64,000 nucleotides of DNA from Edaphocola flava (GTDB lineage: Bacteria; Bacteroidota; Bacteroidia; Chitinophagales; Chitinophagaceae), in assembly GCF_004118155.1 (NCBI RefSeq), contig NZ_SAIQ01000002.1, positions 186,001 through 250,000 on the forward strand. Direction: 5' to 3'. The position numbers were made by a program, and so were the translations under genes. Each line of letters opens with the position of its first letter. Within the stretch, counting starts at the first letter, position 1. Positions 1 through 64,000 of this stretch are shown piece by piece. The notes beneath the pieces are model-generated. The model did no database searches and was not told where the DNA came from. It was given only the letters and a program-made list of their open reading frames with translations.

Positions 1-1
1 G

Positions 2-289
2 CAGTCGGATACCGGTTATGAAAGCCTGAGTCCGGCACAGATCCTGTCCTGTGACAGTGCTTATGCAATGACTATCCATAAAAGCCAGGGTTCAGAATTT
101 GACTCGGTATTAATTGTACTGCCCGAGCAGACTGATCATCAGTTACTGACGCGGGAGCTGTTGTACACGGCCATTACACGGGCCCGTAAGCGGGTCATCA
201 TCGTCGGCGATATAGATATTGTGCTGGCCGCATCGGCCCATACGGTACGTCGTATTTCCGGTATTCAGCAACAATTCGCAGCAGTATAA
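2..289 (+). CDS. recD: RecD, C-terminal fragment (exodeoxyribonuclease V alpha subunit)
   Basis: This is the last 95 codons of an open frame that enters the window from the left. The visible part reads like the end of a superfamily 1 helicase: a motif V-like segment (MTIHKSQGSEFDSV) and a motif VI-like segment (LLYTAITRARKRVIIVG), spaced as in RecD and other UvrD/RecD-type C-terminal domains. RecD is the fast 5'-3' helicase of the RecBCD double-strand-break repair complex. The identification rests mainly on the neighbours: recC starts 10 bases downstream and recB overlaps recC. A different SF1B helicase cannot be excluded from this fragment alone. Confidence 0.85.
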   Translation, partial: QSDTGYESLSPAQILSCDSAYAMTIHKSQGSEFDSVLIVLPEQTDHQLLTRELLYTAITRARKRVIIVGDIDIVLAASAHTVRRISGIQQQFAAV

Positions 290-299
290 ATCATTTACC

Positions 300-3200
300 A
301 TGTCACTCGAAATTTACATATCAAATCATATAAGATCTCTTTCCACAGCGATGATTGCGGATATGCAGCGTCATAAGCTGGGCGTTTTTCAGCCTTATGG
401 ACTGATTACCCAAACGGTGGGTATGAACAACTGGCTGGTGGTAAATATGGCACAACAGATGGGTATTGCGGCCAACCTGAAATTTATGAAACCTGCCGAT
501 CTTTTGTGGGAGATCTATGGAATGCTCGGCGGACAATCCTATTATAAAATTAACCGCCAGAATATTGACTGGCTTATATATGCAGTATTGGGCTCGACCG
601 ATTTTCAACGACGCTTTCCCCGTCAGGCTGCATATTATATAGAAGAGGGGACAGAACAGGAACTGAAAAAATGGGAATTTGCGGCCCGCATTGCCGATCT
701 TTTTGACCAGTACCAGATCTACCGTAACCGGCTTATTGAACGCTGGAACCGGTATAGCTGGGAAGAGCTGGATGCGGATATGCAATGGCAGGCCTATATC
801 TGGCAAAGCATTAAGGGCCGCTCAAGGGAAGCTTTTCCGGATGTGACCGATATCTATCACTATGTGCTGGAGCAATTGAAAGATCCGAATCAGCAGGAAC
901 GTATACGGGAAGCTATGCCGGTATTGTACCTGTTCGGATTGTCCATCCTGACTCCTTTTCACCTCCATGTTTTTTATGAACTCAGCCGCGTGATCGACTT
1001 TCGCTGTTACCTGGTCAATCCCGCACCGGACCATTACTGGTTTGAAGATGAGCAGGAGGAGCAAATCTTCCTGAAACAATTTAAGGGAAAGAATGTAGCA
1101 CATTTAACGGTGGGTAATCCGCTGTTAACCAGCTGGGGTAAGATATTGCAGAATACCTATCGCCTGCTCTTCCAGGCAGATGAGTTTATCAATGCAGTCA
1201 ATGAATTGCCGGGCGAGGTGCCGGCATCGCAGACACTGTTGCAGCAGATACAACATGACATCTACCATAACAAAATTGAAGATATCCATTTTTCAAAAGA
1301 ACAGCTCTACGATAAGAGTATTACCATAACAGCGCATTACTCCATACCAAGAGAGGTAGAGGTATTGTACAATTACCTGCTGCATGCCATACAGGAGCAG
1401 ACATATGAGGGCATAACAGAAAGAGATATTGTAGTAATGGTCAGTGATATCAATGCCTATGCTCCTTATATACGTGCGGTAATGGATAATGCTCCGTATA
1501 AATTCAGCTACAGTATTATTGATGAAAGCATTGCCCAGGGCGATTCTATCATTAGCGCACTGATGGCTTTACTATCCGTGAATGAGCAGCATATTACAGC
1601 AGAGCTGATCCTGGAACTACTGGAGTCACAATACATCCGGCAGCGATTCGGGATATACAAGATGGATTATCTCCGAAGTATGATCGAACAGGTGAATATT
1701 CGTTTCGGATTGGAGAACGATTATAAAGATCCGGTAGATGATACTTATCTCGTAAGCTGGAAGTACGGCCTGCAGCAACTAATGTATGGTGCCTGTTTTG
1801 ACGGTCCGCAATGGTATACTGCCGGGCATATGGTCTATACAGCAGATGTGGCTGATAATATCGAAGACCTGCATCAGCTCACGGCCTTAAGCAATTTCAT
1901 TCACGCATTGGAAGATATGATCAGGCAGCGTAAAGCGCCTAAATCGCTCAGTGAATGGAAAGACTATATTGATGAAGTGATCCTGACCTTTATGCTTAGC
2001 GAAGAGGAAGATAAAGACGAGGATTACTGGGAACTATTGACCCGCTTCCGTCAGAGTGAAATTATTGATACTTACCTGGAGGATACAAAGATCAGTTATG
2101 AAGTATTCAGTAAGCGATTGCTGAAAGCCCTGGGTAGTGAACAGCAGCAGCTCAACTTTATCAACAGAGGCATTACCTTCTGCTCTCCACTACCATTCCG
2201 CAGCATTCCGTTCAAAGTGATTGCTATGCTGGGCTTGAACTTTGATAGCTTCCCACGTAAGGAAGCCTATGTCGATTTTGACCTGATGGCGCAGAAACCT
2301 ATGCTCGGAGACCGTAATGTCCGTAATAATGATAAGCACCTTTTCCTGGAATCGTTATTGTCTGCAGAGCAGGCATTATACCTCAGTTATACAGGAAGAT
2401 CAATTAAAGATAATAAACCTTTACCTCCTTCAGTACTCATTGATGAGCTGCTGGACTATATACAATCGGGTTGTCGTAAAGAAGGTGTATCAGCCAGGGA
2501 TGTACTGGTACAACAGCATCCGCTGCACAGCTTCAGTAAGCGATATAACCAGCCGGACAGTAACCTGATTCCGAATTACACTATTCATAAACCTGAGACC
2601 TTCCCGCATGTGACTGTTGATGCAGCACAGGAAGGACATGTACCCGAAGCGATATGGAACTTAAATGCCTTAAGTCGTTTTTTGACACGACCCGTGCAAT
2701 ACTATTATCAGAAAGTGCTGGGGGTGTATTTCAATGAGGAAGCAGCGCATATTGATGATCATGAGTATTTCAGCCTGGATAGCCTGAAGCGATGGACGGT
2801 ACGCAATGCGCTCATCGAAGGAGCGTTACAAGATGATGTGCCGGAAAGGATCAAGGCCCTGTATTATAATGGAGATCTGCCACTGCGTAATATGGCTGAA
2901 ACCTTTATTGCGGAGCAGAATCAGGTGATTAAACCAATCCATGAGCAGTATCGTAAACTCGTCGCAGATACAGCGATTGCTCCTGTACTATTGGAGTATC
3001 AGTACGGAGATATTACGTTTGAAGGAAGCCTTGAGCTGGCAGGGGATATGCTGGTTACTTATGTGCTGAAGCCGGCAGATAAGGCCTGGGCCGGCAAGAT
3101 ACGTACAAGCCTGCAATATTTGCTGGGCGTGGCTTGCGGTGTGGTAAAAGAGGCGTACCTGGTGACTCAGGATAAATTACTGAAAGCGGCTAGTCTTACA

Positions 3201-3485
3201 CCGGCAGAAGCGAAGATGAGACTGAATGCACTGCTTGATTTTTACAAGGAACATCATCATACGATGATCATGTTTCATATTGATATTTACGATGCCAAAA
3301 CAACTATAGATAATTACCTGGGCAAGATAGAAGATGCCATAAACCGTGAAGTCTGCTATGACGAATATGTGCAGCATGCTTTTGAATACATAGACCGGGA
3401 GCAGCAACAGGCCTTGTTTTCAGGCTTTAAAGATTTGATAGAACAATATATTTTACCCGTATTCGAGTATGGAAAAACAACATGA
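300..3485 (+). CDS. recC: RecC, exodeoxyribonuclease V gamma subunit
   Basis: The protein is about 1061 aa if translation starts at the ATG at 300, close to E. coli RecC (about 1120 aa). The frame stays open upstream to 219, but that stretch overlaps recD and does not look like RecC. The N-terminus carries the RecC-like block NNWLVVNMAQQMGIAANLKF (residues about 43-62), matching the family's inactivated helicase domain, and no Walker A lysine motif is visible. RecC splits the duplex and scans the 3' strand for Chi within RecBCD. The gene lies 10 bases after recD and overlaps recB by 17 bases, so the three subunits are probably co-translated from one operon. Confidence 0.93.
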   Translation: MSLEIYISNHIRSLSTAMIADMQRHKLGVFQPYGLITQTVGMNNWLVVNMAQQMGIAANLKFMKPADLLWEIYGMLGGQSYYKINRQNIDWLIYAVLGSTDFQRRFPRQAAYYIEEGTEQELKKWEFAARIADLFDQYQIYRNRLIERWNRYSWEELDADMQWQAYIWQSIKGRSREAFPDVTDIYHYVLEQLKDPNQQERIREAMPVLYLFGLSILTPFHLHVFYELSRVIDFRCYLVNPAPDHYWFEDEQEEQIFLKQFKGKNVAHLTVGNPLLTSWGKILQNTYRLLFQADEFINAVNELPGEVPASQTLLQQIQHDIYHNKIEDIHFSKEQLYDKSITITAHYSIPREVEVLYNYLLHAIQEQTYEGITERDIVVMVSDINAYAPYIRAVMDNAPYKFSYSIIDESIAQGDSIISALMALLSVNEQHITAELILELLESQYIRQRFGIYKMDYLRSMIEQVNIRFGLENDYKDPVDDTYLVSWKYGLQQLMYGACFDGPQWYTAGHMVYTADVADNIEDLHQLTALSNFIHALEDMIRQRKAPKSLSEWKDYIDEVILTFMLSEEEDKDEDYWELLTRFRQSEIIDTYLEDTKISYEVFSKRLLKALGSEQQQLNFINRGITFCSPLPFRSIPFKVIAMLGLNFDSFPRKEAYVDFDLMAQKPMLGDRNVRNNDKHLFLESLLSAEQALYLSYTGRSIKDNKPLPPSVLIDELLDYIQSGCRKEGVSARDVLVQQHPLHSFSKRYNQPDSNLIPNYTIHKPETFPHVTVDAAQEGHVPEAIWNLNALSRFLTRPVQYYYQKVLGVYFNEEAAHIDDHEYFSLDSLKRWTVRNALIEGALQDDVPERIKALYYNGDLPLRNMAETFIAEQNQVIKPIHEQYRKLVADTAIAPVLLEYQYGDITFEGSLELAGDMLVTYVLKPADKAWAGKIRTSLQYLLGVACGVVKEAYLVTQDKLLKAASLTPAEAKMRLNALLDFYKEHHHTMIMFHIDIYDAKTTIDNYLGKIEDAINREVCYDEYVQHAFEYIDREQQQALFSGFKDLIEQYILPVFEYGKTT

Positions 3486-6400
3486 GATTTTTGATGTAAG
3501 GAAGGTTCCGCTGCAGGGAAAGAATCTCGTGGAAGCCAGTGCCGGTACCGGTAAGACCTATTCTATAGCCATACTGGTATTGCGCCTGATTATTGAGCAA
3601 AAGATCGGGATTGCACAGCAACTGATTGTAACATTTACCCGCTTTGCCGTTGCAGAGTTGCAGGAGCGTATCCGTCATTTTATCAAGATGGCTTATGATG
3701 CCAGCTGTGGATTACCTATTGCGGATGATTTGATCACAGCACTGGTACGGCAGGCAGAAGATGCTGATGGACTGAAAGACAGGCTGCGCGCAGAACTGCT
3801 GATGATGGATGAGGCCAATATCCTGACGATTCATGGCTTCAGCCAGCAGATACTGAATGAATTTGCTTTCGAAACCAAACAACATTTCGATGCCAGTCTG
3901 CAAAGTGATCTCAGTGATATCATCCGTATGGCTGTGAATCGCTTTTGGAGAACGGTGATCACTAATCTGCCGGTACATACCTTTACCCTGAAAGAAATGC
4001 AGGCGTTTAAAGAGTTACTGCCTTTACTGATACAGAAACACCTGAGCGGACAACGGTATGCAGCCTTTGATCCGGAAAAAGAATACAATGATTTTGAACC
4101 CTATCTTAACCTCGCTCAGATTCATATCGGACTGGAAGCGCAACGTGTACAACTCAGTCATTTATTAGAAACGCATTATGAAATAACAGCACAGAGTGTT
4201 GCGGCCAATGGCTACGCACGCAAGTCGCTGGAACCTTTGCTGGGAGACAGATCTGCATTTACAGAAGCTGCATTAAGTGCTGCAAGAAAAGGAACCGGTT
4301 ATATACAGAAACTGGAAGGTCCGTTCTGGGAAACCCTCCGGGAGATCGTGTCGGCAGAACAGGAACTGGAAGCAAAAAGAGCTGCATTCAGGACCTATCT
4401 TTCTTACCATGTATTGAAATATTATGCAGTGCAGGTAACCGATTATGTGCAGCAAAACGGTATACTCACCTTTGATGCGATGATACAGGACCTGCACCGG
4501 ATTGTGGTGACAGAGCAGAACGATCATTTGATAGAGCTGATCCGAAACCGATATCAGGCGGTGTTTATAGATGAATTTCAGGATACGGATACGGTACAGT
4601 TTTCCCTGTTTGAACGACTGTTTATGGAGCGTACCCTGACTAATGATACGATACTGTTCCTGATCGGCGATCCCAAGCAGAGTATCTATGCCTTTCGCAG
4701 TGCAGATGTGGCCAGCTATTTATCAGCCCGTGAAAAGGTAGAGCAGCTGTACTCCATGAATGTGAACTACCGGTCTACGGCACCTATGATCGGTTCGGTA
4801 AACCGTTTCTTCGGTGCAATCGGTGACCAGGCATTCGGATACGATGATGCGGATCAAAGCAGGATTACCTATATACCTGTAGAGAGTAAAGACCAACGCA
4901 GAACAATGTACTGTAATGGTCAGCCGGAACAAAACACACTGATACTTTCCGGTTATGATAAAACCGGTGCCGCAAGAGCAGCTATCGCCCGCGAGATCGC
5001 CTGGCTGCTGGACCCGGCGAATCGATGCATGATCGGAGATCCGGATAAGGAAGGTGGTATGCGCCCTGTACAGCCCAGCGATATTGGTATCCTGGTACGC
5101 AGTGGTAAAGACGGTGCCGAGATCAAAAAACTATTGAGAAGTTATAATATTCTAGCGGTGCCGATCGACGATACACGTGTATTGCGCACCGCAGAAGCCA
5201 GGGATATTGTACTGCTGTTGCAGGCCATGATAGAGCCTACCGCACAACATATCGCTACTGCATTGTACCTGAGCTTTATGAATACCCTGTTTTATGAGGA
5301 GCAGGGCGTACTGTTACAGCGTAAGTATATTGATGAAATTGCGATGATGGCCCTGTTCCGTGAATACCATCAATTGGTGATGGATCAAAAGATATACCAG
5401 GCTTTTCAGAAGCTTTTCAGCGATTTCAGTATACCGCAAAACATGTCCCGAAATACGCGATCCCTGCGCTCGCTGACTAATCTGTTGCAGTTAGTGCAGT
5501 TAGTACATCAGCAGCAATACCGGCGTAATATGCAGGCAGAAGATATTCTCGTCTGGTTACAGAATCCGGATGCAGCAGCCGTTGCAGGCGATACTTATGA
5601 GGTACAGCTTGAGAGTGATGAAAATGCGGTAAGTATCGTTACTATTCATAAAAGCAAGGGACTGGAGTATAATATTGTCTTTGTTTATGGAATCCATATT
5701 AAGGAAGGATTACGTTCTGGCTATAACCAGTTTAAAGATACCGATGGGCAGCTGACCTTTGCAGAAAAAGAGCAGCTAAGTGAAGAACAGGAAGCCCGCA
5801 TATTAAAACAAGCAGAGCAGGAACAAAGGCGCCTGATCTATGTAGCATTGACCCGTGCGGTCTATAAATGCTATATTTATTTTGCGAAGACAGGATATAA
5901 AGATTCAGGACTGGCAAGGTTTGTTCAGCAGCTGAATGGGGCAGAAGGCATATTGCCGGAGTATGAGAGTCCGGAAGAAGTGCAGGCCTATCATGCAGTG
6001 CATGATCAGCTGGTACTGACCCCGGTTACCTTTGAAGAATCAAAAATACAGAGCAGCCGTTCTCCCTGGTCTATGGTCAGTTATTCTGCATTGAATGTAA
6101 AGCATGAGCATATCCCTAAGGCTCGTAGCCCGGAACTTACAGGCTATGATCATTTTGTGTTTAATGAATTGCCCCGTGGGGCCGATGCCGGAACACAGTT
6201 GCATGAAATGCTGGAACAGCTTGATTTTACACGTGATTACAGCAGCCTGGAGCAGCTGAATCGATATGAATTAATGTTGCTTTCGGTATTTAATGTGCGC
6301 AGTAAGGATGAAATAAAGATTGACCGTACAGACTGGATGAGACAGCTGATAACACATATTGTTCAGGCAGAGCTCTCGATCGGAGGACGTGTGTTTCAAT

Positions 6401-6888
6401 TACAAGAAATCGCTAATCAGTATAAGCTTAATGAACTAGAATTTAATTTTCCTGTACAGTCTGCTGCTATGCAGAACCGCTTAATCCCTTTACTGGAGTC
6501 CTTTGGCGCAACTATGAATGATAAGTATTTCAGTCTGCAGGGGATGATGAATGGTAAGATAGATCTGCTGCTGGCGCATAAAGGACAATACTATGTACTG
6601 GACTGGAAATCGAATTACCTGGGTTGTACGCTTGAAGATTATGAAGGCGATTTATTATACGATGCCATGACAGAGCATAACTATCATTTGCAATACCTGA
6701 TCTACACCGTTGCCGTACATAAATACCTGCAGCAACGCATGGGAGATGAATACGACTATGATACCCATTTCGGAGGGGTGATCTATGTCTTTTTCAGAGG
6801 CGTAAGAAGTGGAAGCCGATCAGGTATATTTACCGTAAAGCCGCCACTGGAGCTGATTGAGCAGTTGACTCAGTTATTACATTCATAA
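3469..6888 (+). CDS. recB: RecB, exodeoxyribonuclease V beta subunit (helicase-nuclease)
   Basis: At 1139 aa this is full length for RecB. The motifs run in order: Walker A EASAGTGKT at residues 22-30, motif II DEFQDTD near 367, GDPKQSIYAFRSADV near 400, motif V TIHKSKGLEYNIVF near 725, motif VI RLIYVALTRA near 788, and the C-terminal PD-(D/E)XK nuclease core with GKIDLLL and VLDWKSNYLG near 1030-1050. The Asp-Trp-Lys of that core supplies catalytic residues. RecB is the 3'-5' helicase and the only nuclease of RecBCD. Its start overlaps the end of recC by 17 bases. The subunit order recD-recC-recB differs from the enterobacterial order, and a strong hairpin follows the stop. Confidence 0.96.
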   Translation: MEKQHEIFDVRKVPLQGKNLVEASAGTGKTYSIAILVLRLIIEQKIGIAQQLIVTFTRFAVAELQERIRHFIKMAYDASCGLPIADDLITALVRQAEDADGLKDRLRAELLMMDEANILTIHGFSQQILNEFAFETKQHFDASLQSDLSDIIRMAVNRFWRTVITNLPVHTFTLKEMQAFKELLPLLIQKHLSGQRYAAFDPEKEYNDFEPYLNLAQIHIGLEAQRVQLSHLLETHYEITAQSVAANGYARKSLEPLLGDRSAFTEAALSAARKGTGYIQKLEGPFWETLREIVSAEQELEAKRAAFRTYLSYHVLKYYAVQVTDYVQQNGILTFDAMIQDLHRIVVTEQNDHLIELIRNRYQAVFIDEFQDTDTVQFSLFERLFMERTLTNDTILFLIGDPKQSIYAFRSADVASYLSAREKVEQLYSMNVNYRSTAPMIGSVNRFFGAIGDQAFGYDDADQSRITYIPVESKDQRRTMYCNGQPEQNTLILSGYDKTGAARAAIAREIAWLLDPANRCMIGDPDKEGGMRPVQPSDIGILVRSGKDGAEIKKLLRSYNILAVPIDDTRVLRTAEARDIVLLLQAMIEPTAQHIATALYLSFMNTLFYEEQGVLLQRKYIDEIAMMALFREYHQLVMDQKIYQAFQKLFSDFSIPQNMSRNTRSLRSLTNLLQLVQLVHQQQYRRNMQAEDILVWLQNPDAAAVAGDTYEVQLESDENAVSIVTIHKSKGLEYNIVFVYGIHIKEGLRSGYNQFKDTDGQLTFAEKEQLSEEQEARILKQAEQEQRRLIYVALTRAVYKCYIYFAKTGYKDSGLARFVQQLNGAEGILPEYESPEEVQAYHAVHDQLVLTPVTFEESKIQSSRSPWSMVSYSALNVKHEHIPKARSPELTGYDHFVFNELPRGADAGTQLHEMLEQLDFTRDYSSLEQLNRYELMLLSVFNVRSKDEIKIDRTDWMRQLITHIVQAELSIGGRVFQLQEIANQYKLNELEFNFPVQSAAMQNRLIPLLESFGATMNDKYFSLQGMMNGKIDLLLAHKGQYYVLDWKSNYLGCTLEDYEGDLLYDAMTEHNYHLQYLIYTVAVHKYLQQRMGDEYDYDTHFGGVIYVFFRGVRSGSRSGIFTVKPPLELIEQLTQLLHS

Positions 6889-6896
6889 TTGTATAT

Positions 6897-6938
6897 AAAA
6901 ACGGAGTTGCACATAATGTTGCAACTCCGTTTTCTTTT
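6897..6938 (+). terminator. Terminator between recB and the convergent lipoprotein gene
   Basis: A hairpin with arms ACGGAGTTGCA and TGCAACTCCGT (6901-6930) is preceded by an A run and followed by TTTTCTTTTC. The A/T tracts on both sides suggest it works for recB and for the convergent gene ending at 6953. Confidence 0.88.
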
Positions 6939-6952
6939 CTGATACGGTAAAA

Positions 6953-7330
6953 TTAAAATTGATGTCCTGCAGAAGCGCTTAAATACTGTCCGCTGGAAGT
7001 ACCTTCTTTTACCATTTTGCCATCAACATAGATCTGAACTTTCAGGGTAGAAGAAGCGTTTGCTCCATCGGCATTAACGGCAGCGTTAGCACTCAAAGAG
7101 CCCGCTGGAGCCGTGATCTCAGGACTGGTCCAGGTAGTACCACTCAAGCTGGTCGCAGTAGTTGTATTGCCATCAATACCGTATACTGCTACGGAAATAT
7201 TACTGCCGGCAGATGCTTCCGCTTTAAATTGTACTTTGTGTGTGGTCACTTTATCTTTTGTGCAGGATGCAAAAGCCAACACACCAAATGCTGCAACCGC
7301 AGCCATCATAATCATTTTTCTTTTGTTCAT
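6953..7330 (-). CDS. Small exported lipoprotein, unknown function
   Basis: A 125-aa protein with a lipoprotein signal peptide: basic start (MNKRK), hydrophobic core and lipobox FASC with the cysteine near residue 23. The mature part is Ala/Ser/Thr-rich, about 100 aa, with an alternating pattern that fits a small beta-sandwich, and ends in GHQF. The lipid anchor suggests inner or outer membrane attachment. I recognise no family. It has its own promoter (TATATTTG at 7376-7369 on the minus strand) and shares a bidirectional terminator with recB, so it is probably monocistronic. Confidence 0.8.
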   Translation of the reverse strand: MNKRKMIMMAAVAAFGVLAFASCTKDKVTTHKVQFKAEASAGSNISVAVYGIDGNTTTATSLSGTTWTSPEITAPAGSLSANAAVNADGANASSTLKVQIYVDGKMVKEGTSSGQYLSASAGHQF

Positions 7331-7368
7331 AGTTCTTGTTTGTAATGAGTAATATAGAGGAATAAGGA

Positions 7369-7376
7369 CAAATATA
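7369..7376 (-). promoter_or_regulatory. Bacteroidota -7 promoter element for the small lipoprotein gene
   Basis: TATATTTG on the minus strand matches TAnnTTTG and lies 38 bases upstream of the ATG at 7330. Confidence 0.6.
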
Positions 7377-7555
7377 TAGGCTAATGCTTTTGCGCTGCGA
7401 TAATTAAAATATAATTAACAGGTTGAGGAATATGCGGTGTATTGCTGATGCGTTTACTTTATTTTTTCATCAGCTATTCAATACAGCTGTGGATTTGAGT
7501 CGATAATACTGAATATATCATCAGGGAATCGTAGGCATATTACCCTTCATCAATG

Positions 7556-7590
7556 ATCAAAGAAAAGGCACTTTGAAGACTCAAAGTGCC
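7556..7590 (-). terminator. Terminator of the 967-aa T9SS cargo gene
   Basis: Arms GGCACTTTGA and TCAAAGTGCC (7567-7590) enclose a 4-base loop. On the minus strand the hairpin is followed by TTTTCTTTG. It lies 37 bases after the stop codon at 7627. Confidence 0.8.
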
Positions 7591-7626
7591 GGGTTCAAAA
7601 CATGAACTTTACAACATTATGTTTCT

Positions 7627-10530
7627 TTATTCTTTTACAATTTTAGCACTGGTTATGTTGCCATTGTCATTGACAGTCACCAGGTAATTGGCTGCAGCCA
7701 GTCCGGTCAGGTCTACCTGCTCCATATTGCTTTTTATGGTCAATTCTTTAGCCATGCTGCCATTTATATTGTAAATACTGACTTTACTGTTTATCGTAGC
7801 ATTCTGGATATAAATTACATTTTTAGCTACTGTCGGGAATATCAGAGTTTCCTTCATACAGTTTACAAATGCATTTGCAACTGTACTGTAGGTAAAGCTC
7901 CTGTCATTGTCTACCAGTTTAAGTCTGTAGTACAATTTTCCTTCGGCAGATACATCTTTGAACATGTACTTGCTATTGGATCCTGTGGGTGATACAGTAC
8001 CTATTTCAGTAAAGTTTTTACCATCATTACTTCTTTCGACTCCAAACTCGCGGAATTGTATTTCGGTGTTTGAAGCCCAGCTTAGGATTGCATTACAATC
8101 TTCTACCGTGGCGCGGAAGTAGGCTAGTTCTATAGGCAATGGCTGTGTATAGGTAACAGTGTATGTAGCAGCGGTTGCATCTGGTAAATTTGCAGCATCA
8201 TAGGTGACATAAGTGAATGAAGTATTCAATGTGCCGCCCGGAGTGGAAAGAGACGGTGCGATGGATAATAATGAAGGATCATAGCTAGTGATAATACTTC
8301 CAGCAACCAATACAGAACCGTTATATTTCAGTATAAACGCTGCGGTAGGCAGGGTAACTATTTTCAGTTTTTTAGTATTCCAGTTTACCTGAACGCCTGC
8401 ATTGTCTTCCATGTCAGAGCCCTGTAAGGGTACATCACTTAAGGATACAAAGGAGTTGTATACCGGAGCTCCGCTAACATTTTTATTCCGGTTATAACTT
8501 TCCGGTAAGCGATCATATGCGAACGTGATTTGTGTAACATCAGTAGTTGTATTTACCGGTGAAACCGAGATCATCGGATTGACGGCAATGATGTTGCTTC
8601 CGGACAGGTTATTGGTGCCAGAATTGCTTCCGGTAAAGACCCAGTTGGAGGGCAAAGAACCTGCACTGTATACAGAACCATTGATCATACTATTGCTGCT
8701 GATCGCAACTTTATACTCGGCATACGAGGGTGCAAAAAGGCTGAAAGAGCCATCGGCAGCCACTGTAGTACTACCCAGAATATGATCGTCCTCAGGATCG
8801 ATAAGGTAAGCATAAATAGCAGCTCCGGAGAATGTACTGATGGTAGCACCATCTACCAGACCGTTTTCCATACCATTGGCATCGTTATAAACTCTGCCCG
8901 CTATTTTGAATGATGATTTACGCAGGAAGAAGTTGTCAAAATACGCATCATTACCGGCCACATCAGATGAAGTAACAATAAAGTAAACACCGTAGCTGCC
9001 GCTGTTATTAGCAATAAAATCGGTGAATGCCTTATTCCATCCTATGTTTACACTATCCGTAGCATTACTGGTGGTGGGTACTACCGAAATAGAACCTAAA
9101 GCAGCTGTATCTCCGGTAGATATTCTTTTTACAAAATATTTCACTACCGTAGGTTTGGCTACTGCAGCACCCTGTTGCCATTTGTTTGCAGACTTGCCAT
9201 AGAAGCCCATGGAGTAAGTATTGCCGGCATCCAGGGTAACCGTATCGGCAAATATTCTGGCATTAAGACTGCTGTCCTGAAGAGAACTACCATTGATGGC
9301 CAGGAAGCGGTCATTCCATGCGCCGCTTGTTGCGCCGGTAGATATTCTCCATCCGAAAGTGGCATTATTGAGGATACCTTTTAACTCCATATCTGTACTT
9401 CCGGATTCTAAAAATACGGTGCCTAGGAAGTCCGTAACCAGGTATTTACCTTCATCCCAAAGGAAGCCATTTGTACCATAGTTGCTTCCGCCCTGGTATC
9501 CATAATTGCTTCCTGTTGTATAACCGGTCACATTAGAATATAATTCCGGGTGTGAAGCAGTTAAAGAAAAATACTTCGCATTCGGATGGTTCAGTACAAA
9601 ATTATTTCCGGTTGAATCAGATGAACCAAATGTACCATTAAAGGCATTTGTAACAAGATTGGGGTTTTCTAATACAGGGCCATCAGTGGTTACTTTTGGG
9701 TCTAAAAAACCAAAATTAATTTCTCCCGACTGGCTATATTGATTCGCATTGATGTTAGAAAACAAGAAGCTGCCATCAGCCGTCAATGAAGGAAAGTTTA
9801 AGCCCGATTGTGGCATAGGCTCTGTTCTTGGTTGCAGGCTTCCGGATGGTGCCGCAGCCACAGCAAAGATTTCTAAGCCGTTCAGTACAGAAGCATCAAA
9901 CAGATATGAGCCGTCTTCTCCTGAGGTCGTCATGGCTACGGGTGTTGCAGTAGATAATTTTTTAATCCATACTTTAACGCCCGGAACGGCAGGCTCACTG
10001 CCGCTTTTTACATTGTTCAGATCGTAATCTTTGAACACTTTGCCACTGATATAGAAGTTGTCAAATAGTTCCAATTCGGTCACGCGCATACTAACGATAG
10101 ATAAGTTTACTATCCTGTAATAGCGATATGCGGTGTTGTTGTTGATCGCAAAAAACTTACGGGAAGCTTGCGTTTTTTCCCAGCTGTTACCGGCACGTGT
10201 ATCAAGTGTTACATAGCCTGTTGTTGCGCTGTTAGAAGCCTCAATACGCCAATTGGTGGGGAGATTAGTGTTGTTGTCCTGGTTGGTCAGGCTGTAGCCG
10301 GTAATCACCTTCGCAGTACCAAGATCGACTCGAAATGTGGCACTTGCAGAGATGCTGCCGTAGCTATCAGATGCATTGTCAAGAATGTTGGAAGCGCCGC
10401 TTCCGGAACTTAAAGAAACAGGTGTAGACACTGTGGTCACATCTGTTAATGGGGTTTGGGCTGTCAGTGCATGACTTGACAGCAGGGCACTAAGTGCCAC
10501 AACCCAGCGGAGGGTAGAATCTCTCTTCAT
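7627..10530 (-). CDS. Large multidomain secreted protein with T9SS sorting domain
   Basis: A 967-aa protein with a signal peptide ending near ALTAQ. Domains as read: a discoidin (F5/8 C)-like beta-sandwich at about 25-165; an SdrD-B/carboxypeptidase-regulatory-like module beginning YISGKVFKDYDLN near 167; a carbohydrate-binding-like region at about 270-550 that includes Gly/Asn/Tyr-rich repeats; a second CNA-B-like module starting FKIAGRVYNDANG; a fibronectin-like stretch beginning LPIELAYFRATVEDCNAILSW, typical just ahead of T9SS sorting domains; and a C-terminal type A-like sorting domain ending NYLVTVNDNGNITSAKIVKE. The domain set suggests surface exposure and carbohydrate or matrix binding. 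No catalytic motif is visible. It is a single-gene unit with its own terminator. Confidence 0.85.
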   Translation of the reverse strand: MKRDSTLRWVVALSALLSSHALTAQTPLTDVTTVSTPVSLSSGSGASNILDNASDSYGSISASATFRVDLGTAKVITGYSLTNQDNNTNLPTNWRIEASNSATTGYVTLDTRAGNSWEKTQASRKFFAINNNTAYRYYRIVNLSIVSMRVTELELFDNFYISGKVFKDYDLNNVKSGSEPAVPGVKVWIKKLSTATPVAMTTSGEDGSYLFDASVLNGLEIFAVAAAPSGSLQPRTEPMPQSGLNFPSLTADGSFLFSNINANQYSQSGEINFGFLDPKVTTDGPVLENPNLVTNAFNGTFGSSDSTGNNFVLNHPNAKYFSLTASHPELYSNVTGYTTGSNYGYQGGSNYGTNGFLWDEGKYLVTDFLGTVFLESGSTDMELKGILNNATFGWRISTGATSGAWNDRFLAINGSSLQDSSLNARIFADTVTLDAGNTYSMGFYGKSANKWQQGAAVAKPTVVKYFVKRISTGDTAALGSISVVPTTSNATDSVNIGWNKAFTDFIANNSGSYGVYFIVTSSDVAGNDAYFDNFFLRKSSFKIAGRVYNDANGMENGLVDGATISTFSGAAIYAYLIDPEDDHILGSTTVAADGSFSLFAPSYAEYKVAISSNSMINGSVYSAGSLPSNWVFTGSNSGTNNLSGSNIIAVNPMISVSPVNTTTDVTQITFAYDRLPESYNRNKNVSGAPVYNSFVSLSDVPLQGSDMEDNAGVQVNWNTKKLKIVTLPTAAFILKYNGSVLVAGSIITSYDPSLLSIAPSLSTPGGTLNTSFTYVTYDAANLPDATAATYTVTYTQPLPIELAYFRATVEDCNAILSWASNTEIQFREFGVERSNDGKNFTEIGTVSPTGSNSKYMFKDVSAEGKLYYRLKLVDNDRSFTYSTVANAFVNCMKETLIFPTVAKNVIYIQNATINSKVSIYNINGSMAKELTIKSNMEQVDLTGLAAANYLVTVNDNGNITSAKIVKE

Positions 10531-11120
10531 ATACAGTCAATTTAAAAACCGTTATTATGATCGGAATTCCCTACGATGGACCTTTTAGCGATGTCAATTC
10601 TAAAAATAGAATTCAGTTACTTTTGAAATACAGATTATTATAAAAAGGCCACTTAGCTCAAAGTATTTTTTATAGAATCATGTAATAGTGACAGGGTGGG
10701 AATTACAATCATCAACACCTAATGAATATTGAATTATGAGAACATATTTCTGTAACTCAAAAATGATGTTGTTCGTGATATTGAGAAAGTCTTTTATCCA
10801 GCTCAAAGAATAATGATCTTATTCATTATCACGGTTTTCCTTTTTGCTTTTTTCATTCCATACGCTTTGCATTTTTTGCTGTACAAAAGTAAATGCATTT
10901 CTTTTTATAAAAATAATTTTTGTTTAATATGTTTTGCTTACATTGATAATATTGTAGATATATTATTTCTTTTTTGTGTGATAAGTGTTGCAGTCGGGGA
11001 GCGGATAAAAGGTCACTATAAATAGAGTTCTTCTTTTGTTATTAGTAAGTGTTGAGATGTATGGAGGTTTACAGATCTTTAGTTAATTACAAAGGCTAGG
11101 TATAATAGTAAAATCAAATT
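10531..11120. other. AT-rich intergenic region, no supported gene
   Basis: About 590 bases lie between the T9SS cargo gene and the glyS terminator. I see no convincing gene. A frame at 10813-11025 encodes an extremely hydrophobic, Phe/Ile-rich peptide in AT-rich sequence without family likeness. One TAnnTTTG match on the plus strand (TACTTTTG, 10618-10625) has no gene to serve. Confidence 0.5.
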
Positions 11121-11152
11121 AAAAGAGCTATGGCCTGCGCCATAGCTCTTTT
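11121..11152 (-). terminator. Terminator of glyS
   Basis: A perfect hairpin with arms AAAAGAGCTATGGC and GCCATAGCTCTTTT and a 4-base loop lies 26 bases downstream of the glyS stop and ends in a T tract on the minus strand. Confidence 0.88.
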
Positions 11153-11177
11153 AATAAATATAAATTTGATCGCTGTC

Positions 11178-12623
11178 TTACAGAGATTTTAATACCAGGT
11201 CTTTTACCGCGCTGATATGAATGCGCTCCTGCACCATAGTATCGCGATAACGGATGGTTACGGTCTGGTCTTCTTTGGTCTGGTGGTCAATGGTTACACA
11301 GAAAGGAGTACCGATGGCATCCATTCTTCTGTAACGTTTACCGATTGCATCTTTCTCTTCGTAGAAGCATTTGAAATGCGGGCGACACTCATCCAGTAAA
11401 GCTTTTGCAACTTCCGGCAGGCCATCTTTTTTCATTAATGGTAATATCGCCAGTTTCACAGGAGCCAGTTTCGGGATGAACTTCAGTACCACACGGCTGT
11501 CTTGTTTCTCTTCCGTACTCAGGTCCTCTTCGGTATATGCTTCGCTCATTAACATCAACACCGTTCTGTCGAGACCTATAGACGTTTCTACAACATACGG
11601 AATGTAGTTGCCATAAGCCTTTCCGGTTTCAGGATCGATATCAGCATCAAAATATTGTAATTTCTTTTTGCTCAGTTCCTGGTGATTTTTCAGATCGAAA
11701 TCAGTACGACTGTGTATCCCTTCCAGCTCCTTAAAGCCCATAGGGTATTCGTACTCGATATCGCAGGCTGCATCTGCATAGTGCGCCAGTTTTATATGAT
11801 CATGGAAACGGTATTTAGCTGGATCAATACCCAGGGTACTGTGCCATTTCATGCGCTCTGTTTTCCAGTATTCGTACCACTCTTTCTGAGAGCCCGGACG
11901 TACGAAGAACTGCATTTCCATTTGTTCGAATTCGCGCATACGGAAGATGAAGCCACGCGCTACAATTTCGTTACGGAATGCTTTACCTACCTGTGCAATA
12001 CCGAACGGTATTTTCATACGACCGGTCTTCTGTACATTCAGGAAGTTTACGAAAATACCCTGTGCCGTTTCTGGTCTCAGGTAGATCTTACTGGCTTCGT
12101 CTGCAACAGAACCAACCTCTGTAGAGAACATCAGGTTAAACTGACGAACGTCAGTCCAGTTAACGGTTTTGCTGATCGGGCAAGCAATTTTATTTGTTTC
12201 GATCAATGTTTTTAAACCCACGAAATCATCAGCCGCAATATGCTTTTCCATTGCTGCGATCAATGCTTCGCCGTCTTCTTTAGACAGGGTTTCTGCATAT
12301 CCTTCGATCAGGTGATCTACACGGTAGCGCTTCTTACTGTCTTTATTATCAATCATCGGATCGCTGAAGTTATCTACGTGTCCGCTTGCTTTCCATACTG
12401 TCGGATGCATGAAGATTGCGGCATCAATACCGACAATGTTCTGCTCGTTCATCTGGGTCATCCATTTCCACCAGTACTCGCGTACGTTTCTTTTCAATTC
12501 CACGCCCCACTGACCATAATCATATACTGCTCCCATACCATCATAAATCTCGCTGGAAGGGAAGACAAAACCATATTCTTTTGCATGGGCAATTATTGCC
12601 TGTAAAGTATTTTCATTCGCCAT
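11178..12623 (-). CDS. glyS: Glycyl-tRNA synthetase, single-chain class II type
   Basis: A 481-aa protein of the homodimeric bacterial/eukaryotic-type glycine-tRNA ligase, which charges tRNA-Gly in the cytoplasm. Visible family features: N-terminal GFVFPSSEIYDGMGAVYDYG; the VWKASGHVDNFSDPM block; motif 2 (AFRNEIVARGFIFRMREFEQ) with the class II arginine; motif 3-like ETSIGLDRTVLMLM; and an anticodon-binding domain from about 370, ending at VLKSL. I place the start at the ATG at 12623 (MANENTLQ). An in-frame TTG at 12632 lies inside the promoter's -7 element, which rules it out. The mRNA would then be nearly leaderless. Confidence 0.96.
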   Translation of the reverse strand: MANENTLQAIIAHAKEYGFVFPSSEIYDGMGAVYDYGQWGVELKRNVREYWWKWMTQMNEQNIVGIDAAIFMHPTVWKASGHVDNFSDPMIDNKDSKKRYRVDHLIEGYAETLSKEDGEALIAAMEKHIAADDFVGLKTLIETNKIACPISKTVNWTDVRQFNLMFSTEVGSVADEASKIYLRPETAQGIFVNFLNVQKTGRMKIPFGIAQVGKAFRNEIVARGFIFRMREFEQMEMQFFVRPGSQKEWYEYWKTERMKWHSTLGIDPAKYRFHDHIKLAHYADAACDIEYEYPMGFKELEGIHSRTDFDLKNHQELSKKKLQYFDADIDPETGKAYGNYIPYVVETSIGLDRTVLMLMSEAYTEEDLSTEEKQDSRVVLKFIPKLAPVKLAILPLMKKDGLPEVAKALLDECRPHFKCFYEEKDAIGKRYRRMDAIGTPFCVTIDHQTKEDQTVTIRYRDTMVQERIHISAVKDLVLKSL

Positions 12624-12629
12624 AGGCTG

Positions 12630-12637
12630 CAAAGATA
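12630..12637 (-). promoter_or_regulatory. -7 promoter element of glyS, almost touching the start codon
   Basis: TATCTTTG on the minus strand matches TAnnTTTG exactly. Only 6 bases separate it from the ATG at 12623, so transcription would begin at or next to the start codon. Confidence 0.75.
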
Positions 12638-13026
12638 ACCGTTTCTGGAATATTTAGACAAATTGAGTATCTGCTTAAAGGAAGCAAAGTCTGGCAGTAT
12701 GATTTAAGTATCTTATATCAATTGATACCTTTTGCTTTGATGCAAAAAGAAGGTACCGCCAAAAAATTAAGGCTGTATCCATCCCTGGCTAAAAATCAAG
12801 TTGTTGATCGGTCGCAAACCAGACTCACTTCGTTCGGACAAAAGGACGAATAAAATAGTTGACTATATGCGGATAGTTAGCAGATATTAAAGCGACATAT
12901 ACTAGTATAGCATTAGGGACAAAAAAAGGGCAATTTATTCTTGTAATGAGAATTGATTTCCGAAAAATGGAATATATATAAATATTATGTTATTGTAAAT
13001 ATTTGATTTTCAATTATTTTTTGTTT

Positions 13027-13042
13027 TGGCACACTATTGGCA
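13027..13042 (+). promoter_or_regulatory. Sigma-54-like -24/-12 element upstream of the A1-B1-C1 operon
   Basis: TGGCAC at 13027-13032 is followed after 5 bases by TGGCA. Against consensus TGGCAC-N5-TTGCW the spacing is exact and there is one mismatch (TGGC for TTGC). It lies about 345 bases before the first gene. A chance match is possible because no rpoN or activator gene is in view. Confidence 0.3.
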
Positions 13043-13214
13043 TATAACTTATTGTAATCGGTAATAAAGTTTACTGATTTAATATAGGGTTTATTATAGT
13101 ATAAGGTAATTTTTAGGTATTCTTCTTTACAGAATCAGATTGAACAATTTTGCCATTAACGACTTATTAAGAAAAAAAATATTAAAAAAGCTTTCATATT
13201 AATTTCTCTATGTT

Positions 13215-13222
13215 TAGTTTTG
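13215..13222 (+). promoter_or_regulatory. -7 promoter element for the A1-B1-C1 operon
   Basis: TAGTTTTG matches TAnnTTTG, 165 bases upstream of the A1 start at 13388. This would leave an unusually long 5' leader of about 160 bases compared with other genes here. Confidence 0.5.
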
Positions 13223-13387
13223 TGTCCGAAGAGTTTACTAATTTCCTTTCAATACCTACCTACCCTTAGAAAGAAAGAGTATTCAAGATTTAAAATAGCT
13301 AACCGGAACTGGTACATACTGTATATGCTTTAGTATATACGGATATGACTCATCTTTCATGATGTTCGGAAGGCAGCTGTAGCAAAA

Positions 13388-15076
13388 ATGAAGAGCATAT
13401 TTGCGATACTAACCACGTTAGTGTTGTTACTGTATGCGCATGTAAGTAAAGCACAATGTACTGGCACCACTAGTCAGGGCACGGCTGGATATATATGCGT
13501 GGGTAACACCCTTTCTCTCGGTTCCGTCCCCGGCAATAATTATTACCTGGTGAACGTAATTGGAGGGCTCACTTATAGTGTCACCTCCACACGTAACACG
13601 GGTATTACTGCAAGGACAGCCGACGGAAGTTCCGTTATTAATTTCAGTACTTCCAGTTCCCTTACTTTTACCCCAACTTATTCCGGCCAAGCCAGAATTG
13701 TCAATTGTTCGTCTCAAAGTGCGACCATGACGATCAGCGTGAGCGGTGGATCTAATTCTGTTGATGCCCAGACCAATGCAGGTACTAATGCATGGGTTGA
13801 ACATTTTTACAAACGCCTTGATGCAACTGCCGGAGCGCCTAGCGATGCTAATGCATTTGGCCGTTACCTGGGTACTTCTCTTTCAGGCCAGACCGAAACG
13901 TTCTCTTCCACATTTGGTGGTGGTGATGATGTTACCTGTAACCCGGTATATTCTCAGAGCACACAACGCTCAACCTACCTCAATTCTTACTTTGCTGTTC
14001 GCTATAGAATGAATTCTACTAAAGCGAAAGGCGTATATCTGGCCGATATGGCGGCTGATGATGGTGTACGCTTAACAGTTGACGGAACACTGGTGTTCAA
14101 TCGCTGGCAAGAACAGGGTGTTACCAGTTATACAAAAGAAATTTTCGCGCTTACAGGCACCAGCAGTTTACTGCTGGAGTACTATGAATCGGGAGGAGCA
14201 AACGAGTTGTCCTTTACAAACTTCAGCCGCGTTTCCAATACCATTAGTACTGCAGATCAGACCATTTGTTTTGGTGGCAGTATTACAGCCTTATCTGCCA
14301 CAAATACACTTACTGCAGCACCGATTTCCAGTGATGCACGTTTTACCATTACCTACCAGTGGCAGCAGTCGACCGATAATGTAAACTTTACCAACATTTC
14401 CGGAGCTACCAGCCAGAACTATACACCCACTGTTACTGCAGCTGGTGTATACTATTTCCGTCGTATTGCGAATGTAAGCCGTACCAATGATGGTATGCCC
14501 AGTGCTTTCAACTTACCGGATGAGAGCAATTCTGTAAAAGTTACGATTATGGCTACCCCGGTAGTGACAATTACAGGCGGTACATCAGTATGTCAGAATG
14601 CAACAGCACCCAACCTGACCTTTACCAATCCGCAAACTACAGCTATCACTGTAATTTATAAAATAAACGGTGGTACTAACCAGACCGTAAATATTCCGGC
14701 CAGCAGTAGTACAAATGTTTCTGTAGCAACGGGTACTGCCGGTACCTTTAGCTATGTTGCCAACAGCGTAGCTTATCAAACAGCTCCTAACTGTACCAAT
14801 ACCGGTATCAGTGCGTCGGCTTCTGTAATTGTGCGGCCTTTACCCAACGGTACACTGTCATCTGGTGCTTCACCAGTCTGTCAGGGTACACAAGTACAGC
14901 TGCGCTTCACATCCAGTGCTGGTACAGGCCCGTTCAGCCTGGTTATTAACGGAACAACCTATAACAGTATTACCAGCGGTACATTATTTAATGTGACGCC
15001 AAATATAAATAGTACGACAACATTTAACCTGACCAAAATAACAGATGCCAATACCTGCGTTCTGCAGAATCCATAA
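13388..15076 (+). CDS. Secreted protein A1: PA14-like domain plus Ig-like domains, truncated last domain
   Basis: A 562-aa exported protein with signal peptide MKSIFAILTTLVLLLYAHVSKA. After an N-terminal beta-rich part (about 24-125), residues about 130-285 resemble a PA14 domain (KGVYLADMAADDGVRLTVDG, then a strand region ending LSFTNFSR), a fold often used for carbohydrate or surface binding. Two Ig-like domains follow (about 290-390 and 395-480). The last domain (about 485-562) stops abruptly after NLTKITDANTCVLQNP, where comparable Ig/SprB-like repeats continue with one more strand. There is no T9SS sorting domain. It is the first gene of the first A-B-C cassette, with B1 49 bases downstream. 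The final 75 residues closely match those of A2. The function is unknown; a tip adhesin is my inference. Confidence 0.85.
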   Translation: MKSIFAILTTLVLLLYAHVSKAQCTGTTSQGTAGYICVGNTLSLGSVPGNNYYLVNVIGGLTYSVTSTRNTGITARTADGSSVINFSTSSSLTFTPTYSGQARIVNCSSQSATMTISVSGGSNSVDAQTNAGTNAWVEHFYKRLDATAGAPSDANAFGRYLGTSLSGQTETFSSTFGGGDDVTCNPVYSQSTQRSTYLNSYFAVRYRMNSTKAKGVYLADMAADDGVRLTVDGTLVFNRWQEQGVTSYTKEIFALTGTSSLLLEYYESGGANELSFTNFSRVSNTISTADQTICFGGSITALSATNTLTAAPISSDARFTITYQWQQSTDNVNFTNISGATSQNYTPTVTAAGVYYFRRIANVSRTNDGMPSAFNLPDESNSVKVTIMATPVVTITGGTSVCQNATAPNLTFTNPQTTAITVIYKINGGTNQTVNIPASSSTNVSVATGTAGTFSYVANSVAYQTAPNCTNTGISASASVIVRPLPNGTLSSGASPVCQGTQVQLRFTSSAGTGPFSLVINGTTYNSITSGTLFNVTPNINSTTTFNLTKITDANTCVLQNP

Positions 15077-15125
15077 GCCTAAAAACTATATAAACAATAA
15101 TCCATTAAAATTAAAAATGCAAAAG

Positions 15126-16388
15126 ATGAGTAAAATTAATTACACCCGACGTTTTTTCAGCCTGCTACTGGCAATGGTTTCAGGCCTGGTGCTGGTCAAT
15201 GTGACCCAAAGCGCCGCGCAGATCAGCAGTACCTCAGTAACGGTACATGACTCTTCTTCTACCACCTTACCATCGGCAGCTTCAGCTTCGGCAAGCCCTG
15301 CCAGCTTCTGTACCGGTAGTGGTACAACTTTAAGCATCAGCGGCGGTCGCCTGGGTTCAGGTACTCCGGCATCTCAATGGGTATGGTATGCTGATGCTTG
15401 TCCTACAGCAACTGCCACACCAGTTGGTACCGGCGCATCTATCAACGTGTCTCCTACTAACCCGGGTACACAGCCAATCACAAAAACTTATTATGTACGT
15501 GCAGAAGGAGGCTTCTGTAACTACACTACCAAATGTGTACCGGTAACCGTAACCATCAACCCTACTCCGGCAGTTACCGCACCTGCAAACCAGGTATACT
15601 GTGCTAATGCTACAGCTGCTGCTATCGTGCTGAACGGTACTCCAACCGGCGTTACTTATGCGATCAGTGGTGGTGCAAGTGTTGGCCTGGCTAATGCTAC
15701 CGGTCTGACTCAGATCCCTTCATTTACCGCAATCAATGCTACATCAGCACCGGTAACGGCAACGATCAGCATTACACCATCTGCGAATGGTTGTACTGGT
15801 ACTGCGGTAACCTATACTATTACGGTTAACCCAACTGCTGCTATGGTAGCTACCAGCGACATCACCAAGTGTAATGGTAATACCGTTCCTGCTATTGCAT
15901 TCAGCAGCCCGACTACCGGTGGTACTGTAACATACTCATGGACTAATGATAACCCATCTGTAGGTATTGCTGCAAGTGGTACAACAAGTTCTATCCCATC
16001 ATTCACTGCGACTAATGCAGCATGTACCGATGCGGTAGCGAACATTGTAGTTACTCCAATCTATACCAACGGCGGACAAACATGTAACGGTACTCCGGAT
16101 ACATTTGTAGTAAGAGTACGTCCTACGCCGAACGCAACACTGGCCGCGGTTAGCGCCGAGCTGTGTCAGGGTACTGCAGTACAGGTTACTTATACAGCTA
16201 CTTGTGGAACAGCACCGTTCAATGTAGAGATCAGACAAGATGGTACTACTCCATTCCAAACCTATAATGGTGTAACCAGTGGTTCTAATATCACCATCAC
16301 ACCAACCCCAACCAGCCAGGGTGCTCATACATATGATCTGATGAAGATCACTGATGCGAACGGCTGTACTAACCCTGTAACCCCATAA
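15126..16388 (+). CDS. Secreted protein B1: Ig-like repeat protein, no sorting domain
   Basis: A 420-aa exported protein with a signal peptide ending VNVTQSAAQ. I start it at the ATG at 15126 rather than in-frame alternatives at 15117 or 15045, because this gives exactly the same length and N-terminus as its paralogue B2. The mature protein begins with an alternating strand (ISSTSVTV) and a Ser/Ala/Thr-rich linker, then about four Ig-like domains with paired cysteines, for example FCTGSGTTLSISGGRLGSG and CNGNTVPAIAF. It ends inside a domain at ITDANGCTNPVTP without the expected last strand and without a T9SS domain. The composition is strongly Thr/Ala/Pro-rich. It sits between A1 and C1, 29 bases before C1. 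I recognise no named family beyond the fold. Confidence 0.85.
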   Translation: MSKINYTRRFFSLLLAMVSGLVLVNVTQSAAQISSTSVTVHDSSSTTLPSAASASASPASFCTGSGTTLSISGGRLGSGTPASQWVWYADACPTATATPVGTGASINVSPTNPGTQPITKTYYVRAEGGFCNYTTKCVPVTVTINPTPAVTAPANQVYCANATAAAIVLNGTPTGVTYAISGGASVGLANATGLTQIPSFTAINATSAPVTATISITPSANGCTGTAVTYTITVNPTAAMVATSDITKCNGNTVPAIAFSSPTTGGTVTYSWTNDNPSVGIAASGTTSSIPSFTATNAACTDAVANIVVTPIYTNGGQTCNGTPDTFVVRVRPTPNATLAAVSAELCQGTAVQVTYTATCGTAPFNVEIRQDGTTPFQTYNGVTSGSNITITPTPTSQGAHTYDLMKITDANGCTNPVTP

Positions 16389-16417
16389 TGAGGTTATAGT
16401 TCTTGACAGAGAACAAC

Positions 16418-17350
16418 ATGAAACAGATAATCAAACATATAGTCCCATATTTAATCGGCCTGTTATGGACCGGAGTGATCTGCACTCCGGTTCCCGGCAG
16501 GGCTCAGATATCGACTGCGAGTGTGCTGGTGCTGAATACCCCGGTAATAGATTCTATTACATATAAGTGTTATGGCGGTATACCCATTCAGGTGTATGTC
16601 TCTAATCAGATAAAGCCTTGTGTATATTCGATCGTCAGTACGATACCGGCGCAGCCGAGTTTTGCTCCACTGGCGGTCAATAATACTGGTACATTCTATA
16701 ATGTAACGGGAATTACCGATGCAGTCTTCAGGGTACATAACGGATCGTGTTATACAGATCAGGCCATACATTTTGACTGTAATGGTATGCCACTTCCGGT
16801 TATCCTGCAGGATTTCAGTGCCAGACTGTATAAAAACAGCCAGGCATTACTGAACTGGGAGGTAACACAGGAAAGAGGAATCATCCGTTATGAAGTAGAA
16901 GAATCTACAGATGGCAGGACCTTTACTTACCTGGGTAGCGTAACAGCCAGCGGCAGCGAGCATTATGAATATACCGATGAAAGCCTGCAACAAGGTTATA
17001 ATTTTTACAGATTGCGTATTATAGATCAGGACGGAAGTGTGCAGTACAGTGCAGTGCGTTTTGTAATCTATAGCCGCGACAGAGCCATGGTATGGTATCC
17101 TAATCCGACCAATCATTACCTGTACCTCGAATTCTATAATGAAGATGGTGCGGAAAATCTCTCTGTAAAAGTATATAACAGTATAGCTGGTACACAATGG
17201 GTAGACCAGAAGTATAAATTGTCAAAAGGGCTGAATAAACTGGCGATAGATGTAAGTTTATTATCCGATGGGTCTTATTTCCTGATGTATGGTTATGAAG
17301 GTAGCCGTCAGCAGGCAGGCAGCATCAAGTTTCAGAAAGTGAGTCAATAA
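16418..17350 (+). CDS. Secreted protein C1: T9SS cargo with C-terminal sorting domain
   Basis: A 310-aa exported protein. The ATG at 16418 gives a clean signal peptide ending PVPGRAQ and exactly the same length as C2; an in-frame TTG at 16403 is disfavoured. The mature N-terminus has the alternating strand ISTASVLVL, then an Ig-like domain (about 40-130) with cysteines at KCYGG, KPCVY, GSCYTD and HFDCNG. This domain keeps the final strand that A and B lack. Next comes the fibronectin-like LPVILQDFSARL...LLNWEV segment, and then a type A-like T9SS sorting domain beginning VWYPNPTNHYLYLEF and ending IKFQKVSQ. As the only T9SS-tagged member, it probably anchors the cassette's product at the outer membrane. 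Confidence 0.87.
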   Translation: MKQIIKHIVPYLIGLLWTGVICTPVPGRAQISTASVLVLNTPVIDSITYKCYGGIPIQVYVSNQIKPCVYSIVSTIPAQPSFAPLAVNNTGTFYNVTGITDAVFRVHNGSCYTDQAIHFDCNGMPLPVILQDFSARLYKNSQALLNWEVTQERGIIRYEVEESTDGRTFTYLGSVTASGSEHYEYTDESLQQGYNFYRLRIIDQDGSVQYSAVRFVIYSRDRAMVWYPNPTNHYLYLEFYNEDGAENLSVKVYNSIAGTQWVDQKYKLSKGLNKLAIDVSLLSDGSYFLMYGYEGSRQQAGSIKFQKVSQ

Positions 17351-17377
17351 ATCTTTTTGCATTTTTCTATATAACAG

Positions 17378-17406
17378 GCACCGGCTTTCTAGCCGGTGCT
17401 TTTTTT
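17378..17406 (+). terminator. Terminator after C1
   Basis: GCACCGGCT and AGCCGGTGC form a hairpin followed by seven T. The same stem sequence recurs after C2, so the terminator belongs to the duplicated unit. Confidence 0.92.
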
Positions 17407-17489
17407 GTGCCAGAAATCTATTATTCTCTTTTGTGAGATAAAATTTTTCATTTAGTATTCATAAACTTAAATGGAATGTTAAAATATGT

Positions 17490-17497
17490 TACATTTG
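17490..17497 (+). promoter_or_regulatory. -7 promoter element for the A2-B2-C2 operon
   Basis: TACATTTG matches TAnnTTTG and ends 10 bases before the A2 ATG at 17508. The second cassette therefore has its own promoter, with a very short leader, unlike the first. Confidence 0.65.
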
Positions 17498-17507
17498 TTA
17501 TTGAGAA

Positions 17508-18446
17508 ATGAAACAACTCAATCCAGGTTTGCACCATCGTGGAAAGCGCAGCTTTCTATGCGTAGCTGTGTGCCTGTTTTTCCTCTTGCTGAGTATAGCA
17601 ACGGAGAGCAGGGCGCAGGTAACCAACATTGTGCTAAGTCCTAACACGGGATCCTATTGCCAGGGAGATTCTGTAACGATTACATTTACCGTTGCAGGTT
17701 TAAGTCTGGTGCCTACAACCACCATTGATATAGCCAACTCTTCCAATACCTCTCTGACTACTTTATATTCAGGAACCGGCCTGCTCAACCTTGGTGGCGG
17801 ACAGTTCAGTATTAAAGTCGTCATACCAGGTACACCAGCCGGTATTTTCGGTACGGCGCGACATTTCAAAATATCTTATAGCGGAATTCTAGGTAGCGGA
17901 AACGGTAACTCTGCTGATTTTGCATTATATGCCACCACGGTAGGAGGGACGGTTGCTTCGGCACAAACCATCTGTAGTGGTACAAGCCCATCCAATCTTA
18001 CCTTAAGCGGGCATACCGGATCTGTTGTAAAATGGCAGCGTGCAACAGACGCAGCATTTACCAGTCCTACAGATATCGCCATCACCAGCGCTACACTAAC
18101 CAGTGCCAATATTGGTAATCTTACTGTAAACACATATTTCCGTGCGGTGGTACAGAATGGAAACTGTACTGCAGCAAATTCCAGCTCAGTACTCATCACG
18201 ATGAGGCCTAACCCAGCCGGAACGCTATCTACGGTTGTGACGCCATTATGTGCCGGCACACAAACGCAGTTACGATTTACATCCAGCGCCGGAACCGGAC
18301 CTTTCAGCCTTATCATCAACGGTACAACTTATAACAGTATAACCAGTGGCACAGCGTTTAATGTCACTCCGAATATAACCACGACCACAACATTCAACCT
18401 TACTAAAATAACCGACGCCAATGGATGTATACTTCAGAATCCTTAA
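17508..18446 (+). CDS. Secreted protein A2: shorter Ig-like paralogue of A1, truncated last domain
   Basis: A 312-aa exported protein with a long signal peptide: basic start (HHRGKR), hydrophobic core, ending TESRAQ. The mature protein has an Ig-like domain (about 40-140, VLSPNTGSYCQGDSVTITFT), a second (about 145-230, TICSGTSPSNLTLSGHTGSV) and a final incomplete domain (about 235-312) that closely matches the end of A1 and stops at ITDANGCILQNP. It has no PA14-like domain and no T9SS sorting domain. It opens the second cassette and lies 63 bases ahead of B2. The A position has therefore diverged in its N-terminal domains while keeping the same C-terminal module. Confidence 0.83.
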   Translation: MKQLNPGLHHRGKRSFLCVAVCLFFLLLSIATESRAQVTNIVLSPNTGSYCQGDSVTITFTVAGLSLVPTTTIDIANSSNTSLTTLYSGTGLLNLGGGQFSIKVVIPGTPAGIFGTARHFKISYSGILGSGNGNSADFALYATTVGGTVASAQTICSGTSPSNLTLSGHTGSVVKWQRATDAAFTSPTDIAITSATLTSANIGNLTVNTYFRAVVQNGNCTAANSSSVLITMRPNPAGTLSTVVTPLCAGTQTQLRFTSSAGTGPFSLIINGTTYNSITSGTAFNVTPNITTTTTFNLTKITDANGCILQNP

Positions 18447-18509
18447 AATAAATCAACAATAACAATCAGAAATCAATCCACTATCTATCACAATTTAAAG
18501 TGCAAAAAG

Positions 18510-19772
18510 ATGAACAAGAACAATTACACATTAAGATTTTTTAGCCTGCTGCTGTTGCTGGTATCAGGCATACTGCTTGGCAGTACGATGCAAAGTGCTG
18601 CGCAGATCAGCAGTGTTACGGTAACGGTAAATGACTCCTCGTCCATTACCTTACCTACTGCCGCCACGACTGCGGCTAGTCCTACCAGTTTCTGTACCGG
18701 TAGCAGTACAACTTTGAGTGTTACCGGCGGACGTTTGGGCTCTGGTACACCCACAGCTCAATGGGTATGGTATGCTGATGCCTGTCCTACAGGTGCAGCT
18801 ACACCAGTAGGTACCGGTGCTTCGATCACCGTTTCTCCGACCAATACCGGTACGGCACCGATTACCAAAACATACTATGTACGTGCCGAGGGTGGTTTCT
18901 GTAACTACACTACACCATGTGTACCGGTGACCGTAACCATCAATCCGACTCCAACTGTTACCGCACCTGCTAACCAGGTATATTGTGCGGGCGCAGCAAC
19001 TACTGCGATTCCATTAAGCGGTACACCTACCGGTGTTACTTATGCGATCAGTGGTGGTGCAAGTATCGGTCTGGCAGATGCCAGTGGTCTGACTCAGATC
19101 CCTTCATTCACACCGATCAATGCTACATCTGCTCCGGTAACGGCAACCATCAGCATTACGCCAACGGCAAACGGATGTAGCGGTACTGCAGTAACCTTTA
19201 CCATTACGGTTAACCCGACTGCAGCTATGGTAGCGACCAGCGACATCACGAAGTGTAATGGCAATACCGTTTCTGCTATTGCATTCAGCAGTCCGACTAC
19301 CGGTGGTACCGTAACTTACTCCTGGACAAATGATAATCCATCTGTAGGTATTGCTGCAAGTGGTACAACCAGTTCTATCCCATCATTTACGGCCACCAAT
19401 GCAGGCTGTACAGATGCGGTTGCCAATGTAGTCGTAACACCAATCTATACAAATGGTGGTCAGACTTGTAACGGTACTCCGGATACATTTGTAGTAAGAG
19501 TACGTCCTACGCCAAATGCAACGCTTGCCGCAGCTAATGGACAGTTGTGTGAGGGCACTGCAGTACAGCTGACCTATACAGCTACCTGCGGAACTGGTCC
19601 GTTCAATGTAGAGATCAGACAGGATGGTGCAATACCGAATCAAATATATAATGGAGTAACTAATGGTGGCAGCATTACCATCACACCTACTCCGACCAGC
19701 CAGGGTGCGCATACCTATGATCTGATGAAGATTACAGATGCCAATGGCTGTACCAATCCTGTAACGCCATAG
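18510..19772 (+). CDS. Secreted protein B2: Ig-like repeat protein, paralogue of B1
   Basis: A 420-aa exported protein identical in length to B1 and highly similar along its whole length. Residues about 235-350 are nearly the same (NGNTVSAIAFSSPTTGGTV, ASGTTSSIPSFTATNA) while many codons differ synonymously. Signal peptide MNKNNYTLRFFSLLLLLVSG, ending MQSAAQ. The mature N-terminus is the alternating strand ISSVTVTV, followed by a Ser/Thr/Ala linker and about four Ig-like domains. It ends at ITDANGCTNPVTP, the same truncated point as B1. No T9SS domain is present. C2 starts 19 bases downstream. The function is unknown; a shaft subunit is my inference. Confidence 0.85.
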   Translation: MNKNNYTLRFFSLLLLLVSGILLGSTMQSAAQISSVTVTVNDSSSITLPTAATTAASPTSFCTGSSTTLSVTGGRLGSGTPTAQWVWYADACPTGAATPVGTGASITVSPTNTGTAPITKTYYVRAEGGFCNYTTPCVPVTVTINPTPTVTAPANQVYCAGAATTAIPLSGTPTGVTYAISGGASIGLADASGLTQIPSFTPINATSAPVTATISITPTANGCSGTAVTFTITVNPTAAMVATSDITKCNGNTVSAIAFSSPTTGGTVTYSWTNDNPSVGIAASGTTSSIPSFTATNAGCTDAVANVVVTPIYTNGGQTCNGTPDTFVVRVRPTPNATLAAANGQLCEGTAVQLTYTATCGTGPFNVEIRQDGAIPNQIYNGVTNGGSITITPTPTSQGAHTYDLMKITDANGCTNPVTP

Positions 19773-19791
19773 GGCTTGCAGAAACAAACAG

Positions 19792-20724
19792 ATGAAACGA
19801 ACCAGTAAAAATATCATTCAGGTTATTTGCTGCCTGTGCTGTAGTGTGCTGTTTTCAGCACCACTACAGCTGCGGGCACAGATTGCCAGCACCAGTGTAC
19901 TGGTGCTGAAAACACCTGTCATAGATTCTGTCGGATATCACTGTTCTGGCGGCCTGCCTATTCAGGTGTATGTCTCTAACCAGATTGCGCCTGTAGTCTA
20001 TTCCATACAGAGTACCGTTCCTCCTGTTGCCCCCATACCCACCAATCATTCCGGAACATTCTTCAATGTATATGGTATTACAGATGCGGTGTTCAGGGCA
20101 CATAACGGATCCTGCTATACCGATATGGCGGTGCATTTTGACTGCGGAGGTGATCCGCTTCCCGTTACTTTGCTGGATTTTACCGTAAAACTGTATCAGG
20201 ATAATAAGGCATTATTAAACTGGACCGTAAGCAGGGAAGATGGTCTTGCACGTTATGAGGTAGAAGAGTCAACTGACGGAAGGACTTTTAAATACCTGGG
20301 AGCAGTAGTTCCGGTCAATGGTCAGGGGCCTAAAGATTATGAATTCACAGATGACCGGCTGGAGCAGGGCTACAACTTCTACCGTCTGCGTATGGTAGAC
20401 CAGGACGGAAGTGTACAATATAGTGCCGTACGCTTTGTTATCTACAGCCGCGACGGAACAATGGTGTGGTATCCTAATCCTACCAGCCGATACCTGTATA
20501 TGGAATTCTATAATGATAACCGGGCGGAGACTATTGATATACGGATCTATAACAGTATATCCGGAAATGAATCGGCCAAACAGCAGTATAAACTGGAACG
20601 CGGCCTGAACAAACTGGCTGTAGATGTGAGTCTGCTGCCGGACGGATCTTATTTCCTGATGTACAGCCTGGGAGGGGACCGGCGCCATGAAGGCACGATC
20701 AGGTTCCAGAAAGTGAGTCAGTAA
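19792..20724 (+). CDS. Secreted protein C2: T9SS cargo, paralogue of C1
   Basis: A 310-aa exported protein, the same length as C1, with a signal peptide ending PLQLRAQ. The mature start IASTSVLVLKTPVIDSV parallels C1. The complete Ig-like domain keeps the cysteine pattern (YHCSGG, GSCYTD, HFDCGG), followed by the fibronectin-like LLDFTVKL...LLNWTV segment and a T9SS type A-like sorting domain from VWYPNPTSRYLYMEF to IRFQKVSQ. C1 lacks a short insertion present here around VVPVNGQGPKDYE, balanced by a shorter loop elsewhere. It closes the second cassette and is followed by a terminator that resembles the one after C1. Confidence 0.87.
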   Translation: MKRTSKNIIQVICCLCCSVLFSAPLQLRAQIASTSVLVLKTPVIDSVGYHCSGGLPIQVYVSNQIAPVVYSIQSTVPPVAPIPTNHSGTFFNVYGITDAVFRAHNGSCYTDMAVHFDCGGDPLPVTLLDFTVKLYQDNKALLNWTVSREDGLARYEVEESTDGRTFKYLGAVVPVNGQGPKDYEFTDDRLEQGYNFYRLRMVDQDGSVQYSAVRFVIYSRDGTMVWYPNPTSRYLYMEFYNDNRAETIDIRIYNSISGNESAKQQYKLERGLNKLAVDVSLLPDGSYFLMYSLGGDRRHEGTIRFQKVSQ

Positions 20725-20750
20725 ATTACTTTTTGCATTTTTTTAATATA

Positions 20751-20778
20751 AGCACCGGTCATATGGCCGGTGCTTTTT
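20751..20778 (+). terminator. Terminator after C2
   Basis: GCACCGG and CCGGTGC pair around an 8-base loop, followed by five T. The stem and the preceding TTTTTGCATTTTT context match the terminator after C1. Confidence 0.9.
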
Positions 20779-20800
20779 ATGTCTGAATACTGAATTTAAT

Positions 20801-20808
20801 TACCTTTG
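20801..20808 (+). promoter_or_regulatory. -7 promoter element of mfd, 7 bases before the start codon
   Basis: TACCTTTG, followed by C, matches the Bacteroidota -7 consensus exactly and ends 7 bases before the ATG at 20816. The mfd mRNA would be leaderless or nearly so. Confidence 0.75.
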
Positions 20809-20815
20809 CATTCTT

Positions 20816-23800
20816 ATGAACCTGCAAACATTGCAAGGCTTATATCATTCCGATATCCGCTTGAAAGAATTAGCGGCAGCCCTTAGTTTATCCCAACCCA
20901 AAGATTTTATCCTTAAAAATGTCAAGGCCAATGCGGTGTCTTTTATAGCGGAAGCGGTCTGGCAGCAGTCTGATGTGAATCATGTATTCGTTTTGGACGA
21001 TAAGGATGAAGCTGCATATTTTCACAACGACTTCGAACACCTGAGCGGAGCCCTGGATGTATTTTTCTTCCCGGATTCTTATAAAAAGACAGGGGTCTAC
21101 ACCGCAGCGAACAGCAGTCATATAATGCTGCGTACCGAAGCGCTGAATAAGTGGAGCGGTACATCGGTACATAAAAAAGTACTGGTTACCTATCCCGATG
21201 CCCTGTTCGAAAAAGTGGTACAGGCAAAAAGCCTGAGTAAAAATGTGATCCAGATAGTGGTCAATCATACCCTCGATGTAAAGAGCCTGCTCGAACGCCT
21301 GACAGGATTGGGCTTCCGGCATGAAGACTTTGTGTACGAGCCGGGACAGTTCTCTATACGTGGTGGTATCCTTGATATTTACTCTTTCGGTAATGAGCAT
21401 CCATATCGCATAGAGTTGTTTGGAAATGAAGTAGACAGCATCCGTTTGTTCAACCCGGAAACACAGTTATCTGAACGAAAACTGCTACAGGTGTCCATCC
21501 TGCCAAATATTGAGACCAGCTTTGAAACAGGAGAGAAGGTTTCCTTCCTTGATTTTGTGCCGGCTAATACGGTCTTCTGGTTTAAGGATCAGCAGTTGCT
21601 GGAAGATAAACTTGCCTATTTCCAGGTAAAGCTGGAAGAGCAGCTGAGCCAGGCCGGAGGTGATGGCATGAAGGTGCATCATGATGATGAAGAAGAGACC
21701 AGAACAGTGACCACGGATGATTTTGAAGATGCCGGCTACTGGGCTGAAAAATTAAAGCAGTTCCATCATATACATATGAATAAACCTGCACCTGCAGGTG
21801 GTATTGCTATTGACTTTAATACAGAACCACAACCAACATTCAATCGTAATTTCGATTTACTGACCAGCAACCTGAAAAAGTGGACTGCTGATAAATATAC
21901 CGCATACATATTTGCTGAGAATGCAAAACAATTAGAGCGCTTAAGGGTTATATTCGAAGATACCAATGCCGAGATCAGCTTTGTGCCGATTCCGGTATCT
22001 ATAAGTAACGGATTCATCGATCATGACCATAAGATACTGGTCTATACCGATCATCAGATCTTCCAGCGTTTTCATAAATACAAGATCAAACAGGCCTACA
22101 GCAAAGGAAAGGCCATTACCATCAAATCCTTAAGGGAACTGCAACCCGGCGATTATGTAAGCCATATTGATTATGGAGTAGGGGTGTACAGTGGTTTACA
22201 GAAAATTGACGTAAACGGTGCCGCACAGGAAGCCGTCAGAATTATATATAAGGACAATGATGTCCTGTATGTAAGCATAAATGCCTTACATAAAATATCC
22301 AAATACTCAGGTAAGGAAGGTACGAAGCCTAAGGTGCATAAACTGGGTAGTGATGCCTGGGAGCGCCTGAAAAACAAAACCAAGAAACAGGTTAAAGATA
22401 TTGCAGCTGATCTGATCAGGCTGTATGCCAAACGTAAAGCGGCAGAAGGTTTTGCCTTCAGTCCGGATAGCTATTTGCAGACAGAGCTCGAAGCCTCATT
22501 CTTCTATGAAGATACACCAGATCAGTCCAAGGCTACTGCAGATGTGAAGCGTGATATGGAAGCGCCTAATCCTATGGACCGCCTGGTCTGTGGAGATGTG
22601 GGCTTTGGTAAAACCGAAGTAGCCGTTCGTTCTGCATTCAAGGCCGTAGCCGATAGCAAACAGGTGGCTGTATTGGTTCCTACTACCATTCTCGCTTACC
22701 AGCATTATCAGACGTTTAAAGATCGCCTGAAAGAATTTCCTTGTACCGTAGATTACCTGAACCGTTTCAAATCGGCTAAGGAGAAAAAAGATACACTGCA
22801 AAGGTTAGAAGAAGGTAAGATAGATATCCTGATCGGTACGCATGCCTTGCTCAGCAAAGACGTCAAGTTCAAAGACCTGGGTCTGTTTATTGTAGATGAA
22901 GAGCAGAAGTTTGGTGTAGCCGCAAAGGAAAAATTAAGAGAGCGTAAACTAAATGTAGATACACTGACCCTTACCGCAACACCTATTCCGCGCACACTGC
23001 AGTTCTCCCTGATGAGTGCCCGTGACCTGAGTATCATGAATACTCCTCCGCCAAATCGCCAGCCGGTACACACCGAACTGATCGGTTTTGATGAAGAGTT
23101 TATCCGTGATGCTGTCTATTATGAAACCGAAAGAGGCGGCCAGGTATACTTCATCCATAATCGGGTACAAAGCTTGCCGGCTATGGCAGAAAAATTGAAA
23201 GCACTGTGTCCTGATCTGGAGATTGCCGTAGCACACGGACAGATGGAAGGTGCAAAACTGGAGAAAACCCTGCTGGACTTTATCAACTATAAATATGATG
23301 TGATCTGCTGCAGTAATATTGTGGAGAGTGGAGTAGACATCAGCAATGCGAATACCATTATTATCAATAATGCACATCAATTCGGATTGAGTGACCTGCA
23401 CCAGCTGAGAGGTCGTGTAGGTAGAAGCAATAAAAAGGCATTCTGTTATCTCGTAGCACCGTCCTTGCTGACGTTACCGGATGACAGCCGCAGAAGATTG
23501 CAGATACTGGAGCAGTTCAACGAACTGGGTAGTGGTTTCCAGATTGCCATGCGTGACCTGGATATCCGCGGCGCCGGTAATATACTGGGTGGTGAGCAGA
23601 GTGGATTTATTGCTGATATAGGCTTTGAAATGTACCAGAAGATCCTGGCAGAAGCTATACAGGAACTGAAATCCAGCGACTTTAAAGATGTATTTGCAGC
23701 CGAGCTGGATCGTAAGAAAGAGTTCGTGACAGACTGTACGATTGATACTGATCTGGAGATCCTTATTCCGGAAGAGTATGTGTCCAGCATTACTGAGCGC

Positions 23801-24178
23801 CTCTCTTTATATACGCAATTAGATGATCTGGATACAGAAGAAGACCTGACTGCTTTTGCCGATATGCTGACCGACCGTTTTGGTCCGATGCCACAGCAGG
23901 TACAGGATCTGTTTACGGTTGTACGTTGCCGCAAAATGGCTAAAGAACTGGGCTTTGAGAAGCTGATTATTAAAAATAAAGTGATGCGTCTGTATTTTAT
24001 CAACAATCCGGATTCTCCTTATTATGAGAGTGAAACCTTCCGTAAAATTATGGATTATATACAGATCGGAACCAACCAGGCAAAGATGAAACAAATGGGA
24101 ACCGTTTTCCTTTTAGTAGTAAACAATATCCGCAATATGAGCGATGTGAAATTCTTCCTGGAAGGTGCTCAACTATAA
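20816..24178 (+). CDS. mfd: Mfd, transcription-repair coupling factor
   Basis: A 1120-aa ATP-dependent DNA translocase that removes RNA polymerase stalled at lesions and recruits UvrA. Domains in order: an N-terminal UvrB-like module (FSIRGGILDIYSFGNEHPYR near 180), the RNA-polymerase-interacting CarD-like domain (GDYVSHIDYGVGVYSGLQKI near 445), an SF2 helicase core with Walker A GDVGFGKTEVAV near 591, DEEQ box near 692, motif III TATPIPRTL near 722, motif VI-like QLRGRVGRS near 865, and the C-terminal TRCF domain. The length fits the family. It stands alone between two terminators and has its own promoter. uvrB lies about 9 kb away on the other strand. Confidence 0.97.
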   Translation: MNLQTLQGLYHSDIRLKELAAALSLSQPKDFILKNVKANAVSFIAEAVWQQSDVNHVFVLDDKDEAAYFHNDFEHLSGALDVFFFPDSYKKTGVYTAANSSHIMLRTEALNKWSGTSVHKKVLVTYPDALFEKVVQAKSLSKNVIQIVVNHTLDVKSLLERLTGLGFRHEDFVYEPGQFSIRGGILDIYSFGNEHPYRIELFGNEVDSIRLFNPETQLSERKLLQVSILPNIETSFETGEKVSFLDFVPANTVFWFKDQQLLEDKLAYFQVKLEEQLSQAGGDGMKVHHDDEEETRTVTTDDFEDAGYWAEKLKQFHHIHMNKPAPAGGIAIDFNTEPQPTFNRNFDLLTSNLKKWTADKYTAYIFAENAKQLERLRVIFEDTNAEISFVPIPVSISNGFIDHDHKILVYTDHQIFQRFHKYKIKQAYSKGKAITIKSLRELQPGDYVSHIDYGVGVYSGLQKIDVNGAAQEAVRIIYKDNDVLYVSINALHKISKYSGKEGTKPKVHKLGSDAWERLKNKTKKQVKDIAADLIRLYAKRKAAEGFAFSPDSYLQTELEASFFYEDTPDQSKATADVKRDMEAPNPMDRLVCGDVGFGKTEVAVRSAFKAVADSKQVAVLVPTTILAYQHYQTFKDRLKEFPCTVDYLNRFKSAKEKKDTLQRLEEGKIDILIGTHALLSKDVKFKDLGLFIVDEEQKFGVAAKEKLRERKLNVDTLTLTATPIPRTLQFSLMSARDLSIMNTPPPNRQPVHTELIGFDEEFIRDAVYYETERGGQVYFIHNRVQSLPAMAEKLKALCPDLEIAVAHGQMEGAKLEKTLLDFINYKYDVICCSNIVESGVDISNANTIIINNAHQFGLSDLHQLRGRVGRSNKKAFCYLVAPSLLTLPDDSRRRLQILEQFNELGSGFQIAMRDLDIRGAGNILGGEQSGFIADIGFEMYQKILAEAIQELKSSDFKDVFAAELDRKKEFVTDCTIDTDLEILIPEEYVSSITERLSLYTQLDDLDTEEDLTAFADMLTDRFGPMPQQVQDLFTVVRCRKMAKELGFEKLIIKNKVMRLYFINNPDSPYYESETFRKIMDYIQIGTNQAKMKQMGTVFLLVVNNIRNMSDVKFFLEGAQL

Positions 24179-24199
24179 CACGAGTATGTTCCAACTATA

Positions 24200-24236
24200 A
24201 ACAACGAAGCATCCCATTGGGATGCTTCGTTGTTTT
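24200..24236. terminator. Bidirectional terminator between mfd and the convergent T9SS cargo gene
   Basis: ACAACGAAGCATCCC and GGATGCTTCGTTGT pair around a loop of about 4 bases, followed by TTTTATC on the plus strand. It lies between the two converging stop codons. Confidence 0.88.
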
Positions 24237-24280
24237 ATCTTTTAGATATGCGCAAATGCTGCGGAGACAATATTTTTGAA

Positions 24281-25720
24281 TTATCCTTTAATAAACTTTA
24301 CCGTTCCGGAATAGTTCTCCAGGTTCACAGTTAGTATATAGGAGCCTGCAGGGAGACCTGCAATATCGATTCTGTTCTGATGCAGGTTAACGAAACGCTT
24401 GATCAGTCTTCCTTCAATACTGCTGATAGAGACCTGCGCATGACGAAGATCTTTGTCTGAAGAAAGTGCCAGATAATCAGAAGCAGGGTTAGGATAGATC
24501 GTAACCTGTAGCGGTGTTATAACCTTCTTTATATTATTGGGCGGAGTAGTATCTGTAACAAAAGCATAGTAAATTTTGGTCCGGTAATCTGTATTGGTAT
24601 AAGGAGGTTGATTGTCAAAGTTATTATGGATCATGCACACTATATCACTATCCTGATCCCGTTCTATTGTGATCTGCCATATATTCAATGTATCATTGGT
24701 CGTCAGATTTACTTCCTTTCGGGTTGTCTGCATTAATAAATTATTGACATACTCATTCTGGTATACCCTGAACCAGTGCATTGTAGCGTCGATTTCTTCA
24801 GATACATTATTGCCGGAATAGCTGTATTGTTTGTAACTGTCAAATGTCAGCGGACTACCCGGATAGGCTTTTTGCTTTATTACTTTTGATACCTGGTCGT
24901 TGAGATTGTATTGGTAAGAAAATTCCTCCTGGTAATTATTGTGCCGGGTTAAGGTGGTTTTACTAAGCTTACCCGCAATGTAGACATAATTTATCTCCTC
25001 CAACTGGAACCAGCTATTTTGATTTTCGTAACTAAACTTTTTATGGGTAAGTAATTGATCATTGTTATATGCCCAGGTCTCCTTTTCATAATACTGCGGC
25101 GGTGCGAGCGGGTTATTAATATCCCATTTTCTACTGACCATTTGGGTAATGTGCCCGAGATTGTCGTAAGTGTAAGTATAGTCGAACCGTGGTATAATAT
25201 CGTAGCTTATGGGATATAGATCATAATCTACATCACTCACTGTACGTAACGTAGTTTTTCCCTCGGCATTCAGTACAAAATCGATATGCTCTTTTTTGTC
25301 AACCGTCTGTGTAGAAAAATCATAATCTCCACCAAACGTTTGTACGTTGCCGGGACTGAATTTATTAATATACCCGTAATCCTTTCCAATGAACTTGTTA
25401 TATAGCCACAGGCTATCCAGTGAAAAGAGCAGGGCGGGGGTTTCCTTAATGTAAAGATTTACATAGTCCAGTAAATATCCTTCATATTCACTGGCCCGTC
25501 CTTCTGAAATAGGGCCTGTCAACATTAGTTTTGCCGGATCAGGCATGGTATAACCGTTTCGGTTATAGATGCGGGTAGAATCCAGGTATTCCCAGGACGT
25601 ATCGTTAGCGATAATGCCTTGTGCAAAACTAAATGCCTGTATCTTTTTGGTCTGTGCATGCGCATATCGGGTACACATAGCCATCATCAAAGTCGTAAAA
25701 AGCAATAAGCGGTACATCAT
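24281..25720 (-). CDS. Secreted T9SS cargo protein, unknown function
   Basis: A 479-aa exported protein: a signal peptide of about 22 residues ending RYAHAQ, a Tyr/Asn/Asp-rich central region (about 100-370) with repeated short motifs of the form WxYNNDQLLTHKKF and YTYDNLGHITQMVSR, and a C-terminal T9SS type A-like domain starting VTIYPNPASDYLALSSDKD and ending SGTVKFIKG. The YDNxGxIxxMVSR-type repeats resemble RHS/YD-like beta-strand repeats, but too few are present to call it an RHS protein. The gene lies 24 bases after the DUF4230 gene and is probably co-transcribed with it. Two Met codons are adjacent at the start. Confidence 0.82.
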   Translation of the reverse strand: MMYRLLLFTTLMMAMCTRYAHAQTKKIQAFSFAQGIIANDTSWEYLDSTRIYNRNGYTMPDPAKLMLTGPISEGRASEYEGYLLDYVNLYIKETPALLFSLDSLWLYNKFIGKDYGYINKFSPGNVQTFGGDYDFSTQTVDKKEHIDFVLNAEGKTTLRTVSDVDYDLYPISYDIIPRFDYTYTYDNLGHITQMVSRKWDINNPLAPPQYYEKETWAYNNDQLLTHKKFSYENQNSWFQLEEINYVYIAGKLSKTTLTRHNNYQEEFSYQYNLNDQVSKVIKQKAYPGSPLTFDSYKQYSYSGNNVSEEIDATMHWFRVYQNEYVNNLLMQTTRKEVNLTTNDTLNIWQITIERDQDSDIVCMIHNNFDNQPPYTNTDYRTKIYYAFVTDTTPPNNIKKVITPLQVTIYPNPASDYLALSSDKDLRHAQVSISSIEGRLIKRFVNLHQNRIDIAGLPAGSYILTVNLENYSGTVKFIKG

Positions 25721-25744
25721 AGAAATTTGATTATATGAAAATAA

Positions 25745-26371
25745 TTAATTCAAAGAAGGGAAAAGTTGCAGCCCGCTTTCCTTGCCGAATGTCACCTCAA
25801 CTTTCTTCTGCATCGGCTGGTAATACTGTTTCAGGATAGTAATGATTTTTGCTTTGGCCTGTTCTGTATTCTTGGAGCTTTGCTCCATCTGTCTGCGGGT
25901 CTGTTCGTACAGTTTTTTCTGTACCTGGTTATAAGCCGCATTGCTTTCCGATTGCATCCAGCCCAGTTTACTGCTATTGCTCGCTTTGTCCAGGCGCATT
26001 TCAAAACTCAGTAATTGTGGTTCCGGAAGGTAGATGTGAATGATGTCTTCCTCCTGTACAATCCGCAGATCATTGGAATCGGTGCGTACACCATATTTAG
26101 CAATATATGGAATGCTGATCTGTATCGTGTTCTCTACAAACAATTTTCTTAAAGCATCCGACCAGCTACCGTCATTGCTTACATTACTTTCCGTAATAGA
26201 GGCATTGCCCTGCACCTCCAGACTGGAGAGCTCAGCAATCTGTTTGATCAGCACTTCGTTTGTGGCGATCTGTGTGATCTGTGTCGTACCTTTTTGCTTC
26301 CCTATATAATAAGCAGCAAAGCCGATTCCGGCAATCAGGACCAGGATCACTAATAGATGTCGCAGTTTCAT
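25745..26371 (-). CDS. DUF4230 family membrane-anchored protein
   Basis: A 208-aa protein with one N-terminal transmembrane segment (about 5-23, LRHLLVILVLIAGIGFAAYY) and an extracytoplasmic domain. The blocks IAELSSLEVQGNASITE, ISIPYIAKYGVRTDSNDLRI and IIHIYLPEPQLLSFEMR are typical of DUF4230, a family of unknown function common in Bacteroidota and Firmicutes. The C-terminal third is helical and Gln/Lys-rich (YEQTRRQMEQSSKNTEQAKA). It precedes the T9SS cargo gene by 24 bases in the same direction. No promoter was recognised upstream; the paaG terminator separates it from paaG. Confidence 0.85.
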   Translation of the reverse strand: MKLRHLLVILVLIAGIGFAAYYIGKQKGTTQITQIATNEVLIKQIAELSSLEVQGNASITESNVSNDGSWSDALRKLFVENTIQISIPYIAKYGVRTDSNDLRIVQEEDIIHIYLPEPQLLSFEMRLDKASNSSKLGWMQSESNAAYNQVQKKLYEQTRRQMEQSSKNTEQAKAKIITILKQYYQPMQKKVEVTFGKESGLQLFPSLN

Positions 26372-26394
26372 GCCCTGTTTATTTAAAATTTAAA

Positions 26395-26429
26395 ATGGGT
26401 GTTGCGCGCCGCAGGCGCGCAACACCCAT
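26395..26429 (-). terminator. Terminator of the paaG-like gene
   Basis: A GC-rich perfect hairpin with arms ATGGGTGTTGCGCGC and GCGCGCAACACCCAT and a 5-base loop. The minus strand continues TTTAAATTTTAAA. It lies 14 bases after the stop at 26444. Confidence 0.8.
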
Positions 26430-26443
26430 GAATATGAATGCAA

Positions 26444-27220
26444 TTATATACCTTTAAATTCCGGCTTACGCTTTTCCAGAAATGCCTGGATGCCCTCATC
26501 GAAATCTTCAGTTTCGCCACAGGCAGCCTGGTATTCTTCCTCCACAGCCAGTTGCTGTGCCAGGTTATTGGTTACCGTTTTATTCAGTGCCAGTTTTGTA
26601 TAAGCAAATGCTTTAGTCGGCATTTTAGCCAGGTGCAATGCAATCTTCTTACTCTCTTCCACAAAGGTTTCAGCAGAGAAATATTTATAGATCATGCCCA
26701 GTCGTTCTGCTTCTTTCGCGTCGATATTATCCGCCATCATCATCAGCGCAGATGCTTTCTGGAAGCCAATCAGGCGTGGCAGGAAGAAAGTTCCGCCACA
26801 ATCAGGAATCAGCCCAATCTTGCTGAATGCCTGAATAAATGTAGCCTGTTCTGTAGCCACAACGATATCACAACACAGCGCTATATTGGCACCGGCACCG
26901 GCAGCAACACCATTAACAGCACATACTACAGGCTTTTCAATGTTGCGGATGCGTTCGATAATAGGATTATAATGTCCGTGTACAATACTTCTCAGCGTTG
27001 GTCCGTCTGGATCTACAGCTTCGCCCAGGTCCTGTCCTGCACAAAATGCTTTTCCCTCAGCAGTCAGGTATACCGCTCTCACCTCATCATCACGCATACA
27101 CTCATCCAGCGCCTGCTGCAGTGCAAGGGCCATCTCTCTGTTGAAGCTATTGAATTTTTCGGGTCTGTTCAGGGTAATGAAAGCAACATTGTCGCTCACT
27201 GTTTTCAGTATGAAACTCAT
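26444..27220 (-). CDS. paaG: Enoyl-CoA hydratase/isomerase family protein, PaaG-like
   Basis: A 258-aa crotonase-fold enzyme. Visible family motifs: LNRPEKFNSFN near 18, AFCAGQDLGE near 60 and GVAAGAGANIAL near 104 (the two oxyanion-hole loops), and the catalytic region FSKIGLIPDCGGTFFLPRLI near 131-150. The Asp in PDCGG together with the AGQDL loop points to the PaaG group (ring-1,2-epoxyphenylacetyl-CoA isomerase) rather than a classical hydratase with two glutamates. No other phenylacetate genes are in the window, so the substrate remains open: it could act in fatty-acid or branched-chain acid breakdown. It is monocistronic, with its own promoter and terminator. Confidence 0.82.
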   Translation of the reverse strand: MSFILKTVSDNVAFITLNRPEKFNSFNREMALALQQALDECMRDDEVRAVYLTAEGKAFCAGQDLGEAVDPDGPTLRSIVHGHYNPIIERIRNIEKPVVCAVNGVAAGAGANIALCCDIVVATEQATFIQAFSKIGLIPDCGGTFFLPRLIGFQKASALMMMADNIDAKEAERLGMIYKYFSAETFVEESKKIALHLAKMPTKAFAYTKLALNKTVTNNLAQQLAVEEEYQAACGETEDFDEGIQAFLEKRKPEFKGI

Positions 27221-27240
27221 AATATGATTAGTTGTTTTCC

Positions 27241-27248
27241 CAAAGATA
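27241..27248 (-). promoter_or_regulatory. -7 promoter element of the paaG-like gene
   Basis: TATCTTTG on the minus strand, 20 bases upstream of the ATG at 27220. Confidence 0.65.
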
Positions 27249-27299
27249 AAGCATATGTTACAATTACTGTAACGCTAAACATCAATGATTCAGAATTAT

Positions 27300-27307
27300 T
27301 AACTTTG
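27300..27307 (+). promoter_or_regulatory. -7 promoter element for the DUF2157-kdsD operon
   Basis: TAACTTTG ends 23 bases before the ATG at 27331, divergent from the paaG promoter. Confidence 0.65.
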
Positions 27308-27330
27308 AACGGAAACAACCGGAAACCCAT

Positions 27331-28374
27331 ATGAAACTGAATCAGAAGGAGGCCTCCCTGCTGGATCGCGCTATTGAAAAATGGGAGGAGGAGGACCTGA
27401 TCGACGGCCCTACTGCTCAGAAACTAAAGGCATCTTATGAATCAAATGCAGGTGATTATAAAGCACTGACTTTTTATGCTTTTATCGCCGCGGTGTCCTG
27501 CGCCTTACTGGCCTTTGGGGCGCTGGTATTGGATGAGAAATGGATTGAGCGCATGAGGCGCTATTTCGCATTCTCTGAAATTACGATCGGGCTTATCTTT
27601 GCAGGTTGTACAGCCGTGCTGGCCTGGTATATCTGTAAACGGAAGCGAAAATTTATACAGGCTGTGTGGGCCAATGAATCCCTGAGTATACTATTGGGCC
27701 TGAGTGCCTGCGTCTCCGTTGCCTATTTCGGCAAAGGATTGTCGGTGAACAGTGACCAGTATTATTGGCTTATCTTTGCCGTGGCTATTGCTTTGGGAGG
27801 TCTGGCCTATGTGGTCAAATCGCGGATGTTATGGGGTGCTATGATGCTTACCCTGGGAGGCTGGTGGGCCGCCTATACAGATGCAGCGGCACATCATGGT
27901 CCTTATTTTTTAGGAATGAATATGCCCTTGCGCTTAACCTTGTTTGGATTAGCTGCAATAGTATTTTCCTGGCTGGTACAAAGGGTTAAAGCCCTTTCCG
28001 AATTTGGGATAGTCAGTTTTTTTATGGGCTGGATATTGTTCCTGGTTGCAGCATGGGGATTATCTATTTCAGGAAATTATTCATTCCAGGAGTGGACCGC
28101 TTTCCGGCAAAGTAAAGTACTGGTATGGGCTGTAGCTTATACACTGCTGCTGGCAGGTATCCTGGTATATGCCATCAAGCGAAAGGACAATGCTTTGCGG
28201 GATACGGCTCTGTTGTTCCTGTTGCTCAACCTGTACACCCGGTATTTTGAATACTTTTGGGATGTGACCAATAAAGGTATTTTCTTTACCATACTGGCCT
28301 TGTCTTTCTGGCTGATCGGTAAAAAACTGGAGCAGTACCGCAGAAAGAATGCCCATGATCAATTAAAAGCTTAA
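27331..28374 (+). CDS. DUF2157 family polytopic membrane protein
   Basis: A 347-aa protein. The N-terminal about 45 residues are soluble and charged (IEKWEEEDLIDGPTAQKLKA), the hallmark of DUF2157: a short helical domain that reads like a variant of the family's xxxxWxxxGLI segment. Roughly nine to ten transmembrane segments follow, with aromatic loops such as GGWWAAYTDAAAHHG. The C-terminus is basic (LEQYRRKNAHDQ). The family has no established function; it lies in the inner membrane. kdsD starts 7 bases downstream, so the two are very likely one operon, but that link alone does not assign a role in lipopolysaccharide synthesis. Confidence 0.85.
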   Translation: MKLNQKEASLLDRAIEKWEEEDLIDGPTAQKLKASYESNAGDYKALTFYAFIAAVSCALLAFGALVLDEKWIERMRRYFAFSEITIGLIFAGCTAVLAWYICKRKRKFIQAVWANESLSILLGLSACVSVAYFGKGLSVNSDQYYWLIFAVAIALGGLAYVVKSRMLWGAMMLTLGGWWAAYTDAAAHHGPYFLGMNMPLRLTLFGLAAIVFSWLVQRVKALSEFGIVSFFMGWILFLVAAWGLSISGNYSFQEWTAFRQSKVLVWAVAYTLLLAGILVYAIKRKDNALRDTALLFLLLNLYTRYFEYFWDVTNKGIFFTILALSFWLIGKKLEQYRRKNAHDQLKA

Positions 28375-28381
28375 ATCGAAG

Positions 28382-29347
28382 ATGTCGACAGATATAAATA
28401 TACTTAAAGTAGCACAAGATACTATTGCCAATGAAATAGAAGCCTTGCAGAAAATGCAGGCAGCTATTGCTGCAGATTTTGAAGCAGTTGTTCGCCTGAT
28501 GGCTGCCTGTACCGGCAGAATAGTGATCAGCGGGATCGGTAAGAGTGCCGTGATTGCACAGAAAATAGTGGCGACCATGAATTCAACCGGTACACCGGCC
28601 TTGTTTATGCATGCAGCAGATGCTATTCATGGCGATCTGGGCATGATACAACAGGATGATGTTGTCGTGCTGATCTCTAAAAGCGGCGAAAGCCCGGAGA
28701 TTAAAGCCCTGATTCCTTTCATCCGCAACTTTGGAAACAAGATTGTTGCCATCTGTGGAAAGGTTTCCTCTTATCTTGCTACCCAGGCCGATTATTTACT
28801 GGATACTACCATTGACCAGGAAGCCTGCCCCAATAACCTGGCACCGACAACCAGTACAACGGCACAACTGGTTATGGGAGATGCGCTGGCTGTATGTTTG
28901 TTGCAGCTCAAAGGCTTTACTGCCCGTGATTTTGCCAAATACCATCCTGGTGGCGCACTGGGTAAAAGACTGTACCTGCGCGTGTCCGATCTGAGTGCAC
29001 AGAACCCGCGTCCGGCTGTAGCCGCAGACGCGAATATCAAGGAAGTGATTGTATCAATTTCTGCAAACCGCCTCGGGGCAACGGCAGTTTTGCAGGGAAC
29101 ACAATTGTTGGGGGTCATCACTGACGGAGATCTGCGCCGTATGCTAGAGCAGCATATGGACCTGAGCAATCTAAAGGCCCTGGATATCTGTACTAAAAAT
29201 CCTAAGACAATTGCTGAAGAAGAAATGGCCGTGGCTGCAATGGAACTGTTGCGCCAATATAATATCACACAATTGCTCGTTACGAAAGACGGTGCTTATG
29301 CCGGTATGGTGCACCTGCACGACCTGGTCAAAGAAGGACTGATATAA
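28382..29347 (+). CDS. kdsD: Arabinose-5-phosphate isomerase (KdsD/KpsF type)
   Basis: A 321-aa protein with an N-terminal SIS domain and two CBS domains, the standard KdsD layout. Family motifs include RIVISGIGKSAVIAQKIVAT (about 41-60), the HAADAIHGDLGMI segment with its conserved His, ISKSGESPEIKALIPF near 100, and NLAPTTSTTAQLVMGDALA near 155. CBS repeats occupy about 205-320. The enzyme converts D-ribulose 5-phosphate to D-arabinose 5-phosphate, the first step to Kdo of lipopolysaccharide. The length equals typical family members. The gene follows DUF2157 by 7 bases and ends at a strong terminator. Confidence 0.95.
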   Translation: MSTDINILKVAQDTIANEIEALQKMQAAIAADFEAVVRLMAACTGRIVISGIGKSAVIAQKIVATMNSTGTPALFMHAADAIHGDLGMIQQDDVVVLISKSGESPEIKALIPFIRNFGNKIVAICGKVSSYLATQADYLLDTTIDQEACPNNLAPTTSTTAQLVMGDALAVCLLQLKGFTARDFAKYHPGGALGKRLYLRVSDLSAQNPRPAVAADANIKEVIVSISANRLGATAVLQGTQLLGVITDGDLRRMLEQHMDLSNLKALDICTKNPKTIAEEEMAVAAMELLRQYNITQLLVTKDGAYAGMVHLHDLVKEGLI

Positions 29348-29369
29348 GATTACGATTATCATAAAATCA

Positions 29370-29408
29370 AAGGCGGGGCAATGAGTTACTCATTGCCCCG
29401 CCTTCTTT
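29370..29408. terminator. Terminator between kdsD and the convergent VWA gene
   Basis: AAGGCGGGGCAATGAG and CTCATTGCCCCGCCTT-type arms form a hairpin of about 15 bp with a T-rich tail (CTTT). It is positioned between converging stops, so it may act both ways. Confidence 0.85.
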
Positions 29409-29434
29409 ACAGAAGCCAGTATCAACAATCCCTT

Positions 29435-32092
29435 TTATTTTGTGGCTTCTATTAATTTAACCAATTCTGTTTCTTCTTTATTATCCTTGTCAATGGCTTC
29501 TTTTGCAAATGAAGCAATATGGTTTAATGATTTGTCCGGAACCAATTTAGAGTCTCTTAGCTGCAATCCAAACCAGGCAACACTTGCAGCCAGTCTGAAA
29601 TCTTTGGACATCAATTTTGCCGGAGTCAGGTTGTTTGGAATCAGCTGGGTCATTAATTTGCTGGTATCTTCATTCGGCTCTTTATACCTGAATTGCACGC
29701 GGGCCAGTTCATTTGATTGAGTGAGGGTGCTGTCTGCAACAGCGGTTGTATACCTGCGGGCTATCCCCTCAACTGCATAAGGACTGGAAACGCCTTTGGG
29801 AATAATCTCATATAAAGCCGTAACGGTGTGTCCACTGCCCAACTCTCCCGCATCTATAGCATCATTAGCAAAATCTTCTGCATTCAGTTTACGGTTCTCA
29901 TAACCGATCAGGCGATAAGACTGTACCAGAGCAGGATTAAATTCAATCTGTATTTTTACATCCTTTGCTATGGCAAACATCGTAGCACCAAATTCTTTCT
30001 GTAAGGTCTTCTGTGCCTCTGCCAGATTATCGATATAAGCATAGTTGCCATTCCCTTTATCCGCCAGGAGCTCCATTTTACTGTCTTTATAATTACCCAT
30101 TCCGAATCCCAGGCAGGTAAGGAAGATATTGTCTTTTCTTTTCTCCTCGATCAGCTCCTGCATACTGCGATCGCTTGAGGCGCCTACATTGAAATCTCCG
30201 TCTGTAGCCAGTATAATGCGGTTATTGCCATTGGGGATAAAATTTTCCTTAGCCACCTTGTATGCCAGTTCTATACCCGCGCCTCCGGCTGTGCTGCCAC
30301 CTGCATTCAGACGGTTAATCGCATCCATAATTTTCTCTTTCTGATCACCACTGGTGGAGGGCAATACCAGACCAGCCGCACCCGCATATACTACAATCGC
30401 GACATGATCTTCTTTACGCAGCTGGCGTGTCAGCAGTTCCATAGACTTTTGTACATAGGGCAGCTTATTGTGATCACTCATAGATCCGGATACATCGATC
30501 AGGAATACAAGATTGCTTGGCGGTATCTGATCCTGTGGAATAATGCGGCCCTGTAAACCGATCTTCAATAATCGGTGCTGCGGATTCCAGGGGGCATCGC
30601 TGTATTCCGTATTAATGGAAAACGGCTTGCCTGCTTGTGGCTGCGGATACTTATAAGCAAAGTAATTGATCATCTCTTCAATGCGTACCGCATCTTTAGG
30701 CACTTTCGTGCCACTATTAATAAATCGGCGGATATTGGCATAAGAGGCCTTGTCTACATCGATAGAAAATGTCGACAGCGGTTGATTCAGCGGACTTTCA
30801 AACTTATTCTCTTCAAACAGCTCATACGCTTCCTCATTGCTGGTTTGCTCCTTTTTATCAGTTTGCTCTTCGGTTTTTGCAGGCTGTTTTTGCTCTGTTG
30901 ATGCTTCAGTTTTCTTACGTTTACTTTTACGTTTGAAGATATTGTCAAAAAGATTGCCCTCTTCTATTACTTCTTCTTCACCTCTTTTAGTGGTAACCAG
31001 GATGACGCCATTGGCTGCACGGGCACCATACACGGCTTTAGAAGTTGCATCCTTTAAGATAACAATGTCTTTTATGTCTGCAGGGTTAATGCTGTTTAAT
31101 CCGCCGGAATATGGAGCACCATCCAGTACGATCAGGGGAGCACTGCTGCTACTTATAGAGCCCATGCCGCGCACCATAATGTCCGGATTGGAACCCGGCT
31201 GTCCGCCACCTTTAGTTACCATTATGCCAGGTGCTGCTCCGTCTAAGGCAGCTGCTACACTGGTTACGGGCCTTTTGGCAATTTCCTTTGCGGTAACGGT
31301 ACTGACTGCACCGACATAGGATCTGGAATCAAGCTTTGCACCATAAACAGTCACTTCATCAACTTTTGTACTATTATAGCCCACTGTAATCCATTTTGAC
31401 TGTAATCGCTTTAAAGAAACTTCTTGCGTTTCCGCTCCGAATGTCTTCACGATCAGGATGGCATTACTGTCCGGAACCTGTATACTAAAGTTTCCATTAT
31501 CATCACTGATTACCGATTCTGAGGTCCCTTTTAATTGTACCACTGCGCCGGATATGGCTTCCATATCCTTATCAATAACCATACTGTTAAACAGGAAGGC
31601 TTTATTGGATGCAGGGTTGGCGGCAATAGCACTATTTGCCTGTTCCGACTGCGCAAGAGTCCTGTGCTTTACGGAGGTTGCAGCTACATGCTGATCTGTA
31701 TTTTCTTTAGGCGTTTCATTGTTGTATTGCTTAACCGGTGCCTTAGGTGCCACCGCAATTATGGCCGTCTTAGAAGACTTGATCACAGTCTTGTTACTAT
31801 CTGCATCTGTTACCGGTATTTCAGTTGCTTGCTGCTGTGCTGTATGCTGCGCCACTTCTGTTGCCGGTGTCGTATTTTCATCACGACTCAGCTGCCATAC
31901 AATACCAGATCCTACCAGCAATACAACCGAGGCTGCCATATATTTTACCCAGGGCACAAATGCACGGCGTTTTTCCGGTTCCTCATCCAGGCGTGATTCT
32001 ATACGCTCCCAGAGCTGCTCTTTGAAGGGTACTTCCTCTTCCCCGTCTGCAGCCGCTTTGAACTCATCAAATATGTTATTTTGCAATTCCAT
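29435..32092 (-). CDS. Membrane-anchored fusion: anti-sigma-like N-terminus, regulatory domain, TonB plug and YfbK-type VWA
   Basis: With the ATG at 32092 (10 codons inside the longest frame) the protein has about 885 aa, and the start overlaps the sigma-factor stop by 17 bases. Residues 1-45 are charged and helical like cytoplasmic anti-sigma regions. A transmembrane helix (about 50-67, MAASVVLLVGSGIVWQL) follows. Then come a low-complexity linker, a carboxypeptidase-regulatory-like domain (about 165-240), a TonB-receptor plug (about 255-370: ITSV-like start, IMVRGMGSISSSSAPLIVLD, AVYGARAANGVILVTTKRG), a basic KRKSKRKK linker, the VWA N-terminal region of YfbK proteins (about 435-500), the VWA domain with MIDAS DVSGSMS at 533, and a YfbK-type C-terminal domain. 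No beta-barrel follows the plug. It probably regulates the sigma factor from the inner membrane, but the external signal is unknown. Confidence 0.85.
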   Translation of the reverse strand: MELQNNIFDEFKAAADGEEEVPFKEQLWERIESRLDEEPEKRRAFVPWVKYMAASVVLLVGSGIVWQLSRDENTTPATEVAQHTAQQQATEIPVTDADSNKTVIKSSKTAIIAVAPKAPVKQYNNETPKENTDQHVAATSVKHRTLAQSEQANSAIAANPASNKAFLFNSMVIDKDMEAISGAVVQLKGTSESVISDDNGNFSIQVPDSNAILIVKTFGAETQEVSLKRLQSKWITVGYNSTKVDEVTVYGAKLDSRSYVGAVSTVTAKEIAKRPVTSVAAALDGAAPGIMVTKGGGQPGSNPDIMVRGMGSISSSSAPLIVLDGAPYSGGLNSINPADIKDIVILKDATSKAVYGARAANGVILVTTKRGEEEVIEEGNLFDNIFKRKSKRKKTEASTEQKQPAKTEEQTDKKEQTSNEEAYELFEENKFESPLNQPLSTFSIDVDKASYANIRRFINSGTKVPKDAVRIEEMINYFAYKYPQPQAGKPFSINTEYSDAPWNPQHRLLKIGLQGRIIPQDQIPPSNLVFLIDVSGSMSDHNKLPYVQKSMELLTRQLRKEDHVAIVVYAGAAGLVLPSTSGDQKEKIMDAINRLNAGGSTAGGAGIELAYKVAKENFIPNGNNRIILATDGDFNVGASSDRSMQELIEEKRKDNIFLTCLGFGMGNYKDSKMELLADKGNGNYAYIDNLAEAQKTLQKEFGATMFAIAKDVKIQIEFNPALVQSYRLIGYENRKLNAEDFANDAIDAGELGSGHTVTALYEIIPKGVSSPYAVEGIARRYTTAVADSTLTQSNELARVQFRYKEPNEDTSKLMTQLIPNNLTPAKLMSKDFRLAASVAWFGLQLRDSKLVPDKSLNHIASFAKEAIDKDNKEETELVKLIEATK

Positions 32093-32630
32093 TTTTAGTA
32101 GCATTTTGATAGTAATGAACATTTACTAATTGTTGCAGTTTGTTTTTGGCAACATTCAGCTGTGATTTTGAGGTCCCTTCTGAGATCTGTAGCATGGCTG
32201 CAATTTCTTTGTGCGAAAAACCTTCTATCGCAAAAAGGTTGAATACAGAACGGCAGCCATCCGGCAGGTGCTGTAGCAGCTGTAGCAGATCCCTGTGCTC
32301 GATCGGATGATCCGGCGCACGGTCATAAACCGGTTCCTGTTTGACATCATCCAGGGTGAGGTTGAAGTTGGTCTGCTTACGCAATACCTGCAGGCATTGA
32401 TTGGCAGCGATTCTTCTGGCCCAGGAGACAATAGCAGCAGCTTCTCTTAACGTATGGATTTTGGTAAAGATGGCGACGAATACTTCTGTGAGTACATCTT
32501 CAATGTCGGCATCTTGTTTTAAGTATCGTTTGCAGGTGCTGTATAGCTTGGGCGAGAGGTAATCGTACAAGCCTCGCTGGGCTTGCCGGTTGCCTTGCTT
32601 ACATTCGTTTATCAGGGATTCGTTGATCAC
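32076..32630 (-). CDS. ECF-type sigma-70 family RNA polymerase sigma factor
   Basis: A 184-aa protein with region 2 (DYLSPKLYSTCKRYLKQDAD, then IEDVLTEVFVAIFTKIHTLR and SWARRIAANQCLQVLRK) and region 4 (HLPDGCRSVFNLFAIEGFSH, then KEIAAMLQISEGTSKSQLN), joined by a short linker as in ECF sigma factors. The likely start is GTG at 32630, since no ATG lies near the expected N-terminus. The downstream fusion gene overlaps it by 17 bases and has an anti-sigma-like N-terminal helix plus transmembrane anchor, making it the likely cognate regulator. No clear promoter was seen upstream. Confidence 0.93.
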   Translation of the reverse strand: MINESLINECKQGNRQAQRGLYDYLSPKLYSTCKRYLKQDADIEDVLTEVFVAIFTKIHTLREAAAIVSWARRIAANQCLQVLRKQTNFNLTLDDVKQEPVYDRAPDHPIEHRDLLQLLQHLPDGCRSVFNLFAIEGFSHKEIAAMLQISEGTSKSQLNVAKNKLQQLVNVHYYQNATKNGIAK

Positions 32631-32714
32631 AGTCAGTCGCTTTTGTATTAAGGATGCAATTGCATAACTAAAGGTTGGAATAGTGTAGGAAAAATTTGGT
32701 CTAAGATAATATAA

Positions 32715-32749
32715 AAAGCCTGCATATACTTTTGAGCATATGCAGGCTT
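32715..32749 (-). terminator. Terminator of the free-standing plug gene
   Basis: AAGCCTGCATAT and its complement ATATGCAGGCTT (approximately) pair around a loop of about 10 bases. On the minus strand a TTTTTATATTAT tail follows. It lies between the plug gene (stop at 32805) and the sigma factor gene. Confidence 0.82.
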
Positions 32750-32804
32750 ACCACCGGGATAAATATATCAGCCGGCTGTACTGTCTTGGGCTAATGGTAA
32801 TACG

Positions 32805-33335
32805 CTATTTGGATTTGTCCTTTTTGTTTTTCTTTGTGCGTGGAGGGGCTTCACTTTCTGGACGTGGCTCATATGTCTTTGTGGTGATCACCACTACACC
32901 ATTAGCACCGCGTGCACCGTAGCGTCCTTTAGACACTACGTCTTTCAAGACCTTTATTTCTTTTACATCATTAGGGTTAATGGTACTGAGCGAGCCGGAG
33001 TAGGGGGCACCATCGACTATGATCAGCGGATCAGAACCTCCGTTTAGTGTGCCCAGACCACGGATGACAATGCGCGGATCATTCATTCCTCCGCTCACTT
33101 CCACTCCGGGAGCAACACCTTCCATAGCCCCGGCGATATTATTCACAGGGCGTTTACTGATTTCTTCTGAGGTAATGGTGGTATTACCACCGGCATTGCT
33201 TACACCTGGCGCAGGTGTAAAAATATCAGCTACTTCTGATACCTGAGGAATAGTAGCAGTGCTGTCTGTACCTTGTGCAAACAGTACACCACCGGAACAT
33301 AATATGGCGATTGATAACAGGCTTATATATTTCAT
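32805..33335 (-). CDS. Free-standing secreted TonB-receptor plug domain protein
   Basis: A 176-aa exported protein with signal peptide MKYISLLSIAILCSGGVLFAQ. Residues about 50-155 are a SusC-type plug domain: ITSEEISKRPVNNIAGAMEG, PRIVIRGLGTLNGGSDPLII, VDGAPYSGSLSTINPNDV and YGARGANGVVVITTKTY. The protein then ends in a Pro/Glu tail and a Lys-rich C-terminus (RTKKNKKDKSK) with no beta-barrel. The plug is clearly related to the plug inside the neighbouring VWA fusion protein (both have DGAPYSG and INPxDxK). The frame ends at a normal stop and a proper terminator follows, so it does not look like a chance truncation. It probably lies in the periplasm. The function is unknown. Confidence 0.85.
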   Translation of the reverse strand: MKYISLLSIAILCSGGVLFAQGTDSTATIPQVSEVADIFTPAPGVSNAGGNTTITSEEISKRPVNNIAGAMEGVAPGVEVSGGMNDPRIVIRGLGTLNGGSDPLIIVDGAPYSGSLSTINPNDVKEIKVLKDVVSKGRYGARGANGVVVITTKTYEPRPESEAPPRTKKNKKDKSK

Positions 33336-33468
33336 GTGTTTGAATTTTATTGGGTTATATTTTATGTAAATATATTAAATATGTTTTAAAGGGCGTTTCA
33401 GTTGCTGGGCGGTCGGACAGAAAGGTGTTGTGTTGTGAAATAATTTTGATAGAAATGTCATATAAAAA

Positions 33469-33499
33469 ATACCCCGGATCAATGTACGATCCGGGGTAA
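33469..33499 (-). terminator. Terminator of uvrB
   Basis: TACCCCGGATC and GATCCGGGGTA pair around a 7-base loop. The minus strand continues TTTTTTATATG. It is 7 bases past the uvrB stop. Confidence 0.9.
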
Positions 33500-33505
33500 A
33501 TATCA

Positions 33506-35530
33506 TTACATAGCTTTTAGCTCCTGCTCCATAGCGAACATCTGGTCTCGAAGACGGGCCGCCTCCATAAAGTCAAGATCTTTAGCTGCTTTCTGCATAG
33601 ACTTCTTCGTTTGATCGATAGCCTTTTGCAAAGAAGCTTTAGATTTATATTCCACAAATTCTTCAGCGGCAATATCCTGGTTTGGCTCAATCGCTAACGG
33701 ACTGTCTTCGTCATAGTTTTTGATATCCAGTACCGAGGTCTGCTTCATGATCTGTTCTACCGATTTGCGTACAGTAGTTGGGGTAATACCATGTGCTGTA
33801 TTATGTTCAATTTGTTTCTCTCTTCTTCGCTGTGTTTCATCGATCGTGCGCTGCATACTGTCCGTAATTTTATCGGCATAGAAAATAACCATACCATCAG
33901 CATTACGGGCTGCACGGCCGGCCATCTGGGTCAGCGAGCGTTCATCTCTCAGGAAGCCTTCTTTATCGGCATCGAGGATAGCCACCAGCGTTACTTCGGG
34001 CAGATCCAATCCTTCCCGGAGCAGGTTTACACCCACCAGTACATCGATATTGCCCAGGCGCAGATCTCTTAAGATCTCTACGCGTTCCAGCGTATCTACC
34101 TCACTGTGTATATAGCGTGAATTGATATTGATGCGTTTCAGATAGGTATCCAGTTCTTCGGCCATACGCTTGGTCAGTGTGGTTACCAGTATGCGCTCAT
34201 TGCGTTTGGCTCTCTGATCTATTTCATCCAGCAGGTCATCGATCTGGTTCAGACTAGGGCGTATTTCTATCGGAGGGTCCAGTAATCCTGTAGGGCGTAC
34301 AACCTGCTCTACGACCAGACCTTCTGTTACGTTTAATTCAAAGTTGCCCGGCGTTGCACTGACAAACACCACCTGATTCAACAGGCTTTCAAATTCATGA
34401 AAATTCAAAGGGCGGTTATCCAGTGCTGAAGGCAGGCGGAAGCCGAAATCAACCAGGTTCATTTTACGGGAACGGTCACCACCATACATACCGCTGATCT
34501 GTGGAATGGTTACGTGGCTCTCATCAATAAACAACAGGAAATCTTTAGGGAAATAATCCAGCAGGCAGAAGGGGCGTGTGCCCGGTCTTCTGCGGTCCAG
34601 GAAGCGGGAGTAGTTTTCGATACCACTGCAATAGCCCAGCTCCTGCATCATCTCCAGGTCGTAGTTTACCCTTTCTTTGATCCTTTGCGCTTCGATATGC
34701 TTGCCTTCTCTTTTAAAATACTCTACCTGTGCAAACAGTTCATCCTGTATTTCGCGTACAATCTGTCCCATCTGATCTTTTGGTGCGACATAGAGGTTGG
34801 CCGGGAAGATGGCCGCAGCCTCAATCTTACTGATACGTTTGCCATTTTCAATATCAAAACTTTCTATCTCTTCGATTTCATCTCCGAAGAAAGTGATGCG
34901 ATATCCATAATCAACATAGGGCAGATTAATATCTACGGTATCACCCTTAACACGGAAGGTACCCCGTGCAAACTCTCCCTGGGAGCGGTTGTACAGAGAA
35001 TTGACCAGTGCGTGCAGGAATCCGTTACGGGATACTTCCTGACCCTGCTCAATGCGGATAATCCCATTTTCATATTCAGTAGGGTTACCCATACCATAAA
35101 TGCAGGATACAGAAGCCACGACCAGTATATCTCTTCGGCCACTTAACAAATCTGTAGTGGTACGCAGACGCAGTTTTTCCAGCTCTTCGTTGATAGCAAG
35201 GTCCTTTTCAATATAGGTATCACTTACCGGCATATAAGCTTCCGGTTGGTAATAGTCATAGTAAGAAACGAAATAGTTAACCGCATTGTCCGGAAAGAAT
35301 TGCTTGAACTCTCCGTATAGCTGGGCCACCAGTGTTTTGTTGTGGGTAAGGATGAGCGTTGGCTTTTGTACATTCTGGATGACATTGGCCATGGTAAATG
35401 TTTTACCTGATCCTGTTACCCCCAGCAAGGTTTGAAAAGCATCTCCTTCATTCACGCCAGTGGTCAGCTGTGCTATGGCAGAGGGCTGATCGCCGGCGGG
35501 GCTGTATGGTGCCTGTAGATTAAACTTCAT
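33506..35530 (-). CDS. uvrB: UvrB, excinuclease ABC subunit B
   Basis: At 674 aa it is full length. Walker A GVTGSGKTF at about 39-47, the damage-binding beta-hairpin region YFVSYYDYYQPEAYMP near 90-105, DEFHVT-type box (FIDESHVTIPQISGMYGGDR near 335), motif V/VI (VGVNLLREGLDLPEVTLVAI and QMAGRAARNADG near 500-545), and a C-terminal UVR motif near 633-668 for UvrC/UvrA contact. UvrB verifies lesions in nucleotide excision repair and partners with Mfd-recruited UvrA. It follows the alpha/beta hydrolase gene by 15 bases and appears to share its promoter. uvrA and uvrC are not in the window. Confidence 0.97.
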   Translation of the reverse strand: MKFNLQAPYSPAGDQPSAIAQLTTGVNEGDAFQTLLGVTGSGKTFTMANVIQNVQKPTLILTHNKTLVAQLYGEFKQFFPDNAVNYFVSYYDYYQPEAYMPVSDTYIEKDLAINEELEKLRLRTTTDLLSGRRDILVVASVSCIYGMGNPTEYENGIIRIEQGQEVSRNGFLHALVNSLYNRSQGEFARGTFRVKGDTVDINLPYVDYGYRITFFGDEIEEIESFDIENGKRISKIEAAAIFPANLYVAPKDQMGQIVREIQDELFAQVEYFKREGKHIEAQRIKERVNYDLEMMQELGYCSGIENYSRFLDRRRPGTRPFCLLDYFPKDFLLFIDESHVTIPQISGMYGGDRSRKMNLVDFGFRLPSALDNRPLNFHEFESLLNQVVFVSATPGNFELNVTEGLVVEQVVRPTGLLDPPIEIRPSLNQIDDLLDEIDQRAKRNERILVTTLTKRMAEELDTYLKRININSRYIHSEVDTLERVEILRDLRLGNIDVLVGVNLLREGLDLPEVTLVAILDADKEGFLRDERSLTQMAGRAARNADGMVIFYADKITDSMQRTIDETQRRREKQIEHNTAHGITPTTVRKSVEQIMKQTSVLDIKNYDEDSPLAIEPNQDIAAEEFVEYKSKASLQKAIDQTKKSMQKAAKDLDFMEAARLRDQMFAMEQELKAM

Positions 35531-35545
35531 AATTGAATTCGTTTT

Positions 35546-36325
35546 TTACATACTGTATACAAATGATGCGAATGCCGCAAGGTCCGTTGCCAGACGCTCA
35601 GGGTACTCCATCATACTCATATGGCCACAGTTACGGTAGAGCTGCACATCATTTCTTTGTGACAGGTAGCACTGCGCGAGGGCCTCTTTCATTGGGGTAG
35701 CATTGTCTTCCTCACCAATGATCCACTGCACGGGTATGCGCTTATTAGCTTTAAGCCATTCGGTTTTATCGCTTCGGTCCATGATCGCCTGGTAGAATGC
35801 TGCCAGTGCTTCGGGGCTGAGCTGCATACCGTTTTGCCAGATCTCTTCTATGCCTTCCGGATGCGCTACTTTGTAGCTTGCTGCAAACAGGTTTTCAGCC
35901 ATAGCCTTAATAAATGTCTTTTGTCCGATAGGGCCGCCCAGTATCAGTTTGATTGATTTTCTGCGCGTTTCTTTTTTTTCTTCGCTATCGGCAGAGGCCA
36001 GGGAATGCACCAGGGATATAGCTTTTACCCGGTCAGGATATAAAGTCGCCAGTTCCAGGATGGTGTAGCCCCCCATAGAGTGGCCTGCAAAGACAGCCTG
36101 ATTGATTTGTTCTTTGTCCAGAACTGCAATAAGGGCATCAGCCATTTTGCCTAAAGTAAGCTCAGGCTGGAAGGCACTTTTGCCAGCTCCCGGAAGATCA
36201 GGAATGATGAGTTTGTATTGTTGTGACAGGGCAGGAATAATCGTATTCCAGTTGCGGCCGTCATTAGGGAAACCATGAACCAGGACAATCGGCTGACCGG
36301 TTCCCGCTACTGTATAATGCAACAT
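35546..36325 (-). CDS. Alpha/beta-fold hydrolase
   Basis: A 259-aa cytoplasmic protein without signal peptide. The alpha/beta hydrolase features are clear: oxyanion region VLVHGFPNDGRNWN near 13-26, nucleophile elbow GHSMGG near 80 (Ser), an acidic residue in GEEDNATP near 205, and the catalytic His in RNCGHMSMMEYPE near 235. Substrate cannot be told from sequence; homologues include esterases, haloperoxidase-like and epoxide hydrolase-like enzymes. It is the first gene of a two-gene unit with uvrB (15-base gap) driven by a TATTTTTG promoter. Confidence 0.9.
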   Translation of the reverse strand: MLHYTVAGTGQPIVLVHGFPNDGRNWNTIIPALSQQYKLIIPDLPGAGKSAFQPELTLGKMADALIAVLDKEQINQAVFAGHSMGGYTILELATLYPDRVKAISLVHSLASADSEEKKETRRKSIKLILGGPIGQKTFIKAMAENLFAASYKVAHPEGIEEIWQNGMQLSPEALAAFYQAIMDRSDKTEWLKANKRIPVQWIIGEEDNATPMKEALAQCYLSQRNDVQLYRNCGHMSMMEYPERLATDLAAFASFVYSM

Positions 36326-36348
36326 GTATGTTTCTGATTATTTTAACT

Positions 36349-36356
36349 CAAAAATA
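36349..36356 (-). promoter_or_regulatory. -7 promoter element for the hydrolase-uvrB unit
   Basis: TATTTTTG on the minus strand, 23 bases before the ATG at 36325 and divergent from the moxR promoter. Confidence 0.65.
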
Positions 36357-36411
36357 CAATCATTCATCCGATAAATTCCGTTAAAAAAGGCGTTATATTT
36401 TACAAATAATG

Positions 36412-36419
36412 TAGTTTTG
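36412..36419 (+). promoter_or_regulatory. -7 promoter element of the MoxR gene
   Basis: TAGTTTTG matches TAnnTTTG, 39 bases before the ATG at 36459. It overlaps an in-frame TTG at 36417, which argues against that codon being the start. Confidence 0.6.
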
Positions 36420-36458
36420 AGAAGATATCATACAGGACCTTTTATAAATACAGATCAG

Positions 36459-37427
36459 ATGGAAGCAACAGTTGCGGCACAGGGTAAGATAGGGCAATTG
36501 ATCACGGAAATGGAAACGGTGATCAGGGGAAAAAGACAGCAGGTAGAACAGGTGATTACTTGTCTGCTGGCAAAGGGTCATATCCTGATGGAAGATAATC
36601 CAGGTACCGGTAAAACGGTGCTGGCCAGAACACTGGCTCATGCAATTAGCGGATCGGGGGCGGGAAATGCAGTCTTTAAGCGCATACAGTTTACACCAGA
36701 CCTCTTGCCTATGGACCTGATCGGTGCGTATATTTTTGATGATCAGCGCAAGGATTTTATTTTTAAAAGAGGACCACTGTTTTGTAATATCCTGCTGGCC
36801 GATGAGATCAACCGTGCCTCCCCGAAAGTACAGTCTGCTTTACTGGAAAGTATGGCTGAAGGACAGATCACGATAGGAGAGCAAACGGTAAAGCTGCAAC
36901 AGCCCTTCTTTACGATTGCTACGCAGAACCCGGTAGAGACAGAGGGTACCTATCCTTTGCCTACGGCACAGCTGGATCGTTTTTTTATGAAAATTTATTT
37001 CGGCTATGTTGATGAAAAAACAGAGCTTGAAATATACCAGCAGTACCTGCAGATCAATGATAACCTGAATCAATTGAAACAGATTCTGTCGCTGCAGGAT
37101 ATACTGGACCTGCAACAGGCTGCGGAACAGGTATATATTCATCCTGAGATCGTGCAGTCTGTGGCAAACCTGGTGCGGGCAACGAGAAATCATCCGGATA
37201 TTAGTCTGGGAGCATCTACCCGTTCTGGTATTACGTTTATTAAATGTCTGAAAGCTTTTGCACTGGTTAAGGGGAGAGATTTTGTTATTGAGGATGATGT
37301 GCAGTATATCGCTAACCCGGTACTGGCGCACCGCCTGATCTTCCGTAGTAAAGAGGCCAGAACGCGTGTACTGGAGGAGTTGATTGCGGCTGAGATGCAA
37401 AGACTGCAGGCTTTAAAATTATATTAA
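36459..37427 (+). CDS. MoxR-family AAA+ ATPase
   Basis: The protein is 322 aa from the ATG at 36459. AAA+ motifs: Walker A EDNPGTGKTVLART (about 47-60), the MoxR stretch KRIQFTPDLLPMDLIGAYIF near 75-95, Walker B LLADEINRASPK near 113, sensor/arginine-finger region ATQNPVETEGTYPLPTAQLD near 157-176, and a C-terminal lid. MoxR ATPases act as chaperones for maturation of protein complexes and usually precede DUF58 and VWA genes. Here neither follows, so it stands alone; the YfbK-type VWA protein is encoded about 4 kb away on the other strand. The GIN-domain lipoprotein gene starts 97 bases downstream with its own promoter. Confidence 0.92.
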   Translation: MEATVAAQGKIGQLITEMETVIRGKRQQVEQVITCLLAKGHILMEDNPGTGKTVLARTLAHAISGSGAGNAVFKRIQFTPDLLPMDLIGAYIFDDQRKDFIFKRGPLFCNILLADEINRASPKVQSALLESMAEGQITIGEQTVKLQQPFFTIATQNPVETEGTYPLPTAQLDRFFMKIYFGYVDEKTELEIYQQYLQINDNLNQLKQILSLQDILDLQQAAEQVYIHPEIVQSVANLVRATRNHPDISLGASTRSGITFIKCLKAFALVKGRDFVIEDDVQYIANPVLAHRLIFRSKEARTRVLEELIAAEMQRLQALKLY

Positions 37428-37492
37428 GCGACATTTACCGAGTAAATAAACCAATCTACCGAAAGAGCCATGGAAGAAGCGTGATGGCAGGC

Positions 37493-37500
37493 TACTTTTG
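37493..37500 (+). promoter_or_regulatory. -7 promoter element of the GIN-domain lipoprotein gene
   Basis: TACTTTTG ends 23 bases before the ATG at 37524. Confidence 0.65.
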
Positions 37501-37523
37501 AATAAAATTTAAAATAGTTTGTT

Positions 37524-38294
37524 ATGAAAAAAATATTCCTCTTCTTCGTTCTGGCTGCAGCACTCGGTACCTTAACAGGTATCTTCAGTTCTTGTAATAA
37601 TGTTACGATCAGCAAAGACTCTGATCACAATTTCGAAGACAATACACCTGTTGTCGGTGGCACAAAACAATATACATTTAATAACTTCCGTAACATTGAA
37701 CTGAATGGCTATGCCAAGATTTACCTGAAGCAGGACAGTGTCTTCAGTGTAGTGGCCAAAGGAAGCAATGAAGCGTTGCGTACACTGAAAATCGGTATGG
37801 AAAACGGAACCTTGCTGATTGAGCGTACCGGAACCTTCGATATATTTGACGGAGATGAGTCTGAAGAAGTTGCAATCTATATCAGTATGCCTAACCTGGA
37901 TAAGATTGAAGCGAGCGGTGTAGGGGTAATACAGTCTCAGACTGTGTTTAAACAAACTACGCCACTGGCGATCGATATATCAGGTGCCTGCGATGTGGAT
38001 ATGCATGTAGAGGTACCTTCCTGTACCGTAGAGTCGAGCGGGGTAGGAGCTGTGAAACTGATAGGTGCGGCACCATCGCTGGATATCGACATCAGCGGAG
38101 CCGGAAATATAAATGCACTGGAGTGTATCTCTGACTCGGTAAGCGTAGAAACATCAGGTGCAGGAGAAGCGAAAGTGTATGCTGCAAAATACCTGAATAT
38201 TGATGCCTCTGGAGCAGGTAATGTACAATACAAGGGTACACCAACTATCGTGAAGGATATCAGCGGGGCAGCAGATATAACTCAGATTAACTAA
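37524..38294 (+). CDS. Head GIN domain (DUF2807) lipoprotein
   Basis: A 256-aa exported lipoprotein with a signal peptide and lipobox IFSSC (Cys near 27). The mature part has the DUF2807/head-GIN signature: NFRNIELNGYAKIYLKQDS, VVAKGSNEALRTLKIGMENG, then repeating strand motifs with GxG turns (IEASGVGVIQS, DISGACDVDMHV, VESSGVGAVKLIG, DISGAGNINAL, VETSGAGEAKVYA, IDASGAGNVQYKG). This is a regular right-handed beta-helix-like repeat with a period of about 20 residues. It probably sits in the periplasm or at the outer membrane. The function is unknown. A TTG-initiated gene follows after 7 bases, so the two form an operon. Confidence 0.92.
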   Translation: MKKIFLFFVLAAALGTLTGIFSSCNNVTISKDSDHNFEDNTPVVGGTKQYTFNNFRNIELNGYAKIYLKQDSVFSVVAKGSNEALRTLKIGMENGTLLIERTGTFDIFDGDESEEVAIYISMPNLDKIEASGVGVIQSQTVFKQTTPLAIDISGACDVDMHVEVPSCTVESSGVGAVKLIGAAPSLDIDISGAGNINALECISDSVSVETSGAGEAKVYAAKYLNIDASGAGNVQYKGTPTIVKDISGAADITQIN

Positions 38295-38301
38295 TATAAA
38301 T

Positions 38302-40320
38302 TTGATATTTAACCCACGTAATATAATAATAGCTATTGCATTAGTCGGAGCAGGTACTACATCAGTACCTGCTCAGTCTCTTGCTGACCTTAATGCTGCC
38401 AAGCGCTATGAAATAGATGCGAAGCGGCAGGGGGTGGATATGACCCGTGAAGAGGCAGTGCCTGCTTCCCGTGAGTTCATCCGTATTGATAGTACTTATT
38501 ATGTTGGCTGGATGATACAAGGCATTTTTAATGCTGAACGTGCCGCAGATTATAATGGCTATAAGCTGGCAATTGCTCCTCTTGAAAAGGCATTGACGCT
38601 AATAGAGCGGGATTATGCAACCATTTTGCGCACCCGTACGGCCGATCCCCTGGAATATGTAAAGCTGTATAAGCGCCATGCGGATTACAGCAACACGGCC
38701 AACTATCTGTTTCAGGCTTATCAGAATGTGGAGCAGAACGAAAACAGCTATAAGCTACTGCGCAGGATACAGCAATGGAATATGCAGAAAGAGATTGTGC
38801 TGAATGGTTATAACATGCTTTCCTGGATTGTACACCGTAATCGTTTTTACACATACCGTACCTATGATTTTCTGAAGGGAAACCTGGAGGAGAATGAGGT
38901 ATTGTCGGATCGTTTTCTAGATAGCTCTCTGGCGCGCATACAAGCAAATCAGTCGGTCAACAGGCAGGTGTTCCCTGAGTCTTCGTTGCAATATGAATTG
39001 CAAAATGTATATCATTATAAAGCCATTCTCCACGCTTATCATTTGCGTATAGATTCTGCCTTGTACTACTTCCGTCTTATGGAGAATGGCGGGCTGATGT
39101 CTTACAATAACTATGGAACCTTTTGCGCCATACAGGCTAAATTCAGTGAGGCCGAAGAGGCTTATGCAGTGGCCAGTATGCAGGATGCCGGAGATAAGCG
39201 CCTGCAGGAATGGGCTTACTACAGCTCCATTGTAGATATTTATAAAGGCATGCCTATGCAGGCTGCGATCAGTATGAGGGATATTATACATTCTGTGGGT
39301 TCTACTCCCGGATTTGGCTGGTATAATATAGCCCTGGCACGTGCCTGTAGTTATGAAGGAAATCTGGCGGAAAGCCAGCGCTTTCTGGATAAAGCAGCGC
39401 AGTTTAAAGAAGTGCATATTGGCACTACCCTTGGTGAGTCTCATTATGAATTCAGCATAAACCTGCTGCGGCTGATGAATAAGAAAAAGGAGATTCGGCA
39501 ACAGCAGTTCGAAGATAAAAACTGGTGCTGGCATCCGCGTGCTTTGTGGAGTATTGCGATGCTGAAAGGAGAGGCTTACCTGCAACAGTACCTGGTAGCG
39601 AACCAGCTGGCGGCTAATCCTGAGCGGGAAAATGTAGTCTACAAGCTGTTCTCGACAGAAAGTACTATTTCCTGGGATGAGATCTGGTACCTGATCCGCG
39701 GCTACAGTACTGCATATTTTTATAATAAATTCGAAAGCCAGTTGAAGGTTGATCCCAGACCTAAGGTCTATAAATATTTCAATCTGTACCTCGCGCGCCT
39801 GGATATGGAGCAGGGGCATTACCAACGTGCTCAGGAGCGACTGGTACGTACCTTGTCATTTGCAGAAGATATTGAAGAGGATTATGAAAAGCTGTTCCTG
39901 GCAAGGGTTTATGAGGCATTGATTATCTGCGCTGATAAAAATGATCAGGATGCAATGTGGAAAAGCAGCCTGGTCAATATGTATCGCCTGTACCCGCAGT
40001 TAATGCCATATGCAGAATTCAAAATGCACTTCCGCCTGAAGGTTTCCGGTAGTAATAATGCGGTATTGTCTGCATTGAAAAAATATAATATTGACCTGGA
40101 TGAGCAGGATGCAGCTTTGCCGCTGGTGTCTCTGAACTTTACTGCTGCCGGCAATAAAAAATCGGTAACTTATTCAGTTACCGATGCTGATGGAAAACGT
40201 ATTGTATCGTCAACTACACTGGTGATCAATGATATTGATGAGACCGTACGCAGTATTGCTTATGGTTTATTTAAGATCCAGCCGCTCGACACGCAGCCCG
40301 ATGTTAATCACGGAGGGTAG
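38302..40320 (+). CDS. Large exported helical-repeat protein, TTG start
   Basis: A 672-aa protein. The frame contains no ATG, GTG or other TTG between an upstream stop at 38278-38280 and the signal peptide, so TTG at 38302 is the likely start, giving MIFNPRNIIIAIALVGAG and cleavage near VPAQ. The mature protein is alpha-helical with TPR-like pairs (SEAEEAYAVASMQDAGDKRL, GWYNIALARACSYEGNLAES, YLARLDMEQGHYQRAQERLV) and a short beta-rich C-terminal segment. I recognise no named family. It is coupled to the GIN lipoprotein upstream. Its last 54 bases overlap the end of gldH on the opposite strand, with no terminator between. Confidence 0.8.
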   Translation: MIFNPRNIIIAIALVGAGTTSVPAQSLADLNAAKRYEIDAKRQGVDMTREEAVPASREFIRIDSTYYVGWMIQGIFNAERAADYNGYKLAIAPLEKALTLIERDYATILRTRTADPLEYVKLYKRHADYSNTANYLFQAYQNVEQNENSYKLLRRIQQWNMQKEIVLNGYNMLSWIVHRNRFYTYRTYDFLKGNLEENEVLSDRFLDSSLARIQANQSVNRQVFPESSLQYELQNVYHYKAILHAYHLRIDSALYYFRLMENGGLMSYNNYGTFCAIQAKFSEAEEAYAVASMQDAGDKRLQEWAYYSSIVDIYKGMPMQAAISMRDIIHSVGSTPGFGWYNIALARACSYEGNLAESQRFLDKAAQFKEVHIGTTLGESHYEFSINLLRLMNKKKEIRQQQFEDKNWCWHPRALWSIAMLKGEAYLQQYLVANQLAANPERENVVYKLFSTESTISWDEIWYLIRGYSTAYFYNKFESQLKVDPRPKVYKYFNLYLARLDMEQGHYQRAQERLVRTLSFAEDIEEDYEKLFLARVYEALIICADKNDQDAMWKSSLVNMYRLYPQLMPYAEFKMHFRLKVSGSNNAVLSALKKYNIDLDEQDAALPLVSLNFTAAGNKKSVTYSVTDADGKRIVSSTTLVINDIDETVRSIAYGLFKIQPLDTQPDVNHGG

Positions 40321-40773
40321 CGGATTCTCTCTCATAATCTGTTCCAGTTTTACCGTATATGTTCCCGTTTTAGAAAACTTCGGATAATCTTTCCCTGGTT
40401 TCAACAATATTTTATGTTCATAGATAGAGCCTATATCTGAGCCAAGCCATTGGCCATCTGTCGCTGCCAGCGGCGCTTCTATGCGAATACCTGCATCAAA
40501 TTGTTTAGCTTCCGGTTGTTTGGTTTTAAACCTTACCCAAATATTAGAATTAGGGAAGGCCGCATCATGACGCAGGATCAGGTATACTTTATATTTCGCC
40601 GTTGTGTCGGGGATGTCAAACTGGAATTCCGGCTGGAATTTATAATCCCATTTGGCTCCGGGAATACCTACCTGTTTCTGGTACGCCGTTTCTGCAGGCT
40701 TTCCACAGGCTGCCAGCAATGTAATCGCAATGACCGGTAATGATTTAAAATATTTTTGCAGCAATAATTTCAT
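40267..40773 (-). CDS. gldH: GldH, gliding motility lipoprotein
   Basis: The protein is 168 aa from the ATG at 40773 (an in-frame codon at 40791 would only add KD-rich residues before the signal peptide and overlap yicC). The lipoprotein signal ends at lipobox LLAAC. The mature part has the GldH pattern: YKVYLILRHDAAFPNSNIWV, APLAATDGQWLGSDIGSIYE, GTYTVKLEQIMRENPLPSVI and the C-terminal NIGLRVERLD. GldH is needed for gliding and is associated with the T9SS machinery of Bacteroidota, in line with the several T9SS cargo proteins in this window. It follows yicC by 10 bases in one operon and converges into the helical-repeat gene. Confidence 0.88.
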   Translation of the reverse strand: MKLLLQKYFKSLPVIAITLLAACGKPAETAYQKQVGIPGAKWDYKFQPEFQFDIPDTTAKYKVYLILRHDAAFPNSNIWVRFKTKQPEAKQFDAGIRIEAPLAATDGQWLGSDIGSIYEHKILLKPGKDYPKFSKTGTYTVKLEQIMRENPLPSVINIGLRVERLDLK

Positions 40774-40783
40774 GTCCTTGATT

Positions 40784-41662
40784 TTATACAATATTCAATA
40801 CCTGTTCTTTCGCTTTTTCCAGTTCATCTTTCATCTGCACAACGATCTGCTGCATCGCTGCATCATTGGCTTTTGAACCCAGGGTGTTGATTTCACGACC
40901 TACTTCCTGCAGTACAAATCCCAGTTTTTTACCAATGCCTTCAGGTCCGGCTGTTTCGGCCAGTTCTTTGAAGTAGGTGCAGTGCGCTCTCAGTCTTTGT
41001 TTTTCTTCAGAAATATCTATTTTTTCAATATAGTAGATCAGTTCTTGCTCAAGGCGATTAGCATCCCATTTATCATTACCCACCCATTCTTCCAGCATAG
41101 TCACCAGGCGCTCTTTGATGCGCTCGATACGTTTTGGCTCATGTACCTCTGCCTGAATCAGTAATTTTTCGATCTGATCAATACGATCCAGCAGATCGGC
41201 ACCTATAGGCTTTCCTTCAACCATACGGTGATTCACCAGCTGTTCTGCAGCAGTGTTTACCAGTCGCTCAATCACAGCCCAGTCTTCTTCCGTTACACTC
41301 TCTGCTTCCGGTGCTACTACTTCCGGTAGGCGCATCAGTGTAGGTAATATCTGTTCTTCAGCAAGACCTAATGCAGATGAGATTTCTTTTATAGAAGCAT
41401 AGTAAGATTGCGCCAGGCTGGTATTGATTTTCATCGGCTTGGCTGCGCCATCCTGTTTTACAAATATGGCGATATCTACAGATCCGCGCTTCAGTTGTCG
41501 GGAAACGATTTTACGGATATCCGCTTCGTACGCTTTCAGTAATGGGTTTAATTTATTCGTAATCTCAAATTGCTTGCCATTCAGCGATTTCAGCTCTACA
41601 ATAATTTCTTTATTTCCTGTATGTCCTTCTGCTTTACCAAAGCCGGTCATGGAGTATATCAT
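40784..41662 (-). CDS. yicC: YicC family endoribonuclease
   Basis: A 292-aa protein with the family's N-terminal signature MIYSMTGFGKAEGH, followed by VELKSLNGKQFEI and KLNPLLKAYEADIRKIV. The C-terminal DUF1732 region carries ELIYYIEKIDISEEKQRLRA, KLGFVLQEVGREINTLGSKA and QMKDELEKAKEQVLNI. E. coli YicC is an RNase affecting small RNA stability; the cytoplasmic protein forms oligomers. The length is normal for the family. It heads a yicC-gldH pair with a promoter (TACTTTTG) 23 bases upstream. Confidence 0.95.
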   Translation of the reverse strand: MIYSMTGFGKAEGHTGNKEIIVELKSLNGKQFEITNKLNPLLKAYEADIRKIVSRQLKRGSVDIAIFVKQDGAAKPMKINTSLAQSYYASIKEISSALGLAEEQILPTLMRLPEVVAPEAESVTEEDWAVIERLVNTAAEQLVNHRMVEGKPIGADLLDRIDQIEKLLIQAEVHEPKRIERIKERLVTMLEEWVGNDKWDANRLEQELIYYIEKIDISEEKQRLRAHCTYFKELAETAGPEGIGKKLGFVLQEVGREINTLGSKANDAAMQQIVVQMKDELEKAKEQVLNIV

Positions 41663-41684
41663 ATGTGTACTATGTTTTGAGGAA

Positions 41685-41692
41685 CAAAAGTA
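41685..41692 (-). promoter_or_regulatory. -7 promoter element for yicC-gldH
   Basis: TACTTTTG on the minus strand, 22 bases before the ATG at 41662. Confidence 0.65.
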
Positions 41693-41772
41693 CTCAAATT
41701 ATTATAAGCATTACAAATTTCCGAATGGCTATATTTACAAATATTTAAAGATAATGGAGTATACTTTTGACT

Positions 41773-41780
41773 TACTTTTG
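41773..41780 (+). promoter_or_regulatory. -7 promoter element of the 279-aa lipoprotein gene
   Basis: TACTTTTG ends 25 bases before the ATG at 41806. Confidence 0.65.
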
Positions 41781-41805
41781 TGTTAACCACTAATTATATG
41801 TTGTT

Positions 41806-42645
41806 ATGAGAAAATATTACATACTACCTGCCACATGTTTATCATTAGGATTTATGCTGCTGGCTTCCTGCAAAGGAGGAGAAACCGATAAGACTGATGC
41901 AAAGACGGCGGATACGGTGGAAACCGTTACTCCGGAGAAAACCGTTAAGATTGCACCGGTACCGGCCTCTCCAGACTTTCCTGATGCTGCACTGTCGATC
42001 AAAGATGTAAGCACAGAGCCGGTGGGCAAGGATTCTGTAAAAGTTACGATTAATTATACCGTAGCGAATTATGAACTGAAAAAACAAACTGAAGCTGCGG
42101 TATCTAAAGAATGTAACAATTCTGCACAGGGTCAGCATATTCACTTTATCCTGGACAATAAGCCATATACTGCTTTATATGAGCCTAAGCATACCTTTAC
42201 CGTTGCGGTAAATTCTCAACATGATGTCATGTCTTTCCTTTCCCGCTCTTACCATGAGTCTGTAAAAGGTAAAAATGCAGGTATCCTGCTGCGTTTTGCG
42301 ATTGATGCGAAAGGGACATATAAGAAACTGGACAATCCGACTACCCCAATGATCTTCTACAGCCGACCTAAAGGCGATTATGTAGGGAATGATACGAAGA
42401 ATGTACTGCTGGATTTCTATGTATACAATACAACATTATCTGAAACCGGCGATAAAGTAAGGGCTACAATTAACGGCAATACTTTTATGATTAATAACTG
42501 GGCGCCACAGTTCATTCAGAATGCTCCTATGGGCACGATGAAAGTGAAGCTGGAGCTGCTGGATAAGGATGGTAAAGCGATCACAGGCGAGCATACAGTG
42601 GTTGAGCGTGATGTGCAGCTGGCACAACAAGAACCAATGAAATAA
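41806..42645 (+). CDS. Exported lipoprotein, unknown function
   Basis: A 279-aa protein with a signal peptide ending at lipobox LLASC (Cys near 23), then a Thr/Asp/Lys-rich tether (about 24-60) and a beta-rich mature domain. Recognisable blocks are QGQHIHFILDNKPYTALYEP, with two His flanking an Ile, HTFTVAVNSQHDVMSFLSRS, MIFYSRPKGDYVGNDTKNVL and FMINNWAPQFIQNAPMG. The HIHFILDN pattern is reminiscent of Ig-like or copper-handling beta-sandwiches but I cannot assign a family. It is monocistronic, flanked by its own promoter and a strong terminator. Confidence 0.8.
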   Translation: MRKYYILPATCLSLGFMLLASCKGGETDKTDAKTADTVETVTPEKTVKIAPVPASPDFPDAALSIKDVSTEPVGKDSVKVTINYTVANYELKKQTEAAVSKECNNSAQGQHIHFILDNKPYTALYEPKHTFTVAVNSQHDVMSFLSRSYHESVKGKNAGILLRFAIDAKGTYKKLDNPTTPMIFYSRPKGDYVGNDTKNVLLDFYVYNTTLSETGDKVRATINGNTFMINNWAPQFIQNAPMGTMKVKLELLDKDGKAITGEHTVVERDVQLAQQEPMK

Positions 42646-42677
42646 ACGCTTCTTCAGCGATTTATAAACGATACAAA

Positions 42678-42713
42678 TAAAGGGGCCTTCGATCATGATC
42701 GAAGGCCCCTTTA
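42678..42713 (+). terminator. Terminator of the 279-aa lipoprotein gene
   Basis: A perfect palindrome of 36 bases: TAAAGGGGCCTTCGAT paired with ATCGAAGGCCCCTTTA around CATG. It is 32 bases past the stop and is followed by TTATTG. Confidence 0.9.
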
Positions 42714-42804
42714 TTATTGCATATTTTTGGTTCTATGCTTTAAGAATTAGATAATACACATGGTAGTCAAATATTTCGGAAATTTGCAGCCTAATCAGCT
42801 GAAC

Positions 42805-44433
42805 ATGAATTTTAAGAAGATAGTAGTTACTGCTGTGCTGGCTGCTGCCATCGCGAAACCGTCCCTGGCTCAGGAGCCGCCAAGACCCAAACTGGTTGTA
42901 GGTATTGTACTGGATCAGATGCGATGGGATTATCTATACCGTTATGCAGACCGCTATGGTAAAGGGGGCTTCAAGCGTTTGTTATCTGAAGGGTTTACCT
43001 GCGAAAATACTACCATCAATTACCTACCCACATATACAGCACCAGGTCACTCCTGTATCTATACCGGGTCTGTACCCGCGCTGCATGGTATAGCGGCTAA
43101 CGAATGGATTGATAAACGTACCGGTAAGGAGGTTTATTGTACCGATGATGATGCCGTAAACAGTGTCGGTAACCAGAGCGATGCCGGTAAGATGAGCCCT
43201 AGAAATCTGCTGGCCACAACGGTTACAGATGAATTAAGACTCGCCACCAATTTCCGTGCAAAGACAGTAGGGGTGTCGCTGAAAGACAGAGGCTCGATCC
43301 TGCCTGCAGGACATACTGCTTCGGGTGCTTACTGGTTTGATGGTAAGGATGGTAAATTCATTACCAGTACTTTTTATACAGATAAATTACCTGCCTGGGT
43401 AGAAGCGTTTAATGGACGGAACTGTACAGACAGCCTGTTACTACAGGACTGGAGCACGCTATATCCTATCAATACTTATGTGCAAAGTACTGCTGATAAT
43501 AATGCTTATGAAGGGAATCTGAAAGGGGAGACTGCTCCTGTATTCCCACATAAGCTGGCACAATTTTCCGGTAAGGATCGCGGCATTATCCGTACTACAC
43601 CTTGGGGCAATACGCTGACCCGATTAATGGGTGAGGCAGCTATTGCAGGTGAGCAGATGGGTAAAGATGATATTACTGATTTCCTGGCAATCAGTTTTTC
43701 CAGCACCGATTATATCGGACATATGTACGGACCTAATGCGATCGAAGTGGAAGATTGCTACCTGCGTATGGATAAGGAGCTGGAGCTGTTCCTTAAATAC
43801 CTGGACAAACAGGTAGGCAAGGGAAATTATACGGTGTTCCTGACTGCCGATCACGGCGGCGCACATAACGTAACCTTCCTGAAAGATCAGCGTATACCGG
43901 GCCAGAACTTTGATTCCCGAAAGGTGGGCAAACTGCTGAATGAGGAATTGAAAAAGCAGTTTAATGCCGATAGCATTGCTGTATTTGAGAACTACCAGGT
44001 ATATTTTAATGAGGCGGTTATCACACGCAATAAGCTGGATGCAGAAGCCGTGAGTGAGGCTGCTAAACATATTATGGAGCAGGTAGAGCATGTCGCTTAT
44101 GTACTGGACATGAAAGATAAGGACGGACATGTGCTGCCGGAGCAATTATGGCAGATGGCTGTGAATGGCTATAACCGTAAGCGCAGCGGTGATCTGCAGG
44201 TGATCCTGGAGCCCGGTCATTACAGCGGCTACGGTGGTACAGGTACTACACACGGTAGCTGGAATCCTTATGACGCGCATATTCCGCTGGTTTTTTATGG
44301 CTGGGGAATTAAGAAAGGGGCTAGCGTACAACCGTATCATATGACGGATATTGCTGCTACTATTGCTGCTCTGCTACACATTCAGGCACCGAATGCCAGC
44401 ATTGGTACGCCGATCAGGGAGGTGCTGAAATAA
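42805..44433 (+). CDS. pafA: PafA-type alkaline phosphatase
   Basis: The preferred ATG at 42805 gives 542 aa with signal peptide MNFKKIVVTAVLAAAIAKPSLAQ; an upstream ATG at 42760 adds a hydrophilic stretch that does not belong to a signal peptide. Motifs of the alkaline phosphatase superfamily: metal-binding VLDQMRWDYLYRY near 37-50, nucleophile region PTYTAPGHSCIYTGS near 85 with the Thr nucleophile, GVSLKDRGSILPAGH near 158 carrying the Lys and Arg expected in PafA, TADHGGAH near 350, and late His in GGTGTTHGSWNP near 487. PafA-like enzymes are periplasmic or secreted phosphomonoesterases that act without phosphate repression in some Bacteroidota. Confidence 0.88.
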   Translation: MNFKKIVVTAVLAAAIAKPSLAQEPPRPKLVVGIVLDQMRWDYLYRYADRYGKGGFKRLLSEGFTCENTTINYLPTYTAPGHSCIYTGSVPALHGIAANEWIDKRTGKEVYCTDDDAVNSVGNQSDAGKMSPRNLLATTVTDELRLATNFRAKTVGVSLKDRGSILPAGHTASGAYWFDGKDGKFITSTFYTDKLPAWVEAFNGRNCTDSLLLQDWSTLYPINTYVQSTADNNAYEGNLKGETAPVFPHKLAQFSGKDRGIIRTTPWGNTLTRLMGEAAIAGEQMGKDDITDFLAISFSSTDYIGHMYGPNAIEVEDCYLRMDKELELFLKYLDKQVGKGNYTVFLTADHGGAHNVTFLKDQRIPGQNFDSRKVGKLLNEELKKQFNADSIAVFENYQVYFNEAVITRNKLDAEAVSEAAKHIMEQVEHVAYVLDMKDKDGHVLPEQLWQMAVNGYNRKRSGDLQVILEPGHYSGYGGTGTTHGSWNPYDAHIPLVFYGWGIKKGASVQPYHMTDIAATIAALLHIQAPNASIGTPIREVLK

Positions 44434-44442
44434 TCAAACGAG

Positions 44443-44493
44443 TTATTATACATAAAGAGGGCTGTCCATGACAGCCCTCTTTATGTATAATAA
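44443..44493. terminator. Bidirectional terminator between pafA and lysC
   Basis: A perfect 23-bp inverted repeat (arms 44443-44465 and 44471-44493) with a 5-base loop. It lies between two converging genes and is A/T-rich at both ends. Confidence 0.92.
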
Positions 44494-44507
44494 CAAGATA
44501 TATTTCT

Positions 44508-45776
44508 TTAGAAATTACTCATTACCGCTTGTACGGTGACCCTAGATTTCTGTTCCAGTAGTACTTTACGGTCTTTGGTCAGTCGCTCAAACGTAGGATC
44601 ATTATAGTGACGGATGGTCAGCAATTCGGCATCCTCGTTTCTGCGGATCTGGTAGTTCAGGGAAAGATCGGAAATCAATGGTTCGATCTTAGCCGGATTG
44701 TTATCTACGCAGGCAATCAGACTGATCGCAGCATTCTGTAAAAGGTTGATCTTTACTTTATGCTGGTGGAATATTGTATATAATTCACTCAGCTTATCTT
44801 CTGTAACGAAGGAGTAGTCTTTACTGGTTACTTTCAGTAAGATCTGGTTTTTCTTCAAAACAATGATCGGTGGATAAGCCGTTTCTACTTCATTTTTGAT
44901 CACAGTGCCTTGCAGACTTCTGTCCAGGAAACATTTTACATATAATGGTATACCATTATTATGCAGTGGCTTAATGGTTTTAGGGTGAATAACCTGTGCA
45001 CCATAATAGGCCATTTCAATCACTTCATAGAAGCTGATCTGCTGGATCTTCTCTGTATTGGCAAATAATTTAGGATCGGCATTTAATAAACCTTCTACAT
45101 CTTTCCAGATGGTCACGCTGTTGGCCGGTAACATGCTGGCAAATAATGCCGCTGAATAGTCAGAACCTTCACGACCCAGGGTAGTAGAGTAGTTCTCATC
45201 TGTACAACCGATAAAGCCCTGTGTAACGACTACCTGGTATTGCTGAAACAGGGGCAGTACTTTCTCCTTTACCTGTTTTGTAGTATACGCTTCATCAACC
45301 TGTGCATCACGGTACGTATTGTCTGTGCGTACAATATCACGGGCATCTACCCAGGCACTTGGCACCTGACGGCTATTAAGGAAGCTGTTGAAGATAGTGG
45401 TAGACAATAACTCTCCCAGGCATACGATCTGGTCATATACATAATCGAATGCGTACTGAGTTGCCGTATCGGCCGCCCATTGCATTTCGGTAAAGATCAG
45501 GTGCAGTTCTGCCTTTACTGTGTCCAGAGCTTCGCCTTGCAGTAAGGCTGCACAGTACTCATCATGTTGATCCTCTAACTGCTTTATCAACTCGCTGGTC
45601 TTTCGTTTATCTCCCTTGAATGCGGCCTTGACAACGTCTTCTAAAGCGTTAGTGGTCTTACCTAAGGCAGACACAACTACTAAAAGTGGTTTGTTGGCTT
45701 CCGCGATAATAGGAAGCAATTCGGTCATTCTCTCGGGAGTGGCAATGGATGCGCCACCAAATTTGTAAACTAGCAA
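44508..45776 (-). CDS. lysC: Aspartate kinase (monofunctional)
   Basis: A 422-aa protein that phosphorylates L-aspartate at the head of lysine, threonine and methionine synthesis. Signatures: N-terminal VYKFGGASIATPERM (KFGG motif), VVVSALGKTTNALED near 35, TQGFIGCTDENYSTTLGREG near 188, and SDYSAALFASML. C-terminal ACT-like domains occupy about 305-420 but appear short and diverged (TSKDYSFVTEDKLSELYTIF and NLLQNAAISLIACVDN), typical of a class seen in Bacteroidota. It lies 38 bases after the RicT-like gene in the same direction and may be co-transcribed with it. The final stop is close to a bidirectional terminator. Confidence 0.94.
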   Translation of the reverse strand: MLVYKFGGASIATPERMTELLPIIAEANKPLLVVVSALGKTTNALEDVVKAAFKGDKRKTSELIKQLEDQHDEYCAALLQGEALDTVKAELHLIFTEMQWAADTATQYAFDYVYDQIVCLGELLSTTIFNSFLNSRQVPSAWVDARDIVRTDNTYRDAQVDEAYTTKQVKEKVLPLFQQYQVVVTQGFIGCTDENYSTTLGREGSDYSAALFASMLPANSVTIWKDVEGLLNADPKLFANTEKIQQISFYEVIEMAYYGAQVIHPKTIKPLHNNGIPLYVKCFLDRSLQGTVIKNEVETAYPPIIVLKKNQILLKVTSKDYSFVTEDKLSELYTIFHQHKVKINLLQNAAISLIACVDNNPAKIEPLISDLSLNYQIRRNEDAELLTIRHYNDPTFERLTKDRKVLLEQKSRVTVQAVMSNF

Positions 45777-45814
45777 GTTTTTAATGTTTGTTTAAAGGTT
45801 ATAAAAATTAATGA

Positions 45815-47350
45815 TTAAGATGATTTATTACTGTTATCCTGGTTAGGATTAGGGTTTGATCCAGGGTTAGGATTCGGTTTAGGCCTATTGGGCTTATGTT
45901 GCTTTTTAGGTTGTCCGCCTTCTCTTTTCTGCTGGGCATCGGCATTCCTGTTTTTCTGTCCCTCCGGATTCTGATTAGGCTTCTGCTGCTGTGGGGCAGT
46001 TTGCTGTTTTGGAGGAGCAGGTTTTGGGCTGCCTTGCTCGGTATTATTAGTATTATTATTGCCCTGGGCCTGTTTCTGATTAGGTTTGTTGCCTTTGGGT
46101 TTATTATTATTCCTATTCGGATTCTGGTTCTGATTTGGTCCGGCTTTCGCTTCTCCTTTCGGATTATTGCGGTTATTTTGCTCGCCGGCTTTGTTTTTCT
46201 GCTCAGATCCTTGTCCGCCTTTCTTGCGTTTTTTATTGTTGCTATTGCCTTTTAATGAAGACAGTTTGATCTGTCCTACATCATTAACAAAGCCCATATC
46301 TACACTCTTCTCCGGATCTTTGCTCTTCACCTGTATTTCTACCGCTTCCAGCTCTTCTGGCTTTTCGCCTTTGGCATTCAGGGTCAAAATTTCCTGTACA
46401 CGCTCAATCGTCAGCGGATATTGTTTATTGCTGCCGGAGAAGCTGTACCACATCAGGTTTTTGAAAATGTCTTTCTTCTGCAGGAATGCTCTGCCTTGCT
46501 GTAATTCAATGCTTTCTGCATTTGGAGGGAAGCCTTTCAGGGCATCCATATAGGTATCCAGCTCGTAGTTGAGGCAACACTTCAGGCGGCCACACTGTCC
46601 GGATAATTTGGTCTGATTGATAGAAAGATTCTGATAACGGGCAGCAGTCGTATTGACCGTTTTGAAATCTGATAGCCATGAACTACAACATAATTCGCGT
46701 CCACAGGAACCGATACCACCAACTTTGGCGCTTTCCTGACGGGCACCGATCTGGCGCATTTCAATTTTGGCTTTGAATTCACTCGCGTATACCTTGATGA
46801 GCTCACGGAAATCGACACGGGCATCGGCAGTGTAGAAAAAAGTTACTTTTTTTCCGTCTGCCTGCCACTCTGCTTCAGCGATTTTCATCTCCAGGTTTAC
46901 CTGTTTGGCAATAGCGCGGGAGCGGATCAGTGTTTCTTTTTCTGCTGCTTTCTGATGATGATGAGCATCCAGATCAGAAGGAGTTGCAGCTCTGAGGACT
47001 TTCTTTTCGACAGCCTCTTCTGTTACGGAGTATTTTTTTAATTGCAGCTTGACCAATTCTCCTGTCAGACTGATTTCGCCAACATCATAACCACCAACCC
47101 CTTCTACAGTGACCATTTCCCCTTTATGGAAAATAGTATTGGTGTTATTTTTGAAATAGTCTTTACGGCTTCCCTGGTTAAAGCTGACTTCTATTATGTT
47201 ATATGGCTTTCCGAAATCGCTTAATGGAATTTCTGCCAGCCAATTAAATACATTTAAACGGTTACATCCACCCGAACTGCATCCGCCATTACTTTGGCAG
47301 CCAGAGGGTTTTCCGTTGTCGGTGGATACACCACAACTTCCACATCCCAT
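45815..47350 (-). CDS. PSP1/RicT-like protein with long Asn/Pro/Lys/Gln-rich tail
   Basis: A 511-aa protein. The N-terminus has clustered cysteines (MGCGSCGVS, GGCSSGGCNRLNVFNWLAE), unusual for a cytoplasmic protein and perhaps metal binding. The central region matches the PSP1/RicT family: IIEVSFNQGSRKDYFKN, VTVEGVGGYDVGEISLTGEL, VTFFYTADARVDFRELIKVY, then GGIGSCGRELCCSSWL and KLSGQCGRLKCCLNYE, the conserved Cys pairs. RicT works with RicA/RicF in an Fe-S complex affecting RNA processing in Bacillus. From about 375 onward the chain is a low-complexity tail rich in Asn, Pro, Gln and Lys, with NPNP-type repeats near the end. Such a tail may be disordered and bind RNA; that is inference. Confidence 0.88.
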   Translation of the reverse strand: MGCGSCGVSTDNGKPSGCQSNGGCSSGGCNRLNVFNWLAEIPLSDFGKPYNIIEVSFNQGSRKDYFKNNTNTIFHKGEMVTVEGVGGYDVGEISLTGELVKLQLKKYSVTEEAVEKKVLRAATPSDLDAHHHQKAAEKETLIRSRAIAKQVNLEMKIAEAEWQADGKKVTFFYTADARVDFRELIKVYASEFKAKIEMRQIGARQESAKVGGIGSCGRELCCSSWLSDFKTVNTTAARYQNLSINQTKLSGQCGRLKCCLNYELDTYMDALKGFPPNAESIELQQGRAFLQKKDIFKNLMWYSFSGSNKQYPLTIERVQEILTLNAKGEKPEELEAVEIQVKSKDPEKSVDMGFVNDVGQIKLSSLKGNSNNKKRKKGGQGSEQKNKAGEQNNRNNPKGEAKAGPNQNQNPNRNNNKPKGNKPNQKQAQGNNNTNNTEQGSPKPAPPKQQTAPQQQKPNQNPEGQKNRNADAQQKREGGQPKKQHKPNRPKPNPNPGSNPNPNQDNSNKSS

Positions 47351-47419
47351 ATATGATATTTATAGAGACACCTTATTTTCTTAAAATAAGATGGTGAATT
47401 AATAATAATGAATAACCTA

Positions 47420-47427
47420 CAAAAATA
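47420..47427 (-). promoter_or_regulatory. -7 promoter element for the ricT-like/lysC unit
   Basis: TATTTTTG on the minus strand, 69 bases before the ATG at 47350. Confidence 0.55.
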
Positions 47428-47536
47428 GCCAATTTGTGCCAGATTATAGCTATGCCGCTACATATTTAGCCATAAATAGAGTATTGTTGCTGCTATTCAG
47501 ATGTTTATAATTGAAATACTTGATATTTCAGGCTAC

Positions 47537-48607
47537 TTAAACAGGTCTGGCCCGTTCATATTGCTTCTGCCATTCTACAGAGGCGCCAAGTTCCGTAGCA
47601 GCGCGCAATGGGAAATAGGGATCTCTCAGTAGTACCCTGGCCAGGAAAATGAGATCGGCCTTACCAGCCTGGAGAATCTCTTCTGCCTGGGAGGCTTCTG
47701 TGATCAGCCCCACCGCTCCGGTCATAATGCCCGCCTGGTTACGTATAGCATCAGCAAATGGAACCTGGTAGTTAGGACCCACAGGGATCTCTGCATGGCG
47801 TACATTGGCGGCAGTAGAGCAATCGATCAGGTCGACGCCTTTTTCTTTCAGGATTTTGCCTAATGCTATAGAATCAGGAGTATCCCAGCCTTCGGTGCCC
47901 ATCCAGTCCGTTGCTGATATGCGAACGAACAGTGGCAGATCAGCAGGCCAGACTTCCTGAACCCCGGCAATGATTTCCAAGAGAAAACGGATGCGGTTCT
48001 CAAAGCTACCACCATACTCATCCGTACGCTGATTAGATAAGGGAGAGTAGAATTCATGGATCAGGTAGCCATGGGCAGCATGAATCTCAACGACTTCATA
48101 ACCTGCCTCTAGGGCTCTTTGTGCAGCAGCTTTAAAATCCTGAACCAGTGCCTTGATTTCTGTTATAGTCAATTCATGAGGAATAATATCTCTCTCATGA
48201 AAAGGAATAGGAGAGGGGGCTACAGTTTGCCAGCTATCTGGGCCTTCCTGTATCTGCCATCCTTTATTCCAGGATACTTCGCAACTGGCTTTTCTGCCGG
48301 CATGTGCCAGCTGGATACCCGGTACACATCCGTATTTTTTTATTGCAGAAACGATTGGTTTATATTGCTCTGTATGTGCATCGCTCCATATACCCAGGTC
48401 TGCATAGCTAATGCGCCCTTCGGGGGTCACAGCAGTAGCCTCCTGGATGATGAGGCCGGCACCACCAATAGCGCGGCTCGTATAATGGACATAGTGCCAG
48501 TCGTTGGGCAGACCGTCTATGGCACTATACATACACATAGGCGACATCACCAGCCTGTTTTTAAGGGTAATGGATTTTATAGTAAGAGGGGTGAATAATA
48601 AGGACAT
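47537..48607 (-). CDS. namA: Old yellow enzyme family NADH:flavin oxidoreductase (NamA/YqjM-like)
   Basis: A 356-aa FMN-dependent TIM-barrel ene-reductase. Characteristic parts: KNRLVMSPMCMYSAIDGLPNDWH (about 17-39, with the YqjM-type Cys in the SPMCMYS block), IQLAHAGRKAS near 97, EIHAAHGYLIHEFYSPLSNQ near 174-195, RTDEYGGSFENR just after, and RVLLRDPYFPLRAA near the end. The Cys in SPMCMYS and the short length place it in the thermophilic-like YqjM/NamA branch, which reduces activated C=C bonds in the cytoplasm with NADPH. It appears monocistronic. No clear promoter element or terminator was found next to it. Confidence 0.94.
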   Translation of the reverse strand: MSLLFTPLTIKSITLKNRLVMSPMCMYSAIDGLPNDWHYVHYTSRAIGGAGLIIQEATAVTPEGRISYADLGIWSDAHTEQYKPIVSAIKKYGCVPGIQLAHAGRKASCEVSWNKGWQIQEGPDSWQTVAPSPIPFHERDIIPHELTITEIKALVQDFKAAAQRALEAGYEVVEIHAAHGYLIHEFYSPLSNQRTDEYGGSFENRIRFLLEIIAGVQEVWPADLPLFVRISATDWMGTEGWDTPDSIALGKILKEKGVDLIDCSTAANVRHAEIPVGPNYQVPFADAIRNQAGIMTGAVGLITEASQAEEILQAGKADLIFLARVLLRDPYFPLRAATELGASVEWQKQYERARPV

Positions 48608-48630
48608 AATTATATATTATAATGTATCAG

Positions 48631-48664
48631 TAATAAAAAAGGATGGTTACGATACCATCCTTTT
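48631..48664 (-). terminator. Terminator of the CNNM/CorC gene
   Basis: AAAAGGATGGT and ACCATCCTTTT pair around a 6-base loop. The minus strand continues TTATTACTG. It lies 7 bases past the stop at 48671. Confidence 0.85.
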
Positions 48665-48670
48665 AGTTTT

Positions 48671-50026
48671 TTAGTTTTCGTCATCGTTTAGCAGGCGTAA
48701 TTCTACTGTTTCTGCAGAGTTACGGTACATTTTCAGGATAATTACCTCATATTCATTAATATTGAGGCGATCTCCTTCTTTACACTCATTTCCTTCCATG
48801 AATTCGGAAATCAGTCCGGCAAGTGTTTCAAAGTGTTCACTTTCTTCGAATTTGTACGGAATGTATTTATTGATATCTATAATAGACTGGTGTGCATCAA
48901 CAATATAAGTACCTTGCGGGGTTTTTTCCACAATAGGCTTTTCGTTGTCATACTCATCCTGGATTTCTCCCACGAGTTCTTCAAGAATGTCTTCCATTGT
49001 TACAATACCCGATAGTTCACCTGTTTCGTTGGTAACGATGGCCATATGGATATGTTTTTTCTGGAAATCTTTCAGCAGATTCTTGATCTTGGTTGTTTCG
49101 GCAATAAAAGTAGCTTTTCTTAAGAATGGAGCAATATTGGCGTCCTCTTCACCGGCAAGTAGTCTTTTGACCAAGTCTTTGGTATATACGACTCCTTTAA
49201 TATTATCCATAGTCTCCTGGTATACAGGGAAACGGGTATAGCCTTCATTAATTGCGAAATCCAATGCCTCTTTTACACTCATGTCCACATCTATTGCGGA
49301 AATGTTTTTGCGTAGTGTCTGGATATGGAAAACTCTTCTGTCGTCAAAATCAAATACATTCTGGATAAGATCTCTTTCTGTCTGTTCGATAGCGCCACCT
49401 TCCTGGCTTTCTGAAATGATCATTTTCAGCTCTTCTTCCGAGTGGATTTCTGAGCCATGCATTGGTTTTATACCAATCAGCCTCAGAATACTATTCGCCA
49501 AACCATTCATCATCCAGATGATCGGACGGAAAATAAAATAGAATATTTTCAATGGCCAGGAAACGTAAATGGTTGTATTTGTCGGATACCTGATCGCCAG
49601 TGATTTAGGAGCTAATTCTCCAAAGACAATATGTAAAACAGTAATAATTGCAAAGGCAACAGGTACGGCAGCTTTGTTTGCAGCGGCTTCAGAAATGTCA
49701 AGGCTTAATGCATCAAATAGATTTTTGATGAGTGCTGTCATAACTTCTTCACCAACCCAACCCAGACCAAGTGAGGCTAGGGTAATACCTAATTGTGTTG
49801 CTGCAAGGTAAGAGTCAAGATTGTTTACGATGGATTTGGCAACGCCGGCCATGCTTTTACTCAGGTCAGTACGCACTTCGATCTGGGATACGCGCACCTT
49901 AACAATAGCAAACTCGGCTGCTACAAAAAAGCCATTAAGTAAAACAAGGAATAGGGTTACAAGAATTTCCCAAGAGTGTACCGGGGTTGTAGTTAAAAAT
50001 ACCGAGGGAGGTATATCTGTGTTCAT
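48671..50026 (-). CDS. CNNM/CorC-type hemolysin family protein
   Basis: A 451-aa inner-membrane protein with the common layout: an N-terminal DUF21/CNNM domain (about 20-205) with 4 hydrophobic segments (ILVTLFLVLLNGFFVAAEFA, AATQLGITLASLGLGWVGEE, VAFAIITVLHIVFGELAPKS), then two CBS domains (about 220-345, e.g. IQTLRKNISAIDVDMSVKEA and AIVTNETGELSGIVTMEDIL) and a C-terminal CorC_HlyC domain (about 360-445). The family is linked to Mg2+ or Co2+ efflux and to nucleotide sensing by the CBS pair; the hemolysin name is historical. It lies 93 bases after scpA in the same direction. Confidence 0.93.
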   Translation of the reverse strand: MNTDIPPSVFLTTTPVHSWEILVTLFLVLLNGFFVAAEFAIVKVRVSQIEVRTDLSKSMAGVAKSIVNNLDSYLAATQLGITLASLGLGWVGEEVMTALIKNLFDALSLDISEAAANKAAVPVAFAIITVLHIVFGELAPKSLAIRYPTNTTIYVSWPLKIFYFIFRPIIWMMNGLANSILRLIGIKPMHGSEIHSEEELKMIISESQEGGAIEQTERDLIQNVFDFDDRRVFHIQTLRKNISAIDVDMSVKEALDFAINEGYTRFPVYQETMDNIKGVVYTKDLVKRLLAGEEDANIAPFLRKATFIAETTKIKNLLKDFQKKHIHMAIVTNETGELSGIVTMEDILEELVGEIQDEYDNEKPIVEKTPQGTYIVDAHQSIIDINKYIPYKFEESEHFETLAGLISEFMEGNECKEGDRLNINEYEVIILKMYRNSAETVELRLLNDDEN

Positions 50027-50119
50027 TTAAAATAATGATATGGTAAGTTTACGAAATTATGATTATTAATTTTATATCCCAAAAATCTGAGGACATGTAC
50101 ATATATTATAACATAAATA

Positions 50120-50905
50120 TTACATTTCTGTCGCTTCAGGCACTATAATTTCCGAGGTTCCGCCTTCATCATTCCGTTCGAAGATGAAATTGTTTCGACC
50201 TTCTCCCACCAGGAGATTGATCATCTTTTGCTGTACCATTTCCAGTAAGGCCAGGAAGGTGAAAATAGCTTGTATACGGTCATTCATCTGTGCAAAAAGC
50301 TCTTCAAAAGACGATTTTTCGCTCTGTAACAAGTATTCGCTCAGGTAGGCCCTTTGGCTTTCCATAGAATAATTATATTTCACTACCACATGTTGCGGTT
50401 TGTTATGTCTTTCCAGAAAGCGTTTCATAACCCGCTCAAAAGTATTGACGAGTTTGTAGAGTGTAACGGTCTGAATCTCTGTGCCTTCTGCATGCTGATG
50501 TCCAAGTGCATCCAGCTCCTGTTTGATATTACCGCGTTTTTGTCTCAGCAGGCGCTCTGCTTCCAGTGCTGCCATTTGCTCAGAAGCCTCTTTAAATCTC
50601 TTATACTCCAATAGCTTGTTTACCAGTTCTTGCCTCGGATCTATTTCATTACCCGAAGCATCCAGTTCTCTGCGTGGCAGAAGCATTTTGGCTTTGATAC
50701 GCATCAGGGTGGAAATAAACAGGATGAACTCACTGGCCATCTCAATATTTAAGGTTTCCATTTGGTGAATAAATGCCAGGAAATCCTTAGTGATCTGGTT
50801 TATCGGAATATTATAAATATCCAGCTCATCCCGCTCAATGAAGAACAGTAATAAGTCGAAAGGGCCTTCGAATTGGGGTAATTTGATAAAATAGGCTTCA
50901 GACAT
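50120..50905 (-). CDS. scpA: ScpA, segregation and condensation protein A
   Basis: A 261-aa kleisin. The N-terminal ScpA signature is intact: IKLPQFEGPFDLLLFFIERD, ELDIYNIPINQITKDFLAFI and then ASEFILFISTLMRIKAKMLL. The C-terminal winged-helix part is around 195-250 (SFEELFAQMNDRIQAIFTFL, ALLEMVQQKMINLLV). ScpA bridges Smc heads with ScpB in chromosome condensation. scpB is not next to it, which is common in this phylum. It is the third gene of an operon with the rhodanese and a membrane protein (20-base gap upstream). Confidence 0.95.
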   Translation of the reverse strand: MSEAYFIKLPQFEGPFDLLLFFIERDELDIYNIPINQITKDFLAFIHQMETLNIEMASEFILFISTLMRIKAKMLLPRRELDASGNEIDPRQELVNKLLEYKRFKEASEQMAALEAERLLRQKRGNIKQELDALGHQHAEGTEIQTVTLYKLVNTFERVMKRFLERHNKPQHVVVKYNYSMESQRAYLSEYLLQSEKSSFEELFAQMNDRIQAIFTFLALLEMVQQKMINLLVGEGRNNFIFERNDEGGTSEIIVPEATEM

Positions 50906-50925
50906 TGATCAAAACTACATTTTTT

Positions 50926-51426
50926 TTAATTACCATAATGCATAAGTTGCATCAGGTAAACTTTGGCCAAAGGTGCATACAAAGCAAGGGCAAAAAGCAG
51001 GGCACAGATCATTAAATGCTTGATCCACACTGAGTAATTACCGATCCTGTTATCTCCGGGTTTAGAAGCCGGTTGTTTGCTCAGCCTTGCTGTACGTACC
51101 CAGGCAATTCCTATCGAGATGGTAGCGGTAAATGCTCCCCAGAAGGAAAATGCCGTTCCTCCCGGACTTTCTTCCGTCAGATTGAGCGGAAGAACGATGG
51201 CAAAGGTTCCAAAAACAGCAAGAACTAACAATATCATCAGTATTTTGCGATATACATTAAGATAGGTGCGCATAAAGCGGTATTCCCGATCTGTTTCTTT
51301 CCGTTTCGCCAGCTTGCGCACCAGAAAGTAGAGCAAGATAATAATGCATAGCAGTAGCGATAAGGCAATGACCTTCATGGTTAGTGCAAAAAGATACAAT
51401 ACAGCTAAGAGTATTATCCAGCCCAT
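50926..51426 (-). CDS. Small polytopic membrane protein, unknown function
   Basis: A 166-aa protein with about four hydrophobic segments: GWIILLAVLYLFALTMKVIA (overlapping a second, LSLLLCIIILLYFLV), then ILMILLVLAVFGTFAIVL near 62-80, FWGAFTATISIGIAWV near 95-110 and HLMICALLFALALYAPLA near 137-155. A basic loop (RKLAKRKETDREYRF) lies after the first pair. I recognise no family. It sits 3 bases after the rhodanese gene and 20 bases before scpA, so it is translated in the same operon. Confidence 0.78.
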   Translation of the reverse strand: MGWIILLAVLYLFALTMKVIALSLLLCIIILLYFLVRKLAKRKETDREYRFMRTYLNVYRKILMILLVLAVFGTFAIVLPLNLTEESPGGTAFSFWGAFTATISIGIAWVRTARLSKQPASKPGDNRIGNYSVWIKHLMICALLFALALYAPLAKVYLMQLMHYGN

Positions 51427-51429
51427 GAA

Positions 51430-52074
51430 TTACTTCTTCTTTTTAGGCACTTCGATGACCAGGTTAGGAGTGTCTTTGATCGCCGTAAAGCCCCCAAGGA
51501 CATTACGTACATTATGAAACCCTTCTTTTTTCATAATAGAACAGGCGATAACACTTCTGTATCCGCCACCACAATATACATACATATTGGCTTCATCATC
51601 CAATTGAGCAATCTGGAAGGTATCGGTCAGCTTTGCCAGAGGGAAGTTCTCTGCATCCTTAACGTGAGCCGCATCAAATTCGTCTTCTTTACGTACGTCT
51701 ATAATAGATAACTTATCATCGAAAGGGATATCCAGCGCCAGCTCATCACTTGTAATATCAATGATCATGTCTATAGGCTTTCCGGCCTCCTGCCAGGCGT
51801 CATATCCTCCCTTCAGGTAGCCATCTATATGGATGTATTCCAATGCTTTCCATGCTTTCACTGTTGCGGCTTCCTCACCTTTAGGCGTAATGAACAGGAT
51901 GTGTTTGTCTTTAGAGATCAATTGTTCTGCCCATTGTGCCCATTGACCGTTGTTGCCGATATTTACCGAGCCTGGAACGAAACCTAAAGTAAAGGTTGTT
52001 GACGGGCGGGTATCAATTATAATTATATCTTCTTTTTTTGCTTGTTCGAATTCGGTAACGCTTAACGCTTTCAT
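51430..52074 (-). CDS. Tandem rhodanese-domain protein
   Basis: The ATG at 52074 gives 214 aa; the frame is open further upstream (to 52143) but that part crosses the promoter. There are two rhodanese-like domains. The first (about 1-100; IIIIDTRPSTTFTLGFVPGS, then ILFITPKGEEAATVKAWKAL) has Thr-Pro where the catalytic Cys loop should be and is probably inactive. The second (about 115-210; LSIIDVRKEDEFDAAHVKDA) has an active-site-like loop, YVYCGGGYRSVIA, with the Cys. Sulfur transfer is possible but unproven. It heads the rhodanese-membrane protein-scpA operon. Confidence 0.9.
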   Translation of the reverse strand: MKALSVTEFEQAKKEDIIIIDTRPSTTFTLGFVPGSVNIGNNGQWAQWAEQLISKDKHILFITPKGEEAATVKAWKALEYIHIDGYLKGGYDAWQEAGKPIDMIIDITSDELALDIPFDDKLSIIDVRKEDEFDAAHVKDAENFPLAKLTDTFQIAQLDDEANMYVYCGGGYRSVIACSIMKKEGFHNVRNVLGGFTAIKDTPNLVIEVPKKKK

Positions 52075-52115
52075 AAATATTAAATGTAATTGAAGGTGCG
52101 GATTTAATTTCGATG

Positions 52116-52123
52116 CAAAGTTA
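52116..52123 (-). promoter_or_regulatory. -7 promoter element of the rhodanese-scpA operon
   Basis: TAACTTTG, followed by C, on the minus strand, 41 bases before the ATG at 52074. It excludes the longer N-terminal reading of the rhodanese gene. Confidence 0.65.
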
Positions 52124-52181
52124 CTTTTTTCCTTACAAAACATTTTCTGCCATTTGTATCCCCATTCGTGGAAATAAAAAC

Positions 52182-52189
52182 TATTTTTG
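52182..52189 (+). promoter_or_regulatory. -7 promoter element of the DedA gene
   Basis: TATTTTTG, followed by C, ends 22 bases before the ATG at 52212. Confidence 0.65.
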
Positions 52190-52211
52190 CCCCGTTTAAT
52201 TATAGCAAGAC

Positions 52212-52859
52212 ATGGGTTTAATAGACTTTATTATGCATATCGATCAGCATCTGCTGACGCTGATCCGGGATTATAACCAGTGGATATACCTGATCCTGTT
52301 TCTGATCATTTTTGTGGAAACGGGTTTGGTTATCATGCCCTTTCTTCCGGGCGACTCTTTATTGTTTGCGGTAGGCATGTTCTCTGCAATGGGGTCCCTG
52401 GATATTTATACCAGTATTGGTATAATGCTTGTGGCTGCTATTTTGGGAGATGCCTGTAATTATTTTATTGGTAAATATTTAGGGGAGCGTTTTGTACAGA
52501 TGCGCCTGTTCGGAAGGCAATTGGTCAAACCGGAATACATCAATAAAACCCATGCGTTCTATGAGAAGCATGGCCCCCAAACAATTATCATAGCCCGCTT
52601 TGTACCTATTGTGCGTACTTTTGCACCATTTGTGGCAGGCGTAGGTAAGATGCGATATGTGACTTTCCTGACTTATAACATTATCGGAGGCACAGTCTGG
52701 GTGCTGGGTATTGTGCTTGCAGGATACTTTCTGGGTAATATTCCGGTGATTAAAAACAATTTTGAAAAGGTAGTTTTAGGAATCATCCTGCTTTCGGTGC
52801 TGCCGATTATTATCGGAATGTTGAAAAACAAGAAAGCCAAACCAGTTGCAGAGCAATAA
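52212..52859 (+). CDS. DedA family membrane protein
   Basis: A 215-aa inner-membrane protein. Features: an N-terminal re-entrant-like region with IFVETGLVIMPFLPGDSLLF (acidic residue and PGDS turn), an AILGDACNYFIGKYLG segment, and the family's basic motif ARFVPIVRTFAPFVAGVGKM near 134-153 with conserved Arg residues. It ends with two further hydrophobic segments. DedA/VTT-domain proteins help move lipid carriers such as undecaprenyl phosphate across the membrane, but the specific role here is unknown. It is divergent from the rhodanese operon, with its own promoter. Confidence 0.93.
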   Translation: MGLIDFIMHIDQHLLTLIRDYNQWIYLILFLIIFVETGLVIMPFLPGDSLLFAVGMFSAMGSLDIYTSIGIMLVAAILGDACNYFIGKYLGERFVQMRLFGRQLVKPEYINKTHAFYEKHGPQTIIIARFVPIVRTFAPFVAGVGKMRYVTFLTYNIIGGTVWVLGIVLAGYFLGNIPVIKNNFEKVVLGIILLSVLPIIIGMLKNKKAKPVAEQ

Positions 52860-52961
52860 TGATAATACATTTTAATGTTAATTATTGTGAACAGGAAAGC
52901 ATAATTCATGTGAATGATTTATAATTGTGTTTCAATTGATAACATTTTAAAAACAATCTTC

Positions 52962-53288
52962 ATGAAAAAAATGATCCTGGCTTTGAGCACGATTTTAATT
53001 TGTGCCCAGGCGGCATCTGCAAATGCAGGTGATGATAAAAGAGCTGCAGCTGCAACAAAATTTAAAGAAGAGTGTAGTGCTGATATGGTTAAAGAAGGCT
53101 TGACTAAAGAAATTGCCACTAAATTCTGCGACTGTTATGTTGATAATATTATGAAAGTATTGACGGATAAAGAGGTAGAAACACTGGAAAAGTTAGGTGA
53201 AAATGACCAGCCGGAAAAAGAACTGGGAGATAAGATGGAGAAAGCTGGAATGTCCTGTGTAGAGATTTTATCTGGTGGGGCACAATAA
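52962..53288 (+). CDS. Small exported protein with conserved cysteines
   Basis: From the ATG at 52962 the product is 108 aa with signal peptide MKKMILALSTILICAQAASA and cleavage near ANAG; in-frame codons upstream of that lack a signal peptide. The mature part is helical and charged and carries four cysteines: EECSADM, then the CxC pair in ATKFCDCYVDNIM, and MSCVEIL near the end. The FCDCYVDxI pattern recurs in small exported Bacteroidota proteins as I remember them, but there is no functional assignment. It sits alone between DedA and a very long terminator hairpin. Confidence 0.8.
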   Translation: MKKMILALSTILICAQAASANAGDDKRAAAATKFKEECSADMVKEGLTKEIATKFCDCYVDNIMKVLTDKEVETLEKLGENDQPEKELGDKMEKAGMSCVEILSGGAQ

Positions 53289-53302
53289 TAATTGTTATAA
53301 TA

Positions 53303-53362
53303 AATTACATAAAACAGATAAGGTGACCGGATTTCCGGTCACCTTATCTGTTTTATGTAATT
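53303..53362. terminator. Exceptionally long perfect hairpin between convergent genes
   Basis: A perfect 29-bp inverted repeat (arms 53303-53331 and 53334-53362) with only 2 bases between the arms. It lies between the stop at 53288 and the convergent stop at 53371. The outer parts are A/T-rich, so it can end transcripts from both sides. Confidence 0.93.
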
Positions 53363-53370
53363 AGTATTTA

Positions 53371-53949
53371 TTAGCGACTGCTTTTTGAGCTTTTGATGGC
53401 GAAGTTAAAACCGAAGTTGAAACCAACTGGTATAGGCTCGTTGTAGGGTTCGATGCCAGGGTCCTGCTTTACCGCCTCCCAGTCTTTTTTGAAGTCCGGA
53501 TGCCAGATCCCGTATTGTATACCAAAGAATAATTTGTTGCCGCCGCGGCCAACTTTCAAGTCTGCTCCGATTCCCGCACTGGGACCAGCATATATTTTAT
53601 TATACTGACGGACACCGTCAACGTAGATTGCAGCATTGCTGCCGTACATTGCGTATATCAATGGGCTGAATCTGCGGGTGGGCAATAATTTAGCGGTGGC
53701 ACCGAAAGTGTACCCAAGTCCACTCATATAATATCCGGCTCCGGCAAATGCGCTGAAATGCTTAACAAAAACATATTCTGCTTTAATTCCGGCAATACCA
53801 CCATATGTGATACCGATACCGGGTCCGATGTAGAGTTTTGGAGATGCTGGAGGGGTTGGGGTTGGGGTTGGGGTTTGTTCTTGCGCGGTTGCTGTACCGG
53901 CAATCAGGCATATCAAGCCTGCAGTGATGAAACAGGTGATTTTATTCAT
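53371..53949 (-). CDS. Outer membrane beta-barrel-like exported protein
   Basis: A 192-aa protein with a signal peptide ending GTATAQ, a PTPTPTPP linker at about 26-34, then alternating amphipathic strands with aromatic girdles (KLYIGPGIGITYGGIAGIKA, FSAFAGAGYYMSGLGYTFGA, FFGIQYGIWHPDFKKDW) and a C-terminal strand region FNFGFNFAIK. This is a small porin-like or OmpA/OmpX-like barrel by composition, without a clear named family. Its promoter was not identified. It is followed by the bidirectional 29-bp hairpin. Confidence 0.82.
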   Translation of the reverse strand: MNKITCFITAGLICLIAGTATAQEQTPTPTPTPPASPKLYIGPGIGITYGGIAGIKAEYVFVKHFSAFAGAGYYMSGLGYTFGATAKLLPTRRFSPLIYAMYGSNAAIYVDGVRQYNKIYAGPSAGIGADLKVGRGGNKLFFGIQYGIWHPDFKKDWEAVKQDPGIEPYNEPIPVGFNFGFNFAIKSSKSSR

Positions 53950-53973
53950 GAGATTTTCAAAATGTCAGGGCAT

Positions 53974-54077
53974 AAAAAAAAGGCAAGTTACTTACATCGC
54001 ACCGCTCAACCATCTATCCTTGCTGCATTCCTGCCCTGGGGAAGTTCAATAGGAGCTGGTCGTATAAGACTTGCCGG
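53974..54077 (-). ncRNA. ffs: Signal recognition particle RNA (4.5S-type, small)
   Basis: Read on the minus strand, the RNA starts with GGCAAG (54075 downward) and ends with CUUGCC before eight U (53981-53974), so the ends pair into a closing helix. The central part holds the conserved SRP domain IV pattern GGGCAGGAAUGCAGCAAGG, with GGAA loop, followed by GAGCGGUGCGAUGUAAGUAA, as in the E. coli domain. The mature length is about 95 bases, fitting the small bacterial type. A perfect -7 element (TACATTTG) begins 4-6 bases upstream. The RNA works with Ffh in co-translational membrane targeting. Confidence 0.92.
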
Positions 54078-54080
54078 CTG

Positions 54081-54088
54081 CAAATGTA
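54081..54088 (-). promoter_or_regulatory. -7 promoter element of the SRP RNA gene
   Basis: TACATTTG, followed by C, on the minus strand lies directly upstream of the RNA's 5' end, placing the start of transcription close to 54075-54077. Confidence 0.8.
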
Positions 54089-54182
54089 GGGCTTTTTTTT
54101 TATTCAGAAAAATCTTTTGTGCATTGTTTTTTTTGATGTGGAAAACTAAAAAACTGATTCTTTCTGGTTTCTTAAAAATCTT

Positions 54183-54190
54183 TATCTTTG
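54183..54190 (+). promoter_or_regulatory. -7 promoter element of pyrG
   Basis: TATCTTTG, followed by C, 70 bases before the ATG at 54261, divergent from the SRP RNA promoter about 95 bases away. Confidence 0.65.
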
Positions 54191-54260
54191 CACGACCGAT
54201 TTTCGAAACGCTTTCTCTTCTTCGTTTCTTTTTTATTTGCCGGTTGATATAACATATATT

Positions 54261-55874
54261 ATGAATACTAAATATATATTTGTAACCGGTGGGGTTACTT
54301 CTTCTTTAGGTAAAGGTATCATTGCCGCATCATTAGCCAAATTGTTACAGGCGCGTGGTTACAGAGCCACCATTCAAAAGTTCGATCCGTATATTAACGT
54401 AGATCCGGGTACTTTGAATCCTTACGAGCATGGCGAATGTTATGTTACAGATGATGGTGCCGAAACCGATCTTGATCTGGGTCACTATGAGCGCTTTTTA
54501 GGAGTGCCTACATCTCAGGCCAACAATGTTACTACCGGACGTGTATATCAGTATGTCATCAATCGCGAGCGTGAAGGTGCTTATTTAGGTAAGACAGTAC
54601 AGGTTATTCCTCATATCACCGATGAGATCAAACGCAGAATGCGTCTGTTGGGTGAGAATGGCGAATATGATGTAGTGATCACCGAATTGGGTGGTACTGC
54701 CGGTGATATCGAGTCCTTACCTTATATCGAGGCTGTACGTCAGCTGAAATGGGAGTTAGGCGACGAGAATTGTATTGTGGTACACCTTACCTTAATTCCT
54801 TACTTAAGCGCTGCTAAAGAGCTGAAAACAAAGCCTACCCAGCACTCTGTTAAGTTATTGAGTGAGAATGGTGTGCATCCTGATGTTTTGGTTTGTCGTA
54901 CAGAGCATCCTTTGTATAAAGATCTGAAACGCAAGATCGCTTTGTTCTGTAATGTTACTACCGATGCAGTAATTGAAGCTATGGATGCAGATAGTATCTA
55001 TAGTGTACCATTGGAAATGATGAAGGAAAAACTGGATGAGATCTGTTTGAAAAAACTGAATTTATCTTTAGGTAATGATCCTGATTTGACCAACTGGAAA
55101 GAGTTCCTGAATAAATTAAGATACCCTAAATCGACTGTTACCATCGGTTTGATCGGTAAGTACGTTGAATTACAGGATGCTTATAAATCTATCCTGGAAG
55201 GATTCATTCATGCAGGAGCCATGAATGAATGTAAGGTAATCGTGAAAAATATTCACTCCGAATTACTTACTGACGAGAATGTTAGTGATAAACTGCAGGA
55301 ACTGGATGGTGTTCTGGTGGCACCAGGGTTTGGTAGCCGTGGTATCGAAGGTAAGATCACTGCCATTCAATATGCAAGAGAAAATAACATTCCATTCTTT
55401 GGTATTTGTTTAGGTATGCAATGTGCTGCAATTGAATTTGCCAGAAATGTACTGGGCCATAAAGATGCACATTCTACAGAGATGGACGAGCATACTGCTC
55501 ATCCTGTAATTCACCTGATGGATGACCAGAAAAATGTATCTCAGAAAGGTGGTACGATGCGTCTGGGTGCTTACAATTGTGATGTAATGCCGGGAACTAA
55601 GCTTGCTGCTGCATATGGAGCAACGCAAATCAAAGAACGTCACCGTCATCGTTACGAATTTAATAATGCCTATTTACAGGCATTTGAAGAGGCTGGTATG
55701 ATTGCTTCTGGTAAGAATCCGGAAAGCGGGCTGGTAGAAACAATCGAGTTGAAAGATCATCCATTCTACATTGGCGCACAATTCCATCCTGAATATAAGA
55801 GCACTGTGCTGAATCCGCATCCATTATTTGTGGCATTCGTTAAAGCAGCAAAGGAAAAGAAAGGAGAAGCCTAA
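54261..55874 (+). CDS. pyrG: CTP synthase
   Basis: The ATG at 54261 gives 537 aa, close to other CTP synthases. An in-frame TTG at 54237 would add eight residues absent from the family. N-terminal synthase domain: [20 protein letters not shown] with the P-loop-like [29 protein letters not shown], and [18 protein letters not shown]-terminal class I glutamine amidotransferase domain with nucleophile Cys in [16 protein letters not shown] near 390 and the His/Glu pair in [10 protein letters not shown] near 505. It turns UTP into CTP using glutamine. No neighbouring pyrimidine genes; sucD follows after 81 bases. Confidence 0.97.
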
Positions 55875-55955
55875 TTTTTAGGTTTGTCAATCTTTTTGTA
55901 CTTTCGCCAAGCAAAAAAAGAAAAAATAATATTTTAAAATCAAAAAATAATCGCA

Positions 55956-56828
55956 ATGGCTGTATTAGTCAACAAAGACTCTAAAGTAATTGTACAGGGA
56001 TTTACCGGTACAGAGGGTACTTTCCACGCAACACAAATGATTGAATATGGTACAAACGTTGTAGGCGGTGTAACACCAAATAAAGGTGGCACGACGCATT
56101 TAGATCGTCCTGTATTCAATACCGTAAAAGATGCTGTAGTTTCTACCGGAGCTGATACATCTATCATTTTTGTACCACCTGCATTTGCTGCAGATGCGGT
56201 AATGGAAGCTTCTGATGCTGGCATCAAAACAATTATCTGTATTACAGAAGGTATTCCAGTGCAAGATATGGTTAAGGCCCGCGAATATATTAAAGGAAAA
56301 GATTCTCGCCTGATCGGACCTAACTGCCCTGGTGTTATTACTGCCGGTGAAGCAAAAGTTGGTATCATGCCAGGTTTCGTATTTGAAAAAGGTAAAATCG
56401 GTATCGTATCTAAATCTGGTACTTTAACTTATGAAGCTGCTGACCAAGTCGTTAAAGCTGGTTTAGGTGTTTCTACTGCTATCGGTATCGGTGGTGATCC
56501 TATTATCGGTACTACTACCAAAGAGGCTGTTGAACTGTTAATGAATGATCCTGAAACTGAGGGTATTATCATGATCGGTGAGATCGGTGGTAACATGGAA
56601 GCAGAAGCAGCTACATGGCTGAAAGATAATATGCGTAAACCTGTAGTAGGTTTCATCGCTGGCCAAACTGCGCCTCCGGGTCGCCGTATGGGCCACGCCG
56701 GTGCAATCATTGGTGGTGCTGATGATACAGCAGAAGCTAAAATGAAAATTATGGGTGAGTGTGGTATTCACGTAGTAGCGAGCCCTGCTGATATTGGTAA
56801 AACAATGGCTTCAGTATTGAACAAATAA
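55956..56828 (+). CDS. sucD: Succinate-CoA ligase, alpha subunit
   Basis: A 290-aa protein matching Suc[21 protein letters not shown] near 16-35 for CoA binding, [36 protein letters not shown] near 124, [15 protein letters not shown], and [13 protein letters not shown] near 247 with the phospho-histidine. The TCA-cycle enzyme makes succinyl-CoA from succinate and CoA or the reverse. The partner beta-subunit gene sucC is not in the window, as is often the case in Bacteroidota. A near-match to the promoter consensus (TACTTTCG) is at about 55900. The gene ends at a 23-bp perfect hairpin. Confidence 0.96.
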
Positions 56829-56844
56829 AAAGTTTATTGATAAT

Positions 56845-56893
56845 CATACAGAAAAAAATGCACTCTCGATGAGAGTGCATTTTTTTCTGTATG
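56845..56893 (+). terminator. Terminator of sucD
   Basis: A perfect 23-bp inverted repeat (arms 56845-56867 and 56871-56893) with a 3-base loop. The second arm contains a run of seven T. Confidence 0.93.
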
Positions 56894-56927
56894 AACTACG
56901 TAAATTTATTGGTGAAAACTAAAACCA

Positions 56928-58037
56928 ATGAATACCGAAACCTATTCCCTGTTACAATTGGGTATGATAGAAGGTATAGGGGATGCCTATGCCACCCAAT
57001 TATTAAATCATTTCCTCAACGCGCAAGCAATTTTTGGTGCATCCTTTAAGGAGCTTAGTACACTACTCGGTACAACCAAGGCTCGTAATATTCTCTCCTG
57101 TTCTGAAAATGATGCCAGTATTGAAAATGAACTGGACTTTATGCTCAGAAATGAAATTATTCCGATTTCGATTTTGGATGAGCGCTATCCACAAAAGTTG
57201 CGTAGTATTCCAGATGCCCCCTATTTGATATTTTTTAAAGGAAATGAAGCCGCGCTGAACAGTCAACGGCAACTCGCCATAGTCGGATCGCGGATGCTGA
57301 CCGCGTATGGAAAAGAATGGACACAATACATAGTTGATGCACTTAAACCATATAATGTAACCATTGTTAGTGGAATGGCTTATGGAATAGATAGTGTGGC
57401 TCATAATCAGGCACTGAAAAACGAGATGCCAACTATAGGTGTACTCGCTCATGGTTTAGATCGCATTTATCCTAATGTACATGAGCGTATGGCTTCTGAA
57501 ATGATTGAGAAGGGAGGACTGATCACTGAGTTTAAGTCACAAACAATTCCGGAACGCCAGCATTTTCCTATGCGTAATCGTATTGTTGCCGGTATGACAG
57601 ATGCGACGATTGTTGTAGAAACTGATGTAAAAGGTGGTGCTATGATCACTGCTAAACTTGCGGTGGGATATAACAGAGATGTGATGGCTATCCCAGGCAG
57701 GGCCCAGGATGCACGATCTTCAGGGTGCAATTACCTGATTAAAACACAAATGGCTCACCTGGTAACAGAACTGGAAGATGTATTGCAGTTAATGAACTGG
57801 AATGATGAGCATATTACTTCAGCCAGGAGTATACAGCAACGATTATTTAATCATTGTAATGAGACGGAGCATAAAATAATCGACTTGATTGGATACAAGA
57901 ATACAATGCATATTGATGAACTGCAATTAAAAAGCGGAATAGATGATAGCCAGCTGGCTAATTTATTACTTCAGTTGGAATTTCAGGATATCGTAACCGT
58001 CTTGCCAGGAAAACGCTACAAACTAAACTGTGCATAG
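56928..58037 (+). CDS. dprA: DprA, DNA-processing protein
   Basis: At 369 aa it is full length. N-terminal helix-hairpin-helix-like region (LLQLGMIEGIGDAYATQLLN), a DprA/Smf Rossmann domain with LAIVGSRMLTAYGKEW near 113, IVSGMAYGIDSVAHNQAL near 147, and FPMRNRIVAGMTDATIVVET near 210-230, then a C-terminal winged-helix domain (ETEHKIIDLIGYKNTMHIDE at about 305 onward). DprA loads RecA on incoming single-stranded DNA during natural transformation. radC starts 5 bases downstream. No other competence genes are in view. Confidence 0.95.
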   Translation: MNTETYSLLQLGMIEGIGDAYATQLLNHFLNAQAIFGASFKELSTLLGTTKARNILSCSENDASIENELDFMLRNEIIPISILDERYPQKLRSIPDAPYLIFFKGNEAALNSQRQLAIVGSRMLTAYGKEWTQYIVDALKPYNVTIVSGMAYGIDSVAHNQALKNEMPTIGVLAHGLDRIYPNVHERMASEMIEKGGLITEFKSQTIPERQHFPMRNRIVAGMTDATIVVETDVKGGAMITAKLAVGYNRDVMAIPGRAQDARSSGCNYLIKTQMAHLVTELEDVLQLMNWNDEHITSARSIQQRLFNHCNETEHKIIDLIGYKNTMHIDELQLKSGIDDSQLANLLLQLEFQDIVTVLPGKRYKLNCA

Positions 58038-58042
58038 TTCTT

Positions 58043-58747
58043 ATGGAAGATACATCTAAGGCGAAAAGTATATCCATTAAAGATTGGAAAAATGATGATA
58101 AGCCCAGGGAAAAACTGATCTCAAAAGGTGCAGCGGCTTTATCTGATGCAGAATTGATTGCCATACTATTAGGAAGTGGGCATCAGGCATTTTCTGCTGT
58201 AGATCTTGCTCGTGCGATTCTGAGAAAGGCAGAGGATAATTTACACTTACTTGGAAAATTGCAGGTTAAACAATTAGAAGAATTCAAAGGTATTGGACCA
58301 GCGAAGGCTGTAACCCTAGTTGCAGCCCTGGAATTAGGCAAAAGGAGGCAATATAATGATGTATTGGCACGAAAAATTATTCAATCCAGTAGTGAGGCTG
58401 CAGTGTTTTTAGTGCCCTTACTTAAAGACCTGGAGCAGGAAAAAATGTTTGTGTTATACCTCAATCATGCCAACTCGATTGTTTGCCAGGAATTTCTCAG
58501 TTCAGGTGGCCTGACATCGACTATTGTTGATATAAGGATTATTATGCGTAATGCGCTGCAACACCTGGCTACCAAGATAATTATTGCGCATAACCATCCT
58601 TCAGGTAATCTGAAACCATCTGTTTCTGATAAGAATACCACTCAGAAAGTCAAAGCTGCCTGTCAGTTATTTGATATCCAATTGATTGATCATTTGATTA
58701 TATCTGATCAGGGGTATTTTAGTTTTGCCGATCAGGGATTATTATAA
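58043..58747 (+). CDS. radC: RadC family JAB/MPN-domain protein
   Basis: A 234-aa protein. N-terminal UPF0758 domain (about 10-105) with DKPREKLISKGAAALSDAEL and an ILLGSGHQAFSAVDLA segment, then a JAMM metalloprotease-like domain with the motif AHNHPSGNLKPSVSD (HxHx7Sx2D, about 190-205) and an upstream Glu-rich helix. RadC proteins were first linked to DNA repair, a role later disputed; their activity remains unproven. The gene is 5 bases after dprA and is probably translated with it. Confidence 0.93.
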   Translation: MEDTSKAKSISIKDWKNDDKPREKLISKGAAALSDAELIAILLGSGHQAFSAVDLARAILRKAEDNLHLLGKLQVKQLEEFKGIGPAKAVTLVAALELGKRRQYNDVLARKIIQSSSEAAVFLVPLLKDLEQEKMFVLYLNHANSIVCQEFLSSGGLTSTIVDIRIIMRNALQHLATKIIIAHNHPSGNLKPSVSDKNTTQKVKAACQLFDIQLIDHLIISDQGYFSFADQGLL

Positions 58748-58832
58748 GTTGTGGATTTTCGGGGGATAACTTTTATGCCTAAAACTAAGAATAAATTTTA
58801 CTATGCTGTATTTTGCATAAAGTCTTGGTATT

Positions 58833-59675
58833 ATGCTAAAGGTTGGAATAGTTGGAAATAAGGAAAACGTTTTGTCCCGTATTAAACAATGGGGGATGGT
58901 TGGCTGTGTGCAAGTGGTTGGATATCATCTTGCTATTAATCATAGCTCTGATACTATTCCTGGTTTCTACAACTTTATTGAATTTTCCAAGCTTGCCCAG
59001 GCTGTTGATATAATTGATATTGTTTCTGAAGAAGCTCAGCAAATTGAGCACATTTATGAGGCTATTCATTTTCAGAAGCATTTGTTCCTGCACAATCCTT
59101 TTGTTTTAGATGCACCTTCTCTGCAGCATATAGCAAAGCTTATTCAGGAGGCAAAGATTAAATGTCAGGTTGGATTATACCTGAGATTCTTAAAAGAATT
59201 GCAACCTGATTTGCACTCAGCTCCATTGAAATTTATTGATATCAAATGTGCCTATCAGGCGGGAGATCTGATGCTGGAGTGGCAGAAACTGGTCAATAAT
59301 CACATTGATATAGTATTGAAATTACTTAAATCACATGTGCGCAAAATATTTGCAAACAGCGTTGCTGTAGAAGATAATATCAAGGACCTGGTAAATATCC
59401 GTATGCAATTTGATAATGGAGCAATCGGAGATATATTATTTAACAGTAGTGCAATACGATTGGAGCATATTTTGTCGTTATATGGTATAGGCTATGTTTC
59501 TGAAATAGAAGTTATACAGGATAAACATCATTATATCCCGGAAGAAGCAGTAAATGCGGCATTAAATTCATTTATTTCTGATATTCAGCAGGATAACGTT
59601 ACGAAAGTGACTATATTTGATGCCATAAATTCTGTAGAGCTGGCCTCAGAAATTGTAAAACAAATAGAATCTTAA
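58833..59675 (+). CDS. Degenerate Gfo/Idh/MocA-family protein
   Basis: A 280-aa protein with a Rossmann-like N-terminus (LKVGIVGNKENVLSRIKQWG) and the layout of Gfo/Idh/MocA oxidoreductases, including a second domain with NIRMQFDNGAIGDILFNSSA. The family's EKP motif near 95 is replaced by LHNPFVLD, and the glycine-rich nucleotide loop is reduced to GNKEN. It is also 50-70 aa shorter than usual. It may be a non-catalytic or narrowly specialised relative. It is 2 bases upstream of the sugar transferase gene, suggesting a role in sugar-nucleotide or surface polysaccharide metabolism. Confidence 0.83.
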   Translation: MLKVGIVGNKENVLSRIKQWGMVGCVQVVGYHLAINHSSDTIPGFYNFIEFSKLAQAVDIIDIVSEEAQQIEHIYEAIHFQKHLFLHNPFVLDAPSLQHIAKLIQEAKIKCQVGLYLRFLKELQPDLHSAPLKFIDIKCAYQAGDLMLEWQKLVNNHIDIVLKLLKSHVRKIFANSVAVEDNIKDLVNIRMQFDNGAIGDILFNSSAIRLEHILSLYGIGYVSEIEVIQDKHHYIPEEAVNAALNSFISDIQQDNVTKVTIFDAINSVELASEIVKQIES

Positions 59676-59677
59676 GA

Positions 59678-61111
59678 TTGGATCTCAATAAGAAAAGAAT
59701 AACTGCATTGAGGGTGTTAGTGGTATTAGATTATTTTACCGCTGTATTGGCGTGGATAGTCTTCTGGTTTCACAGACATAGAATATTAAAAAAAGATTTC
59801 CCTGATATTTATTACAGTGATATATTCTCTCCAAGAGATTATTTACTCACTATCCTTATTATACCCGTCTTTTGGCTTATTATATATTGGCTTTCCGGTA
59901 CTTACTTTGATGTCTTTAAGAAATCAAGGCTGCAGGAGATGTTTCGTAGTGTAATTAGCGCCTTTATTGGAGTTACCCTTATCGGGCTGTATATATTTGC
60001 AGATGATACAGGTAGTTTTAAATACTTTTTTGAAATAACGGCATGGTATTTCCTTGTACACTTATTGGTATTATTGTTTGTACGCACCTATTATTTTGGC
60101 CGTACCAAACAACAATTGGTTGATCAGAAGGTTTGGGTAAATACCATCATAATAGGTAGTAATGGAAAGGCTAACTCAGTATACCGCCAGCTTATTGATA
60201 ATCCCAAGATTATAGGGCACAAAATCGTAGGCCTGGTGAGTGCTGATGGACATGAGTTAAATGATGAAAAGATTATTCCTAACCTACCTTACCTGGGCGT
60301 CATAAATGATATTGAACGTATTATTGATGAGCATAAGGTGGAAGAAGCAGTCGTTGCATTAGAAGCCTCGGAGCGCAGATTAATTGAAAACATCCTGGTA
60401 AAACTGAGTTATAGACCTATAGAAGTAAAGGTAATGCCGGAGCTGTATGATATTATTTCTGGTTCTGTACGTACGTCTAACGTTTTTGATAATGTTATGC
60501 TCAGTATATCGCCTGAGCTGATTCCCAACTGGCAGAAAGTACTCAAAAGAACGATTGATGTAATTGCTGCAGTTTTTGCCATTTTCATTCTGAGCCCGCT
60601 GTATATGCTTAATATTATTATGGTACGTCGTTCCTCACAAGGACCGATATTGTATAAGCAGGAGCGTATCGGACTTAATGGAGCTCCATTTTATATCCTT
60701 AAGTTCCGTTCCATGTATACCGATTCAGAGGTGAACGGACCTGCACTATCCAGTGATAATGATAAACGTATTACTCCCTGGGGTAAGATTATGCGCAAAT
60801 GGCGTTTTGATGAATTACCTCAGTTCTTTAATGTATTGAAAGGAGACATGTCGCTGGTAGGACCAAGACCAGAACGAAAGCATTTTATTGATATCATTAC
60901 CCAGACTCATCCGCACTATCGTTTTCTGCATCGTGTGAAACCTGGTATTACCTCCTGGGGCATGGTGAAATTTGGTTATGCTGAGAATGTGAGCCAGATG
61001 ATTGAGCGCATGAAATATGACCTGCTTTATGTAGAGAACTGCTCTTTGATGCTGGATTTTAAGATTATGATTTTTACCCTTATTGTACTGTTTCAGGGTA
61101 GGGGAAAATAG
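59678..61111 (+). CDS. Undecaprenyl-phosphate sugar phosphotransferase (WcaJ/WbaP type)
   Basis: A 477-aa inner-membrane protein. Four to five N-terminal transmembrane segments (about 12-125), a Rossmann-like middle region (VNTIIIGSNGKANSVYRQLI near 153), another membrane-spanning helix near 297, and the C-terminal bacterial sugar transferase domain (about 285-475) with KRTIDVIAAVFAIFILSPLY, YKQERIGLNGAPFYILKFRS, WRFDELPQFFNVLKGDMSLV and GPRPERKHF. It transfers a sugar phosphate to undecaprenyl phosphate to start exopolysaccharide or O-antigen synthesis. TTG at 59678 is the only suitable start: the first Met is near residue 86, beyond several transmembrane segments. It follows the Gfo/Idh-like gene by 2 bases. 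Confidence 0.92.
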   Translation: MDLNKKRITALRVLVVLDYFTAVLAWIVFWFHRHRILKKDFPDIYYSDIFSPRDYLLTILIIPVFWLIIYWLSGTYFDVFKKSRLQEMFRSVISAFIGVTLIGLYIFADDTGSFKYFFEITAWYFLVHLLVLLFVRTYYFGRTKQQLVDQKVWVNTIIIGSNGKANSVYRQLIDNPKIIGHKIVGLVSADGHELNDEKIIPNLPYLGVINDIERIIDEHKVEEAVVALEASERRLIENILVKLSYRPIEVKVMPELYDIISGSVRTSNVFDNVMLSISPELIPNWQKVLKRTIDVIAAVFAIFILSPLYMLNIIMVRRSSQGPILYKQERIGLNGAPFYILKFRSMYTDSEVNGPALSSDNDKRITPWGKIMRKWRFDELPQFFNVLKGDMSLVGPRPERKHFIDIITQTHPHYRFLHRVKPGITSWGMVKFGYAENVSQMIERMKYDLLYVENCSLMLDFKIMIFTLIVLFQGRGK

Positions 61112-61158
61112 AAAGGGCTTTTGCAAAAGACAATTGCATAAATGCTAAAATGAATTTT

Positions 61159-61212
61159 GCTATAAATATAATAGGGACACGATCATGATCGTGTCCCTAT
61201 TATATTTATAGC
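61159..61212. terminator. Long perfect palindrome, bidirectional terminator
   Basis: A 54-base stretch reads the same on both strands: 25 bp of stem or more around a central GATCATGATC. It lies between the converging sugar transferase and hotdog genes. Both ends are A/T-rich. Confidence 0.92.
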
Positions 61213-61231
61213 CGGTTCAAGAAAACATTTC

Positions 61232-61609
61232 TTATTGTATTGCAGTAGAGAACCGTCCATTCATTTTCATAATGGCTTTGCCGGATTGTAATAAACTTGC
61301 AGCAATGCTGTATTCTCCTTCCTCCGCATTTTTGATGCTGATCTGTACCTGAATGTCTTGATCTGCCTCCGGAACCAATAGCTGCAAAAATTTCACCTGT
61401 GAGGCCGAATTAAGTTTAAGTGTTGCCGTTAAATGTTGCCCGGTCAACTCCTTAATGATCTGTATCATACATACTCCAGGTACTACCGGTTGCCCCGGAA
61501 AGTGCCCTTCGAAGATGCCATGTGCGGGATTAATATTGATAATGGCCTGTATATCCTGTTCTTCAACAGCAAAGGATTTTATAGTATAAAACTTACTCTG
61601 TAATAACAT
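61232..61609 (-). CDS. Hotdog-fold FabZ-like 3-hydroxyacyl-ACP dehydratase
   Basis: A 125-aa protein. The active-site block AHGIFEGHFPGQPVVPGVCM near 32-51 has the HFPGxPxxPGV pattern of FabZ-like dehydratases, with His in GHFP. The C-terminal strands (KLNSASQVKFLQLLVPEAD, YSIAASLLQSGKAIMKMNGR) fit the hotdog fold. Substrate is unknown; the family also includes enzymes of flexirubin and aryl polyene synthesis, which usually come with ketosynthases and LolA-like proteins. It overlaps the lipoprotein gene by 17 bases at the end of a three-gene operon. Confidence 0.88.
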   Translation of the reverse strand: MLLQSKFYTIKSFAVEEQDIQAIININPAHGIFEGHFPGQPVVPGVCMIQIIKELTGQHLTATLKLNSASQVKFLQLLVPEADQDIQVQISIKNAEEGEYSIAASLLQSGKAIMKMNGRFSTAIQ

Positions 61610-62285
61610 CTTCTGTTGTTTGTAAATTATTAGTGTTCAATTGCTGTAACTGGATAGTGAAATTAGCCTTAAGATGATTGATATGAATCGTTTCCGGCAG
61701 ATTCCCTGTTTTTGTAGGGCTAGTCTTCATAATAGTTACTTTTTTGCGATCATCGGCATTCTCTATGCGATTCAGCAGCTGCTGCTGATCAAAGATATAA
61801 TAGACAAAACCTTTACTCAAATCAAATTTAAGATAATGATCTTCAGGATATTTTGGTAATACATATACACCACTGCTTTTTTGTGGCAGGTTATAAAAGA
61901 GCAGCAACTCAAAATCCTTTTTCAGCGTTTTGATCAGTGGGGCTTTATCCATCTGTGGCATAATATTATGCACAGAGAAATTGCCATTATTGTCCCAGCC
62001 AAAATCGAAATAGGTAATACCCATCTGGTTTTGAAATACAACTCTTTTCCCTTCTTCCAGTTGCTTGATAAAAAGCAGCCCGCTCAGATGATAGCGCTTG
62101 CCCAAAGGCGTCTTGCCATCTACTACACAGTTGTATAATACCTTATCGAATACTGGTTGGTATGATTTTGACTGGTCCGAAAACATATTTTGGACCACTT
62201 CCGGAGCTTTTACAGCCTTCTGGTACTCTCTTACCCTGCAGGATGAAAGCAAGCAGAGCAGACTAACGTACAGAAAATAACGCAT
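61593..62285 (-). CDS. Lipoprotein of a LolA/hotdog operon
   Basis: A 230-aa exported protein with a short lipoprotein signal and lipobox LLSSC (Cys near 16). The mature part is beta-rich with SGLLFIKQLEEGKRVVFQNQ, GITYFDFGWDNNGNFSVHNI and SKGFVYYIFDQQQLLNRIEN, resembling small outer-membrane lipoproteins of the LolB/DUF4292-like sort by context, though I recognise no firm family. It overlaps the LolA-like gene upstream by 23 bases and the hotdog gene downstream by 17, so the three are tightly coupled. A lipid-binding role beside LolA is plausible. Confidence 0.82.
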   Translation of the reverse strand: MRYFLYVSLLCLLSSCRVREYQKAVKAPEVVQNMFSDQSKSYQPVFDKVLYNCVVDGKTPLGKRYHLSGLLFIKQLEEGKRVVFQNQMGITYFDFGWDNNGNFSVHNIMPQMDKAPLIKTLKKDFELLLFYNLPQKSSGVYVLPKYPEDHYLKFDLSKGFVYYIFDQQQLLNRIENADDRKKVTIMKTSPTKTGNLPETIHINHLKANFTIQLQQLNTNNLQTTEDVITE

Positions 62286-62895
62286 CAGAAAGAGCTGTGT
62301 TTAATTTCTTATTAGAAAAGACCATTTCGGTATAATCACCATTGTTTTCAGTCATCACAAGCTTACTTACATTATTGTCCGCTTTATTGATATAGACATC
62401 AATTTGTTTAAACAGGCTTTTCATAGAAGCATTTACCGGACTCAATTTCAATAAATATTGAGAGGTAGAAGCTAATGCTTTTACCGAAAAATCCTTATTA
62501 CTGAATACCGTCCCCCGCATACAATCCATCATAACCCGATTTACCGATTGCATGGTAAGGCTATTGCGCGTATTGATTTTAGATACCTTGCCATTCTCTT
62601 TAACCGTAATCATTCCGCCACTCATCACCAGCAGGTACTGAAATGGTTGTGTATACTCAATGCGCACTTTATCCTGCTGTTTGAAATAGAATTTGCCTTT
62701 GGAACTGACCTTGTCATTCAGCATTTTCATATTCTTGATCTGAGTAAAATCACTGCTGATGGTCTGTGTTTTGGCCGCATTACCTGCCAGTACCTGTTGC
62801 ACACTGGCCGGATTGGCCACGGGGCTGAACTGTGCATGGCTGATATGTATACTCAAAACTGCTGCAAGCGTTAATAATACTTTGGAAATCTTCAT
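62263..62895 (-). CDS. LolA-like outer membrane lipoprotein carrier protein
   Basis: A 210-aa periplasmic protein with a signal peptide ending SIHISHAQ. It has the LolA-type half-barrel pattern: AAKTQTISSDFTQIKNMKML, SSKGKFYFKQQDKVRIEYTQ and PFQYLLVMSGGMITVKENGK, then KADNNVSKLVMTENNGDYTE and MVFSNKKLNTALSDALF. LolA proteins carry lipoproteins or lipids across the periplasm. In Bacteroidota, LolA-like genes also sit in flexirubin/aryl polyene clusters beside dehydratases. Here only three genes are present and no ketosynthase, so I cannot tell which system it serves. It has a TATTTTTG promoter. Confidence 0.9.
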   Translation of the reverse strand: MKISKVLLTLAAVLSIHISHAQFSPVANPASVQQVLAGNAAKTQTISSDFTQIKNMKMLNDKVSSKGKFYFKQQDKVRIEYTQPFQYLLVMSGGMITVKENGKVSKINTRNSLTMQSVNRVMMDCMRGTVFSNKDFSVKALASTSQYLLKLSPVNASMKSLFKQIDVYINKADNNVSKLVMTENNGDYTEMVFSNKKLNTALSDALFSVR

Positions 62896-62915
62896 ATCTG
62901 TGTATAAATGAATTG

Positions 62916-62923
62916 CAAAAATA
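62916..62923 (-). promoter_or_regulatory. -7 promoter element of the LolA-lipoprotein-hotdog operon
   Basis: TATTTTTG, followed by C, on the minus strand, 20 bases before the ATG at 62895. Confidence 0.65.
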
Positions 62924-63104
62924 AAGGAAATGATACAGGAATAGTTGTTAGATATTTAATAAACGTTCCATCGTATACTTTGATTGAATTGAAGGCACAT
63001 CGTTTAAGTGCTGGTTGAGGTATTGTGATATTAACATAATGATTATATTAACTTTTAGTTATTGAATTGTTATTATAAATTTGTTAGTACTAAAACGATG
63101 TGAT

Positions 63105-63311
63105 ATGGAAAGGTTTATAAAACTCAATCTCGAAAATGGAATGACATATGCTTTGAATATTCAGAATATAATGTCTTTCTGGTTGATCAATGCAAACCCG
63201 CTTGCGGCTATAAAAACATGCATCATAAACCACCTCGGAGACAGAATTCATGTACGGCAGACACCCGCAATGATTATGCTGATGCTGAACCATATGGCCA
63301 GCTTTGAATAA
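63105..63311 (+). CDS. Tiny protein resembling the FlbD-like family
   Basis: A 68-aa protein beginning at the ATG at 63105 (MERFIKLN); a longer in-frame reading from 63081 adds eight residues without likeness. The pattern of short strands (FIKLNLENGMTYALNIQNIM, then KTCIINHLGDRIHVRQTP and MIMLMLNHM) resembles small FlbD-like proteins, with a hydrophobic strand, an Ile-rich turn and a final helix. No flagellar genes are nearby, so the flagellar meaning does not apply. A separate promoter was not found. It is a plausible but unproven gene. Confidence 0.55.
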   Translation: MERFIKLNLENGMTYALNIQNIMSFWLINANPLAAIKTCIINHLGDRIHVRQTPAMIMLMLNHMASFE

Positions 63312-63362
63312 AACTATGTTCTTTGAATGTATCTGAATAATGATTGAACGGTATAATACTAT

Positions 63363-63370
63363 TACCTTTG
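63363..63370 (+). promoter_or_regulatory. -7 promoter element of the glycosyltransferase gene
   Basis: TACCTTTG, followed by C, ends 21 bases before the ATG at 63392. Confidence 0.65.
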
Positions 63371-63391
63371 CCCTTCAAAAAATATTCTTTT

Positions 63392-64000
63392 ATGAAGATC
63401 AGCGGATTCACAATAATTCGCAATGCAACAATATATGACTTTCCGATAATCGAGAGTCTCAGTTCGGTATTACCGCTTGTGGATGAGTTTATTGTTGTAA
63501 TGGGAGACAGTCAGGACAACACTGCAGACCTGGTAAAGTCAATCAATTCTCCCAAGCTAAAGATTATTAATACAGAATGGGATACAAAAACGTTTAATGC
63601 AGATGGAAATATCTATGCACAGCAAACGGATCTGGCATTAAAAGCCTGCAGCGGAGACTGGTGCATATATATACAGGCAGATGAAGTACTGCATGAAAAT
63701 GGCTATGAGGCAATCAGGAATGCCTGTGCGCAGTATCTGAATGATAGCAGGGTAGAGGGTTTTGTGTTTAAGTACGTTCATTTCTACGGTAACTATGACC
63801 ATTATATAGATGCGCTGCACTTTGCCTATCCGAAAGAAGTGCGGATTGTCCGCAATCTGCCGGAGATACATTCCTGGAAAGATGCACAGTCATTTCGTAG
63901 TATAACAGATTTTGACGGAATCAGTTACGGAAAGAAAGAAGGTACACGCAAACTTAATTGCTTACAGATTGATGCATATATGTATCATTATGGATGGAGC
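63392..64000 (+). CDS. Family 2 glycosyltransferase, N-terminal part (runs off the window)
   Basis: 203 codons are visible from the ATG at 63392 to the window end without a stop. The protein starts MKISGFTIIRNATIYDFPII and has the GT-A fold of family 2: SLSSVLPLVDEFIVVMGDSQ with an acidic nucleotide-binding residue, then ALKACSGDWCIYIQADEVLH, in which the DxD-type motif appears as QADE. This resembles the small soluble glycosyltransferases that act on surface polysaccharides. A TACCTTTG promoter precedes it. The sugar and acceptor cannot be told. Confidence 0.88.
   Translation, partial: MKISGFTIIRNATIYDFPIIESLSSVLPLVDEFIVVMGDSQDNTADLVKSINSPKLKIINTEWDTKTFNADGNIYAQQTDLALKACSGDWCIYIQADEVLHENGYEAIRNACAQYLNDSRVEGFVFKYVHFYGNYDHYIDALHFAYPKEVRIVRNLPEIHSWKDAQSFRSITDFDGISYGKKEGTRKLNCLQIDAYMYHYGWS

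Follow-up and report, generated by a model that had tools for sequence, protein, structure and literature searches.

The window (the whole stretch of 64,000 nucleotides that was analysed) comes from a 3.54-Mb, 100% complete genome of the Chitinophagaceae, with Edaphocola aurantiacus and Taibaiella as close relatives. Between two genes that read in translation as glycyl-tRNA synthetase-like and mfd-like, it carries two successive cassettes of three genes each (A, B, and C), all on the forward strand. The first cassette consists of A1 (13388..15076, 562 aa), B1 (15126..16388, 420 aa), and C1 (16418..17350, 310 aa), and the second of A2 (17508..18446, 312 aa), B2 (18510..19772, 420 aa), and C2 (19792..20724, 310 aa). 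Upstream start codons would give longer ORFs for B1 and C1, and the starts that yield 420 and 310 aa are those backed by homologues. Each C gene is followed by a terminator (17376..17401 and 20750..20775, both on the forward strand), and the two are near-identical, with an 11-bp stem, a 4-base loop, and a T run. As the genes inside a cassette are separated by only 19-63 bases, and the cassettes from each other by 157 bases and a terminator, each cassette is probably transcribed as one unit. The ORFs thus bear out the coordinates, the gene order, and the constant B and C lengths given in the first-pass annotation, which was equally right about the matching terminators.

The surroundings contain further genes of note. 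Two other proteins with a type IX secretion system (T9SS) sorting domain flank the cassette region (7627-10530 and 24281-25720, both on the reverse strand); the sorting domain of the former lies just under the Pfam cut-off and over that of NCBIfam, and the protein also gives weak F5/8 type C and SdrD-B matches. An 895-aa protein encoded at 29435-32122 on the reverse strand combines CarboxypepD_reg-like, TonB plug, VWA, and YfbK_C domains.

The three proteins differ in architecture and in how far their two copies agree. B1 and B2, both built from four Ig-like domains, are 85% identical, and C1 and C2, each with an Ig-like and FN3-like region followed by a T9SS type A sorting domain, are 63-64% identical. 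A1 and A2 are homologous over the last ~95 aa only (74% identity there), so the description of the locus as tandem-duplicated holds for B, C, and the last domain of A but not for the A heads. The head of A1 is PA14-like (E=1.4e-4, under the Pfam cut-off) and that of A2 is unrelated to it; A2 and B contain weak Ig_7/PKD_5 domains. The sorting domain was found on C alone, as had been proposed from the sequence: Por_Secre_tail matches C1 (17096..17293, E=1.4e-9) and C2 (20470..20667, E=1.1e-6) above the cut-off, and no C-terminal sorting domain was matched in A or B by Pfam or NCBIfam at E 0.1. All three proteins are predicted to be secreted, and B and C each have their own signal peptide; the signal peptides of A, B, and C end in a plain AQ site and, on reading, are not lipoprotein-like. 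Trees built for B, for C, and for the A ends mostly lack resolution. When the window is compared with a related locus (L035), B copies are closer within one genome (83-85%) than between species (76-80%), as if the B copies had been homogenised, whereas the C copies of one genome (64-65%) resemble each other no more than some pairs from different species do (up to 68%).

Both A and B end in the middle of a domain. For comparison, one-piece copies of this last domain, with the residues that follow it, were taken from long proteins of other genomes and none from the cassettes, and the 65 best were made into a profile of 96 positions. Typical one-piece copies run on from the conserved cysteine (GC-VRTTGFTGATATITVN) into a clear final strand. 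The last domains of A and B all align to profile position 74-77 of 96 and then end 3-6 residues past the cysteine. In the window, the match stops at position 74 in A1 (14840..15073) and A2 (18210..18443) and at position 76 in B1 (16125..16385) and B2 (19509..19769), with the stop codon 5-6 residues after the cysteine of ITDANxC. It had been claimed that all four proteins end inside the same domain at this motif, and the profile places that end short of the final (G) strand. Domains just upstream in the same proteins serve as an internal control: they reach positions 92-95, some at low scores, whereas the last domain reaches only 74-76, which argues that the shared stop point is not chance. The sequence thus shows that the last domains of A and B lack their G strand, the cut lying in the F-G loop. 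The two acceptor domains are homologous with consistent differences, the F strand reading LTKIT in A and LMKIT in B and the tails LQNP and NPVTP; the F-strand split is seen in the own genus and in one further genome (G113). The Ig-like domain of C had been said to retain its final strand; by eye it does (...NGSCYTDMAVHFDC), but the profile match to this domain is not convincing.

A candidate for the missing strand lies at the start of the neighbouring proteins. When mature N-termini of B and C were joined to ten acceptor domains and rescored against the 65-copy profile, the 18 donors gained +4.1 to +10.8 bits. A null set of 150 other secreted N-termini, drawn from the loci used for comparison and from a 400-kb part of the window's contig, gained 1.8 bits on average (95th percentile 4.6, maximum 7.2), and the A N-termini gained +0.3 to +2.7 bits only, in keeping with the earlier observation that a conserved strand directly follows the signal peptide in B and C but not in A. 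The window donors are QISSTSVTVHD at the mature start of B1 (15219..15251, +7.3 bits, 0/150 null N-termini as high), QISTASVLVLN in C1 (16505..16537, +6.9 bits, 1/150), QISSVTVTVND in B2 (18603..18635, +10.8 bits, 0/150), and QIASTSVLVLK in C2 (19879..19911, +5.5 bits, 5/150). The weak donor is B of L040 (4.1 bits, 10/150). With 14 non-redundant donors, comparison with the null set gives p = 7e-10, an optimistic value because the tested sequences are few and related. Several B N-termini also align by themselves, at very low scores, to profile positions 78-94 (79-94 for B2), and where B has one-piece relatives, the stretch ahead of their matching domain is usually the G strand of the preceding domain. 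Taken together with the missing G strand, this makes a cassette look like a long adhesin that was cut in the F-G loop and given a signal peptide at each cut. The donors differ as the acceptors do, being TVTV-like in B and VLVL-like in C, and these paired differences may encode pairing specificity.

A and B could in principle also be reunited by stop read-through or a frameshift that fuses them into one polypeptide, as A2 and B2 share a frame with a single TAA between them (also in L034). However, A1-B1 and all B-C junctions of the window are out of frame, three (L035) and four (L036) stops separate A from B elsewhere, and B and C have signal peptides of their own. The frames and the extra stops rule out read-through as a real mechanism, and fusion by either route is scarcely credible.

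The cassette recurs in related bacteria. Profile searches covered overlapping sets of 396 family, 395 class, and 395 phylum genomes. The A-B-C order, which the first-pass annotation had suggested looking for in Bacteroidota, was found, together with the layout of open ends and N-terminal strands, in 9/9 cassettes from six genomes of three genera, the window included: two cassettes each in the window, L034, and L035, and one each in L036, L040 (G113), and L039 (G103). Beyond these six, no genome in the sets had a strong match ending at the cassette stop point, and the remaining strong matches lie in open frames of >1900 codons. The own genus is represented by five genomes, of which G242 has no cassette. 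Homologues of A or B that carry their own sorting domain or stand without C had been named as adverse to the idea of joined subunits; both were looked for and neither was seen among the genomes searched. The sorting domain is again confined to C in L036 and L039, and in L035 and L040 it scores at or slightly under the cut-off. In G103, the A head and the C body are unrelated to those of the window, while the last domain of A, the N-terminal strand of C, and the sorting domain of C are kept; its C gene (L039, 5578-6834, reverse strand) carries an unrelated body between the donor strand and the FN3-like/sorting region. Thus A heads were exchanged between cassettes, and the C body once, with the interfaces unchanged, which is the pattern expected from selection for joining.

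Several other matches in these searches were set aside. An acceptor-like end in G540 (L176, 3660-9956) is not a cassette: in this draft genome a single in-frame stop codon (SGTPL*TVNP) interrupts a G strand of a long repeat protein, perhaps through mutation or misassembly. Short-ORF matches in G106, G369, G681, G281, G671, and others proved to be complete domains, broken frames, or partial matches. A Flavobacteriales genome (UBA7468; L037, 99-17827) contains one uninterrupted frame, rich in the same Ig-like repeats, that is still open at the edge of this locus and measures at least 5909 codons.

AlphaFold2 was applied to two A/B junctions. Construct 1 comprised the last domain of A2, the TAA read through, and full B2. 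The B2 domains were well predicted, and in the last of them the F strand was not followed by another long strand. Directly after the A2 end, a low-confidence strand formed by the artificial linker occupied the place of the donor, which was itself disordered. In construct 2, the L036 junction with stops read as proline, donor residues 131-140 were ordered (pLDDT ~86) with a strand at 132-136, and linker and signal peptide (83-127) stayed below 50. These predictions are suggestive: they are consistent with donor insertion and do not amount to proof. The strand-complementation reading of the first-pass annotation is well supported at the level of sequence (a missing G strand, its equivalent at the N-terminus of B and C, 9/9 cassettes), with one model in agreement and the other uninformative. 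The models also bear on the opposite possibility, that nothing is joined, that the last domains of A and B are stable without a G strand or closed by their short tail, and that the N-terminal strands of B and C are ordinary leaders. The last domain of B2 was predicted at high confidence without a partner and with a short strand in its tail, although confidence is not equal to stability. A leader, however, has no need of G-strand sequence, the A N-termini do without it, and both the stop point and the strand are kept in three genera despite exchanged heads and an exchanged C body. We regard the absence of joining as improbable, and joining by strand complementation as likely on the sequence evidence.

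We therefore favour, as the probable but not assured reading, that the product of each cassette is a surface adhesin divided into three separately secreted pieces, which would be rejoined in the order A<-B<-C by donor-strand complementation and anchored, and probably exported, through C. The N-terminal strand of B would complete the open domain of A, and that of C the open domain of B. A, with an acceptor only and a variable head, would form the tip; B, with donor and acceptor, the middle; and C, with a donor and the sorting domain, the base. From these features we infer that A, B, and C are physically joined and that the chain has an adhesive role. The type A sorting domain of C would bring the chain to the surface and anchor it. 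The genome encodes the translocon protein SprA (2375 bits), and T9SS cargo has been deduced to leave CTD-first while bound to PorV (PMC10994853), so a chain held together by strands could follow C out; joint export of A and B with C is plausible, the pre-joined pieces being pulled out base first. In the G113 genome, the cassette (L040, 9746-13550, reverse strand) adjoins, by eye, two Skp/OmpH-like chaperone genes and a BamA-like gene, a neighbourhood not common to the other cassettes; a Skp homologue belongs to the extended T9SS translocon (PMC10994853).

Two variants of this reading concern export and length. Strands might join while A and B remain periplasmic or leave by another route, C alone being the T9SS substrate, as would fit the lack of a sorting domain in A and B and the selection of T9SS cargo by its CTD (PMC10994853). 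In that case the donor strand of C would have nothing to bind outside the cell, and the variable, PA14-like heads of A resemble surface adhesins; we consider this variant quite improbable. Alternatively, B may also complement B, so that many of its copies would be strung into a true pilus-like fibre, tipped by A and with C as terminator and anchor. With a donor strand at one end, an open domain at the other, and an acceptor homologous to that of A, B could in principle join to itself, and fibre formation from repeated B is plausible. Yet the acceptors of A and B differ consistently, as do the donors of B and C, which hints at fixed A-B and B-C pairs; moreover, each gene occurs once per cassette, and many B subunits would require repeated export on one CTD. 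We consider this reading rather unlikely. Somewhat more doubtful still is the full version, in which a fibre of tip A, repeated B, and base C would be joined in the periplasm and drawn out base first through the T9SS, a single CTD exporting the whole non-covalent train. Our preferred reading remains the split adhesin of three pieces.

This arrangement can be compared with known surface structures. Chaperone-usher pili (type 1, P, Saf) are built from Ig-like subunits without their last strand, and their tip subunit has no donor. The missing strand is supplied by the next subunit through its N-terminal extension (PMC6615685). The cassettes share with them, at the level of sequence, G-strand-less subunits and an N-terminal donor strand, but their domains are of the T9SS adhesin-repeat type, their subunits have multiple domains, and the base carries a T9SS CTD. 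No match to the outer-membrane usher (PF00577) was found in the own genome (the E. coli control was positive), and visual inspection of the genes next to the cassettes showed no PapD-like periplasmic chaperone. Type V pili (FimA/Mfa1 of Porphyromonas) are likewise Bacteroidota surface fibres for which donor-strand joining has been proposed (PMC4789730). In contrast to these, the cassette proteins have signal peptides with a plain AQ site, a donor that is N-terminal as is, and no sign of a protease-opened groove, and the FimA family (PF06321) had no match in the own genome (the Bacteroides control was positive). With usher and FimA families absent from the genome, the cassettes fall into neither pilus class, though by analogy they would work like usher pili. 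T9SS repeat adhesins belong to the same domain family: residues 394-473 of RemZ match the A/B last-domain profile (E=1.3e-12), and for both models the best fold matches in the PDB were fragments of GhpA of Aureispira, with tandem Ig pairs ranking next. Proteins of the GhpA/RemZ type are made in one piece with complete domains, whereas the cassette chain is cut in the F-G loop and spread over three genes. The threads of Sulfolobus consist of one repeated subunit, involve no T9SS, and are unrelated in sequence to the cassette proteins. They illustrate that donor-strand joining has arisen independently in surface filaments (PMC9715654).

For the combination of a donor strand with the T9SS, our literature search returned nothing beyond work on P. 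gingivalis fimbriae (FimA/Mfa) and a broad review, and for T9SS fibres and co-secretion nothing on point. Usher pili, type V pili, and archaeal threads already provide examples of donor-strand joining; if the reading given here is true, pilus-like subunit joining would be new for the T9SS route, and cargo that lacks a sorting domain could get to the surface attached to a partner. In that case, sorting-domain searches would underestimate the T9SS secretome of Bacteroidota. The cassette would also show a route from a one-piece adhesin to a multi-subunit one, by a cut in a single loop that leaves the tips freely exchangeable.
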